Virus record (IMG/VR): IMGVR_UViG_3300030685_000046
Location: 1-42,787 of that record
DNA from: a virus
Reading direction: 5' to 3' (one strand)
Length of the DNA: 42,787 nucleotides
The notes beneath the pieces are model-generated. The model saw nothing but the letters and a program-made list of their open reading frames with translations. It was not told the origin of the DNA and made no database searches. Each line of letters starts with the position of its first letter. The stretch's first letter is position 1. The position numbers and the translations under genes are program-made. This document shows, one piece after another, positions 1-42,787 of this stretch.

Positions 1-744
1 CATAGCTTTTAGTTCTGCCAACTGATCAGGTGCAAAAGTGTCACCATTCAATACTAATTCATTAAAACGAACCTGCATTTTATCCAATAGCTCAGCAGCT
101 TTTTCAGCCTTACCGTCGGCAATTAAAGTGGTCAATTTAGCTTTGTTATCGCTCAGATATTTGCGAGCTGCAGAAACTTGTTTTCCACTCAAGTTACCTG
201 GTACATTCTCAACTTTTGCTATCACCGGTGCATTTGCATCGAAAGTGTCGTATGCCTGCCAATTAGTACGAAGTAGTTCATCGAGCGATAATAATTCGGT
301 AAGGAAAGGAAGTCTTTGTTCTGCAGTTCCTACTTCATTCAAAACTTTCAATCGTTCGTGAATACCACGTAATTGTGGATAGATTTCGCGGTTCTTGTCA
401 TAGATAGCTTGGATATCGGTTGGTAATGTGTCATGATCGGCACGTTTACCTTTACTTTCTCCGGATAAAATGCTTTCGATTCCGGCCATTGTGATCGGAA
501 GATTTACCTCCAGTTGTTGAACTGCCTCATTTACGGGTTCAGGGAATACTCTTTGACCGTCAATGATTTTTTCGAGCTCGTAAACAACTTTGTCAAAGTT
601 TTTACGGTGAATTACATTTTGGTGTAAGGTTCTGTTTCGATTACCTTGAAGCATCAATGTTGCACCTTCTTCGATGGTGCGGGTGGTAGGATCAGCATTT
701 AGCCAATCGTTCACTTTGTCTACATAAGTCTTTTCATTACTCAT
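1..744 (-). CDS. Head-region protein, N-terminal 248 residues (gene crosses the circular junction)
   Basis: Reading frame open from an ATG at 744 down to base 1, beginning MSNEKTYVDKVNDWLNADP. It continues in the same frame at 42787-42368, because the window ends overlap; the joined protein is 344 residues. I do not recognise the family. This N-terminal part is hydrophilic and probably helical, with no membrane segment. It has its own late promoter (782-818) and follows the capsid and putative tube genes, with the PLD-like and terminase genes downstream, so a head-assembly or packaging role is inferred from position only. The last codon here is ATG (Met), while the copy of the overlap at the other end has CTG (Leu), a single-base difference. 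Confidence 0.85.
   Translation of the reverse strand, partial: MSNEKTYVDKVNDWLNADPTTRTIEEGATLMLQGNRNRTLHQNVIHRKNFDKVVYELEKIIDGQRVFPEPVNEAVQQLEVNLPITMAGIESILSGESKGKRADHDTLPTDIQAIYDKNREIYPQLRGIHERLKVLNEVGTAEQRLPFLTELLSLDELLRTNWQAYDTFDANAPVIAKVENVPGNLSGKQVSAARKYLSDNKAKLTTLIADGKAEKAAELLDKMQVRFNELVLNGDTFAPDQLAELKAM
4..129. repeat. Left copy of the terminal direct repeat (circular overlap)
   Basis: These 126 bases match 42662-42787 exactly; just outside, base 3 differs (t here, g at 42661) and the next two bases agree again. A gene is continued in frame across the overlap, so this is best read as the closing overlap of a circular or circularly permuted genome. The unique length would be about 42,658 bp. 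The mismatch suggests mixed strains or an end-of-contig error. A true short terminal redundancy is less likely because the repeat lies inside a gene. Confidence 0.9.
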
Positions 745-781
745 TTTTTAGAATGTTTATGGGGTTATTTATTTTAAGCAT

Positions 782-818
782 TACGAAAGTAATTATGGGT
801 AATTACCTAGAAAAAGAC
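782..818 (-). promoter_or_regulatory. Late promoter copy 1 (for the 344-aa gene)
   Basis: On the minus strand a GTC plus five T (818-811) is followed by TACTTTCG, whose last G is position 35 counted from the G of GTC. The same spacing is seen at four other late genes (3571-3605, 23893-23927, 28483-28517, 34048-34082). This copy is the weakest: the -7 box has C where TAnnTTTG has T, and the T-run is shortest. It lies just downstream of the 861-890 terminator hairpin and would give a leader of about 35 nt to the ATG at 744. Confidence 0.55.
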
Positions 819-860
819 AGATATTTTGTCGGAGTCGGAACTCCAACATCCCGAAACAAA

Positions 861-890
861 ACACCCTCGTAAACTGAATTACGAGGGTGT
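861..890 (-). terminator. Intrinsic terminator after the putative tail-tube gene
   Basis: Perfect 12-bp inverted repeat (861-872 with 879-890, loop ACTGAA). On the minus strand it is followed by TTTGTTTC. It lies 24 bases after the stop of the 914-1471 gene and before late promoter copy 1, so it separates two late transcription units. Confidence 0.8.
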
Positions 891-913
891 GAGGAATTGT
901 CTGTGGTTATCGG

Positions 914-1471
914 TTACACGCCTGGATTGATAATACCATCTTCGGTTACAATCTCGCCTGTGTAAAACAGACCAGGTGCAAGGTCGGTAACGGTAACGGT
1001 CAGGGTAGTTCCCATTTCGTCGGTAGCAGCTCCGCCGAGTTTCTGGTCGATAACTGTATCGGTCTGATACATGTCATTACCGATAACACGCCATTTACCT
1101 TTTTTGGTTTGCACCAAATAAACTAAATCATCGTTATTGGCTTGCATACAGAAACCTGATGCATCTTCCTCCACTCCGGGGTGTTGTAAAACAACCTGAT
1201 TCAAGAACGTTTTGCTTGGGCGAACGCCTTGGCTCTTTCCGTCAACCGGTGATTTGTCAACGATAATACCAACACGTTGCCATTTAGCCAACGCAGCTAA
1301 CGTGAAATTGCCAACATAAATGACCAGCTCACCCATATTCGTTACAAATGCTGCCGGAAGCGTAGGCCATGCTACGATATCGCGTTTGGCGATAGCGTAA
1401 ACATCTTCTTTGATACCGGGAAGATTTGTGGTTCCCACTGCCCAATCGAGGGCTTTATATTTGATACTCAT
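914..1471 (-). CDS. Probable tail tube or head-decoration protein
   Basis: 185 residues from an ATG preceded by a good Shine-Dalgarno (AGGAG, 8 bases upstream), one of the few in this window, which fits strong expression. The C-terminal half has a pattern I associate with tail-tube-like proteins: GKWRVIGNDMYQTD, then a Gly/Thr-rich stretch TTLTVTVTDLAPGLFYTGEI. No membrane segment or coiled coil. It follows the major capsid gene by 33 bases and is followed by a strong terminator, as for an abundant virion protein. Tube genes usually sit next to the tape measure, which is over 18 kb away here, so a head decoration protein is a real alternative. Confidence 0.5.
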   Translation of the reverse strand: MSIKYKALDWAVGTTNLPGIKEDVYAIAKRDIVAWPTLPAAFVTNMGELVIYVGNFTLAALAKWQRVGIIVDKSPVDGKSQGVRPSKTFLNQVVLQHPGVEEDASGFCMQANNDDLVYLVQTKKGKWRVIGNDMYQTDTVIDQKLGGAATDEMGTTLTVTVTDLAPGLFYTGEIVTEDGIINPGV

Positions 1472-1504
1472 AATGTATTTCTCCTATGTTTTTAAGGTGA
1501 ATAA

Positions 1505-2458
1505 TTAACCTACAAATAGTTTCGCAACCATCAACCTTTCAGGGCTTACAGTTTCAAATTGAACACCAAAGAACATGGCCATAATGAACTGAAGAACAAA
1601 AGCAGCATGTTTTTCAACAGTGATTTTTTCAGTGTCACCTTGCTGATCTACACCAACAAGCATATTGCCTTTGGTAGTTACATGAATGTAAGGTGAGGTC
1701 TTCTTGTTTGGTAATGCTACCAACTCGCACAAATCGTCTGAACCTTCCAAAAATGTCTTTTTGAATTCTTTGTTATAAGGAAGTGCGCTGTTTTCTGCCT
1801 GATAACATTTTTCATACATTTTTTTGACAGTTTTTGAAATGAACATTTTGCGAGGTTCATCCTGTAACTCGTCAGAACATGCTTCATCAATTGCTTTCAA
1901 TCGATCGACAGCATTGTTTACCGAAATTGCATCTGTAAATTCATACAAGTTACCTTTGGCAACTGAGATATTACCGGCAACAATGTCAGCAGCTGTGATT
2001 GTGTCAAATCCGTTGAACAATGTTGCAGTAGTGGTACCGGCATCGTTACGAACAGCTGACCAAAGCACTTTATTAATCCCTTGAGAGATTTTCTTAGCCA
2101 AAAACGCTAATACCAATTGTGTAATGGCTGTAGTTGCCAAGCCTTGACCTGAAAGTACAGCATCACCATAAATGGATTTAGCCACTGAGTTTGGTTCAAA
2201 CTCTTTGATTACCGAACCAAAGAAAGTTTCAAGACTGCGACCTTTGATGCCAACACCAGTTTGGTCAACTCTTCTAGGATCGTAAGGCCCAATTTCAATG
2301 TCTCCATCTAATTGACCTACCGTTTCTTTGCCACGTATGCCAATACGGAGCGACATGTGAACCAATGAGCTTTGCAAGGCAATCACTGGCATCATCAATA
2401 AATCTTTGCGAAATTTCGCGGCACTAAGCGCTAAGGCTTCGGGGGTTATTTCTACCAT
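1505..2458 (-). CDS. Major capsid protein (probable)
   Basis: 317 residues starting MVEITPEALALSAAKFRKDL. Length, position directly after a ClpP-like prohead protease with a coiled-coil tail, and mixed alpha/beta composition fit an HK97-fold major capsid protein; I cannot name a diagnostic motif. The N-terminal ~60 residues are helix-rich, as in the delta region or N-arm of such proteins. A short inverted repeat (TGAATAA/TTATTCA, around 2481-2501) lies between the protease stop and this start. No strong Shine-Dalgarno; the leader is AT-rich. Expressed from late promoter copy 2 with the protease and the 185-aa gene. Confidence 0.75.
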   Translation of the reverse strand: MVEITPEALALSAAKFRKDLLMMPVIALQSSLVHMSLRIGIRGKETVGQLDGDIEIGPYDPRRVDQTGVGIKGRSLETFFGSVIKEFEPNSVAKSIYGDAVLSGQGLATTAITQLVLAFLAKKISQGINKVLWSAVRNDAGTTTATLFNGFDTITAADIVAGNISVAKGNLYEFTDAISVNNAVDRLKAIDEACSDELQDEPRKMFISKTVKKMYEKCYQAENSALPYNKEFKKTFLEGSDDLCELVALPNKKTSPYIHVTTKGNMLVGVDQQGDTEKITVEKHAAFVLQFIMAMFFGVQFETVSPERLMVAKLFVG

Positions 2459-2494
2459 TGCAGTAAATTTATTTTAAAAGTGAATAATTTCTTT

Positions 2495-3538
2495 TTATTC
2501 AGGAAGTTGATCCCACAATTTACGAGCACTTGCAACGGTGTTCATAAATTCGTCATTACCTTCGCCACCATCACCGCCATCGTCGTCGGTTTCTTTGTTG
2601 ACTTTTTTGTCAGATGCCCCAGCTCCTTTGTTTAGGTTCAGGATTTGAGTTTCAAGGTCTGTGATTTTAGTTGCTTGTGTTGCCACAGTTCCTTCGGCGG
2701 TATTAGCGCGAGTTTCGGCAGCTGTTACCAGTGCTTTTTCGGTCACTACATTGGCTTTTTCAGTTTCTACTGACTTTTCCAATGTATCAATGTTGGTGTC
2801 AAGTAATGCGATTTGTGTTTCGTTCAGATACACTCCGTCGTTACTCGATTCCAATTTGTCAACACCAATCGCGGTGTTTACTTTTTCAAATTGTTTTTTC
2901 ATTTGATTATTAATTTGATTGGTGAATAAATTTTCTTTATCTATGCCGTTCACGGGTAAGCCAAATGCAAGCAGCTTGCTTTCCATGTTTTTCATATTTA
3001 CTTTGTCAACCGATTGGAATACTTCGTCAACGAATCCCCAGTCTTTGGCTTCTTGTGCCGTTAGCCAACCGCCTTTTTTCATTAAGTCAAGTATTTCTGT
3101 TTCCGATTTACCGGTTTTGTCGCAATACATTTGTGCAATTACCCGATCTACTTTATCGTTTTCCTCGATATTGGTTTCAAGCTCAGTGATGAGTGCTCGC
3201 ATTTCGTCGGCATTCATCATGCTGAAAACCATTACCGGATTCGACACTTTATGAATTAGGTAGAATGAATTGCTGGCTGCTTTGACTATTTTGCACTTCA
3301 ATGTTGCTACAGTTCCCGATGAAGCGTTGAATCCGTACAGATAAGCACTTACGTTGCCATGTTCACCTGTTCGGTCGGCAATACCAAGTCCGTGCTTTAG
3401 CGAACCGCCTTCGGAACTCATGCGCATGGTTACGGCTTTACCTTTGTTTTGATCCAAAACAGATTTTACATATTCCTTGGAATATGAACCATCGCCGATA
3501 TAGCCGTCAATATCAATGTTGTAGTTAGGTGTAGACAT
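2495..3538 (-). CDS. ClpP-like prohead protease with fused scaffold-like coiled coil
   Basis: 347 residues from the ATG at 3538. An upstream in-frame ATG (3568) would fall at the predicted transcription start, so the shorter form MSTPNYNIDIDGYIGDG is preferred. Residues ~1-185 are ClpP/S49-like: strand-rich start, MRMSSEGGSLKHGLGIAD, nucleophile region NASSGTVATLK (Ser), FYLIHKVSNP with the catalytic-type His, and WLTAQEAKDWGFVDEV typical of the C-terminal part of the fold. Residues ~235-310 form a long Ala/Thr/Glu-rich coiled coil, followed by an acidic Asp/Gly-rich stretch. This is the layout of protease-scaffold fusions that process the prohead and then themselves. The capsid gene lies directly downstream. 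Confidence 0.88.
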   Translation of the reverse strand: MSTPNYNIDIDGYIGDGSYSKEYVKSVLDQNKGKAVTMRMSSEGGSLKHGLGIADRTGEHGNVSAYLYGFNASSGTVATLKCKIVKAASNSFYLIHKVSNPVMVFSMMNADEMRALITELETNIEENDKVDRVIAQMYCDKTGKSETEILDLMKKGGWLTAQEAKDWGFVDEVFQSVDKVNMKNMESKLLAFGLPVNGIDKENLFTNQINNQMKKQFEKVNTAIGVDKLESSNDGVYLNETQIALLDTNIDTLEKSVETEKANVVTEKALVTAAETRANTAEGTVATQATKITDLETQILNLNKGAGASDKKVNKETDDDGGDGGEGNDEFMNTVASARKLWDQLPE

Positions 3539-3542
3539 AAAA

Positions 3543-3577
3543 AAAGTTGCAATGTGGTTTAAATACACTGCAACTTT
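3543..3577. repeat. Inverted repeat across the protease late promoter
   Basis: AAAGTTGCA (3543-3551) and TGCAACTTT (3569-3577) form a perfect 9-bp inverted repeat. On the minus strand the right arm is followed by a T-run that runs into ATG TCT at 3538. It looks like an intrinsic terminator but overlaps the predicted -7 box (AGTTG, 3571-3575), so it may equally be an operator or a leader hairpin. The late promoter at 34048-34082 has the same layout. Confidence 0.6.
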
Positions 3578-3605
3578 ACGGCTATAACGGGAAGGAAAAA
3601 AAGAC
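3571..3605 (-). promoter_or_regulatory. Late promoter copy 2 (for protease-capsid)
   Basis: GTC plus seven T begins directly after the TAG stop codon of the upstream gene and is followed, with the G at position 35, by AGTTG in the slot where other copies have ATTTG. Transcription would start near 3565, which supports 3538 as the protease start codon. The unit ends at the 861-890 terminator. Confidence 0.65.
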
Positions 3606-4048
3606 TATAATTCAACAATATCAATGGGTGGAAGGGTTGAAACCCATGTTATTTCAAAGTTTATGGCTCGAATGCCGGAAGGTGAAGCATCGTTCACCGG
3701 TGAAAAAATGATTTCTGGAAATGGCTTTTTGTTAATTCCCACCAGGTATTTATTTTTGTACACGTCAGTAAGCCGGTAGGCATGGAATTGGGTTTGCAAT
3801 TTGTGTTGAAGTTTTGATTCGCGATCGTCGGAAATTACACCGGTGATTTTGGTTGTATAAACTAATCCGTTGGGAGTTTGCTCCGGACTTGTATTACACC
3901 CAGCGGGGTCGGTTAACTTTAGTTTCGTCCAGTTGCCAATGGCGGAAGTTGTGTCGCCAGGTGAAAGAAATTTCTTTGGGTAAAGTGTCATTTCTTCGAC
4001 CGGAAGATATTCGACAAATAATATAGTTGGAAGTGTTTTTGAATTCAT
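3605..4048 (-). CDS. Conserved-looking phage protein, unknown function
   Basis: 147 residues. I do not recognise the family. It looks like a compact beta-rich domain: Pro/Thr-rich N-terminus, a central KITGVISDDRESKLQHKLQ segment, and a C-terminus ending ITWVSTLPPIDIVEL. No signal peptide, membrane segment or Cys motif. It is the last gene before late promoter copy 2, whose T-run starts at its stop codon, so it belongs to the preceding unit together with the 4154-4612 gene. A minor structural role is possible but only inferred from its place next to the head genes. Confidence 0.7.
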   Translation of the reverse strand: MNSKTLPTILFVEYLPVEEMTLYPKKFLSPGDTTSAIGNWTKLKLTDPAGCNTSPEQTPNGLVYTTKITGVISDDRESKLQHKLQTQFHAYRLTDVYKNKYLVGINKKPFPEIIFSPVNDASPSGIRAINFEITWVSTLPPIDIVEL

Positions 4049-4153
4049 AATATTGCATTTAAAAAAGTGCGTAAAGTGCTGAATGTGCGAATAATGAGTA
4101 AAATATTGAAAGTATTTATTTACGACAAAACAGGGCTCAATGTCAGTGTGATT

Positions 4154-4612
4154 TTAAGCGATTTTTATGTTTTTTTTCTTGCCGTACTTTTGGTTGAGTC
4201 GATGCCAACGTTGCGCCACAGTGTCCCAATGTTTTTCATCAATGCCGTGTTTTTCCATGTAAGCATAAATTAAGGTTGCGCGTTTCAGATTAACGTTTTT
4301 CAAATCGGTGATCTCGGTAAATAGATTTTTATCGAAAAGAGTAGAAAAACTTTCAACCATAGCATTTTTACCACTGTCGTAAAGGTGGTTGTAAACGGCA
4401 GGGTCTTTCCCCTTGAAATATGGAATTGGTATTGTGATATTGGAACCTTCTCCGGTATCAGGCATTTTATCACACGGCAGTTTCACGGTCAATTCATTTA
4501 GGGTTCTCATTTCGGGAGAATCTTTAATGAGTTGTACCGGATTTCCGAATGTGTGGGTTATCCATTGCTCTAAGTATTCGGGAACTGTCAGATAAACGTT
4601 GTAATCGCTCAT
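4154..4612 (-). CDS. Unknown phage protein (152 aa)
   Basis: Starts MSDYNVYLTVPEYLEQWITHTFGNPVQ. The N-terminal part (strand, helix, then SPEMRTLNELTVKLP and NITIPIPYFKGKDPAVYNHL) has a look I know from small proteins of Bacteroidetes conjugative elements and prophages. The C-terminal ~50 residues are basic and helical, ending in a Lys-rich tail (KYGKKKNIKIA), which suggests nucleic-acid contact. No enzyme motif. About 105 bases without a gene separate it from the next gene, and 50 separate it from the upstream coupled operon. Confidence 0.7.
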   Translation of the reverse strand: MSDYNVYLTVPEYLEQWITHTFGNPVQLIKDSPEMRTLNELTVKLPCDKMPDTGEGSNITIPIPYFKGKDPAVYNHLYDSGKNAMVESFSTLFDKNLFTEITDLKNVNLKRATLIYAYMEKHGIDEKHWDTVAQRWHRLNQKYGKKKNIKIA

Positions 4613-4662
4613 ATTAATTGCAATATTAGTGGGTTAGTTAGTTGATTAAAAATTCAATGGGA

Positions 4663-5172
4663 TTATCGGTGATATTTATAGGGTCGTTCGTGACCTTTAT
4701 GCTTTTTATTTTCTTGATAACTATGATCAATCATTTTTTCTCCGAGACTTTCAAAAGCTAAAGCGGCTTCTTTGGCTTCTTTATTTAATGCTTCAAATTT
4801 ATTTACAATTTGCTCGTTATTGAAATCAAAAAGGTATTCTCTGCGAAACGCTTCCGAATCTAATTTTTTTAGTTGATCTTCGAATGCTGTTCCTTCTCGT
4901 TCAGGCCATTCATCTTGATTAGGAAGTCTAGGTCCCGAAATTAAATTTTCGCGTGCAATATGATAACCTACTATACTTGCGGCCTCATCTATTCCACAAA
5001 TGAAACCTTGAAATCCACCGCCAATGATTCCTACCCGTTTAGGTTTGTAATTCTGAAACAACTTTACGATATCATTTGCTAAAGCTTTACACATTGATTC
5101 GGGAATAGCATTGCCGTCCCATTCGGTTTCGCGCTCGTATGCTTTGAATAATTCTAAAATGGAGTTTTTCAT
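4663..5172 (-). CDS. Unknown protein (169 aa), last of a coupled small-gene set
   Basis: Starts MKNSILELFKAYERETEWDGN and overlaps the upstream stop by four bases (ATGA), so translation is coupled. A Gly-rich turn in a hydrophobic setting (RVGIIGGGFQGFICGIDEAAS, residues ~46-66) is followed by a highly charged helical half with a His/Lys-rich C-terminus. The Gly-rich turn recalls a nucleotide-binding loop, but no known motif is complete. Family not recognised. Early or middle gene by position. Confidence 0.7.
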   Translation of the reverse strand: MKNSILELFKAYERETEWDGNAIPESMCKALANDIVKLFQNYKPKRVGIIGGGFQGFICGIDEAASIVGYHIARENLISGPRLPNQDEWPEREGTAFEDQLKKLDSEAFRREYLFDFNNEQIVNKFEALNKEAKEAALAFESLGEKMIDHSYQENKKHKGHERPYKYHR

Positions 5173-5405
5173 TTTTCTATTCTAATTAATTGTGCTACAT
5201 GTTCGCCTTCAATATCGTGCGGTATTGGTCCATATTTTACCGAAACATATCCGGATTGTTTCTCAATTTTATCGATTGTTCCTTCACGTTCGGTACATCG
5301 ATTTTTTACAGGATCATCGACTTTAAATTTTTGTCGGTGGGCTTTTTCGCATTCTTCCCAACTTGTGAAAGGGTGACAACTGCACCCGTTAAGTCCGGTT
5401 ATCAT
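5169..5405 (-). CDS. Small Cys-containing protein, possible KOW/SH3-like fold
   Basis: 78 residues with ATGA overlaps at both ends. The N-terminus carries a Cys/His cluster (GCSCHPFTSWEECEKAH). The C-terminal half (GTIDKIEKQSGYVSVKYGPIPHDIEGEHVAQLI) looks like a small SH3/KOW-type barrel: a turn, a strand with YVSVKY, then a final strand. Such folds often bind RNA or protein, but this is a shape argument only. Function unknown. Confidence 0.7.
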   Translation of the reverse strand: MITGLNGCSCHPFTSWEECEKAHRQKFKVDDPVKNRCTEREGTIDKIEKQSGYVSVKYGPIPHDIEGEHVAQLIRIEK

Positions 5406-5644
5406 AATATCAAGCTTAAAGGCAAATTACTAACTTCAACCGATGGCGCTCTACATTCTTCTAATTCGGCAGAAAACTCATCGGCTCTGGGTTCGTCGAT
5501 ATCAATGGCTACCCGTGTTATGTAGCAATGAATTTTAATTCCGCTTTCGGTTTCTCCTTCCCATACCCGTGCCGGTACTCCGTCGGATAATGGAGAGGGT
5601 TTGATCATTACAATTTTTTTGGTACTGTAGATTGTTGCTTTCAT
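5402..5644 (-). CDS. Unknown small protein (80 aa)
   Basis: An in-frame start exists at 5656, but the ATG at 5644 (MKATIYSTKKIVMIKPSP) has GGAGG six bases upstream and overlaps the upstream TGA as ATGA, so it is preferred. The protein is mostly beta by composition and has an acidic C-terminal part (DIDEPRADEFSAELEECRAP). No family recognised. It sits inside a four-gene coupled run with single-base frame shifts between genes, typical of phage early operons. Confidence 0.75.
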   Translation of the reverse strand: MKATIYSTKKIVMIKPSPLSDGVPARVWEGETESGIKIHCYITRVAIDIDEPRADEFSAELEECRAPSVEVSNLPLSLIL

Positions 5645-5967
5645 AATAACCTCCATTTTATAAATTCCTCATCGGAAATTGTTGGACACCAATCCCATTT
5701 TCCATCAATGCAATAAACTCTGGTAGAATCAATAACTGATCCTGTTTCGGTCATTGCAAGAACTTTTACTGTTCGTTTTAAATCTTCTATTGAATTATCT
5801 AGAAGGCATTCATTTTCTTCAGGGAGCGATGTATCTAAATCTATCCACGGATTACCAAATTCTAAAGCAGACATAAAACCTTCGGTAAAGCTTAATGAAT
5901 CTATAAAACTAGGTTGCTGAGTAAGTTGCTCTTTGCAAAGCTGTTCTTTTGTTTTAATTTCATTCAT
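5641..5967 (-). CDS. DUF551-like small phage protein
   Basis: 108 residues. The C-terminal ~65 residues have the DUF551 look found in many phages: a WIDLDTSLPEENE opening (usually WIxxxxxLPxxxx), a central VKVLAMTETGSVIDST strand pair, and a closing GKWDWCPTISDEEFIKWRLL in place of the usual W.P.P. ending. The N-terminal 35 residues are a separate, probably helical region. DUF551 proteins are common in phage accessory regions with no known activity. It is first in the ATGA-coupled set running down to 4663. Confidence 0.6.
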   Translation of the reverse strand: MNEIKTKEQLCKEQLTQQPSFIDSLSFTEGFMSALEFGNPWIDLDTSLPEENECLLDNSIEDLKRTVKVLAMTETGSVIDSTRVYCIDGKWDWCPTISDEEFIKWRLL

Positions 5968-5991
5968 GATAATTTGTTGTTAAGTTGATAT

Positions 5992-6201
5992 TTATATAAA
6001 AGTAAATTTATGCCCGCACAATTCAAATCCACCTATTTGTGGCGTGTGAAATTTAGCGTAAATTGTTCGTGGTGGAATTTTTGTCACTTCACTATATTGT
6101 TCGATAGTCATAATTTCATCTGCGAACTCTTGCATAATTTCAATTTTAGTAGTTCTATCTAGTTTGCGTAGATTTATCTTTTGTTTGTGTGTAAGTGACA
6201 T
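5992..6201 (-). CDS. Small helix-turn-helix protein
   Basis: 69 residues, MSLTHKQKINLRKLDRTTKI and onward. The middle (MTIEQYSEVTKIPPRTIYAKFHTPQI) reads as a helix-turn-helix of the excisionase/MerR-like small type: a helix with a conserved-looking E, then the turn IPPRT, then a recognition helix. The end (GFELCGHKFTFI) would be the wing. It could be a transcription factor or an excisionase-like protein; its distance from the integrase argues for the former. An inverted repeat TTTTGC/GCAAAA (about 6213-6232) lies just upstream of its ATG and could be its own operator. Confidence 0.65.
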   Translation of the reverse strand: MSLTHKQKINLRKLDRTTKIEIMQEFADEIMTIEQYSEVTKIPPRTIYAKFHTPQIGGFELCGHKFTFI

Positions 6202-6253
6202 AATTTTAGAGTTTTGCGAATGTTTGCAAAATATGAATTAAACATATAATATT

Positions 6254-6310
6254 GTTAGCAGCAACCGCAAAAAGTTTTTTGATACGAAAGACAAGCGGTA
6301 TGCTGCTAAC
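6254..6310. repeat. Paired unit ends with no gene between them (left end of the cassette-like array)
   Basis: GTTAGCAGCA (6254-6263) and TGCTGCTAAC (6301-6310) are exact reverse complements, and CCGC (6265-6268) pairs with GCGG (6295-6298). In the other units such complementary ends flank a gene; here only 26 bases lie between them. The same GTTAGCAGCA/TGCTGCTAAC pair flanks the gene at 8079-8426. This looks like an empty unit, or one whose gene was lost or moved. Confidence 0.75.
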
Positions 6311-7250
6311 ACACACCTATGGTTAATGCCTTGTTTTTGCGCTCGTATTAAAGTGTTGCTCATTGTGTCCGTATTTTTTATCCACGCTCTCGGCTTTTCA
6401 AGCCGTTATTATTTAGTGTCGCAAAAAATCCCACACTCCCAGCTTTTAATTTTACCGCCTTTATCAGTTGGTTTTAGTTGGTCCAAAAAGATTCGTTTAC
6501 CTTTTCTCTTTACCAGTGTGCAGCCTATACGTCTGCTTTGTTCTGCTCGCTTCTCAAAAATATCAGGAAACTCACGCCTCACTAAATTCCAATAAGTTGG
6601 GCTTTGTGATTTTACGCAGCCAATACAATTAGCGTTTGGAAATTCCATGCTGTAAATAGCTGGTAGTTTTATTTTAGCTTTCCGAAGAATTTTAAAGCAA
6701 TCTTCTTTAGTTATGAGTTCGCTTATAAGTACTGGAATTGTGTTACCTCTTTCACTCTCATTGAAGTTCTTTTGCCTTTCCCATTCGTCGATTGTAAATC
6801 CGAGTACATGAAAATCAATTTTATGCGTTAGTTCAAATTGATAACGGGCTTCTTTTTTCAAAAGCATTGTACAGGGCGCGCCTAAATTGCCACTCATGTA
6901 TTTTCGTTTGTCGAAAACTTCAACTATCGAGCAGTTAGGAAAATCTTTGTTTTTAGCTTCAATAATTGGATGCTGTAACCATTCTTCAACGTCCTTTAAA
7001 AAACGTCTATTATCCTCATGTTCTTCGATAACTGGATTATTCACGATAAGTATATTGTGGGTTTGTCCATACTTTTCAAGTGTTTTCATTGCAGCTACTG
7101 CACTGGCAGCCCCACAAGAAAACCATACTGCGATTGTTTGTTTATCCATATTTTAAAATTAAGAAATCCACGCACAAAAAAATACTCTATTTGCTCTCGT
7201 CCGACCTTTTGTGCGTTAAGTCCGGCACTAAACCATAGCTGCAATACGTT
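6308..7250. repeat. attC-like site S0, split by the PP-loop gene
   Basis: Left half: AAC, a six-base spacer, CTATGGTT (6317-6324), AA, TGCC (6327-6330). Right half: GGCA (7224-7227), CTA, AACCATAG (7231-7238), a nine-base spacer, GTT (7248-7250). The two halves are complementary with the same two-part stem seen in sites S1-S4, but instead of a loop of tens of bases they enclose about 890 bases including the whole 6409-7149 gene. A second hairpin (ACGCACAAAA 7170-7179 with TTTTGTGCGT 7207-7216) sits inside, just upstream of that gene. Confidence 0.65.
6409..7149 (-). CDS. PP-loop ATPase, PAPS-reductase/DndC-like
   Basis: 246 residues. The N-terminus has a PP-loop variant, VWFSCGAASAVAAM (SCGAAS in place of SGGxDS), then ILIVNN and HEDNRRFLKDVEEWL as in the adenine-nucleotide alpha-hydrolase fold. 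Three Cys-bearing segments follow: LGAPCTMLLKKEA, NANCIGCVKSQSPTYW and a C-terminal CGIFC. That pattern resembles phage and DndC-type PAPS-reductase-like proteins, whose cysteines may hold an Fe-S cluster or transfer sulfur. True assimilatory sulfate reduction is unlikely in a phage; nucleic-acid thio-modification or anti-defence are possible but unproven. The gene lies inside the loop of a split attC-like site. A short hairpin (CGGCTT/AAGCCG, about 6391-6405) follows its stop. Confidence 0.75.
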   Translation of the reverse strand: MDKQTIAVWFSCGAASAVAAMKTLEKYGQTHNILIVNNPVIEEHEDNRRFLKDVEEWLQHPIIEAKNKDFPNCSIVEVFDKRKYMSGNLGAPCTMLLKKEARYQFELTHKIDFHVLGFTIDEWERQKNFNESERGNTIPVLISELITKEDCFKILRKAKIKLPAIYSMEFPNANCIGCVKSQSPTYWNLVRREFPDIFEKRAEQSRRIGCTLVKRKGKRIFLDQLKPTDKGGKIKSWECGIFCDTK

Positions 7251-7890
7251 AGTAGCCATTTAAAAGAAAAGAGCCGTATTGCGTTGCGATAGCTTGTGCA
7301 ATACCCGAAAATGTTTTACTCGAATCCTTCTGACTAATGTTTCTAAACGTTGCTTTTTGACCTCTTTTTGCACCGCCAGTATTTGAAGGCAGAAAAGGTT
7401 TGTATTCACTCATTATTTTTGTTGACATTAAAGGCGGTAATCCTTTGAGCCAAAATAATGTTTTCTTTGAAAAAGGATGTCCGAACTGCCACGGTTCAAC
7501 CCATTGCGATGGTTTTGGCAAATCGTAAATTTTTAAAGGCGTTGGGTTTTCAAGTAGCAAATAATCAATATCGCTATTATAAAGCTCCATAAAAAACTGT
7601 TTTGCTTTTAATCCCTTTTCGTACCGTTCTTTGTTTATTTCGCCTTTTTGATAAAGCCAACGAGCTCCGGCACGGCTTAAAAACGTACACGTGGGATGAA
7701 ATATACCAAGTTTCCATTCCTTTAGTTTAATAGCTTCTAAAACGTCCATTTGTAAATGCCATTCGGGGTGTCCGCCCGAACATTCTTGTAAGTCGCAGCT
7801 AAAAGCATTAAAGCCGAGTTTTCTAAATTCGATTGTGATTGCTTGTGATTCTTCACAGCCTACGATTATGTCAATGTCTTGTGGATTCAT
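7249..7890 (-). CDS. Cytosine-methyltransferase-like protein
   Basis: 213 residues from the ATG at 7890 (MNPQDIDIIVGCEESQAITIEF); an upstream GTG in frame lies inside the attC-like site and is not preferred. The order resembles a compact C5-MTase-type Rossmann domain: IIVGCEESQ (motif I position), FSCDLQECSGGHPEWH, LGIFHPTCTFLSRAG (motif IV position, Cys kept but PT instead of PP/PC), and YLLLENP (motif VI position, ENP for ENV). Phages carry many such proteins, some perhaps inactive or acting as decoys. The stop codon TAA lies inside the core GTTA of site S0, and the leader is only 25 bases from the core of S1, so the gene fills its unit exactly. Confidence 0.72.
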   Translation of the reverse strand: MNPQDIDIIVGCEESQAITIEFRKLGFNAFSCDLQECSGGHPEWHLQMDVLEAIKLKEWKLGIFHPTCTFLSRAGARWLYQKGEINKERYEKGLKAKQFFMELYNSDIDYLLLENPTPLKIYDLPKPSQWVEPWQFGHPFSKKTLFWLKGLPPLMSTKIMSEYKPFLPSNTGGAKRGQKATFRNISQKDSSKTFSGIAQAIATQYGSFLLNGY

Positions 7891-7912
7891 AAAGAAAGAA
7901 TAAACGGCTACT

Positions 7913-8040
7913 AACACTACAGTATGCTTAATAGCCCGCTTTTGTGGTTAATTGAAAGTTAATTGCCCGCATTAGCGGAATTTGTTTTTCGGCAGTATGT
8001 AGCCCGCAGATGTGCTACTAAAGCATACTGTCGATACGTT
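7913..8040. repeat. attC-like site S1
   Basis: AAC (7913-7915), spacer ACTA, CAGTATGCTT (7920-7929), loop, AAGCATACTG (8021-8030), spacer TCGATAC, GTT (8038-8040). A second short stem lies inside (ATAGC with GCTAC, across a small internal loop). The outer flanks pair with the far ends of the neighbouring units: GGCTACTAAC (7906-7915) with GTTAGTAGCC (7248-7257) across the methyltransferase-like gene, and GTTAGCAGCA (8038-8047) with TGCTGCTAAC (8480-8489) across the next gene. Confidence 0.8.
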
Positions 8041-8078
8041 AGCAGCAAGCGGAAGAAAAATCAACCGCCTGCGTACTA

Positions 8079-8426
8079 TTAGGCTTCTACAACAAAACGA
8101 AAGTGAGTAACGTCTTCTTGTTTTATTCCTTCGTCAACTGATTTATGAATAAAATCAAAGAATTGGTCGTCATTAGCTTTTACATAATAACCGATGAACG
8201 GATGCTCGTAGCCTTTTACTTTTATTTCCAAGTATTTTGAATAATTAATTCCTTCGTCTTCCAATACACATATAGGCTCTTCTTCGTCAACTAGAATCCA
8301 TCGCATTTTTTCTTTTAATTTTTTATCGAAAAGCTGTTCGATTCGATAGTTTGCCATTTCGCTCATACCATATTGGTGATGAATTTTTGCACATTCGTCT
8401 TGAATGTTGATTTCTAAGTTTTTCAT
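8079..8426 (-). CDS. Unknown cassette protein (115 aa)
   Basis: Starts MKNLEINIQDECAKIHHQYGMSEMANYRIEQLFDKKLKEKMRW. The first half is helical and charged, the second beta-rich (KYLEIKVKGYEHPFIGYYVKANDDQFFDFIHKS, then THFRFVVEA). It looks like a single small soluble domain. No family recognised and no catalytic motif seen. It is the only gene between sites S1 and S2, whose facing flanks GTTAGCAGCAAGCGG (8038-8052) and CCGCCATGCTGCTAAC (8474-8489) are complementary over most of their length. The leader is about 60 bases and AT-rich. Confidence 0.72.
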   Translation of the reverse strand: MKNLEINIQDECAKIHHQYGMSEMANYRIEQLFDKKLKEKMRWILVDEEEPICVLEDEGINYSKYLEIKVKGYEHPFIGYYVKANDDQFFDFIHKSVDEGIKQEDVTHFRFVVEA

Positions 8427-8486
8427 TTTTGTAATTTTTATATATTAATATTTGAGAAATTTTTAATTAAGAACCGCCATGCTGCT

Positions 8487-8568
8487 AACATCACCTATGC
8501 CATACACGGCTGACAAGTAATTTACGCTCCGACAATGTGTGCAAGCCGTGCAGGCATAGCCACACGTT
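8487..8568. repeat. attC-like site S2
   Basis: AAC (8487-8489), spacer ATCAC, CTATGCC (8495-8501), ATA, CACGGCT (8505-8511), loop, AGCCGTG (8544-8550), CA, GGCATAG (8553-8559), spacer CCACAC, GTT (8566-8568). The best-formed site: two 7-bp stems with an unequal internal loop (three against two bases), the kind of asymmetry that gives true attC sites their direction. Its flank GTTACCTGCAAGTGT (8566-8580) matches the complement of 9145-9159 at 14 of 15 positions. Confidence 0.85.
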
Positions 8569-8601
8569 ACCTGCAAGTGTAAAAAGTCCGTGCAGGTTCG
8601 A

Positions 8602-9102
8602 TTATCTGTGCATTTTTCCACCACTTAGTTCACATAGGAAAGTTAACACTAATTCCATTTCAGGATTACGAAAAGCGTGGTTTAAATAACTATGTGGCTT
8701 ATTAAGGTTGTGTTTGTTCATTTTTATATGATCTTCACATGCTTTTTCAGTGAAGAATGCGTTTTCAAGTCTTTTCTCATAATCATAATAAACCTTTCTC
8801 CACCCAGCGTCTTCGAGTATTTCTTCTTTGTCATAAGAATCTAATTCTTTAATCTTTTTCTTTGTCATTTTTCCGCACTTATAATCAAATATGGTATCAA
8901 CTATTTCTTTTTCAGTTTCAATAGTTCCACCGTCCTGATACCATGCTTCAGTTCCATTTCCTTCGGGTACTGCAATTTCATGTTCTGTTTGAACTTGAAA
9001 AAAGTAAGGCATTGCCGTTCCTCTATGGCTTTGCGTGTTTAATTCATTTGAAATTTCCATTAATGCGGAATACATTTCGTCTGATACTTCAATTGTTTTC
9101 AT
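8602..9102 (-). CDS. Unknown cassette protein (166 aa)
   Basis: Starts MKTIEVSDEMYSALMEISNELNTQSHRGTAMPYFFQVQTEHEI. Acidic, soluble, with a central helical charged part (KMTKKKIKELDSYDKEEILED). The end, LNHAFRNPEMELVLTFLCELSGGKMHR, resembles small phage and cassette proteins often annotated only as hypothetical. No catalytic motif recognised. Single gene between S2 and S3; ends of the unit are complementary over 15 bases with one mismatch. The leader is about 55 bases, AT-rich, without a clear Shine-Dalgarno. Confidence 0.75.
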   Translation of the reverse strand: MKTIEVSDEMYSALMEISNELNTQSHRGTAMPYFFQVQTEHEIAVPEGNGTEAWYQDGGTIETEKEIVDTIFDYKCGKMTKKKIKELDSYDKEEILEDAGWRKVYYDYEKRLENAFFTEKACEDHIKMNKHNLNKPHSYLNHAFRNPEMELVLTFLCELSGGKMHR

Positions 9103-9156
9103 ATTAGTATTTTATTAGTTGATTGATTTTTAATAATATAAGATACACCTGCAGGT

Positions 9157-9241
9157 AACATACGCCTATCGGCATCATTAATTAGCATTGCGAAAGTGTG
9201 TGCGATTGTGAACGCCCATGAAGCCGATAGCCTCGGTCGTT
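9157..9241. repeat. attC-like site S3
   Basis: AAC (9157-9159), spacer ATACGC, CTATCGGC (9166-9173), AT, CAT, loop, ATG, AA, GCCGATAG (9223-9230), spacer CCTCGGTC, GTT (9239-9241). Same two-part stem layout as S2. Its right flank GTTATGTTTA (9239-9248) is the exact complement of TAAACATAAC (9515-9524) on the other side of the next gene. Confidence 0.8.
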
Positions 9242-9245
9242 ATGT

Positions 9246-9482
9246 TTAATTTAAAGAAGAAAGCCATGCGGTTGAGAAACGATATAAGATTGTGCCATCG
9301 TCTCCGCAAATAGCGCAGTTTTGACCATTATCTACTCCGTACAATTCGACTTCCATAAATGGCATATCATTGTAAGTTGATTTATATTTTACGAATGTTC
9401 GTTGTTTTTCGTCAACTCGTAAATCTTTAATAAAAATTTTGTTGCCTTGTTTATCGGCTGGAATCATTGCTATTGTTGCCAT
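9246..9482 (-). CDS. Unknown small cassette protein (78 aa)
   Basis: MATIAMIPADKQGNKIFIKD and onward, with a short strand-rich fold and a CAICGDDGTILYRF segment holding a CxxC pair that could bind a metal or be structural. No family recognised. The stop codon lies inside the complementary unit end (GTTATGTTTA), so the unit is almost entirely coding. The leader next to S4 contains a 15-base sequence (plus strand 9500-9514) identical to that before the methyltransferase-like gene (7891-7905). Confidence 0.7.
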   Translation of the reverse strand: MATIAMIPADKQGNKIFIKDLRVDEKQRTFVKYKSTYNDMPFMEVELYGVDNGQNCAICGDDGTILYRFSTAWLSSLN

Positions 9483-9521
9483 ATTTTTGAATTTTGATTA
9501 AAGAAAGAATAAACTAAACAT

Positions 9522-9606
9522 AACACTAATGTATGTGTAGCCCTTATTATAATTTGACAGTGTTGTGCAGCCCGAAAACACGGGCAATACACATACATCT
9601 ATCGTT
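9522..9606. repeat. attC-like site S4 (right end of the array)
   Basis: AAC (9522-9524), spacer ACTA, ATGTATGTGT (9529-9538), AG, CCC, loop, GGG (9582-9584), then ACACATACAT (9589-9598), spacer CTATC, GTT (9604-9606). The core GTTAGGC (9604-9610) is the only one here that fits the integron R' consensus GTTRRRY fully. No complementary partner to its right flank is seen beyond the 9605-9904 gene, so the array stops here. The TAA stop of that gene is made by the core. Confidence 0.8.
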
Positions 9607-9904
9607 AGGCGCATTTAAAAACTCTTCCACAAATTCCTTTAGGAAATCTAGTTTTTTTGCTCATTTCAATAAACAAGCTAGCTTTATTCATTCTATATCG
9701 GCTACTTGATTGTTTGCTTGTTTTTTGGCGACTTTTCTCGCTACACAAACCTTCTCCTTGCTTAAACCCGAATTTTGCCTTGTACTCGCTGGCTGACATT
9801 CCATGTGCTTTGTTTACGTGGCATGATACCCGTTGAAAATACAGTCCGCAAACTTCGCATTTTACTAATCCTTTTTCGTTGTATTCAATTTCATTGTATT
9901 TCAT
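9605..9904 (-). CDS. MucR/Ros-like zinc-finger regulator, possibly cut short
   Basis: 99 residues. N-terminal CEVCGLYFQRVSCHVNKAH is a C2H2-type zinc site as in MucR/Ros proteins, followed by the family-typical GMSASEYKAKFGF. The rest is basic, with Ser/Lys-rich stretches. Likely a DNA-binding regulator. The stop codon TAA belongs to the GTTAGGC core of site S4 and the preceding residues are Phe-Lys-Cys-Ala, so the original C-terminus may have been replaced when the array formed. Full-length relatives are often longer. Confidence 0.75.
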   Translation of the reverse strand: MKYNEIEYNEKGLVKCEVCGLYFQRVSCHVNKAHGMSASEYKAKFGFKQGEGLCSEKSRQKTSKQSSSRYRMNKASLFIEMSKKTRFPKGICGRVFKCA

Positions 9905-9927
9905 AATGCTAAATTGTTAAGTTGTTT

Positions 9928-11166
9928 TTATTCAAATAGTTGTATAACCTGATATCCATAGCGTCGATTTCCGCCAACGTTTTTCATTTTATGCTCAAAG
10001 CCCATTGCTGAGAGTGCCATCCCGATTGTTACCTCCGATACATTCACACCGTTGGAGTTGTTGAGTTTGCGAGCTCTGCGAAGTTCCTGAAGTATTTCAA
10101 GCGGCTGCATGTGTGTTGATTCTTCGTCTTCTTCCGGAACTCTGTAGTATTCTTTTACAAGCTTGTTGGCGTTTGTTTCAACGATATAGCGGGTATTGTA
10201 CTCTTTGAATTCATTGAAATCGTCCTCGTTCCACACATAATCGAAATCGGAATTTTTGAAAAGTACCATTGCTTCAGCCCACATTTGAAAAATATCTACC
10301 TCGGCATTGTATTTTTTCCAGTCTATTGCTTCAGTTTCCACGCATGCCCATCGGCGGTAACCCATTGAGGGGTGAATAAAGCCGCCTAGCTCCTTGTTTT
10401 TATTGGTGGTGAATGCTCCACTGCCAATTCTGGGAACTTCGTTGGTATCACGTTTAGATAGCCTGTATTCAAGTGCGGAAAGAACCTGTTTTAATTCTTC
10501 CGAATTATTTTTGGTGATTCCGTAAAGTTCATCAAACCCCACAATGAAGTTTTGCGTAAAGGCCGTTGTCATGTCAAACTTCCGATCGTCTTTGCTTGAT
10601 TGCACGTAATAAGCTTTCAGTGCCGGTGGTACCAGAAATCGCATCATGCGGGTTTTTCCGATTCCTTCTTTTGCGTTGATAAAGCCGATAAGCGCATCGT
10701 TGGCATTAATCCCTAGTCCGTTGGCAATGGTGGCAACCATCCATTTTTTGAGAATGCGCACAAAACGTTCCTGGTAATATCCTTCGGGTTTGTCGCCAAA
10801 GTCGCGCGCTACAATGCAGCTGCAAAACTTTTCTATGTGGCTTTTGCCTTTCCAAGCTCCCTCAAGTAAGTTGAGATATTCAGTTACGGGATTGAAAGTA
10901 GTGATATGATAGCCGGACTTGAGAATCTTCCGGAGAATGGTATCGCACCCACGTATGTTTTCGCGCTCCATGTGTAGCGAGATAAGCATCTCACTAGGCT
11001 CTTTGTCGTATAATTCTGGATTTTTGGCAACAATAATGGTTTTGCTAGGGTCGAAAATATTGATTTTAATTTCATAATGTGCCGTCAGAAAATCTTCGAC
11101 AATTTTCACTCTGTCGCCGGAACTGGCGGGAACTTTGGTTTCGGTAAATTTATTATGCTTAGCCAT
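9928..11166 (-). CDS. VirE-type (virulence-associated E) replicative helicase/ATPase
   Basis: 412 residues. The central domain has the P-loop NAKEGIGKTRMMRFL (~residues 160-175), a Walker B-like FIVGFDELYG (~210), then RLSKRDTNEVPRIGSGAFTTN and YRRWACVE, the order found in VirE/D5-like SF3 helicases of phages and genomic islands. No primase domain is attached and none is obvious nearby. The C-terminal ~60 residues (LQELRRARKLNN...VTIGMALSAMGFEHKMK) look like a winged helix, usual in this family. It follows the ASCH and DnaC-like genes, forming the replication block. Confidence 0.85.
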   Translation of the reverse strand: MAKHNKFTETKVPASSGDRVKIVEDFLTAHYEIKINIFDPSKTIIVAKNPELYDKEPSEMLISLHMERENIRGCDTILRKILKSGYHITTFNPVTEYLNLLEGAWKGKSHIEKFCSCIVARDFGDKPEGYYQERFVRILKKWMVATIANGLGINANDALIGFINAKEGIGKTRMMRFLVPPALKAYYVQSSKDDRKFDMTTAFTQNFIVGFDELYGITKNNSEELKQVLSALEYRLSKRDTNEVPRIGSGAFTTNKNKELGGFIHPSMGYRRWACVETEAIDWKKYNAEVDIFQMWAEAMVLFKNSDFDYVWNEDDFNEFKEYNTRYIVETNANKLVKEYYRVPEEDEESTHMQPLEILQELRRARKLNNSNGVNVSEVTIGMALSAMGFEHKMKNVGGNRRYGYQVIQLFE

Positions 11167-11216
11167 GAATGGGGAAATGTAGAATTAAGGATCAGTTCAG
11201 AAAAATCAAAATTGGT

Positions 11217-11669
11217 TTAGTATCTTAAATCAGTAAAGTGAATAATTTTACCCTTAAAACCTTTGAAAAACCATCGAAAGAAATCATCAGCTGTTTCGAA
11301 ACCATCGTTGTGCGCCAATGTTACGATTTCTTTCCATTCCAATATTTTTTCATCTACTCTAACTCTAAAATTCTTGAACTTGAAAGTTTTACCTTTTTTA
11401 TAGTAATAAGTATAGTTAGCTCCAAATGCAAAATGGTTACCTTCCTCAGCTGCTTCAATAATTATTCTTTGAGTTGATTTGCATTCTCCACTTGCAAATT
11501 GCTCATATTGCTTGGTTCTTACTCCGTGAGCGTGTTGAATTTTCCGTCCGGGAATCCACCGGTTATTTTTGTCAATCCGCAGGGTGTGTTTTTTTTGTCC
11601 TGCGATAATTTTGGCGGCAAAGCAAGTAAATGCTTTCCATGGCGTGTATTTTTTATATCCTAGTATCAT
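11217..11669 (-). CDS. ASCH-domain-like protein
   Basis: 150 residues from the ATG at 11669 (MILGYKKYTPWKAFTCFAAK), one base after the stop of the upstream ATPase gene; an earlier in-frame ATG would overlap that gene by 41 bases. Seen: KIIAGQKKHTLRIDKNNRW (the K...G.K..T.R start of ASCH domains) and a closing VTLAHNDGFETADDFFRWFF, matching the usual A..DGF.S..EF..WF end. ASCH is a PUA-like fold thought to bind RNA or modified nucleosides, with some members being nucleoside hydrolases or amidohydrolases. A second ASCH-like gene lies at 13490-14002. Confidence 0.72.
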   Translation of the reverse strand: MILGYKKYTPWKAFTCFAAKIIAGQKKHTLRIDKNNRWIPGRKIQHAHGVRTKQYEQFASGECKSTQRIIIEAAEEGNHFAFGANYTYYYKKGKTFKFKNFRVRVDEKILEWKEIVTLAHNDGFETADDFFRWFFKGFKGKIIHFTDLRY

Positions 11670-11670
11670 A

Positions 11671-12354
11671 TTATTTAGGTTGATTAATTGAGTAGTTAGG
11701 TCGTCTGTCATTACCAGGCAAAAACACCAGGTTAACGTGTTCTGTAATTCTTTTCGATATAAATTCTTTGTATGCTTCTTTAAATGAAGGCAAACTCATA
11801 TTCGTGGAGCCGTAAGTCATTGCGCCATATTCGGCACGTATGGCCAGCAATTCTGTGATAGGATTTACAATTGTACCAAAGTTGTTGATTTCTTTTTTTT
11901 CTTTGCCTAAATCCTGAATCAATAGCGGTTTGTGTGCGTATGGAATTACGCCTACCTTTTTAATTTGCTCTGCAAGTTCTATGGCATGAACGGATTCGAT
12001 CTTGTTTTTATCGCTCCAAGTCAAATCGTTCAGAACCATGCAAAGCGTTTCAATTAATACCGATTTTCCACAACCCCAGGTACCGTTCAATATGATTCCA
12101 ATAAATGGATTTAGTTCGCACTTCTGACGTGTGACATACATGTACATCATATTAATTACTTTGCGGTTGTCCTCGTCAATAATGAATGGAGTGAATTTCT
12201 TTCGATCGGCCATGGCGAGCTGCGCTCTGGCAATAAATAATTCTTTAAAATCTTCCATTGATATCATTTTCCGAACCTGAGCAAGTCTATTGAGTTCCTT
12301 TTGGTGTTCTAGCCTTGCCGTGGCTATCATTTCTGTAACTGTTTGTTGTGCCAT
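11671..12354 (-). CDS. DnaC-like AAA+ ATPase (helicase loader type)
   Basis: 227 residues. Walker A is GTWGCGKSVLIE (~residues 91-102) and Walker B-like LLIQDLGKE (~145-153), with YGSTNMSL in the sensor region and a final SKRITEHVNLVFLPGNDRR with an arginine-finger-like segment. The N-terminal ~60 residues are helical and charged (EHQKELNRLAQVRKMIS), as in loader proteins that contact a helicase. It directly precedes the ASCH and VirE-type genes, so it probably serves phage DNA replication. Confidence 0.8.
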   Translation of the reverse strand: MAQQTVTEMIATARLEHQKELNRLAQVRKMISMEDFKELFIARAQLAMADRKKFTPFIIDEDNRKVINMMYMYVTRQKCELNPFIGIILNGTWGCGKSVLIETLCMVLNDLTWSDKNKIESVHAIELAEQIKKVGVIPYAHKPLLIQDLGKEKKEINNFGTIVNPITELLAIRAEYGAMTYGSTNMSLPSFKEAYKEFISKRITEHVNLVFLPGNDRRPNYSINQPK

Positions 12355-12365
12355 GGTATCAGATT

Positions 12366-12503
12366 TTAATTGAAAATAGAGTAAAGAATACAGAGAATTA
12401 ATAAGATTAGAATCTTAACTACAAGCCAATCGACAAATACTTCATCTTTGTGATCTTTTGCTTTTTGTTGCTCATTTTTGAAAATGCGTTGTTCTGATTT
12501 CAT
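12366..12503 (-). CDS. 45-aa single-pass membrane protein
   Basis: Small gene read directly from the sequence: ATG at 12503, stop TAA at 12366-12368. The first ~22 residues are charged (MKSEQRIFKNEQQKAKDHKD) and the last ~20 a hydrophobic helix (LVVKILILLILCILYSIF). It fills the otherwise empty gap between the 12530-13000 gene and the ATPase gene. Function unknown; a phage membrane microprotein (superinfection exclusion, membrane anchoring of replication) is only a guess. Confidence 0.6.
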   Translation of the reverse strand: MKSEQRIFKNEQQKAKDHKDEVFVDWLVVKILILLILCILYSIFN

Positions 12504-12529
12504 ATTATTGAAATAATTAGGTTATACAT

Positions 12530-13000
12530 TTAAAAGTCGGTACCAACTCCTACTCCCAATTCACCTTTAGCCGGTTGTTTCATGTCCTTTTCCTCAATGG
12601 CAAAGAAATTTTTGTAACGGCAGCTCATGGCGTATCGCAGTATTTTCACTGCTTTTTCTTCGTCGCCCTTGGCGTAGTCGTGCAATAGTTCCAGTGCCGA
12701 TTGTTCCGAATTTGAGCCAATAATTTGTCCATGCTGCTCGGCAACGTAGTTTTTCCACCGTTTCCACATTTCCACCACCGCTTCAGTTTTAAATGGTGAT
12801 TTCACGTCGATAGGTTCTACAGGTGTAATGAAATTATCGAACTCATCTACTTGCTTTTTATAAGCATTCCATTCTTTAATGAATGCTTTCGATTTTGTGA
12901 GTGCAATGCTTGATAATCCGCCATTGGCAAGGAAGTCATTCAGGGCAGCTTCTGTTTTGTCGAGATGCTTCCATACTTTGTCCCATGCTACTTTTATCAT
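12530..13000 (-). CDS. Replication-block protein of unknown family
   Basis: 156 residues from the ATG at 13000 (MIKVAWDKVWKHLDKTEAAL), which overlaps the TGA of the upstream microprotein as ATGA. Helical and charged, with NSEQSALELLHDYAKGDEEKAVKILRYAMSCRYKNFF near the C-terminus, a layout like DnaD/DnaT-type or initiator-associated tails that contact a helicase loader. The loader-like ATPase is two genes downstream. The extreme C-terminus is Gly/Val-rich and ends in DF, like the flexible tips of DNA-replication accessory proteins. Family not recognised with certainty. Confidence 0.7.
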   Translation of the reverse strand: MIKVAWDKVWKHLDKTEAALNDFLANGGLSSIALTKSKAFIKEWNAYKKQVDEFDNFITPVEPIDVKSPFKTEAVVEMWKRWKNYVAEQHGQIIGSNSEQSALELLHDYAKGDEEKAVKILRYAMSCRYKNFFAIEEKDMKQPAKGELGVGVGTDF

Positions 13001-13095
13001 AATAAAAAAATTGAGATTAATGACCAAAATAAAAGTGTCAGAAGTAAAATGCCGACCATCGGATTTTCAACGAAAATATATTTGATTGTTTTCAT
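12997..13095 (-). CDS. 32-aa single-pass membrane protein
   Basis: ATG at 13095, TGA stop overlapping the next start (ATGA). The sequence starts MKTIKYIFVENP, followed by a hydrophobic helix (GILLLTLLFWSLISIFLL) to the end. The stop/start overlap supports that it is translated. Together with 12366-12503 it gives two membrane microproteins inside the replication block. Function unknown. Confidence 0.55.
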   Translation of the reverse strand: MKTIKYIFVENPMVGILLLTLLFWSLISIFLL

Positions 13096-13108
13096 ACTTT
13101 AGAATTTA

Positions 13109-13294
13109 TTAATTAGGTTCAACTAATTCAGTTATATATACAGTTGCTGCCGCTTCAGGAATATTCATCACGGGTTGATTTTCACTGCTAAAAGCTCTAC
13201 AATTCAAGGTTTCATACAGATAGATCACTTCCATGGTTATTTGATTATTCTTGAAAAGATACGTTTTACCTTTTACTAGGTTCTTTGGGTCCAT
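13109..13294 (-). CDS. Unknown small protein (61 aa)
   Basis: MDPKNLVKGKTYLFKNNQIT and onward. The opening LVKGKTYLFKN and VIYLYETLNCRAFSSENQ give a small beta-barrel look similar to many short phage proteins with a KGK-Y start. It overlaps the end of the upstream gene by 29 bases in another frame. Nothing enzymatic seen. Part of the early leftward operon. Confidence 0.6.
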   Translation of the reverse strand: MDPKNLVKGKTYLFKNNQITMEVIYLYETLNCRAFSSENQPVMNIPEAAATVYITELVEPN

Positions 13295-13493
13295 TTGGAA
13301 TTGTTTTCATTGAGATATTCAATACTGCCAATAATTTCACCTCATTTTCATATTCAGTAACTGAAAGCTCTTTAGTGGTTATAAGTACCGGTGTGCCGTC
13401 TGTCACTTTTTCTATTGCGTTAAATACGTCCAGAATATCGGAAGTAATAAGCTTCGTTTTTGTACTTTCCTGTTCAATCCTATACGCTATCAT
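13266..13493 (-). CDS. Unknown small protein (75 aa)
   Basis: MIAYRIEQESTKTKLITSDI and onward; overlaps the upstream ASCH-like gene by four bases (ATGA) and the downstream gene by 29. Alternating strands and helices (ILDVFNAIEKVTDGTPVLITTKELSVTEYENEV), so a small alpha/beta domain. Its C-terminus is basic. Family not recognised. Confidence 0.6.
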   Translation of the reverse strand: MIAYRIEQESTKTKLITSDILDVFNAIEKVTDGTPVLITTKELSVTEYENEVKLLAVLNISMKTIPNGPKEPSKR

Positions 13494-14002
13494 GGCTTTA
13501 TAGCTTTACACGTAAATTGCCAAATCCAAGGGTTGGCGTAAATTTCAAGTATCTCATACTCTTTGCACCATAGTGAGTGAAAGCTACCGGTTGCCGTGTT
13601 GAAATTTGGAAAGCCCGGGTCTTGTGTCTTCAGTACTTTTTTAGGAAAGAACTTTTCGGGCGAATAATGTTTCCACACGCCAGGGCTTTGTTGTTCAATT
13701 CCGGTTCTTACGGCCAGTTCGTCGGTAATGTCGGCTAATCGGATCAGTTTTACTTCGGAAATTAGCACATCGCATTTATCGCCCCAGTTGGCGGTTTCGC
13801 CCACTTTATGATTTTGAATGCTTGCAAGTATTATTTGCTGATTGGCATCCTTTTTATTGATCAATCGGGTACCTGATTGATTGAGTTCCCACGCATCAGG
13901 GAACTTGTTTACTTGGGTTAATCCTACTTTGTTGAAAATAAGATCGGTTTTGTTTTCTTCGAATTTTGGGGAAAATCCGGTAAATCGTTTAATTCTTTTC
14001 AT
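13490..14002 (-). CDS. Phage ASCH-like protein
   Basis: 170 residues. A segment GDKCDVLISEVKLIRLADITDELAVRTGIE matches the phage ASCH pattern (V..V...RL.DIT.EDA..EGI), and the end SFHSLWCKEYEILEIYANPWIWQFTCK matches the usual SF..LWD......W..NPWVWV.EF. This is the classic form of small phage ASCH proteins, placed in early regions and probably nucleic-acid binding. It overlaps its neighbours at both ends (14 and 4 bases). Distinct from the shorter ASCH-like protein at 11217-11669. Confidence 0.75.
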   Translation of the reverse strand: MKRIKRFTGFSPKFEENKTDLIFNKVGLTQVNKFPDAWELNQSGTRLINKKDANQQIILASIQNHKVGETANWGDKCDVLISEVKLIRLADITDELAVRTGIEQQSPGVWKHYSPEKFFPKKVLKTQDPGFPNFNTATGSFHSLWCKEYEILEIYANPWIWQFTCKAIKP

Positions 14003-14210
14003 TTGACTCTGTATTAGTTAGTTTTAAATCATTTTCAGGAATTCTTTTTTGATTGTGGAAGCATTCGCCTTTTTCGTTCCATATCATTCGTTTGCGGCCT
14101 ATATAGCCTATGGCTTCCCGCACGAATCGATCAGGGGTTTTAAATTCCTCTATTTGTACTTTTTTAGCAAGTAGAGCGGTTTCAAATTGATTAGTTGTGT
14201 ATTTTGACAT
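13989..14210 (-). CDS. Unknown small protein (73 aa)
   Basis: MSKYTTNQFETALLAKKVQIEEFKTPDRF and onward, basic and helical at the N-terminus, with IGYIGRKRMIWNEKGECFHNQKRI in the middle. The Lys/Arg richness suggests DNA or RNA contact. No family recognised. It is tightly packed: two bases after the upstream stop and overlapping the next gene by 14 bases. Confidence 0.6.
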   Translation of the reverse strand: MSKYTTNQFETALLAKKVQIEEFKTPDRFVREAIGYIGRKRMIWNEKGECFHNQKRIPENDLKLTNTESNEKN

Positions 14211-14212
14211 GG

Positions 14213-14467
14213 TTATTTTAGTTTTTTACAGTTTCTAAATAGGATAATCATTTGTTGCATAGTGCCAAAAATATTTATTGACACTGTAAATCCATATTCA
14301 TCTACACTATTTAATAGGCAATAGTATGAGCCATGTTGATTTAAAATAATACGATCATTAGCTCGTATTGTAGCTCTAAAATTATCTCTATCTTCATCAA
14401 TATAGAATTTTACTCCAGCTTCAAATTCTTCACGGGTAATTGGCTGTGGGGTTTCATTTTCTGCCAT
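14213..14467 (-). CDS. Unknown small protein (84 aa)
   Basis: Starts MAENETPQPITREEFEAGVKFYID, a form (PITREEFEAG...F) found in many small Bacteroidetes prophage proteins. The rest is strand-rich, with YYCLLNSVDEYGFTVSINIFG. The next gene (14476-14691) ends only nine bases upstream. Soluble, no motif. Early operon member. Confidence 0.65.
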   Translation of the reverse strand: MAENETPQPITREEFEAGVKFYIDEDRDNFRATIRANDRIILNQHGSYYCLLNSVDEYGFTVSINIFGTMQQMIILFRNCKKLK

Positions 14468-14475
14468 GGCTTATT

Positions 14476-14691
14476 TCATTTAAGGCAATTTGAATAATAT
14501 CCCATCCAAAATATATCTACCGGATTAATCTTTTCATCTTCTTTTACAGAAGCGATAATTACATCACAATATTTTTCTTGATTATTGATGTGATCCAAAA
14601 CAATACTTCTTCCTTCAGAAAGTGATGAATTGAAAAACATTTCAATTTTAGAGGCAACCTCCTGGTTTGTCGTAATCCTAAATTTTGCCAT
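14476..14691 (-). CDS. Unknown small protein (71 aa)
   Basis: The ATG at 14691 (MAKFRITTNQEVASKIEMFF) lies two bases after the upstream stop and is preferred over an earlier in-frame start inside the upstream gene. N-terminal strand, helix, then VIIASVKEDEKINPVDIFWMGYYSN. No family recognised. Both this and the upstream gene begin with the same Met-Ala-Lys tripeptide, but they are otherwise unlike. Confidence 0.6.
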   Translation of the reverse strand: MAKFRITTNQEVASKIEMFFNSSLSEGRSIVLDHINNQEKYCDVIIASVKEDEKINPVDIFWMGYYSNCLK

Positions 14692-14693
14692 GA

Positions 14694-14918
14694 TTATTCT
14701 TCTATAATTGAATCTAATGAATAACAACCAGAAATTTCCTCGAACCAACCAACGGCACTGTGTCCACTGAGTATAGTCGCCACATTACTAACTGTAACGT
14801 CGATTATTCCTCCAAAGTCCTTTTTCAGTTTCAATTTTGAACCTACTGGGTATCTACCATTAAAGTAGTTTACCTGATCTTCTAACTCTCTTTGAGAGGG
14901 TTTTTTTTGCTTTGCCAT
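14694..14918 (-). CDS. Unknown small protein (74 aa)
   Basis: MAKQKKPSQRELEDQVNYFN and onward: a basic helical start, then YPVGSKLKLKKDFGGIIDVTVSNVATILSGHSAVGWFEEISGCYSLD. The second half reads as a small SH3-like barrel (PVGSKL.L.KD.G, then paired strands), a shape common in short phage proteins that regulate or bind nucleic acid. First gene after a 217-base non-coding stretch with a long inverted repeat. Confidence 0.62.
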   Translation of the reverse strand: MAKQKKPSQRELEDQVNYFNGRYPVGSKLKLKKDFGGIIDVTVSNVATILSGHSAVGWFEEISGCYSLDSIIEE

Positions 14919-14959
14919 AAAATTTTGCTTTAAAAATTAATTGTTAAGTTGATAATTTA

Positions 14960-15066
14960 AAAAAGGAGTGGGATTTTACCCGCCGTAAGACTTCCGGCTA
15001 CCATCACTAAAAGTTTCACTATCAAAAAATATAATTGGCGTTTATTGTCTTATTTCACTCCTTTTT
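14960..15066. repeat. Long-range inverted repeat in the gap after the LuxR-like gene
   Basis: AAAAAGGAGTG (14960-14970) is the exact complement of CACTCCTTTTT (15056-15066), bounding 107 bases. Smaller pairings sit inside, e.g. GGG/CCC around 14970-14981. The stretch 14919-15135 holds no gene; it also has a short hairpin CTTCC/GGAAG near 15111-15131 just after the LuxR-like stop. It could fold as a leader RNA for the early operon or as an attenuator. No known riboswitch recognised. Confidence 0.5.
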
Positions 15067-15135
15067 GTGAGTTTTTTGGAGAGATTGTATTTAAAATGTT
15101 GTATTCGATACTTCCTGACGCTTCGGGAAGCCTTA

Positions 15136-15693
15136 TTATATTAGTTTTTTCCGGTGAGCGTAATCGCTCAGCTGTGCATTACTGTCGGTACCCAGTTTTT
15201 TATTTATATTGTAAACATGGGTTTCAACCGTTTTTGGCGAAATAAAAAGCCGATCGCCAATTTCAATTACTTTTTTGCCAATTGCTATTAATTTTATAAC
15301 CTTCAGTTCCGCTTCGCTAAGTGGTAGTTTTTCTTTTGGATTACAAATTTTATTTTCCGATCGACATTCTCCGGAAATTGGGCAAATATGAAATTCGAAA
15401 TGCCAATCACCATTTTCATCAATATCCCAATGTCCATCGAAAGTAGCCCAGTTACACTTTATAAATCCACATACTACACGAAATTCAAAGAACCAGGTAT
15501 TTTGTAGAGAATCTTTATATCGTGGGCATAATTCCGAGTAAGCCTCGGGATAACGCTCCCTGATTTCGCAGTAAAGAGGTGAAATTAAATCTCTGTGACT
15601 TTCGGTAAGTATATAAATTGGCTCATCGTAATGTCTAACTTCAATTTGAACACCAGGGCGAACATTAAATTCAAAGCACTTTAATTTTTCCAT
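15136..15693 (-). CDS. LuxR-type (GerE) transcription regulator
   Basis: 185 residues. The C-terminal ~60 residues form a LuxR/GerE helix-turn-helix: LPLSEAELKVIKLIAIGKKVIEIGDRLFISPKTVETHVYNINKKLG, with the family's S..TV..H...I..KLG core. The N-terminal 120 residues are a strand-rich domain with two aromatic runs and a Cys cluster just before the HTH (CPISGECRSENKIC), perhaps a metal site or redox switch; there is no response-regulator domain. It is second in the leftward operon behind the repressor-operator region, so an activator of early or late genes is plausible. Confidence 0.82.
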   Translation of the reverse strand: MEKLKCFEFNVRPGVQIEVRHYDEPIYILTESHRDLISPLYCEIRERYPEAYSELCPRYKDSLQNTWFFEFRVVCGFIKCNWATFDGHWDIDENGDWHFEFHICPISGECRSENKICNPKEKLPLSEAELKVIKLIAIGKKVIEIGDRLFISPKTVETHVYNINKKLGTDSNAQLSDYAHRKKLI

Positions 15694-15898
15694 CTTCTTT
15701 GTTTTTGTAGTCTTCTATTACTTTTTCAATGGCGTTAATTTCCAACTCAGAATAATTCTGGTTATTCATCTTATAATCGAATGTACCTCCTTTATATTCA
15801 CAGGTATCAGATATAAGCTTCCTAAGTTCGCCACGAGGTTTAACCCTTAGCATCCTGTAGTAAGTAATAAACCTTATTATTCGCTTTTTTTTAGTCAT
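15671..15898 (-). CDS. Small basic protein, first gene of the early operon
   Basis: 75 residues from the ATG at 15898 (MTKKKRIIRFITYYRMLRVK); a longer in-frame start at 15979 would lie inside the operator region and upstream of the promoter box, so it is rejected. The N-terminal third is Lys/Arg-rich. It overlaps the LuxR-like gene by 23 bases. Being first after the divergent control region, it holds the place of a Cro-like or antirepressor gene, but no HTH is clear and the family is not recognised. Confidence 0.6.
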   Translation of the reverse strand: MTKKKRIIRFITYYRMLRVKPRGELRKLISDTCEYKGGTFDYKMNNQNYSELEINAIEKVIEDYKNKEDGKIKVL

Positions 15899-15909
15899 TT
15901 GCTTTTTAT

Positions 15910-15981
15910 AATTAGTTATTATAACTAATTTAGTTGTGCAAAAGTATGATAAAAAACACATTTGTGTATTATATAACACAA
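15910..15981. promoter_or_regulatory. Divergent control region: operators and early leftward promoter
   Basis: A perfect 21-base palindrome, AATTAGTTAT-T-ATAACTAATT (15910-15930), and a second dyad TTGTGT-N8-ACACAA (15962-15981) lie between the repressor and the early operon. On the minus strand TACTTTTG (15939-15946) is an exact Bacteroidetes -7 box (TAnnTTTG), set between the two dyads. TTTG at 15961 and TATTTTTA at 15982-15989 are a weaker candidate rightward promoter for the repressor. The layout is that of a lysogeny switch. Confidence 0.6.
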
Positions 15982-16010
15982 TATTTTTATGTCAAAACAC
16001 ACAATTTATA

Positions 16011-16460
16011 ATGAATGTAAATAATATTGAGTATAACAGAAACAAAGTCAATCATTTAGTTTCACAGTATGTGAAATTAAACAAAGGCGAAACACAAGAC
16101 AGCGTTGCTGCCAAGATTGGCGTTTCGAGGAGTACTTTGTATGGGGTTAACCCCACAGCAGAGAACTTGATGAAGATTTGCATATTCTTCGGCATTGAAC
16201 CGAATGAGTTGTTTATATACCCTAAAAAGGGAAACAGCGAACCGACAAAGCATTCGAATGTGGTAGCTACTCCACTAACTATTTATGCTCCCCCTGAAGA
16301 AAAAGAGGAGCTAAAAAAGATAATGTATGAGCAGCAAGTAGAGATAGCCGGACTGCTGAAAGAAAAAGTTGAATGGATGGAAAAAGCACACTCGCTTGAG
16401 ATCGAGCTTGAACGTGTAAAAAACGCCAATGCACCCGCGAAGGATGCACTCGCCGGATAG
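16011..16460 (+). CDS. XRE-type phage repressor
   Basis: 149 residues from the ATG at 16011 (MNVNNIEYNRNKVNHLV); an upstream in-frame ATG would lie in the operator region. Residues ~10-65 are an XRE helix-turn-helix: LNKGETQDSVAAKIGVSRSTLYGVNPTAENLMKICIFFGIEPNELF. The C-terminal part (PPEEKEELKKIMYEQQVEIAGLLKEKVEWMEKAHSLEIELERVK) is a leucine-rich coiled coil for dimer or higher assembly; there is no S24 peptidase domain, so induction would not be by RecA-driven self-cleavage. Only this gene and the integrase are on the plus strand, as expected for lysogeny genes. Confidence 0.82.
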   Translation: MNVNNIEYNRNKVNHLVSQYVKLNKGETQDSVAAKIGVSRSTLYGVNPTAENLMKICIFFGIEPNELFIYPKKGNSEPTKHSNVVATPLTIYAPPEEKEELKKIMYEQQVEIAGLLKEKVEWMEKAHSLEIELERVKNANAPAKDALAG

Positions 16461-16650
16461 TAATGAGAATTGTATTCAGTAAAAAATGTTCGCTAAACCT
16501 TTTTGTATTAGGATTTATAAGTGCAATGTCAGCTTAGAAAATTGCGCTAACATTGCGCCACTGATTAGTTATTGCAACTAAAATAGATATTCGATAGGAT
16601 TTGAGTATCAATAAATTAAAGGATATATGACGTATGAAGAATTGGGCGGA

Positions 16651-16672
16651 TTGTCCCTCTCTCTCCGCAAAA
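16651..16672. other. Putative attP core: 3' end of a serine tRNA gene
   Basis: CCCTCTCTCTCCGC (16655-16668) equals the 3' end of a bacterial tRNA-Ser: T-stem strand CCCTC, acceptor strand TCTCTCC, discriminator G, then C and A-rich sequence with no encoded CCA. There is no tRNA here; only the tail end is present, 140 bases upstream of the integrase start. Temperate phages commonly use such a stretch to rebuild the tRNA after integration. TGCGCC repeats around 16554 and 16735 may be integrase arm sites. The rest of 16461-16811 holds no gene. Confidence 0.6.
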
Positions 16673-16680
16673 TAGTATTT

Positions 16681-16713
16681 AAAACGTTGTATATCAAAAA
16701 TATACAGCGTTTT
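16681..16713 (+). terminator. Hairpin between repressor and integrase
   Basis: A 14-bp stem with one G-T pair (16681-16694 with 16700-16713, loop CAAAA) followed by TTGTTTT on the plus strand. It fits an intrinsic terminator for the repressor transcript, which would insulate the integrase. A second small hairpin (CCACTT/AAGTGG, 16744-16759) follows and lies inside the longer possible integrase reading frame, supporting the later start. Confidence 0.6.
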
Positions 16714-16811
16714 TTGTTTTAGTACTGCGCCAAAAGCGCTCCACCACTTTGAAAAGTGGTCGTATTTTTAATAAAACGCTGAATAACAACACGTTAATTA
16801 AAATTAAAAAT

Positions 16812-17972
16812 ATGACCAACTTACCTACATTAATCGACAGCGATTTTCAAGTTCAATACATTCCGGCTAGAATTGTCAACGAAACTGAACTATATATTAT
16901 CTACTACGCTTTTCACCCGGCATACAATGCGTTGAAGCCTAAAAAAATGCGGTTGAATCATCTTCGAAAGAAGATGAGTAAAACTGCGCTCGATCGTTAT
17001 ACTCGAAAATTAGCGAATGACATCAATATCAATCTTGCTGCCGGAAAGAATCCATTCATCGGGGCTGACGTGACAAAAGCCTACGAAAAATTGACAGCTG
17101 CTATTGAAACATTTAAAATAATCAAGGAAAAGGAAATGAGTGAAGACGGATTCCGATCTTACAAGTCTTACTGCAAAAAACTGGTTGACTGGCTAACTCA
17201 AAAGAAACTTGAAAATATTTTTGCCATTCAATTTAATGAGGACTTGGCCGATGAATTTATGGACATGATTGAACTTGACCCGAAGTGCGGTTCTCGGTCG
17301 TATAATAATCATTTTGTTTTTTATCGAAGCCTTTGGTACTGGCTAATTAAGAAGAAATATTGCAAAGAAAATGTATTTTTGAATTTTGATAAGAAAAAGG
17401 AAGAGGAAAAGTTCCGGCAGGTGGTTGAATTAAATACCCACGATAAAGTGGTTCTTTGGTGTAGGGAAAATAATCCACGATTTGAGATAGTAGTGGATTT
17501 GGTGAGAGCTGCTTTCATTCGGCCGGCAGAAATTTGCCGAATTCAAATTTGCGATATTGATTTATTCAACCAGGTGATAAAAATCCCTGCAGGGAAATCG
17601 AAAACCGATAATTTCCGATTTGCTTATCTTCCGGAATGGCTTTGTGTAAAAATGGCGACTTTATACGAATTCGACAGATACCCGATGAAATATTACCTTA
17701 TATCTACCGTTTTGGAACCCGGGTTATTTAAGTGGAATACTCGAAAACTTGATAAGATTTGGGATAAACTTCGCGACAAAATGGAGTTAGAAAAAAATCA
17801 GCAGCTATACTCGTATCGCGATACTGGTATAACTGCCTTAGAAAATAAATCGATTCCGGAATCTGTAATTCGGAAACTTACCGATCACAAATCTGATAGA
17901 ATGCTGAGAAGGTATGTTCGAAAGCCATCGCAGGAACTTATAAATACTGTGGTAAAACAAATTACAGATTAA
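16812..17972 (+). CDS. int: Tyrosine recombinase (phage integrase)
   Basis: 386 residues from the ATG at 16812 (MTNLPTLIDSDFQVQYIPAR). N-terminal arm-binding part, then a SAM-like core domain (~100-200) and the catalytic domain: AAFIRPAEICRIQICDID with the first Arg, KSKTDNFRFAYLP with the Lys strand, SYRDTGITAL in place of the H-x-x-R box (Tyr for His, as in several Bacteroidetes integrases), TDHKSDRML with the second His, and the nucleophile Tyr in RRYVRK. It lies next to a tRNA-Ser-like attP core. No IntI-specific insert is seen, so it is not an integron integrase. Its stop overlaps the convergent tail gene by four bases. Confidence 0.88.
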   Translation: MTNLPTLIDSDFQVQYIPARIVNETELYIIYYAFHPAYNALKPKKMRLNHLRKKMSKTALDRYTRKLANDININLAAGKNPFIGADVTKAYEKLTAAIETFKIIKEKEMSEDGFRSYKSYCKKLVDWLTQKKLENIFAIQFNEDLADEFMDMIELDPKCGSRSYNNHFVFYRSLWYWLIKKKYCKENVFLNFDKKKEEEKFRQVVELNTHDKVVLWCRENNPRFEIVVDLVRAAFIRPAEICRIQICDIDLFNQVIKIPAGKSKTDNFRFAYLPEWLCVKMATLYEFDRYPMKYYLISTVLEPGLFKWNTRKLDKIWDKLRDKMELEKNQQLYSYRDTGITALENKSIPESVIRKLTDHKSDRMLRRYVRKPSQELINTVVKQITD

Positions 17973-19765
17973 TCCAACATCCGATAAAATTTTCCCAGTA
18001 CCGTTGTTTGCTTATTCGATACCTGTCGATTAAACGATATAGGCATGTACTTTTTGTTGTTGTAAATAAATAAGTTATTAGCCTTTATATCAGGGTTATC
18101 AATAGCCTTAAACACATATTCGTTATCGGTATCAAGTATCGACTCCTGATGATATTCGGTAACAACTCCACCGGGACCAATTAACCGCAATGTGGTAGTC
18201 GCAAGCGGAGAGAAGTGCGTATTTTTCCATGCTTCAAAAATTGCATACCGATCGCCCAAATCTAGCGGTTCGCCAAATTCGGGATAATAATCAAGGTGCG
18301 AGAATGGATACATTATTTGAGGTACATTCTGAATTACATCTGTTTGCGTGTACAATAGCAATTTACCGGTAAATAATGCAACTTCCATAATACTCTGTCT
18401 CTGTACCGTTTTAATCGATTTTTCCACCGTATCAACAAAACCCTGCTCGCTTCCTATATAATAAGAATTACTGCATTTTGGAAGTTGGTAATGAAGCCAA
18501 GGGAAATGTATCTCCTGTCCAGAGACGTTGTACCAAACAACGTCTCGAGTTTTAATATTCATCTCTGCCGGCACGATGCTTAATTCCAAAATCTTCTCTT
18601 TTGTTCCGTTTGTACTGAATTTATTTATCAAATTCAAATAATTAAAACTACCACAATTTACACGGTACAAGTTGATGTTCGGAGCGCCGTAAAAATAATC
18701 ATTCCCGGTTGCCAAATCTCTGTGAATAATAAGCGCATTTAGATTACCTGTATCCCACAATGCGTTCTGCATTGCGGTTAAATTAGCATATTCAATAATT
18801 GTGCACTTTTCCAATACAGAATCGCTCAACTGCTGGTACCTGAAGTAAGTTGAATCTCCAACCTTATAAATTACCCGGGTAAAATCAAACCGTAACGGTC
18901 TCGACGTATTCGGTAAGTTTCTTTCGTAAGCATCTAAAACTTTAGAGATCGTTACTGTTTTCTTTTTGGCCATGCTGGATGCCAAACTTTCAATCGAGAT
19001 CGTTTTATTTAGTGGATCAACCAAAAATGACACATTAAAAAAGCCTTCTATATTATCAACAAATTCGGCAATTGTCCAATCTGGGAGCGCATCGGCATAA
19101 TTCAACGAATCTGCAGAATTCAGCATCCACATTTTTTGGGCACGCAAATTTGTATTCAAAACATTACTTACAAGTCTGTAACCTAGCAGTTCAGGAAATT
19201 TATTGATATAATACAATAAATACGGTTGCATTATAAAATTGGAAATACCTGTAATGGTCGAAGGCACATTTAATGCACCCTCATTGAGAGTATAATTATT
19301 GTAAACCTGACCGCCAATAATTAAAGGTGCAGCAACAAAATTCTTTGTCCAACTAGGATTTGTAATGCTGTCTAAAACCCTGGCGTAATTGACTGTTGAT
19401 TCAGTTCCCCATCCGGTCAGTTCCCAAATCTTCCGGTTGTCTGCTTTCACATTATATTTAAGTTCTGAATTTCCGGCAACATATTGAAATGTAACATCTA
19501 CATCCGTATTTACAATGTCGATTATTGTGCCTAAATGTGATACTCCATTTCTACGCAATAAGGCATCGGCTGTTTTTAAAGTCGTTGATTTATTTAGTCG
19601 GTTTAAAAATTCAAAAACAATTACATTCTGAGGCTCTAGCAATGAAACGGTCATATCTAACGAAAATTCACCCTTGCTTGTTATCTCCGGATTTTCATCA
19701 TTCAACTCAAATGAAAAATCTTCAGGAAGAAGTACTTCCTTGTTATTTACGTAGAACTCTATCAT
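17969..19765 (-). CDS. Tail or baseplate protein downstream of the tape measure
   Basis: 598 residues, starting MIEFYVNNKEVLLPEDFSF, a start typical of large proteins that follow the tape-measure gene in Bacteroides prophages. Strand-rich throughout, with no enzyme motif, signal or membrane helix. Its place two bases after the tape-measure gene points to a distal tail/baseplate hub role. It is the last late gene and meets the integrase tail to tail, overlapping by four bases; no clear terminator lies between them, so late transcription may run antisense into the integrase gene. Confidence 0.72.
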   Translation of the reverse strand: MIEFYVNNKEVLLPEDFSFELNDENPEITSKGEFSLDMTVSLLEPQNVIVFEFLNRLNKSTTLKTADALLRRNGVSHLGTIIDIVNTDVDVTFQYVAGNSELKYNVKADNRKIWELTGWGTESTVNYARVLDSITNPSWTKNFVAAPLIIGGQVYNNYTLNEGALNVPSTITGISNFIMQPYLLYYINKFPELLGYRLVSNVLNTNLRAQKMWMLNSADSLNYADALPDWTIAEFVDNIEGFFNVSFLVDPLNKTISIESLASSMAKKKTVTISKVLDAYERNLPNTSRPLRFDFTRVIYKVGDSTYFRYQQLSDSVLEKCTIIEYANLTAMQNALWDTGNLNALIIHRDLATGNDYFYGAPNINLYRVNCGSFNYLNLINKFSTNGTKEKILELSIVPAEMNIKTRDVVWYNVSGQEIHFPWLHYQLPKCSNSYYIGSEQGFVDTVEKSIKTVQRQSIMEVALFTGKLLLYTQTDVIQNVPQIMYPFSHLDYYPEFGEPLDLGDRYAIFEAWKNTHFSPLATTTLRLIGPGGVVTEYHQESILDTDNEYVFKAIDNPDIKANNLFIYNNKKYMPISFNRQVSNKQTTVLGKFYRMLD

Positions 19766-19767
19766 AA

Positions 19768-22700
19768 TTATGAATTTTCAATCATTTTAGTATACTTTTT
19801 AATCCCCTCTACCACACCGTCGCTGCCTGAAATCTTATATTTAGCCACGATTCCTTTTTGCAACTCAGCCAATAATGCTGAATTTACAGCATTATTCCCC
19901 TCCATGGCCATTTGAATTGCCCAGGCTAATTCTTCCTTACTGATACCAGAACCACCAACGCTTCCGGCAACTTGCATGGCTGAAGTATATCCACCATCTG
20001 AAAAACCTTTGCGAAATCCAACCACCCTGGCAATATCTTCATTGGTGATCCGCGCAACTGTGTTAGTTTTCTGAGCATAATTCACCAAATCATAAACTTT
20101 CTTCACTGGAGTGTGACGTACTGAATCCTGATTCCCGACAAATTCACCGGCATGAACAATTCCTACCGGCTTAAATTTATCTCCTGGCTCAGTAAATCCA
20201 CCTGTCCAAAGCTGCTGTACTGCGTTACGTTGTTCATTGGCCACTCCAAGCTCAACAAGTCCGGTTGCTCCAGTGGCAATTGCTAAAGCAGCCCCAACCG
20301 GACCGGGGAACTCTTCAAGGTCTTTCATTATTGCCGAAGCCGTGGTAGTTATTATTTTTGCAACCGTAATGGCAAAGTCGATATCAGCATATTTTTTCTT
20401 TATCTGTTTTTTTTCCTCTTCTTTTTTTGCCTCAATTGCAGTAGTGGCATCGGCATTGCCCTGAGCGGCTTTTAGTTCGGCTGCATATTTATTGTCAACT
20501 TTTAATTCGGCTGTTTCTTGCAATTTGTTGGTTAAATCACCCAACTGATTTGCAATCTGCGCTATCCCTTCAGCCGTATGCGCTGCTTTTGATAGTTTGA
20601 TTTTAGATACATCGGATTCATATCGTGCAATTGCTGCCTTGGTACTACCGCCATGCTTGATAATTTCAGCAAGTTCCTTTAAGTGAGCCGCTTTTAAATC
20701 GGCTAAGTCTTTTTCATATTCCTTGCGTTTATCTTTATATGTGCCAATACCGTACTTTTTCTCAATATCCCTTATTTCATCTTCAATTTTCTTTTTATCA
20801 GCGGCACTTTTACGAAGAATTTTCTTTTGCGCTTCAGTCAAATCCTTGTCAGCGGCTTCAATTTCTTTATTGACTGCTGTAACTGCCGCCAATCTTTCTT
20901 CGTCAGATTTGAACTGGAATGCTGCAATATCACGGGAATGTTCCTGAGCAACATACAACCGAGATTCCGCAAGAACCTTATCAAGTGCCAGGATTTTATT
21001 GTCATGTTCATCCTGATCGATTACTCCGGTTTCGAAATCGTTCTCAATTTCTTCGCGCTGCGCATTGTCATAAAGTACTATTGCATTCAGGCGTTTATCG
21101 TTCAACGCTTTCATCGCTTCAAAACTTAGCTTTTCGGCACTATCCTGACGTTTCAGTTTAATATCTTCAATCTGATTCTGATAATCAAGATATTCCTTAT
21201 CAGATTTTTTATAAATATCGCGTTTTTTCACCAGGGCATTTTCGGTCAAATCAATAATTCCCTTGGCATACACTTCCTCGCTGTCAAGATTGGATTCGTG
21301 ACGTTTTTTGAGCTTGATTTGTTCTTTAGCAAGCCATTTGTCTACGGCATCCAGTTTAGTTTGTTGTATTGTCTTTAAATCTCCACCTCCACCACCGTGA
21401 TTAATGTTTACCCATTTCCCATTTTTAAATACTTGCAGTCCGTCGGCACTTATATCACCTTCTTTTGGTCCTTTATTCCCTCCGCCTGCAGGAGCAGTTG
21501 TCTTACCTATTATTCTATCAAATTTCTTATCTACATCCGATAGATCATCATTCATCGACTTGATAGATTTTGCCAACATAGCCGGATAAAATTCCATTCC
21601 TGCAGTAAAATTCTTTCCTAATTTGTTTTTCAGGTAATTTTGAGCCGTGGTAATAGATTTATCGGTATACCCTCCTTTTTGTAAAATATCCTGTATTCGG
21701 CGAGTAATTATTTCAGCCACGGCATCCCCTTCGGTTGCAGATATTGAGTTTGTAAGTTTTTCAAGCGTGTCAACCTGTTCGGGCATCGCTTTTGTAATAA
21801 TATCGGCTTTGGAAGAATCTTTTACTTGCAACCCGATTTTTTCGCGTAATGACCTATTCACCTTTTCCTGAGCGGTATTTATGTCATCTAAATTTGATTT
21901 TTCGGACAATAGATTCCCTAAATAATCCCCATAAACTGTATTTATTTTGTCAATTAATTGCTTTCTTTCATCACTTCCTTTCGTTGTTTTTTTGAGTGCA
22001 TTAAATAACTGATCAGATTTGGTTATTTCCATTTCAACCTGAGCATTATAATCTTTATATGCTTTTTCGGCTGCCGTTTTTGCAGTTCCAAGTTTATATA
22101 ATCCAACTGTAACAAGCACTATTGCAGCTCCTAGAGCAACAAATGGGTTTAATCCTAAGGTTACAAAAAATTCTTTGGTTGCTAAATTTGCGGCACGGGT
22201 TGCTCCAGTTAAGTAGCCGGTTATAGCAACTTGAGCAAGGGTAGCAGCTGTTGAAATTCTTTGAACGAGTATCTTTGTTTTTTCAACTGCAATTAATGCC
22301 AGACTTTCTAATTTGCATACGCCAAGAATTGCGGCATACGTTCCAATGGCAACAACTAAAGTCGTCAATAAACCCTTATTTTCCTTGAACCATTCAGGAA
22401 ATTGCGACAAAGCCTTCACCATATATACAGCCGCATTGGTCGAATGTAGGAAAGCCGGAGAAAGTGATTTTCCCAATGTTTCGCTTGCATCCAAAAAAGC
22501 CTTTTTAGACTTATCCACTTTGGCTTGCATCGTATTATTTTGGATGTTGAATTCCTTTACAACCGATGTGCCTTCGTTGAACGATTTAAGTGCTAATGAC
22601 TGTTCAGTGCCTAAATCTTTGTATTTACTCGCCAAAATAGTGATAACACTGGCAGCCCTGGCACCTTCAGCACCAAGGTCGGCAAACAATGGAGCTAGAT

Positions 22701-23871
22701 CAACTAATCCGCCTTTTTTATTCAATTGTTTGAACACCATCATCAAGGCTTCATTCATGTCTTCGCCCACTGCTTTCTTCAATTTTGCAGCCGGTAAACC
22801 GATTGCCTTAGCTACACTTTCAGATTTAGTGGCCAATGTTGCTATGAACTTATTCATAGCCGTAGAACTCATTTCTACTTGCTGAGCATTCTGATCGAGA
22901 ACGGAAGCAAACCCGATAATTTGAGGGATTGTCATGTTGGCGGCAACGCCCATGCCCGAAAGACGATTCGTAAATTCGAGTAAATACGCTTCGGAAGCTG
23001 TACTATTTTGTCCCACCTGGTTGATGGCAGACCCTACGGCCAACAAAGATTTCTCCATGCCCATTTTGTCCTGAACTCCGAACATGTAAGTAAGCTTACC
23101 AATATTCTTGACGGCATCCGCTCCCAAATCTTCGCCCAACGATACTTGTATAATATCGGCGGCTTTGGCAAACTGCAATAAATCTTCCTTACCTTTTACT
23201 CCTAACTTACCGGCTTCACCCAATAACCGATTCAGCTCGTCCCGAGCGGTGCGGCTGTCCATTTTCTTCAGTTCCTCATTTAGCCCGGCAACGCCTTCGG
23301 CACTTTCGCCCGTGTATTTGCGCACCATCCCATAAACATCGCTCATTCTGGCCGCTTCCATGGCAGCCGATTTCAAACCCAAAACCACGCCAACTAAAGC
23401 AGCTGCTCCGGCGGCAAACATTTGCCATGTTTTATTGGTAAAATTGGCTAGTCTGGAGAAAGCGCTTTCAGTAACTTTCGATTCGTTGCTAATGCTCGAC
23501 ATCTCCGTTTTTACGGCTCGTAATTGCGCCTGTAGTTCTTTCCATTCTTTGGAGTTTCGCACAACGGAAGGGCTATTCAACTGTTTATCAAGTTCTTTTT
23601 TCGCCTTGGTTAAATCAGGCATTGAAGCACCCGAAAGGTTATCCAATACTTTTTTCACGTCAAAAGCTTCTTTCGCAAGTTGCTTCATCTGTTTATTAGT
23701 TTGATTAAGTTCCTTGGTCAGTTTTTCGAAAGCCTTGCCGTCACCGGCTTCGTTGACTTCTTTCAATCGCCAACGAAGGTTTTCGGCTTTCTGAGCCAAA
23801 GCGGTCAGCATTTGTTTTGGCTGCTCGCCATTCAGGAGGACGGTACTGGTTGTAGATTCGTTTGGTTGCAT
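19768..23871 (-). CDS. Tail tape measure protein
   Basis: 1367 residues, the longest gene. N-terminal ~150 residues are coiled coil; residues ~150-500 match the TP901-type tape-measure core (hydrophobic AGAAALVGVVLGL, then YTGESAEGVAGLNEELKKM, EAGKLGVKGKEDLLQFAKAAD, and repeated small-residue helices). Membrane-like helices follow (~500-620: GLLTTLVVAIGTYAAILGV, FVALGAAIVLVTVGLY), then long charged coiled coils (KKRDIYKKSDKEY and similar) and a C-terminal part with an alanine-rich hydrophobic helix. Length sets tail length: at roughly 0.15 nm per residue this gives a tail of about 200 nm, so a long-tailed siphovirus is likely. Its ATG lies inside a perfect inverted repeat (23867-23894). Confidence 0.9.
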   Translation of the reverse strand: MQPNESTTSTVLLNGEQPKQMLTALAQKAENLRWRLKEVNEAGDGKAFEKLTKELNQTNKQMKQLAKEAFDVKKVLDNLSGASMPDLTKAKKELDKQLNSPSVVRNSKEWKELQAQLRAVKTEMSSISNESKVTESAFSRLANFTNKTWQMFAAGAAALVGVVLGLKSAAMEAARMSDVYGMVRKYTGESAEGVAGLNEELKKMDSRTARDELNRLLGEAGKLGVKGKEDLLQFAKAADIIQVSLGEDLGADAVKNIGKLTYMFGVQDKMGMEKSLLAVGSAINQVGQNSTASEAYLLEFTNRLSGMGVAANMTIPQIIGFASVLDQNAQQVEMSSTAMNKFIATLATKSESVAKAIGLPAAKLKKAVGEDMNEALMMVFKQLNKKGGLVDLAPLFADLGAEGARAASVITILASKYKDLGTEQSLALKSFNEGTSVVKEFNIQNNTMQAKVDKSKKAFLDASETLGKSLSPAFLHSTNAAVYMVKALSQFPEWFKENKGLLTTLVVAIGTYAAILGVCKLESLALIAVEKTKILVQRISTAATLAQVAITGYLTGATRAANLATKEFFVTLGLNPFVALGAAIVLVTVGLYKLGTAKTAAEKAYKDYNAQVEMEITKSDQLFNALKKTTKGSDERKQLIDKINTVYGDYLGNLLSEKSNLDDINTAQEKVNRSLREKIGLQVKDSSKADIITKAMPEQVDTLEKLTNSISATEGDAVAEIITRRIQDILQKGGYTDKSITTAQNYLKNKLGKNFTAGMEFYPAMLAKSIKSMNDDLSDVDKKFDRIIGKTTAPAGGGNKGPKEGDISADGLQVFKNGKWVNINHGGGGGDLKTIQQTKLDAVDKWLAKEQIKLKKRHESNLDSEEVYAKGIIDLTENALVKKRDIYKKSDKEYLDYQNQIEDIKLKRQDSAEKLSFEAMKALNDKRLNAIVLYDNAQREEIENDFETGVIDQDEHDNKILALDKVLAESRLYVAQEHSRDIAAFQFKSDEERLAAVTAVNKEIEAADKDLTEAQKKILRKSAADKKKIEDEIRDIEKKYGIGTYKDKRKEYEKDLADLKAAHLKELAEIIKHGGSTKAAIARYESDVSKIKLSKAAHTAEGIAQIANQLGDLTNKLQETAELKVDNKYAAELKAAQGNADATTAIEAKKEEEKKQIKKKYADIDFAITVAKIITTTASAIMKDLEEFPGPVGAALAIATGATGLVELGVANEQRNAVQQLWTGGFTEPGDKFKPVGIVHAGEFVGNQDSVRHTPVKKVYDLVNYAQKTNTVARITNEDIARVVGFRKGFSDGGYTSAMQVAGSVGGSGISKEELAWAIQMAMEGNNAVNSALLAELQKGIVAKYKISGSDGVVEGIKKYTKMIENS

Positions 23872-23894
23872 AACTTTGATAAATTAGTTATGCA
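23867..23894. repeat. Inverted repeat covering the tape-measure start codon
   Basis: TGCATAACT (23867-23875) and AGTTATGCA (23886-23894) form a perfect 9-bp inverted repeat with a 10-base centre. The start codon (complement of 23869-23871) is in one arm, and the other arm begins at the -7 box of late promoter copy 3. In RNA starting near 23887 only part of the hairpin would form, so a DNA-level operator is as likely as start-codon masking. Confidence 0.6.
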
Positions 23895-23927
23895 AATAAA
23901 ATCAATAGGGAGAGTGAGAAAAAAGAC
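23893..23927 (-). promoter_or_regulatory. Late promoter copy 3 (tape measure)
   Basis: GTC plus six T (23927-23919), a pyrimidine-rich stretch, then TTTTATTTG with its G at position 35, followed by CAT. Matches the copies before the fibre and 473-aa genes base for base in the -7 box (ATTTG). It follows the lysis-gene terminator directly. Confidence 0.7.
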
Positions 23928-23934
23928 AAAAAAA

Positions 23935-23967
23935 AAACCGCCCTAATCTCACGATCCGGAACGGTTT
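23935..23967 (-). terminator. Terminator after the lysis genes
   Basis: On the minus strand AAACCG (23967-23962) and CGGTTT (23940-23935) form a short stem with a 21-base loop that has its own CC/GG pairs, followed by a run of T. The stem is weak but the T-run is long. It lies between the u-spanin stop and late promoter copy 3. Confidence 0.55.
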
Positions 23968-24017
23968 ATCAACTTAACTTTAAAATCTAATACAAGTATG
24001 AAAACAAAAAAGTACGA

Positions 24018-24617
24018 TTATTTTTTGAACCTAAATAAGTTGAGCAACCACACGAATGCTTTAGTATGCCAATTCTTTTTGATAATGAACCAAATAACAA
24101 TTGGGATAATGATACCTATGAGCAACCATTTCCACCAATTATTTACTGGAGTAGTTTTAGTCGTAAGTTCGCTTTCTAGCGAAACGTTTACTTTACTCAA
24201 GCTATCAATTTTATTGGTGTATGAATGCAAGTATTTTGAAAACAAAGCCGTTACTTCAGTAGCAGAATATAGCGTTTCGGTAGATTCTACAGCCTTTTTG
24301 TTTTTACCTTTGGTTGTTTTTTGTGTAGTTTCCGAAACCATAACTTTCGATTTTGGATCGTACAAAACAGTATGAATAACAGTTTCTTCGTTCTCGTTTT
24401 CGGCTGAAGTAATGTTTTTCTTTACCGATTCATCCGCTTTTTTTTCGGTATTGACAAAAGTTGTCAAATCCGCTTTTTCTTCTGAAACTTTCGATACTTC
24501 AGTATTCGTTTTAACTTGAATACTTTCTTTCGACTGAGTAACTTTTTTTGTTCCGGCACAAGCCACGAAGATAAATAGTACTAAAATTGCTAATAATTTT
24601 GATGTTGGAGTTTTCAT
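24018..24617 (-). CDS. Unimolecular spanin (u-spanin) candidate
   Basis: 199 residues with both membrane anchors of a u-spanin. At the N-terminus is a lipoprotein signal with a lipobox-like end (LLAILVLFIFVACAG, Cys at residue ~20). Next comes a long Thr/Lys/Glu-rich periplasmic region, mostly helical or extended. A C-terminal membrane helix (WWKWLLIGIIIPIVIWFII) is followed by a basic tail. It follows holin and endolysin in the usual lysis order, so it probably fuses inner and outer membranes at the last step. Alternative: an ordinary membrane lipoprotein. Confidence 0.75.
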   Translation of the reverse strand: MKTPTSKLLAILVLFIFVACAGTKKVTQSKESIQVKTNTEVSKVSEEKADLTTFVNTEKKADESVKKNITSAENENEETVIHTVLYDPKSKVMVSETTQKTTKGKNKKAVESTETLYSATEVTALFSKYLHSYTNKIDSLSKVNVSLESELTTKTTPVNNWWKWLLIGIIIPIVIWFIIKKNWHTKAFVWLLNLFRFKK

Positions 24618-24624
24618 TTTTTTT

Positions 24625-25080
24625 TCAGATTACGACATAACCGTTTTCGGTTTTGCCTGATTTTTTGATTACTAAGAGTTGCTGCCATGTATGACCAAAT
24701 GTTTTCTCAAAATGAGGACGGTCGGTAATGCTTCGGAAATCACCACCCCAGGTATAACCGGCATCTTTGAAAACTTTTGCAACTTCCATCCAGTCCGGAA
24801 CTTTATCACCATCGAAATCTTTGGCCACATCCCATATAGTTTTGCCGCCAACTGCCAAACAGAAATCGAAAGCAAAACCGTAATTATGCAAGCTTTGTCC
24901 GCCTTTGGCGTTGGTTACTTTGGGTTTTTGTGCGTACAAGGCGTTTTGTTCGTCGAATGTTCTCAAACCTTGTGTAACTACCATTTTGACATTACTTGTC
25001 AAAATTGAGGTATTGATTTTATCAACCAATTGGCGTACTTCTTCGCGAATTAGCGGGTGAAGGGTGTCTATTTTACTCAT
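24625..25080 (-). CDS. Endolysin, M15 peptidase (L-Ala-D-Glu / VanY-CwlK type)
   Basis: 151 residues. M15 zinc-site pattern: SLHNYGFAFDF (H-x6-D) and a final ITDRPHFEKTFG with the third ligand in RPHFE. VTQGLRTFDEQNALYAQ and KGGQSLH are standard for the CwlK-like subfamily, and YTWGGDF is the conserved W-G-G step. No signal peptide, so export depends on the holin. Cuts peptide cross-link stems of peptidoglycan. Overlaps the holin gene by four bases (ATGA). Confidence 0.9.
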   Translation of the reverse strand: MSKIDTLHPLIREEVRQLVDKINTSILTSNVKMVVTQGLRTFDEQNALYAQKPKVTNAKGGQSLHNYGFAFDFCLAVGGKTIWDVAKDFDGDKVPDWMEVAKVFKDAGYTWGGDFRSITDRPHFEKTFGHTWQQLLVIKKSGKTENGYVVI

Positions 25081-25583
25081 TTTACTTCCTCCTTACTTAT
25101 TTCGTTTTGGTCAATAATATCTGCCACATCGCTACCAACTAATTGTCTGAATTTAAAAGAAATTAAATGATACACAACGGCTATAAATCTATTTTTTGGA
25201 TAAACTTTTTGTAAATTTTTTAATCCATTCCTGAAATAATAATAAATGGCAATGGCTATAAGAAGTTGTACAACATAAGGGCTTTGATCACGGTATTTCA
25301 TCAAATCAGCAATCACTTTCAGCAAATAAGTTATTGACATAATCAAAAACAGCTCCATCAAACTATCTTTGAATTTATTTCCCTGAAAATTTTTAAAGAA
25401 AATTGGCGGGAAAAACCGCTGAATTTTGATATGAACCTCATCGGCTCGAAATCCGGCTAATATATTGAATGCAAAAGCAACCAACAACGCTGCTAAAAAA
25501 GTAATTGTACTATCGAAATAGGCTGCTATTGCAGCTACAATTGTGATTGATAGTGCTTGTAAATAGTCAAATTTGAAATCCAT
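25077..25583 (-). CDS. Holin-like membrane protein
   Basis: 168 residues with three or four membrane helices: ALSITIVAAIAAYF, TITFLAALLVAFAFNILAGF, SLMELFLIMSITYLLKVIADL and VVQLLIAIAIYYYF. A charged cytoplasmic tail ends in KEEVK. Length and helix count match Bacteroidetes phage holins placed just before M15 endolysins. The stop overlaps the endolysin start by four bases, so the two are co-translated. No known class motif, so holin is inferred from topology and place. Confidence 0.75.
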   Translation of the reverse strand: MDFKFDYLQALSITIVAAIAAYFDSTITFLAALLVAFAFNILAGFRADEVHIKIQRFFPPIFFKNFQGNKFKDSLMELFLIMSITYLLKVIADLMKYRDQSPYVVQLLIAIAIYYYFRNGLKNLQKVYPKNRFIAVVYHLISFKFRQLVGSDVADIIDQNEISKEEVK

Positions 25584-25602
25584 AGTTTATTTTTTATTTG
25601 AT

Positions 25603-25983
25603 TTATAATTCTTCCGAACCCTCAAGCTGCAACACCTCATTCTCTTTCATCCGTGCCAGTTGACTTTCTTTCATCAGCTTCAAATTATCATTATCAACAA
25701 TCGCATCAATCACCGCCTGTTGGTTGGTTATTTGAGCGTTTGTTTGAGTAATGATTGTAGAGATGCGTGCATAGCACTGAGCCAGCATATCAGTTCCTGG
25801 AGTAACTCGAACCCAAAGGTTCGGAATCTCAGAGATAAGATTCTTATCTTCTTTGCTCATAAAGATTTTTATTCCAAACGAAGCGATTTTTGTCTCGTTG
25901 TCATATCTAACTCCACCTACTTTTGCGTAGGCATCTGTAAAGGTTTGACCGCCTTTTTTGAATTGTTTTATTTTTAATCCCAT
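25603..25983 (-). CDS. Unknown protein between fibre and holin
   Basis: 126 residues, MGLKIKQFKKGGQTFTDAYAKVGGVRYDNETK, then strands, then a C-terminal helical region with heptads (QITNQQAVIDAIVDNDNLKLMKESQLARMKENEV). The gene directly follows the fibre gene (18 bases), a usual place for fibre-assembly chaperones or small tip proteins, and the coiled-coil end fits either. Family not recognised. Confidence 0.65.
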   Translation of the reverse strand: MGLKIKQFKKGGQTFTDAYAKVGGVRYDNETKIASFGIKIFMSKEDKNLISEIPNLWVRVTPGTDMLAQCYARISTIITQTNAQITNQQAVIDAIVDNDNLKLMKESQLARMKENEVLQLEGSEEL

Positions 25984-26001
25984 ATAATTTATATTAGAAA
26001 T

Positions 26002-28464
26002 TTACACCAATTGCCAGCCATCTAAGTCAGTATATGAATACACTAGACCATCTACCCAAGTTACAGATAAACCATCATATAAAAGTGAATCTGCTAATGC
26101 TGCCGTGATGTCTGGATTTAGTCCGATTGCCGTTGTGAAATTTGAGTTATCCCAATCAGCTGCTGTAAGTATTGCATCTGTGAAATTTACATCTGATAAA
26201 TAGCACCCATCAAATACAGCATAAGAAAGGTCTGACCCTGTGAAATTTGCAAACCCCATATCGCATTGTGATGCTATGACTGACCAAAACATACAAAAAG
26301 ATAAATCGGCATGCGTGAACGTACAGCCGGTCAGCATTGCACCCTCAAAATTCACTTTTCTAAATTGCGCACCGTTAAAAGGTGCGTTTACGAAATTAGC
26401 AGAAGCAAAAATGGCATTTTCAAAATCAAAGCCTAAAGAACACAAGGTCTCAATGGTAACCTGGTTAATGTTTTCAGCGGCGCCGTTGCTGAGTTTATTC
26501 ATTTTACTCTCTACCTCTAATTTCAAAGGCGGTATTTGTGATAATTCTGCTTGAATATCAAAGTTTATATCCTTTGTCCAGGTAATTTGAGTATTATATG
26601 TATTTATAAGGTATGCTAACTCTGTATTAATGTCTCCGTTATTGCTGGTTTTTAAAAAATTGGGAGCAGTGACATTCGCTAAATTAATGCATTCTGAAAA
26701 TATCCCTCCATACCCACCATTTTCAGGGCCTAATATAGTAGTTTCAATAATAACATTTGTTAGACTATTACAACCTCTAAATGTATAACCCCCATTTACG
26801 TCTATACCTTTTGGTATAACTACTGATGTTAAGCCGGTATTCCAAAAAGCTCCCGCGGCAATTTGATTTAATTTATTGCCTAATTCAATAGATATTAAAT
26901 TTACACAATCTTTAAATGCGTTATTAATAATCTGAGTAAGTAGTGTACCTGAATCAAAAGATACTAAATTTATATTACCAGACAGGCTGTTTACACTAAA
27001 TTGGTAATATGCCATGATGTCGAAAAACAACCCATCTGTTGAACCTATCACTTCTACTATCTCTGTAGTACCAAAAAAAGCATTCCACTCATCTACGTTA
27101 GTTGGCATAGGTATTCCTTCAGAAATAAATTCAGGTGTTGCAAACCCTATAGAAAAATAAGGCATATCGGTTAATCCTAATCGTGGTACTTTATCTATTT
27201 TAGATGACATATCCGATTTTACTCTAGAAATCGAATTTGCCAAACTTTCTAACCCAACAATTGACTTTTGTTGAAGTCTTTTTTTATCAGTCGGTTCAAT
27301 AATTTCTTCAAATACGCCTACCTCGCTATCTGTATAATAATTAGCGTAAGCTCCAATAGTTCCAGAGAAGTCCTGAAGTATTGCGTCTCCATTGTTATAG
27401 TGAGTTACTGCAAGATTCTGTCCAAGTAAAAGCTGATTTCCAATTTTAATAACAGTGTATACATTGCCATCAACATCTAACACATCGTCCCCTGGCGAAT
27501 AGATTTGGTTATCCTCATCTATAATACACCTGACAGATAAACCTAAATCCTTACCATCTCCTAAATTGGTTAAACCATTAGAAAAATTATTATAGCAAGT
27601 AATTAGAGCCGAACAATGACTACTCTCATCTAAATCAGATGCCCATAAATAGCTATACTCACCCATAAGTCGGAGGCCATTACTATCCTTGATACCACTA
27701 GGTAGGATTGAAAAACCACTTTCGTTAGTTGCTCTTGTTTCAGGGACATCTTTTATCCAATTGAAATAACCCTCTTCTCTCAATTTTATAGCTACTACAC
27801 CATTTGCTTCTGGAAATGGTATACTGCCTACTAAATAATTTACAAGAGCTGTCCACTCATTTGCAGTTAGCACATGCCAACCTTCAGGAGCTAATTTACG
27901 ACTGTCATTTACAGCATGCCAGTTATATAGCCTTCCATTGCTTACTTTTGGTAAATCTGGTGATTGTTCCCAAAGAGAGTCTCCATCAGTACCATTTGCA
28001 CCGTTTACAATATCAAAAGTAGTTGTTGAATTGTCCGTAAACGTAATTGTATAAGTGTCAACCAAATCGACAGTATTTGTCAGTGTAATTGAAGTAATTC
28101 CACGTCCATTAGCACCCGGCTGTCCATTTGATCCATTGGTAACATCAAAGGTCGATGTGGTTTCATCAGTGTAGGTTATAGTGTAGGTTTTGATTAACCC
28201 TACAGTGTTTGTAAGAATAATTGAAACAATTCCACGACCATCAGTTCCTTCCAGCGAAGCCAACCACTCCTCTACAGTCATCACCGGATCATCTTCGGTA
28301 GTGTCGAGGTACACTTGATAAGGTGATACAGTGCTTATCAGCATTGATGACATATAGTTGATTATTTCTTCGAATAATCCACCAAGCCGAACGCGTGTAT
28401 TTTCTTCGGGTCCGGTAGCGTTTTTTATAGTTCGTGCAACTGCTAATTGTTCTAAAAGTGTCAT
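26002..28464 (-). CDS. Tail fibre / host-binding protein with mosaic domains
   Basis: 820 residues. N-terminal helical attachment part (1-75); two tandem ~44-residue fibre repeats (GRGIVSIILTNTV... at ~77-119 and GRGITSITLTNTV... at ~120-163), each ending in a Gly-Asn-rich link; a FISUMP domain in unusual order (C-terminal half ~176-316, N-terminal half ~328-362); a coiled-coil-like linker (~395-425); BspA-like leucine-rich repeats (~500-605, e.g. INNAFKDCVNLISIEL, IAAGAFWNTGLTSVVI); and a pentapeptide-repeat run near the C-terminus (FANFTGSDLSYAVFDG). All are binding folds. It most likely sits at the tail tip and recognises surface polysaccharide or protein of the host. Has its own late promoter (copy 4). 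Confidence 0.85.
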   Translation of the reverse strand: MTLLEQLAVARTIKNATGPEENTRVRLGGLFEEIINYMSSMLISTVSPYQVYLDTTEDDPVMTVEEWLASLEGTDGRGIVSIILTNTVGLIKTYTITYTDETTSTFDVTNGSNGQPGANGRGITSITLTNTVDLVDTYTITFTDNSTTTFDIVNGANGTDGDSLWEQSPDLPKVSNGRLYNWHAVNDSRKLAPEGWHVLTANEWTALVNYLVGSIPFPEANGVVAIKLREEGYFNWIKDVPETRATNESGFSILPSGIKDSNGLRLMGEYSYLWASDLDESSHCSALITCYNNFSNGLTNLGDGKDLGLSVRCIIDEDNQIYSPGDDVLDVDGNVYTVIKIGNQLLLGQNLAVTHYNNGDAILQDFSGTIGAYANYYTDSEVGVFEEIIEPTDKKRLQQKSIVGLESLANSISRVKSDMSSKIDKVPRLGLTDMPYFSIGFATPEFISEGIPMPTNVDEWNAFFGTTEIVEVIGSTDGLFFDIMAYYQFSVNSLSGNINLVSFDSGTLLTQIINNAFKDCVNLISIELGNKLNQIAAGAFWNTGLTSVVIPKGIDVNGGYTFRGCNSLTNVIIETTILGPENGGYGGIFSECINLANVTAPNFLKTSNNGDINTELAYLINTYNTQITWTKDINFDIQAELSQIPPLKLEVESKMNKLSNGAAENINQVTIETLCSLGFDFENAIFASANFVNAPFNGAQFRKVNFEGAMLTGCTFTHADLSFCMFWSVIASQCDMGFANFTGSDLSYAVFDGCYLSDVNFTDAILTAADWDNSNFTTAIGLNPDITAALADSLLYDGLSVTWVDGLVYSYTDLDGWQLV

Positions 28465-28482
28465 ACTTCCTTATTTTTGATA

Positions 28483-28517
28483 CAAATAAACCGGAATGAG
28501 AAGGCAAAAAAAAAGAC
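28483..28517 (-). promoter_or_regulatory. Late promoter copy 4 (fibre-lysis unit)
   Basis: GTC plus nine T (28517-28506), pyrimidine-rich spacer, then TTTATTTG with its G at position 35, followed by TATCA. The T-run doubles as the T-tract of the upstream terminator (28517-28533), so termination and the new start are fused in about 50 bases. Predicted leader to the fibre ATG is about 13 bases. Confidence 0.72.
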
Positions 28518-28533
28518 ACTCAGAAATTGAGTG
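28503..28533 (-). terminator. Terminator overlapping the stop codon of the 121-aa gene
   Basis: CACTCA (28517-28522) and TGAGTG (28528-28533) form a 6-bp stem with loop GAAAT; on the minus strand it is followed by nine T. The TGA stop of the upstream gene is part of the hairpin. Confidence 0.65.
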
Positions 28534-28885
28534 CCTCCATAATTATCAGTTGGAATTCTTCGCCGTACAGCTCGGCTCGCTTTTCCGTCATTACTTTTAT
28601 TGAATGATACCAGGCCTTATTATACCAGGGCTTTCCCTTTTTACCTGAATCCTCCATCTTTACCCCTCTCCTTACGCCCATATCTACCATCCTACCGTAA
28701 TACAGATATGAAAAGGTAATCTTATCAATATCTCCACCGCTCTGAGCTACTACTTCCGTCATAAATGAGCTGAATAACTCACCGGTGTCGCGCACCTTCA
28801 GGGCTGCAATTTTATCCTGCCAAATGGTGACCATCATCTTAGCCCAGGCACGGTAGTACTCATTTTTATTCGTAGTCGTTGTCAT
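28520..28885 (-). CDS. Probable HK97-gp10-like head-tail joining protein
   Basis: 121 residues. The pattern KVRDTGELFSSFMTEVV, then ITFSYLYYGRMVDMGVRRG and a basic end with PWYNKAWYHSI resembles gp10-type head-tail joining proteins (R.TG.L..S, then Y...V..G...). Helical otherwise. Placed with the 158-aa protein and portal genes, as usual for connector proteins. Overlaps the upstream gene by 20 bases. Last gene of the portal unit. Confidence 0.6.
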   Translation of the reverse strand: MTTTTNKNEYYRAWAKMMVTIWQDKIAALKVRDTGELFSSFMTEVVAQSGGDIDKITFSYLYYGRMVDMGVRRGVKMEDSGKKGKPWYNKAWYHSIKVMTEKRAELYGEEFQLIIMEALNF

Positions 28886-29342
28886 CGTGGATCAATTCTA
28901 CAGGCTCATTCAGGGTCGCAATAAAGTAAATCCCGCACGTTCCGGCGGCAAACATGCCGGGAACTTCGTGATAAGGAAATCGGGTTTTGTCCAGGAACAT
29001 CAAGCCGTCCACAGAACTGGAATCTTTAATCAGTTTTGCCAACAGTTTTTTGCGAATCAGGCGGGTTTCGTTTGTTTTCGTTTCCCGATCGATCTGATTA
29101 TTGAAATCGTATTTCTTCAAAACATACACAACTATAGATCGGCGGTCAAAGTAACCACCTCCCTTCTCAATGGTCACTCCATCGTCGGTATCATCAACAG
29201 CAAGGAAAGCATCCGAGCTTGCTAAATTTGAAAGGACATCTTCTAAATAATTTATCCCGGTAACTCGACAAAAAGTATATTTCCCTTTTGTCAGTTTCAA
29301 GGTATTATTTAGATTTTCGAAGTATGTTACTGCGTTCCACAT
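28866..29342 (-). CDS. Probable tail-completion/terminator protein
   Basis: 158 residues, MWNAVTYFENLNNTLKLTKGKYTFCRVTG. Alpha/beta, with a central FDRRSIVVYVLKKYDF strand-helix set and a C-terminal CGIYFIATLNEPVEL strand pair. Size, fold look and place between the gp10-like gene and the upstream connector genes fit the tail-terminator (gpU/gp9-like) group, which cap the tail at the head end. No sequence motif proves this. Confidence 0.5.
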   Translation of the reverse strand: MWNAVTYFENLNNTLKLTKGKYTFCRVTGINYLEDVLSNLASSDAFLAVDDTDDGVTIEKGGGYFDRRSIVVYVLKKYDFNNQIDRETKTNETRLIRKKLLAKLIKDSSSVDGLMFLDKTRFPYHEVPGMFAAGTCGIYFIATLNEPVELIHDDNDYE

Positions 29343-29345
29343 ATA

Positions 29346-29375
29346 TTCATTTACTATTTATTCATTTACTATTTA
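29346..29375. repeat. Tandem 15-base repeat between two connector genes
   Basis: TTCATTTACTATTTA occurs twice in a row (29346-29360, 29361-29375), then CTACCTACTG. The intergenic gap is 55 bases. TTTACTACCTACT here (29373-29385) resembles the iteron-like motif near 38600 (CTTACTACCTACT). Confidence 0.8.
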
Positions 29376-29397
29376 CTACCTACTGCCGACTAGTTGC

Positions 29398-30159
29398 TTA
29401 TTCCATTTCCTTTGCTTCTAGGCACTGATCATCCAATTCCGCAAGTGCGCTCCATGTAGGCGAAGCCAACACTTTTTCTTCTTTGGTAATATCTCCAGCG
29501 GTTAGCATTCTTAGTTGATTGTGAACAATGCCTAGCATATCAGGTGCCGTTGTTGGTTCATCTTCATCAGCATCTACACGCTGGAAAAGGAACTTGTATT
29601 TATCGGAGAAATACTCCTTAATGCCGATAAACCACATTACAACCATTAGTTTTTCCACTTCAGGACATCTTTTCATGCGCTTAATGTGTTTTTTACTCAA
29701 ATCGTTGCTGTATTTTTCGCCAGGCAACTGAAAAAGTGTTGCCATTAAATTATGCAGCGCATCTACATTTTTCGTAAAAATAAACTCTTGGTAAAAGTTC
29801 TCAGCATCCACATACTGAAGAAAAGTAGTGTCACTCATTTGTTCGTCACAAGGTCTGTACTTTCCAATCTTAGCCATTGGGCGAATGCCCACGTATCTCT
29901 TTGTCACAAAATCAAGCTTTTTGGAAAAATCAAACGTTTCTTCTATTGTCAACGAAAAAAATCCCTTCAGGTGCTTTTTTGCAAAATAATAGACTTCGGA
30001 AGTTCCACCAATGGGTTTAATTCCGGTGAATCGGATTAGGCACTTTGTCCATATCCATTCCTCTTTATTACCTTTTACTTGCAAGTGAGCCACATAGCGC
30101 ACTTGCTTTTCTGTCATTTCTGCGTAATTACGCGGTGCTGTTAAGTCGATTGTGCTCAT
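29398..30159 (-). CDS. Unknown late protein (253 aa)
   Basis: The ATG at 30159 (MSTIDLTAPRNYAEMTEKQVR) is preferred; an upstream in-frame ATG lies inside the previous gene. Soluble, helix-rich, with IWTKCLIRFTGIKPIGGTSEVYYFAKKHLKGFFSL, NLMATLFQLPGEKYS and WFIGIKEYFSDKYKFLF. I have seen this type in Bacteroides prophages next to DUF6712-like genes, without known function. A connector, assembly chaperone or tail-assembly protein is possible by place. The C-terminus is acidic. Confidence 0.7.
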   Translation of the reverse strand: MSTIDLTAPRNYAEMTEKQVRYVAHLQVKGNKEEWIWTKCLIRFTGIKPIGGTSEVYYFAKKHLKGFFSLTIEETFDFSKKLDFVTKRYVGIRPMAKIGKYRPCDEQMSDTTFLQYVDAENFYQEFIFTKNVDALHNLMATLFQLPGEKYSNDLSKKHIKRMKRCPEVEKLMVVMWFIGIKEYFSDKYKFLFQRVDADEDEPTTAPDMLGIVHNQLRMLTAGDITKEEKVLASPTWSALAELDDQCLEAKEME

Positions 30160-30160
30160 A

Positions 30161-30994
30161 TCAATTAAAAAAGAAAGTTGAATCAGTTGCTTTGTTCTGA
30201 TATGTTGGCATATTTTTAAGTGCATACTCAGCACTGGCGGAATAGGCTGGATAATCGGTAAGCGTTTTTTCCATCATCACCACTATTTGAGTGAGTAGTT
30301 CCTCAGCCTCATGCTCCTCTTTTTCTACATATTTTGCCATAACTAATTTGCAACTCTCAACCACAAATAAGTTCTTTTCTGTGAGCGTGTTATTTCTATT
30401 TTGCGTTACCAGTTCAGCCACATAGTTTGCGCTCAATGCTTCCGATAAATCATTTTTCTGAATGGCAAGTAAAGTTCCTTTTACTTTCAGAAAATCGGCA
30501 CGGCTGCCGTTTTCCGTTTTTGCATAACCGGCAAAATCAATTCCGGTAAGGAATAGACAATTTGTAAAATTATTGAAGCGTTTAAATTTCTTCCATTCTG
30601 TCAATGCCTGTGCCGTGTCAACTACTTGCATAATTAGCAAGTCGGTATTTTTATCAATTTCTTTATCACACCACTTCAACAAGCGTTCCACACGTTCTTT
30701 GCTTGCCGGAGCATGATTAGCATTATTCACTACCGCAAAACCGGTTGGTGTCTGTATCAAGTCAACAAACGGAATTGCTTTTGAATACGCTGTAAAAGCG
30801 ATCAGATTTTGCAGTGTAGTTTTCAATGCCGTTGTGCCAGTCAGAGCTGCAATGTAATTGTAGAGATCAGAACCAATCAACATGGTTTTGATTTCAAAAT
30901 CTGCCGATGTAACAAATGATTCTATTGCATCCCACTTGGTTCCGGTGGCTGTTGGTATGGATTTTATAAAATCCGCAATGGTTGTTATTATCAT
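30161..30994 (-). CDS. DUF6712-like phage protein
   Basis: 277 residues. N-terminal MIITTIADFIKSIPTATGTKWDAIESFV and a helical body with AFTAYSKAIPFVDLIQTPTGFAVVNNANHAPASKERVERLL match the DUF6712 type found after the portal gene in Bacteroidetes prophages. Head-tail connector function is suspected for that family by position. All helical, no membrane helix. Lies seven bases after the portal-like gene. Confidence 0.65.
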   Translation of the reverse strand: MIITTIADFIKSIPTATGTKWDAIESFVTSADFEIKTMLIGSDLYNYIAALTGTTALKTTLQNLIAFTAYSKAIPFVDLIQTPTGFAVVNNANHAPASKERVERLLKWCDKEIDKNTDLLIMQVVDTAQALTEWKKFKRFNNFTNCLFLTGIDFAGYAKTENGSRADFLKVKGTLLAIQKNDLSEALSANYVAELVTQNRNNTLTEKNLFVVESCKLVMAKYVEKEEHEAEELLTQIVVMMEKTLTDYPAYSASAEYALKNMPTYQNKATDSTFFFN

Positions 30995-31000
30995 GACTAT

Positions 31001-32365
31001 TTATTTTTTTACTGGTTTTGGGTTGGTAATTTCTTTCTCGCTCATTTCTTCAGCATCGGTTTTTTTGTCGAGCGTCGTCAGCATCATAAATGGAATGTCT
31101 ACTTCCAAATCCCATTCGTTGTAATTTTTTATTACAAAATAAGGCTCTAGTATAATGTCTTTTACCGATTTTTCGAGCCCTTGTTTCATAGTGAAGAGTT
31201 CGCGGATATTGCTACCGTTCATTTGTCCGGCACTTTTGCCTGGTGTTACGCCTATCATGCCCGGGTTATTACCTGTAGCATAACAAGCCATTGATGCACC
31301 TTCCTCTGTATCTTCAATCCAGTCTCCACCCTCTTTCTCGTTGTTGATTACATTAATGCGTACCATCGATTGCTCTTTTCCAACTGGATCAACATAAAAT
31401 CCAGAGAACCAAACTTTACCTGCATTGACAATTCCTGTCAAAAACGATTTTATATTTTCCTTTTCGAGCGTCATGCGCTCATTTTTCTTTACTGGATCAG
31501 TAATGCTTTCACGATCAAAAAGAACATCCCAATACTTGTCATTAATTTCAACCTGAAATTTCATAACCATTCCATTTGTAAACTTTGCTTTTTTTCCTGC
31601 AGGGATTAATTGCTTCACATCGTACCAACCACTGTTGAAGAGCGACCAATAATACGGAAATGGATAATACTTGTTCCCTGGTATAGGAATTCGGTTTATC
31701 ATGGCAAACTTGCGAGTCTTAGTCATGGTTCTTTTTTTTCCTGTTTCATCCTCCAGTTTTCCCATGCGTACCATCAAGTCACCTAGCGGGTCGTCGACGT
31801 CCAATAGCTCTATATCTTCTCTATTTTCAGGTTTTGGCGCACCTTTCTCCCAATTTCCATAAAATATATGTTCCAGTGCGCCCGTTTTGGGATTACAAGT
31901 TTCCAACCGGCAATAAAGTGCATCTTTATGGCGAAGTTTTACAATTTTATTGCCGTCACCGCTCAATATCAGAACCGAAACAGTCCAATAAAAGTGCTTC
32001 ATATCTGTTTGTTGCTCAAATAGATATTTAGTTGGTCTGTTGAATTTAAAGAAATCAAGAATTTCCTGATCAGTAACCTCCGATTTATCTTTTGTAGTAT
32101 AAACTAAGCCATTGGCATATGCCGCCTGTATGTTGAACAACATATTCGGACTCATCACCTCGTCTTTTCTTATCAGCTTCAAAACCTCATTCGGGCGAAG
32201 ATTATCATCTCCCCACGGCACGTAACCGCGAAGCGCACCCGAGTCAGGCATCTTTATTGGTACAATATCATCGGTGTCGAAAACCGTTGTACCCACGTTC
32301 ATTTTATCCATAGCCTCGCGAGCTTGTTTCCCGATAGGGATTTCAAATACATTTATCTCACTCAT
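31001..32365 (-). CDS. Portal protein (probable)
   Basis: 454 residues from the ATG at 32365 (MSEINVFEIPIGKQAREAM); the longer frame would use TTG. The layout is that of phage portals: N-terminal WGDDNLRPNEVLKLIRKDEVMSPNMLFNIQAAYANGL, a wing region with KHFYWTVSVLILSGDGNKIVKL, then LFNSGWYDVKQLIPAGKKAKFTNGMVMKFQVEI and the C-terminal crown end, GNNPGMIGVTPGKSAGQMNGSNIRELFTMKQGLEKSVKDIILEPYFVI. That last segment, with NPG and the SGS/NG turn before a long helix, is the best marker. Unusually, it lies about 7 kb from terminase with accessory genes between. Confidence 0.75.
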   Translation of the reverse strand: MSEINVFEIPIGKQAREAMDKMNVGTTVFDTDDIVPIKMPDSGALRGYVPWGDDNLRPNEVLKLIRKDEVMSPNMLFNIQAAYANGLVYTTKDKSEVTDQEILDFFKFNRPTKYLFEQQTDMKHFYWTVSVLILSGDGNKIVKLRHKDALYCRLETCNPKTGALEHIFYGNWEKGAPKPENREDIELLDVDDPLGDLMVRMGKLEDETGKKRTMTKTRKFAMINRIPIPGNKYYPFPYYWSLFNSGWYDVKQLIPAGKKAKFTNGMVMKFQVEINDKYWDVLFDRESITDPVKKNERMTLEKENIKSFLTGIVNAGKVWFSGFYVDPVGKEQSMVRINVINNEKEGGDWIEDTEEGASMACYATGNNPGMIGVTPGKSAGQMNGSNIRELFTMKQGLEKSVKDIILEPYFVIKNYNEWDLEVDIPFMMLTTLDKKTDAEEMSEKEITNPKPVKK

Positions 32366-32367
32366 AA

Positions 32368-32595
32368 TCAAATATAAATTTCTTCGTCATTAATTTCAAA
32401 AATGCATATAATTCTCACTTTGCGCACTTCGCGACTCTCAACAAATAGTAAGTTTGCTGTGTTGTTTTCAAAAAAACTAGAAGTACAAACTACATTGTTG
32501 TAAGTCAATATTTCAGCCGTGCCAATTTTCCAACATTTACAATTAAAGGGTTTTCCATCCCTCAAAATCTTCCTGAGTAGGCTTGTATGTATCAT
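32368..32595 (-). CDS. Small protein between the 473-aa gene and the portal gene
   Basis: 75 residues from the ATG at 32595 (MIHTSLLRKILRDGKPFNCKCWKIGTAEIL), two bases after the upstream stop; the longer frame would need a TTG start inside it. Strand-rich, ending RKVRIICIFEINDEEIYI. Similar short proteins with this LRKILRDG.PF.CKCWK.GTGEI pattern sit beside portal genes in other Bacteroides prophages. Function unknown. Confidence 0.68.
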   Translation of the reverse strand: MIHTSLLRKILRDGKPFNCKCWKIGTAEILTYNNVVCTSSFFENNTANLLFVESREVRKVRIICIFEINDEEIYI

Positions 32596-32597
32596 TG

Positions 32598-34019
32598 TCA
32601 ATCAAATGTTTGGTCTAGTGTATAATCTGATATGTTTTTAGCAGCATTCATAAACGCCAGGTGCAAATTCTTTGCTTTTCGGTAATTGAATAAAAATGCC
32701 TGTAAAACATTGGCTTCTGTATCGGTTTTGTCTACCGAAATCAGGGTTATTTCTTCATTTTGCGTAATGTCCTGTGAGTAATTGATTACACTGAAGCTTT
32801 TTATAAAATCGTCAATCCAATCCATTTCCGCTTCGCTCAAATAGCCACTATTACACTGCTTTTCGGCGTAAAAGTCCTGTGTAATTTTTCGGTAGTGGTT
32901 TTCGATATTCCCAAGGTTATACTCCATTGCCTTTTTTGTTTCGGCAAGGCCTGTCGCTGTCCAAGTTTCCAACACGCCAAAGCAATTCACAAAAACAAAG
33001 GATTTTGAATTTCTATAAGGAGTGTTATCGACAAGGAATGTGTACACATTGGTGAGTAATCCTGTACCGGTTAGCCAAATGTCATATTGAATCACTTCGG
33101 TGAAATTTACCAGTCCGGCAGCAACCATAATGCGGTGAATGGAAGCATTGAAAGTCGCCACATTGTTATCTCCCACCTGTTGTGCAATAGTTCCGAGCGT
33201 GCCGATTATTTCAGTACGTACGCCATCAAGTATGTATATAACTTTGTAGTTGATAGTTACCGTTGAGTAACTATTTTTCATTAGGAATGATAGATATTCG
33301 TTTCGACTTTTGGCCGTGCGCTTCTCGCGATAGCAACGGGTCAAAAAATTGGCAGCCGTCCATTCGGCAGCATCGGCGGTTATATCAGCATCGCATTTAA
33401 GCACTTTGAAAGCAATTATGTGCGAGCCAGGTGTAATAATGTTGATCGTGAAATCTAAAGACAGTCCGGTTGAAATATTTGTGGTACCCGGTTCTGAAAT
33501 TTCAGAATCAGAGTTGAAATACTTTTCAATGATTTCATAAATGTTTCTAATCCGAAGTTTGTGATCCGCGCCATATAAATAACTTTCTGTCAAAATTACC
33601 TCAGTACCTTTTTTCAATTCAAAAATAGCTGAAGTGTATATATCATTACGTTCCATAATGATATCAGGTACCGATTTTTGAAAATAAAGTCCGTTATTTT
33701 CAGGAGCTTGAATAAATGTTTCTGGAAAGTAGGCCACAAATGGTAGATTCACAATTACTTCACCCTCTGTCAATTTCACGTTGAAATTGTAATTAGCTCC
33801 TTTTGGTTTATCCCTCCAATTCAAATTAAATATTATATTGGCACACAAATCGGTATAAGTGATTAATCCACTTACATATGTCAAAACTTCCGATGTCCAT
33901 TGGTCCTCACCTTGCGATAAAGTCAGCGTTAGTGTTGTAAGCTCGTTATTTTTCTCAATAACCAATGCTGGCACGTCGCACACATGATAATTACCGGATA
34001 AACTTGACGTTACATTCAT
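32598..34019 (-). CDS. Large strand-rich late protein, possibly a virion spike or tail protein
   Basis: 473 residues from the ATG at 34019 (MNVTSSLSGNYHVCDVPALV); earlier in-frame start at 34061 lies upstream of the predicted transcription start near 34042. Almost all beta: LTLTLSQGEDQWTSEVLTYV, VIVNLPFVAYFPETF, FTINIITPGSHIIAFKVL, VTINYKVIYILDGV. No signal or membrane helix. First gene of the portal unit, under late promoter copy 5. A structural role is inferred from location and composition; it recalls the large baseplate-like proteins of Bacteroides prophages but sits away from the tail genes. Confidence 0.65.
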   Translation of the reverse strand: MNVTSSLSGNYHVCDVPALVIEKNNELTTLTLTLSQGEDQWTSEVLTYVSGLITYTDLCANIIFNLNWRDKPKGANYNFNVKLTEGEVIVNLPFVAYFPETFIQAPENNGLYFQKSVPDIIMERNDIYTSAIFELKKGTEVILTESYLYGADHKLRIRNIYEIIEKYFNSDSEISEPGTTNISTGLSLDFTINIITPGSHIIAFKVLKCDADITADAAEWTAANFLTRCYREKRTAKSRNEYLSFLMKNSYSTVTINYKVIYILDGVRTEIIGTLGTIAQQVGDNNVATFNASIHRIMVAAGLVNFTEVIQYDIWLTGTGLLTNVYTFLVDNTPYRNSKSFVFVNCFGVLETWTATGLAETKKAMEYNLGNIENHYRKITQDFYAEKQCNSGYLSEAEMDWIDDFIKSFSVINYSQDITQNEEITLISVDKTDTEANVLQAFLFNYRKAKNLHLAFMNAAKNISDYTLDQTFD

Positions 34020-34024
34020 AAAAA

Positions 34025-34066
34025 AGCGATTGAATAATTTGTTGATACAAATTAAATTCAATCGCT
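34025..34066. repeat. Inverted repeat around late promoter copy 5
   Basis: AGCGATTGAAT (34025-34035) pairs with ATTCAATCGCT (34056-34066); AATTTG/CAAATT adds an inner stem. On the minus strand the arm ends in a T-run that leads directly into ATG at 34019. The arms flank the ATTTG box, so an operator is possible; the same layout with a different sequence is found at 3543-3577. Confidence 0.65.
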
Positions 34067-34082
34067 CAGGTGAAAAAAAGAC
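34048..34082 (-). promoter_or_regulatory. Late promoter copy 5 (portal unit)
   Basis: GTC plus seven T (34082-34073), then TTTAATTTG with its G at position 35 and TATCA after it, the same -7 region as copy 4. It lies directly downstream of the 34090-34115 terminator. Confidence 0.72.
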
Positions 34083-34089
34083 ACAAAAA

Positions 34090-34115
34090 AACCCCGATCG
34101 AGTTCGACCGGGGTT
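34090..34115 (-). terminator. Bidirectional terminator at the end of the accessory block
   Basis: AACCCCG (34090-34096) pairs with CGGGGTT (34109-34115), with an inner TCGA/TCGA pairing. On the minus strand a T-run follows; on the plus strand TCTTTT follows. It ends the 34146-34660 genes. Confidence 0.85.
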
Positions 34116-34145
34116 CTTTTCTTATTCCCCTTTAGGGGTTAGGGG

Positions 34146-34418
34146 TTAGTGTTCGCGAAGTTCCATTGCGCCATCTTTTCGCATGAGCCACACCGGAGTG
34201 GCATCGTCAAAGTCTATAGTGTAACCCATATTCGTTAAGTATGCAGCTATTTCGTTAGTCGTTAGTTCAGCCATTGGTCGGATATCCATCAGTATTTCTT
34301 CACTCGTTTTGCGGATCGTTACATTTTCTTTCGTTGCCGGTTGAAATTCTCCACAATACCGGGAGAGGATTACGATTTTGAAGTCCAGTTCTTCGCATGG
34401 TTGTTGTTCGTTTAGCAT
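34146..34418 (-). CDS. Unknown small protein (90 aa)
   Basis: MLNEQQPCEELDFKIVILSRYCGEF and onward; contains TIRKTSEEILMDIRPMAELTTNEIAAYLTNMGYTIDFDDATPVWLM, where the ELTTNEIAAYLTNMGY segment reads like a small HTH- or UBA-like helical pair and is repeated in many Bacteroides mobile-element proteins. Overlaps the upstream gene by seven bases. Function unknown; ends just before a strong terminator. Confidence 0.65.
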   Translation of the reverse strand: MLNEQQPCEELDFKIVILSRYCGEFQPATKENVTIRKTSEEILMDIRPMAELTTNEIAAYLTNMGYTIDFDDATPVWLMRKDGAMELREH

Positions 34419-34660
34419 GATTGACCTCCTCTCTTTGAAGGTTCAAGTTCCTGAATGTGCATTGTAATAATAGCTCCTTTATTAACCATCACATAGATCA
34501 TTTCACCAGGGCTTTCATGTACAGCTAAATTTATTTTTTTACTGCCCGAAGCAAGTTCAGCTATCACATTACACACCGTTTGCGTAACAGATTCAACTTT
34601 AGTTCTTTTTTTGAAAATTTGTCGCATGATATCTGCGACAGGTTGGATTTGATTTTTCAT
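34412..34660 (-). CDS. Unknown small protein (82 aa) behind a structured leader
   Basis: Start chosen at the ATG at 34660 (MKNQIQPVADIMRQIFKKRTKVESV). A longer frame to 34864 runs through a region of strong inverted repeats and is judged non-coding. The protein has a helical, basic first half and a strand-rich second half (KKINLAVHESPGEMIYVMVNKGAIITMHIQELEPSKR), with no known family. Together with the next gene it forms a two-gene unit. Confidence 0.62.
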   Translation of the reverse strand: MKNQIQPVADIMRQIFKKRTKVESVTQTVCNVIAELASGSKKINLAVHESPGEMIYVMVNKGAIITMHIQELEPSKRGGQSC

Positions 34661-34663
34661 TTT

Positions 34664-34825
34664 GATTGTTGTTTTTTCGCTTATATGCACAGAAAAACGG
34701 CTGTACACATCCCGTTTTCGCGAAAAAACAACAATCCAGAGCAAGCTCGAAAATTGAAAAGGAATAGTACAGCCGTCTAATATTTTTGACGATTGGGCAT
34801 AAAAAAAGCCCTGATAAATTTGGGC
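34664..34825 (-). ncRNA. Candidate structured leader with interleaved inverted repeats (pseudoknot-like)
   Basis: A 17-base perfect inverted repeat (34664-34680 with 34720-34736) is interleaved with a 10-base one (34697-34706 with 34767-34776): the order a-b-a'-b' is that of an H-type pseudoknot. Further upstream, GGGC (34795-34798), GCCC (34808-34811) and GGGC (34822-34825) allow two mutually exclusive hairpins. The element ends three bases before the start codon at 34660. Possibly a cis-regulatory RNA or a protein-binding DNA site. Confidence 0.55.
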
Positions 34826-34909
34826 GACACTTTCAGCCGCTCTGTTGTTATTGTTTTTTCGCATTGCAAATATCGGAAGTATATTTGGAATAGCAATGCA
34901 AAAATTGAA

Positions 34910-35314
34910 TTATTCTGCAAATAGACTATTTATTTCAGAATAAATTTTATCTGTATCTTTTCCTGTCTTTAATGAAATGACAAATTCTCTATTATTATAA
35001 TTGACAGTTATGTATAATTCAGACTGGTTTTTCTTTTTTGCGCCTAAAACTCCGCCAACCAAAAGCCCAATACCACCTGTAAGAACACCTCCAATCAATG
35101 CACCGGCAACAGTTTTTCCCGCCGAACGGGATGCACTTTTTTCAAAATCTATAGAAACAATATCTTTAATTTCTATAGTTATTGACTTTGTAGTCGACCA
35201 TGTACTTTTAGGTCTAAAATAAATAGATTTAAAAACCTTATTTGTAGATAATATTAATTTTTCGGGTTTACTTAATAATGGGTGTCCTCCTTGATATTCA
35301 ATTTCGTAACTCAT
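34910..35314 (-). CDS. Membrane-associated protein with Gly-rich hairpin
   Basis: 134 residues. N-terminal strand-rich part resembling a PH-like domain (KVFKSIYFRPKSTWSTTKSITIEIKDIVSIDFEKS), a Gly-zipper pair of hydrophobic segments (AGALIGGVLTGGIGLLVGGVLGA, ~70-92), then paired strands and a short helix (ELYITVNYNNREFVISLKTGKDTDKIYSEINSLF). This order matches small bacterial proteins with a PH-like domain and a membrane-inserting hairpin. In an accessory block this suggests a morphon gene: superinfection exclusion or defence are possible. Seven bases downstream of the microprotein gene. Confidence 0.65.
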   Translation of the reverse strand: MSYEIEYQGGHPLLSKPEKLILSTNKVFKSIYFRPKSTWSTTKSITIEIKDIVSIDFEKSASRSAGKTVAGALIGGVLTGGIGLLVGGVLGAKKKNQSELYITVNYNNREFVISLKTGKDTDKIYSEINSLFAE

Positions 35315-35320
35315 AGGATT

Positions 35321-35428
35321 TTATTTAAAAAGGTTGATAATAAAGTATATTAAAGCAGCTATTGCCAGTATAATTATACCAGCCAATGGTTTGTAAATAA
35401 ATCGTTGTTTCTGGTTTTCTGTTAACAT
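35321..35428 (-). CDS. 35-aa single-pass membrane protein
   Basis: ATG at 35428, TAA at 35321-35323; basic start MLTENQKQRFIYKPLAG followed by a hydrophobic helix (IIILAIAALIYFIINLF). A TATCTTTG box (TAnnTTTG; minus strand, 35440-35433) lies directly before the ATG, so the message would be nearly leaderless. It probably shares a transcript with the Gly-zipper membrane protein. Function unknown. Confidence 0.55.
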   Translation of the reverse strand: MLTENQKQRFIYKPLAGIIILAIAALIYFIINLFK

Positions 35429-35460
35429 GACACAAAGATAGTAAAATACTTAACACAAAA

Positions 35461-35487
35461 AAGCCCCGGCAATGATTGTCGGGGCTT
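35461..35487 (-). terminator. Terminator after hicAB
   Basis: AAGCCCCG / CGGGGCTT stem (35461-35468 with 35480-35487) extended by inner pairs, followed by a T-run on the minus strand and A/T-rich sequence on the plus strand. Lies 30 bases after the hicB stop. Confidence 0.85.
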
Positions 35488-35516
35488 ATTGAAAAAAACA
35501 TGGTAATTAAACCTTA

Positions 35517-35921
35517 TTAAAGCGAAAGTGATAGTAATTCGTTTCCAAACTGGTGCAATCCAGTTTCAATTTTTTCAATTTGAGTCTTTCTTGGTTTTGT
35601 TTCTGTGTGAAGATACTTCCATAACTGTTTTTGATGTATTCCAGTTATCCTTTCCAGTCCGGATAAAGATAGTATTCCTGAATAGTACTCTAGTAAACTT
35701 TGCGTGTCAAATTTATAAACAATTTCGGGATTTCCGTTTAAGAACTCAGGATATTCAACGCCATCAGCGATAGCAGTTTGTTTAAAGAATTCCATTTGTT
35801 CTATCATGTTTTGTTTTGCTTTTTCAGCAGTGTCTCCCATACCGGAGAACATTTCAGTTGTACAATATACGCTAAATGTGCCGTCATGCGATCTTTCAAT
35901 TGTAGCTTCGATTGTTTTCAT
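35517..35921 (-). CDS. hicB: HicB antitoxin with HTH domain
   Basis: 134 residues. Residues 1-65 are the partial RNase-H-like HicB fold: IERSHDGTFSVYCTTEMFSGMGDTAEKAKQNMIEQMEFF. The C-terminal part is a lambda-repressor-like HTH (LSLSGLERITGIHQKQLWKYLHTETKPRKTQIEKIETGLH). It would neutralise HicA and repress the operon by binding the palindrome 36182-36197. It follows hicA by 43 bases, the usual toxin-first order of hicAB. Ends before a strong terminator. Confidence 0.88.
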   Translation of the reverse strand: MKTIEATIERSHDGTFSVYCTTEMFSGMGDTAEKAKQNMIEQMEFFKQTAIADGVEYPEFLNGNPEIVYKFDTQSLLEYYSGILSLSGLERITGIHQKQLWKYLHTETKPRKTQIEKIETGLHQFGNELLSLSL

Positions 35922-35964
35922 AAAAACTTATTACGATTATACGATTATAGTTGTAAGAGTGGGG

Positions 35965-36147
35965 CTATTTAAGCCCCATCTCCTTTTTGATTTTTTGTGC
36001 TAATCCTGTTCCGACTTCTTTGCTTCCGTGAAATGGTACCGGGTAATGTCTGCCATCTTTTTCATAAATTACGTGGCTTGTTCCGTTCTGTCTGTACACT
36101 TTCCAACCATTTCGAAGGATAAGCCTGTTTAATTCACTTGATTTCAT
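35965..36147 (-). CDS. hicA: HicA toxin, mRNA interferase
   Basis: 60 residues, MKSSELNRLILRNGWKVYRQ followed by NGTSHVIYEKDGRHYPVPFHGSKEVGTGLAQKIKKEMGL. This is the dsRBD-like HicA/YcfA fold, with the catalytic His in the GTSH segment and the typical P-H-G-KE--G-----I-K-. The start has GGAGG five bases upstream, stronger than most genes here. Its own promoter (36177-36207) with a HicB-type palindrome lies upstream. In phages such pairs act as stabilisation or abortive-infection modules. Confidence 0.9.
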   Translation of the reverse strand: MKSSELNRLILRNGWKVYRQNGTSHVIYEKDGRHYPVPFHGSKEVGTGLAQKIKKEMGLK

Positions 36148-36176
36148 TAACCTCCTTTCTTTAATTAATTACTCTG

Positions 36177-36207
36177 CAAAGGTAGAAAATTTTCTACTAT
36201 TACACAA
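36177..36207 (-). promoter_or_regulatory. hicAB promoter with operator palindrome
   Basis: TACCTTTG (minus strand, 36184-36177) is an exact TAnnTTTG -7 box, with TTG (36207-36205) 20 bases upstream. A perfect 16-bp palindrome GTAGAAAATTTTCTAC (36182-36197) fills the spacer and touches the -7 box, as expected for autorepression by HicB. Confidence 0.75.
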
Positions 36208-36305
36208 TAAAAGAACAATTATTTTTCAACACGAACAAAGATTTAACACAACTACAAAAATATTTTTTCAACTCTGCCCTATTCGGGCGTTTCGTGCGCC
36301 TTTTG

Positions 36306-36373
36306 CTACTTTTGGCGCGACAAAAGTAGTTCAAAAACAAGGCTTCACCCCTCTAAATTAGAGCAATGAAGCC
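36306..36373 (-). terminator. Two hairpins after the 291-aa gene
   Basis: GGCTTCA (36341-36347) pairs with TGAAGCC (36367-36373), with an inner CTCT/AGAG, and on the minus strand is followed by TTGTTTTTG: a likely terminator. A second perfect hairpin, CTACTTTTG/CAAAAGTAG (36306-36314 with 36321-36329), follows. The rest of 36208-36404 holds no gene. Confidence 0.65.
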
Positions 36374-36404
36374 ACTTTTAAGCCGTTTTAAGGTACTTTC
36401 TTTG

Positions 36405-37280
36405 CTAATTCTGCAAACTATATCGGTCGGTTAGAACCTCCATTAGAGCGAAGTTTTGCGGAATAAGGTTCGGGATGTCGGTTTTCCCTGGCTTATATAA
36501 TTCGGTCGCAATGTTGTAAATATCCCATAAACTGAAAATAGATGTTTCCTGGGCTTTTTCCAAATAATCTTGTGTAAACTGTGAAATTTGGCTTTGTGTC
36601 AATGGGTAGGTTTTAACCTCGTTTCTCAACGTTGAATTATCGCAGTCGTGCGCCACTCGTAACGATGTCAGTAATCCAATAAGTTGGTAAACGTCGTTTT
36701 GTGTACAATTGATTTCTTTCATTTTCTGAAGTACTCTCAAATCGTTTTCCCTGTATTCAAAAAAGTTAGACATCCAATTTCCCACACTTTCAAAAAGCTG
36801 GTCATCCGTAACCTTGTCAGCTCCGTAGTTCGATGCGATGCGCTCCTTATTCAAAATACATTGGTTATGGCAAATCTTCACACACGGACCAAAAGCAATT
36901 TGAATGCCGTCTTGATGATAGGCTATGACGATGTTAGATGTCATTTCGGGCGTGTCTCGGTCGTTTATCCTGATAGTAGTATAAACACGTCTCAAGATGT
37001 GCGCTTCAACTGAATTTGTGCCGTGAATGGCTTCCACCTGTGGCAGAACTACAACGCCCGGGTTTTGCCGGCTGTTGTTTTTGGCTGCAAAAATTTCCTC
37101 AACGGTATAATCTAAACCGCTGTTTCGGCAAATATCAACAATTTTATTAATGACTTGATAGTGATATATACCCCTTAAAGGATTTCCGTAAATATCGTTC
37201 TCTTTGTGCGTTTTACGCAATGTTTCAAGGTCTAAAACTTCAATGCTGTTATTTTGAAAATCAAATTTTGTTGTATTCAT
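36405..37280 (-). CDS. DUF932-like mobile-element protein
   Basis: 291 residues, with the fold markers of the DUF932/phage-plasmid TIGR03299-like group: IYHYQVINKIVDICR, VVVLPQVEAIHGTN, RVYTTIRIND, IAYHQDGIQIAFGPCVKICHNQCIL (the F-G-PCVKICHNQC segment is best conserved) and a helical C-terminal half. Such proteins are carried on Bacteroidetes conjugative elements and phages beside ArdC-like genes, as here. Role unknown; ssDNA binding or anti-restriction are proposed for neighbours. Confidence 0.65.
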   Translation of the reverse strand: MNTTKFDFQNNSIEVLDLETLRKTHKENDIYGNPLRGIYHYQVINKIVDICRNSGLDYTVEEIFAAKNNSRQNPGVVVLPQVEAIHGTNSVEAHILRRVYTTIRINDRDTPEMTSNIVIAYHQDGIQIAFGPCVKICHNQCILNKERIASNYGADKVTDDQLFESVGNWMSNFFEYRENDLRVLQKMKEINCTQNDVYQLIGLLTSLRVAHDCDNSTLRNEVKTYPLTQSQISQFTQDYLEKAQETSIFSLWDIYNIATELYKPGKTDIPNLIPQNFALMEVLTDRYSLQN

Positions 37281-37282
37281 GG

Positions 37283-37615
37283 CTATTTATTTTTATTGGA
37301 GTTATAAACTTGTAAATCAGAAAATAGAGCAACTAAAGGAAAGAATTTTATTTCTTTTTCGTGACCTTCCTCGTTGATGGTTTTCGTGGTTTGACTTCCC
37401 CACAAATAAAGTGCTTTTTCACCTCGTTTAACTCGCATTCCTAAGCGTTCCCATTGGTCAAAGGTTTTAAACTCCTGATGTCCTTGTTTCCCATAAATAG
37501 CTTTTAATCCCTCGTTTATGGTTTTGATGTTGCCGTTGGTTTTTAATTCGGCTAACGGTTTGGAAATTAGTTTTAATTCCGTGCGCTTTGCTTGGATATT
37601 CGATGTATTATTCAT
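37283..37615 (-). CDS. ArdC-N-terminal-like antirestriction protein, short form
   Basis: 110 residues. KTFDQWERLGMRVKRGEKALYLWGS and the end KFFPLVALFSDLQVYN fit the ArdC N-terminal (ssDNA-binding) domain pattern of Bacteroides mobile elements: an N-terminal helix, W.. .G..VK.GEK...W, then ....LF...QV. The peptidase-like C-terminal domain of full ArdC is absent, so this is the ssDNA-binding domain alone. Two bases before the DUF932-like gene, likely co-translated. Confidence 0.7.
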   Translation of the reverse strand: MNNTSNIQAKRTELKLISKPLAELKTNGNIKTINEGLKAIYGKQGHQEFKTFDQWERLGMRVKRGEKALYLWGSQTTKTINEEGHEKEIKFFPLVALFSDLQVYNSNKNK

Positions 37616-37667
37616 ACTTTTGTATTGCTTTAAAAAATTAATTGACTTACAGACTCAATTTGTTTTT

Positions 37668-37699
37668 ACTCCCTCGGTGGTTGTCCCCATCGAGGGAGT
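37668..37699. repeat. Strong hairpin upstream of the ArdC-like gene
   Basis: ACTCCCTCG (37668-37676) pairs with CGAGGGAGT (37691-37699). T-rich sequence follows on the plus strand, not on the minus strand that carries the genes, so for the operon it would act as an RNA structure or partial attenuator rather than a normal terminator. It lies between the 37707-38225 stop and the 37615 start. Confidence 0.7.
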
Positions 37700-37706
37700 T
37701 TTATTT

Positions 37707-38225
37707 TTAGGCGATTTCCCGCATTTCCTTTTCTACCTTTTCCAAAGTATCAGAAAATTCTTCTTTCCAAAATTCGATTAACTTACCAATTGTTTTGGGG
37801 CTGTTACTCTCAAAAACTTCACCGCTTGCATCAAAAACTCTAACGGCTGCCGTATCTCCATCATGCGAAATTGCAAAGTTTTCCACTCGTTTACGCTTTT
37901 CGTTCAAAGCATCCCATTTGACCGTTAAACGGCTTAAAACTTCACTTTTCCTTTTAATGTCCTCAATACTTTGTACTAGTTTAGCTTCAATAATGGGTGT
38001 GAGTAGTACTTCGGGTTTTACTTCTTGTGTAATCACTTCGGATGTTGTGTTCTGGGTGATCACTTCGGGAGTTATCACTTCATCCGTAATTGCTTCACTC
38101 TTTACATCTTCGGCAGAGGCTTTAAAATTAATCACTTTAGCGGGTTTTTCTGTCGCTGTTTTTTCTACGATTGTCATCGTTGGGATGACTTCTTGCACTT
38201 TCTGTGCAGCTGCTTGATTTTTCAT
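37707..38225 (-). CDS. Unknown mobile-element protein with repeat region
   Basis: 172 residues. Residues ~45-75 hold degenerate short repeats (VITPEVIT, SEVITQEV), likely unfolded. The rest is helical (IEAKLVQSIEDIKRKSEVLSRLTVKWDALNEKRKRVENF, then SPKTIGKLIEFWKEEFSDTLEKVEKEM), a form I know from the ArdC-neighbour genes of Bacteroides elements. Probably DNA-binding or a regulator. The palindrome 38291-38311 lies upstream. Confidence 0.7.
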   Translation of the reverse strand: MKNQAAAQKVQEVIPTMTIVEKTATEKPAKVINFKASAEDVKSEAITDEVITPEVITQNTTSEVITQEVKPEVLLTPIIEAKLVQSIEDIKRKSEVLSRLTVKWDALNEKRKRVENFAISHDGDTAAVRVFDASGEVFESNSPKTIGKLIEFWKEEFSDTLEKVEKEMREIA

Positions 38226-38290
38226 TTTGCTTTAAAAATTAATTGTTAATAATATGCAAGGTTGAAATTGTCCTTTCTCCCTTTCGCACT

Positions 38291-38311
38291 GCTAAATTAC
38301 TACAATTTAGC
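38291..38311. promoter_or_regulatory. Operator-like palindrome upstream of the accessory operon
   Basis: GCTAAATT (38291-38298), loop ACTAC, AATTTAGC (38304-38311): a perfect dyad 66 bases before the ATG of the 172-aa gene. A regulatory protein site is likely; no promoter box is certain nearby. Confidence 0.55.
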
Positions 38312-38366
38312 GACATACACAAGTTTATATTATTGTATATCAGTGTTTTAAGTTGACAAATAGTGA

Positions 38367-38790
38367 GGTAGTAAGTAAACATCTTAAATAATGCTGATTA
38401 TATTCTCCAATTTTCACGAAAAAAACTTTTTGATTTCAAAGGTCAAAAATCAAAAAACAATGAAATACACTGAATTTATAGAGCACAAATAAAAAACAAA
38501 ACATCTTCAAAGTTAAACTTTCTTAATCATAATACATTGAAATACAAAGAAATAACACTAAAAAACGCATTTTCAAATAAAAAATATTTTTACTTTTTAC
38601 TTACTACCTACTATATAAACATATAAGTCTATATATCATACATTTATATAACAAAACAAGGTAGTAAGCATTTTTAAATAGTAACAAGTAGTAACCATTT
38701 CAAAGCATTTTTTCTAAATGGTTACTACCTTTTAAACTATTGTATTTCAAATGAATACAAACAAAAATAGTAAGGTAGTAAGGTAGTAAG
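38367..38790. repeat. Iteron-like GGTAGTAAG cluster in an AT-rich gap
   Basis: GGTAGTAAG occurs at 38367, 38600 (reverse), 38660, 38774 and 38782, with the 38768-38790 run a three-fold tandem of TAGTAAGG. A 13-bp inverted repeat GTAGTAACCATTT/AAATGGTTACTAC (38688-38700 with 38716-38728) carries a related core. The surrounding 38226-38950 is very AT-rich and has no credible gene. This is what a replication origin or a multi-site regulator region looks like. From 38950 to 39353 there is also no gene, only weak repeats (AATTACCAA twice; GTTAATAA/TTATTAAC). Confidence 0.6.
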
Positions 38791-39353
38791 CGAAAAACAT
38801 ATTTTTTGCCCTTATTATATCTTTTTCTTAATATTACATATAACATAATGATAATGTGTAATATAAGAAGAATATAAAAGAAAAAGTAATTTATAAAATA
38901 CATTTTTCAAATTTTGGAAATATGATTTTGGCACTATTCAAATTTCAAAAATCGGAATCATAGATAAATGCTTTATCCGCATAGAATTACCAATCATTTT
39001 CGGGTTGTTTTGTTGGCGTTTTGTGGGTGTTTTCCGCCTTTTAGATACCTATATCACTATAAATCAACAAAAACGGACTTCGAGAACCTTTTTTTAAGGT
39101 TTGTTTATGTCAACTGACCCCGCCCCGCCCTCTCGCTCGTTTGTAATTACCAACCCCGAAAAATGGCGTTATATGCTCGCAATGTTAATAAACGTCTCGA
39201 AAATGGGGTATTATTAACAAAAACGGGTGGTAATACGCACATTACGGTTAAAATTTTGGTATTCCCAAAATTATATCGGTAATGACCTCTCAAATACCTA
39301 CAAAATGATTGAGCAAAGCGATTGATTTTGGTATTAGATTACATTGCATAAAA

Positions 39354-39380
39354 AAACCACTGACATTACGCCAGTGGTTT
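39354..39380 (-). terminator. Terminator after terminase
   Basis: AAACCACTG (39354-39362) pairs with CAGTGGTTT (39372-39380); a T-run follows on the minus strand. It ends the head-packaging unit that starts at late promoter copy 1. Confidence 0.85.
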
Positions 39381-39399
39381 CATGAATGAGAATAAGTAA

Positions 39400-41067
39400 T
39401 TACACAAATGAACTGATAAGCCCACCACTGAATGAGTTTTCGTGAGGGAAATAGTTCATTCCAATCCATAGATTATCCCAAGCATCGGTGCCATCGGTAC
39501 GGTGTTCACTCAAATCTTCGTCACTCTCTGCCAGCTTTTCACCTCTCTTATCTTTCTTGAATCCTTCCGGTCCCTGATAGATTCCTGTTTGCTCCATGGC
39601 TATTACCAACGCTTCGTTGTTGTTCTTATTGATCATAGGGAATAGTAGTTGCTTACCCTCGAAGCTCTGACCTTTGAATGACATGTTGATTAGATTGTGT
39701 TTTTCCATATGACTCATTGGCTTACCAGTGTACATAGGTTTTACTATCCACTTGTTTTTCTTGAACGTGTCAATGATTACTGTTGCAAAGTCTTTGTCAT
39801 TAACTGCATAGTTACTGTTGAGTGCTGTTGAATCGTAATAATACACAACCTCATGACATTTGTGTGGCTCATAATATTTGCAAAAGTCATTGACTAACTC
39901 TACTAGCTTACGATTGTACTTCACAAAGAATGATTTGATTGTCTTCATACGTATGCCTTGGCGTTGTCCGGCAACTATCCAATTGATATTTGCATTATAA
40001 TCGAACGCTATACATATTGGGGCGTTCTTATCCACATCCCCATCCTGAAGACACGTCATGTTCTTAGCCTTATCAAAGTCATAGTCCAGGTTCTGAAGGT
40101 ATGAGTTATCAAATGCCGTGTAGTAATGATCCACTTCTTTCAGGCAGTTGTAGAAGCCATCTTTAAGCAATCCTACACGCTTGCAAAGTATTGAAGTCTG
40201 GAATACCAATGGCGGTAAGTCGCGTTTCATTTGCTTGATGTAGTTTTCGCCCAGTACCTGAAGGTTTTCAATAGAACTAAATACGTTGTAATCAACTGCA
40301 AGTTTCTGAAACTGAGCTAAATCGCGGCATAATGTACGGTAATAGTCAAATAAGTACGCTTTTGGCTGAATGCCTTTGGCCTGGAATTCTTTGAGTTTAT
40401 TGAGGATTCTCCACTTTTCATAGATAATTCCATCAATTTGTTCGATAAGTTCCGGATCGCATTTTCCTTCGTAATTCAGGAACCAACTGCCTTTTTTGGT
40501 CGTTGGCATGTCGGACACGATTAGCATTGAATGGTGGTACGGCAAATGCCCGAAATGTGCGGTTGTTCCTCCATTAGCTGGAAAGGTTTCGTTATTCAGC
40601 TTTTCAAAGTTCAGAAATTTAGCTTCGTCACAAGTTACGGAGTCAAAAGTCTGTGAGTTGGACGAACCAACGACATCTTGCGAAATTATTGGACAAATTG
40701 AACCATTATAAACGCTAATCGTATTATCGTAACTTGCAGGTTCAGTAATTGGCTTTGCAAAATGTAGCGACTTCTCAGGTTTTCGGCCGATAACGTAGTG
40801 AACATTGCGTTTGAACCCCCAGCTGTCGAATGCTTCTAATGTTCCTGGCAATGTTCTGGTAAGTGCTTGTTGGAATGTACTTGCAACGATCCCATGCTTA
40901 CCGCCGGGCATTCGTTGAATATTGCGTAAAAGAAAGGGTGCTACAATGCCGTGTGACTTGCCTAAGCGACGACCACCTACTACAACGACGGTATTGCACC
41001 CCCGAAACATAACTTGTTGCTGAGCGGCATTAAAATATACTTTTTGAGGCTCTTTATTTATCGGCAT
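39400..41067 (-). CDS. Terminase large subunit
   Basis: 555 residues from the ATG at 41067 (MPINKEPQKVYFNAAQQQVMF); the longer frame would use TTG. ATPase: Walker A VVVVGGRRLGKSHG (~residues 27-40) and Walker B FDSVTCDEAKFL. Nuclease (RNase-H-like): ICIAFDYNANINW, a central VVYYYDSTAL strand, and a C-terminal HRTDGTDAWDNLW with the acidic cluster that binds metal. The motor cuts and packages DNA. It is the last gene of its unit, with the small-subunit-like genes upstream, and overlaps the upstream gene by 14 bases. Headful packaging would fit a circularly permuted genome. Confidence 0.93.
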   Translation of the reverse strand: MPINKEPQKVYFNAAQQQVMFRGCNTVVVVGGRRLGKSHGIVAPFLLRNIQRMPGGKHGIVASTFQQALTRTLPGTLEAFDSWGFKRNVHYVIGRKPEKSLHFAKPITEPASYDNTISVYNGSICPIISQDVVGSSNSQTFDSVTCDEAKFLNFEKLNNETFPANGGTTAHFGHLPYHHSMLIVSDMPTTKKGSWFLNYEGKCDPELIEQIDGIIYEKWRILNKLKEFQAKGIQPKAYLFDYYRTLCRDLAQFQKLAVDYNVFSSIENLQVLGENYIKQMKRDLPPLVFQTSILCKRVGLLKDGFYNCLKEVDHYYTAFDNSYLQNLDYDFDKAKNMTCLQDGDVDKNAPICIAFDYNANINWIVAGQRQGIRMKTIKSFFVKYNRKLVELVNDFCKYYEPHKCHEVVYYYDSTALNSNYAVNDKDFATVIIDTFKKNKWIVKPMYTGKPMSHMEKHNLINMSFKGQSFEGKQLLFPMINKNNNEALVIAMEQTGIYQGPEGFKKDKRGEKLAESDEDLSEHRTDGTDAWDNLWIGMNYFPHENSFSGGLISSFV

Positions 41068-41644
41068 ATTCTTCCAGTTTGGCAATATCAATTTCGTCGT
41101 AGGTCACATCCTCAATTTCGTTCATGTATTTCTTTTTCATGGCTGCAATTTTCTCACGGATATTTGCGATCGGCTTAATACCTAAAATCGTTGGGTCTTC
41201 TGTAGGCTCGAAATTTTGAGGAATTAAATCTTCCCACGGAATGCGCTCAGCATCTTCTTTGTCCAACTGGTTATATTTTGCATATACGTTCATTGCCTTA
41301 ACCATGGAGTCCGGGTCATTCTTTAGGTCAGCTCTATCGTATGCTTTTTGAATTTGATTATTAAACTTGAACCGGTGCCAGTCTTTTGATTGCCGATTGA
41401 TAGAACCGAGCAAATCTTTGATAATGCGTAAATCCTCGTAAGCTGCTGACCGTTCAACTCCGCTTATATTTTGAATGTGCTGAATTATTTCCCGATCGGC
41501 CTTGCTGGGATATTCCTGCATGAGTGTATAAGCTGATCTGATGCGAAGCAACCGGTCACGAACCTGAGGTGCCAGGTGAACCAATTTGTCTACATCATCA
41601 TAAAGATGCTGTACACAAATATCGTATGTCTGTTTTTTACTCAT
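41054..41644 (-). CDS. Terminase small subunit candidate
   Basis: 196 residues. N-terminal helical region with a possible HTH (SKADREIIQHIQNISGVERSAAYEDLRIIKDLLGSI), a central helix-rich part (RFKFNNQIQKAYDRADLKNDPDSMVKAMNVYAKYNQLDKE) as in oligomerising small terminases, and an acidic C-terminal tail (EIEDVTYDEIDIAKLEEYADK) that may contact the large subunit. Place immediately before TerL supports it. The 93-aa HTH gene upstream is a competing candidate. Confidence 0.72.
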   Translation of the reverse strand: MSKKQTYDICVQHLYDDVDKLVHLAPQVRDRLLRIRSAYTLMQEYPSKADREIIQHIQNISGVERSAAYEDLRIIKDLLGSINRQSKDWHRFKFNNQIQKAYDRADLKNDPDSMVKAMNVYAKYNQLDKEDAERIPWEDLIPQNFEPTEDPTILGIKPIANIREKIAAMKKKYMNEIEDVTYDEIDIAKLEEYADK

Positions 41645-41918
41645 TTTCGTTGAGTTTTTGTTCGATAATGTATTGTTGAGTTAACTCAATGCTTACGGGT
41701 GATCCTAGTTTTGCAAGTGCCATTTCCTGCCGGCGAATATCAAGAATAGTATTGGCTTTACTCAACCGATAAACCTTTGAAACTTCAGTTGATTTACAAG
41801 CTATATCGCTACGCAATTCATCTTCGTCAATATCCATGAGTACAGCGATATCGGTTATTGTCATCAATAGCCCGGCATATTCACTTATTTTTTGCAGTTC
41901 ATCCCCTGTGTATTCCAT
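41637..41918 (-). CDS. Small HTH protein before terminase genes
   Basis: 93 residues, MEYTGDELQKISEYAGLLMTITDIAVLMDIDEDELRSDI, which reads as an HTH of the phage terminase-small-subunit kind (A.....T..EIA..L.I....L). The second half is a long helix (KANTILDIRRQEMALAKLGSPVSIELTQQYI). Could be the DNA-recognition partner of the 196-aa protein, or itself a small terminase subunit. Overlaps neighbours by 8 and 20 bases. Confidence 0.7.
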   Translation of the reverse strand: MEYTGDELQKISEYAGLLMTITDIAVLMDIDEDELRSDIACKSTEVSKVYRLSKANTILDIRRQEMALAKLGSPVSIELTQQYIIEQKLNENE

Positions 41919-42396
41919 TTTCGATAATACGTTGTATTTCAGTCTGTAATTTTTTATTGATTTGTGGATCCGTTGTAACTATTCCGCTTTCTTCGCGATT
42001 CCCACGGGTACAATTTTGACTACCGGTGATTGATACCTGGTACTTGGAAGATTGAATCAAAACTACCTTTGCATGAGTTTTTGAAAAATGGATATCGCTG
42101 AATACATTTTGCGCAAATCGGATCAGCTGCTGTGTTTTTTGGATCGCTTTAAAATCGAGTATCAGGGTGACTTTACCGATTAATCCCATCTCCCTGAGCA
42201 TCCATATTTTTCGGATAAATTCTTCGGAAATACTGAATGTCATGATAGTGATATCGGATTTTCCAATTTGCTGCAAAGTCCATTCAATCAAATCGTAGAG
42301 TTGTATGCCGGTATTTAAATAAGCCCCGACATAATCGGGGCCTATAGGTTTCAATATTTGATCAACTTTACTCAACTGAATTGATTTCTTGATCAA
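41899..42396 (-). CDS. PLD-like (phospholipase D superfamily) protein
   Basis: Up to 165 residues. No ATG fits; the start is probably TTG at 42396 or 42375, overlapping the upstream gene. The core IGKSDITIMTFSISEEFIRKIWMLREMG, VTLILDFKAIQK and especially KTHAKVVLIQSSKYQVSITGSQNCTRGNREESGIV is a PLD-type HxK motif (HAK) with the GSxNxT segment; the usual Asp of HxKxxxxD is not in place. PLD-like proteins of this size occur in Bacteroidetes phage packaging regions. One HKD copy would need a dimer for activity; nuclease activity is possible but untested. Confidence 0.7.
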   Translation of the reverse strand: MIKKSIQLSKVDQILKPIGPDYVGAYLNTGIQLYDLIEWTLQQIGKSDITIMTFSISEEFIRKIWMLREMGLIGKVTLILDFKAIQKTQQLIRFAQNVFSDIHFSKTHAKVVLIQSSKYQVSITGSQNCTRGNREESGIVTTDPQINKKLQTEIQRIIENGIHRG

Positions 42397-42787
42397 CTGC
42401 TTTGTTGATTAGGCTTATCACAACATCGGGTGTAAGTTCTAGTCCTCTGAAATTACCAAGGGAATAAATAGTTTTGATTATTTCCTTTTCTTCAATGTTG
42501 TTTTTCAACAGCGTTTTGATTTGGCTAATCAGATTTTCTTCCGGAGTTTCTTCGGTATTTTCACCTGCAGGTGGAATCACTTCTTCGCCTTCAGTAATTA
42601 CTGGAGTATCGGTAACCGGTTCGGTTTTGGTTTCTTCGGTAGTAGCTGCAATAATGCCCAGAGCTTTTAGTTCTGCCAACTGATCAGGTGCAAAAGTGTC
42701 ACCATTCAATACTAATTCATTAAAACGAACCTGCATTTTATCCAATAGCTCAGCAGCTTTTTCAGCCTTACCGTCGGCAATTAAAGT
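42368..42787 (-). CDS. Head-region protein, C-terminal part (continues at 1-744)
   Basis: Continuation of the 344-residue gene that starts at 744 and crosses the junction. This part runs from the overlap through AELKALGIIAATTEETK, a Pro/Glu/Thr-rich acidic linker (TEPVTDTPVITEGEEVIPPA, then GENTEETPEENL), and ends in a helical domain (ISQIKTLLKNNIEEKEIIKTIYSLGNFRGLELTPDVVISLINKAVD). The flexible acidic linker between two folded parts suggests an adaptor or scaffold-like protein. Overlaps the PLD-like gene by 29 bases at most. Confidence 0.8.
   Translation of the reverse strand, partial: TLIADGKAEKAAELLDKMQVRFNELVLNGDTFAPDQLAELKALGIIAATTEETKTEPVTDTPVITEGEEVIPPAGENTEETPEENLISQIKTLLKNNIEEKEIIKTIYSLGNFRGLELTPDVVISLINKAVDQEINSVE
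42662..42787. repeat. Right copy of the terminal direct repeat
   Basis: Identical to 4-129; base 42661 differs from base 3. See the left copy: this is the overlap that closes the circular genome. Confidence 0.9.

Follow-up and report, generated by a model that had tools for sequence, protein, structure and literature searches.

A stretch of phage DNA in which hairpins alternate with single genes raises the question of whether it is an integron cassette array and, if so, which recombinase serves it. The whole stretch analysed, here called the window, comprises the 42,787 nucleotides of IMG/VR record IMGVR_UViG_3300030685_000046. It is a contig of a Bacteroidota phage, in which terminase, head protease, tape-measure, VapE-like primase and phage integrase genes were found. 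When searched against annotated phages at the nucleotide level, the window gave no match. The first-pass annotation had proposed an integron-like cassette array inside a phage, without an integron integrase and recombined in trans by an enzyme of the host or of another source. As far as can be judged from sequence, the cassette logic, the phage location and the missing integrase hold, and recombination in trans remains inferred. Absent from that annotation were an attC with a gene in its loop, the attI-like end, and the link to a system that spans Bacteroidia, has an integrase of its own and shows inverted genes in phages.

Organisation of the cassette array

The features of the array, in the order in which they are read on the minus strand, and the phage integrase are as follows.

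9521–9607, minus strand: attC-type site S4, an 11-bp hairpin with TAACG...TGTTA on the minus strand
9246–9482, minus strand: cassette gene, 78 aa, function unknown; ends 9239–9248 and 9515–9524 pair 10/10
9156–9242, minus strand: attC-type site S3; covariance-model match at its exact ends, weak alone
8602–9102, minus strand: cassette gene, 166 aa, PHROG 3205 (unknown function); ends 8566–8580 and 9145–9159 pair 14/15
8486–8569, minus strand: attC-type site S2; covariance-model match at its exact ends
8079–8426, minus strand: cassette gene, 115 aa, function unknown; ends 8038–8047 and 8480–8489 pair 10/10
7912–8041, minus strand: attC-type site S1, 11-bp stem; covariance-model match at its exact ends
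7249–7890, minus strand: cassette gene for an orphan DNA methyltransferase (PHROG 757, E 1.6e-40); unit ends 7248–7257 and 7906–7915 pair 10/10
6307–7251, minus strand: split attC, 5' arm 7251–7225 and 3' arm 6330–6307, with a gene in the loop
6409–7149, minus strand: PAPS-reductase-like gene in the loop of the split attC (PHROG 424, E 1.6e-38)
6254–6310, minus strand: terminal unit without a gene, 57 bp, GTTAGCAGC...GCTGCTAAC
about 6243–6257, minus strand: attI-like array end TAAC/AATATTATATG; the sibling phage L003 diverges just beyond
16749–17972, plus strand: phage tyrosine integrase outside the cassette-integrase family (TIGR02249, 18.5 bits; cut-off 265)

Read on the coding strand, the array begins with S4, the first site following the phage gene 9605–9904, and continues as site, gene, site, gene without slack down to the methyltransferase. 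The four unit-end pairings had been claimed at these coordinates and were all confirmed, three with 10/10 and one with 14/15 bases. Markov shuffles yielded a mean of 0.35 paired units (maximum 2, 40 runs) compared with 5 in the window, with a criterion that did not require the exact unit-site-unit-site tiling. The complementarity is thus far above chance and not, as would have refuted the proposal, that of shuffled intergenic sequence. Extended complementarity of the unit ends is also known from classical cassettes such as aadA1, so that pairing over 10–15 bases may not be unusual in itself.

Single-gene units bounded by hairpins with a G/TT core and an inverse core AAC, as expected of an integron, were present. 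The constancy of GTTA and TAAC had been described correctly, and so had the finding that only 9604–9610 fits GTTRRRY fully; taken together, the window sites do not follow the core consensus GTTRRRY / RYYYAAC. Five hairpin sites, S0 to S4, had been counted. S1 to S4 stand, but S0 is not a simple fifth site: 6254–6310 is the gene-less 57-bp unit, and the actual fifth attC is split around the PAPS-reductase-like gene. This split attC came out on top of 147 pairings of TAACG with GTTA spaced 400–1600 nt apart, and its arms are similar to a site in the phage array L036. A PAPS-reductase-like gene was also seen in a cassette of L315.

The profile of the cassette-integrase family (alignment A2, described below) had no match anywhere in the window. 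The window's own integrase was considered as the cassette recombinase and rejected, since it is an ordinary phage integrase without a match to the family. With at least two attC sites in a phage genome and no integrase of the family, the window satisfies the criteria for a CALIN in a phage, and it does not satisfy those for a complete integron, which has intI beside attI and the array. Because the family integrase is missing, the array is probably served in trans.

Structure and covariation of the sites

The phage sites follow one layout. One arm starts with TAACG and about 4 bases, followed by a 4-bp stem, often a C.A mismatch, 5 bp, often a G.T, 2–4 bp, a near-invariant G.T (29/33) and 6 bp; on the other arm 1–2 bases precede TGTTA. 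In relatives, 85% of the stem cells were paired, compared with 62% after shuffling and 37–51% after sliding, and cells changed on both sides of the stem numbered 165 versus 56. The covariation score of the stems was 0.533 versus 0.154 for the shuffled control and collapsed when the partners were slid by one base. Changes on both sides were found at 17/19 inner pairs, showing that the structure is conserved and the sequence is not. The sequence difference between neighbouring sites, which had been pointed out at the start, is expected of such sites.

A covariance model was built from 33 sites, none of which came from the window. It recovered S1 to S4 at their exact ends with E-values of 3.4e-7, 0.0095, 0.21 and 1.0, the matches of S4 (0.21) and S3 (1.0) being weak on their own. 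Compared with the rest of the family, the window sites are shorter and have diverged further. Their exact-end recovery over this range of E-values indicates that the window belongs to the family as a divergent member.

The array in related phages

Over the array, the phages L002 and L003 match the window at 100% and 99.9% identity, respectively, and this phage lineage therefore shows no cassette turnover of its own. Samples 3300031722 and 3300028767 contain the same array. L003 stops matching the window about 15 bp beyond the final TAAC, at the attI-like end. From its position 12939 on it differs from the window, and the next bases CGTAGTTCA resemble the post-array bases of an unrelated phage, L058. 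In L004 to L007, which are about 75% identical in the neighbouring genes, the array is absent at the corresponding place.

Phages retrieved via the cassette genes had arrays of the same kind. A cassette of L024 (5858–6641) and one of L026 (2979–3761) share 93% identity that begins at the site (TAAC), and the two phages carry this site and gene as a unit within different arrays. A fixed gene order in related phages, the second outcome that would have spoken against a cassette array, was therefore not observed, neither in L004 to L007 nor in L024 and L026. Separately, whole attC sites were common to phages at 88–97% identity, one set in L011:7823–7947, L041:737–861 and L031:1848–1972 and a second in L026:4524–4650 and L031:2607–2732. 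These matches stop at TAAC and GTTA, and the neighbouring genes in L011 and L026 are unrelated, as if the sites had been re-used for new cassettes.

The near-identity of the array in L002 and L003, the gene lodged in one attC loop and the lack of a family integrase in the genome would fit cassettes that an integron once brought in but that no longer move and are passed on as any other gene. We consider this unlikely, since the unit ends still pair 10/10 with intact stems, the array is missing from L004 to L007 and L003 diverges at the attI-like end. That the array is still active is inferred; no recombination was observed.

Arrays, integrase and attI in Bacteroidia

The covariance model found matches in 184/247 Bacteroidia genomes, often many per genome, and some host arrays extend over about 50 kb (e.g. 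G241:C2, 8.7–59 kb). When the model was run on 33 genomes of other groups, six of which have classical IntI-type integrases, none was matched (0/33). The integrase family A2, with an example in Kaistella chaponensis (G001:C19), was present in 47/60 array-rich genomes versus 2/20 genomes without sites (Fisher p 7e-8). The other 13/60 array-rich genomes yielded no integrase at the threshold, perhaps because their assemblies are fragmented.

In all 18 loci that had an array and an integrase together and a readable array end, the integrase lay on the attI side (18/18), in most cases with only 50–210 bp between it and the boundary of the first cassette. A shared attI motif, TAAC/TNNTTTATA, was often found at this boundary. 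These 18 host loci meet the criterion for a complete integron, with an integrase that lacks the I2 insertion. The phage array ends in L058 and L036 resemble the host attI motif, and the window end is a looser match. An integrase homologue was encoded by 7/46 viral records, not including the window, and the viral matches lack the host N-terminal domain. In L021 (G268:187440–188276, on a 310-kb viral contig) a short-attC array adjoins a homologue with two in-frame TAA codons, which is either a pseudogene or belongs to a recoded genome.

In trees, the Bacteroidia integrases clustered with IntI and apart from XerC/D (support 100/99). Whether classical IntI falls inside or beside the I2-less group was unresolved (supports 80/58, 88/30, 95/82). 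The catalytic residues R-K-HxxR-H-Y are intact in the host and phage homologues. From the beta-strand lysine motif to HxxR the Bacteroidia enzymes have 60–65 residues compared with 102–104 in IntI; they are without the I2 insert of about 40 residues and without the RHH (His-His) motif. A classical IntI above the curated cut-off was found in only 1/247 Bacteroidia genomes (G151:C40:3592–4530, L407).

The sites differ correspondingly from classical ones. A stem bulge was absent in 99/120 (82%) of the Bacteroidia host sites, which thus do not meet the criterion of two extrahelical bases in the folded bottom strand, whereas classical sites beside IntI showed two or three bulges on the TGTTA arm with the same code. 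The scan scores bulges down and 82% is an upper-side estimate, but bulged classical sites were still detected. The spacers are 5/1, compared with about 3/3 in the classical sites that were inspected. The structure of VchIntIA shows I2 in contact with the surroundings of the extrahelical base G20'' and T12'' clamped by the two histidines (PMC3053210). The joint absence of these partner features in enzyme and site is the strongest hint at the mechanism. DNA folding energy discriminated between the strands only weakly (69/107 sites), so that strand choice remains an inference.

The array could also be an ordinary phage CALIN, with classical attC sites mobilised by a classical I2-bearing IntI of some host. 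CALINs have been reported in 17 phages, and IntI1 recombined 5/6 tested phage attC sites, including one from a Polaribacter phage (PMC9892861). The TAACG...TGTTA ends are also common to both kinds of site. Against this, a classical IntI is almost never found in the Bacteroidia genomes although 184 of them have sites, most sites have no extrahelical bases and a different spacing, and the covariance model is without matches in genomes that do have classical integron integrases. We therefore regard an ordinary CALIN as very unlikely and prefer a Bacteroidia-type integron as the source of the array.

Gene orientation and cassette content

Relative to the attC, the cassette genes were canonical in hosts (64:2) and reversed in viruses (71:2). 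Counted by locus, the canonical to reversed ratio was 24:0 in hosts and 1:26 in viruses. The viral sample includes loci drawn by the site pattern alone (47 reversed, 1 canonical). An apparent location of the host integrase at the wrong array end was rejected as an artefact of orienting the sites by the phage genes; orientation by the attC makes the hosts canonical and the phages reversed. It follows that a phage attC lies upstream of its gene, and the cassette shared by L024 and L026, with identity beginning at the upstream site, illustrates this. Possibly, transcription of the phage cassettes starts at phage promoters upstream and proceeds toward attI, which would place newcomers at the distal end of the transcript.

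Host cassette genes are longer, with a median of 246 aa compared with 107 aa for the viral ones. Host cassettes sampled contained Type IIG restriction-modification, cytosine methyltransferase, HEC-05, TIR protein and YhcG nuclease genes; phage cassettes contained several orphan methyltransferase genes and PAPS-reductase-like, YopX and deoxyribosyltransferase genes. Sites of the window kind also occur in an isolated Polaribacter phage, P12002L, on the strand of its methyltransferase genes. In a laboratory assay, IntI1 recombined one attC of P12002L, not necessarily one of these sites (PMC9892861).

Intergenic RNA hairpins, such as terminators or processing sites, might merely resemble cassette ends, and the phage stems do retain G.U pairs on the coding strand. 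However, such hairpins predict neither the pairing between both ends of a gene unit nor the opposite gene orientation at host sites, and neither an adjacent recombinase nor an attI motif. An Rfam scan found no attC-like family and nothing inside the array. The RNA-structure reading, disfavoured by the integrase association, the attI motif and the host and phage orientations, was rejected as hardly credible. Outside the array, 23925–24007, upstream of the tape-measure gene, gave a sub-threshold match to the Bacteroidetes FopS sRNA (31.7 bits, gathering 56).

Proposed mechanism and wider reading

Taken together, it is very likely that the array in the window is a phage copy of a Bacteroidia-type integron, lacking the integrase, that is recombined by an I2-less IntI-related enzyme from the host or a co-infecting phage. 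The array would consist of the attI-like end, a single unit without a gene, and a series of cassettes, each with a gene and a terminal attC hairpin. A single strand of each attC is predicted to fold and to be bound by the I2-less integrase, which would cut it at G/TT; the enzyme may be supplied by a chromosomal integron of the host or by a co-infecting phage. Cassettes would leave in circular form, with their joined ends re-forming a longer stem, and insert at attI or another attC. As a further inference, the near-invariant G.T wobble may replace the extrahelical bases in strand choice. The activity of the integrase in excision and insertion, and its action in trans on the window phage, are likewise inferred.

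More widely, we think it likely that a second class of integrons is widespread in Bacteroidia, with an IntI relative without I2 and RHH that reads unbulged attC sites, probably with a G.T-based strand choice. A parallel phage pool would hold short inverted genes, e.g. orphan methyltransferases, and draw on enzyme copies from hosts or phages. If so, integrons, so far rarely reported in Bacteroidetes, are present in most Bacteroidia, and attC recognition can do without I2 and the extrahelical bases when both are missing, although they have been described as essential or important for it. It would also provide a concrete route for gene exchange in the arms race between phages and hosts, with restriction, HEC-05 and TIR-type genes in the host arrays sampled and orphan methyltransferases in the phage arrays. 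Integrase searches that require I2 would miss the Bacteroidia loci as complete integrons. Since the I2-less form clusters with IntI, the origin of integrons would become testable; the classical I2-bearing integrons could have derived from the I2-less form.

Comparison with known systems

Integrase-less phage arrays (PMC9892861) and rare Bacteroidota integrons (PMC9024848) are already known. The Bacteroidia integron class behind the window array is apparently undescribed: no description of Bacteroidia arrays, of an I2-less integron integrase with attI or of inverted phage cassettes was found in the literature searched. Preprints and most subscription papers were outside this search, so that priority is uncertain.

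The phage CALINs (Qi et al. 2023, PMC9892861) are, like the window, integrase-less phage attC arrays with DNA methyltransferases, and the Polaribacter phage record in that study also holds window-type sites. There they were treated as classical attC sites, possibly acquired through phage mosaicism, whereas the present sites form a class specific to Bacteroidia that has an integrase, an attI and a gene-orientation rule of its own. In complete genomes, the IntegronFinder 2.0 survey found only In0 elements and one complete integron, in Salinibacter ruber, among the Bacteroidetes (PMC9024848); in the same phylum, we found sites in about three quarters of the sampled Bacteroidia genomes. Smyshlyaev et al. 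2021 (PMC8138268) described an integron-like subgroup of tyrosine recombinases and some outlying IntI-like proteins without I2. In their view integrons cannot function without the insertion, and they reported no arrays for members that lack it.

With the classical chromosomal integrons (VchIntIA, IntI1) the Bacteroidia system shares the integrase, attI, cassettes of gene and attC, and large arrays, as well as the G/TT core, TAACG...TGTTA on the folding strand and the integrase clade. It differs from them in the integrase without I2 and RHH, in the mostly unbulged sites (82%) and in an integrase gene that is often transcribed toward the array.
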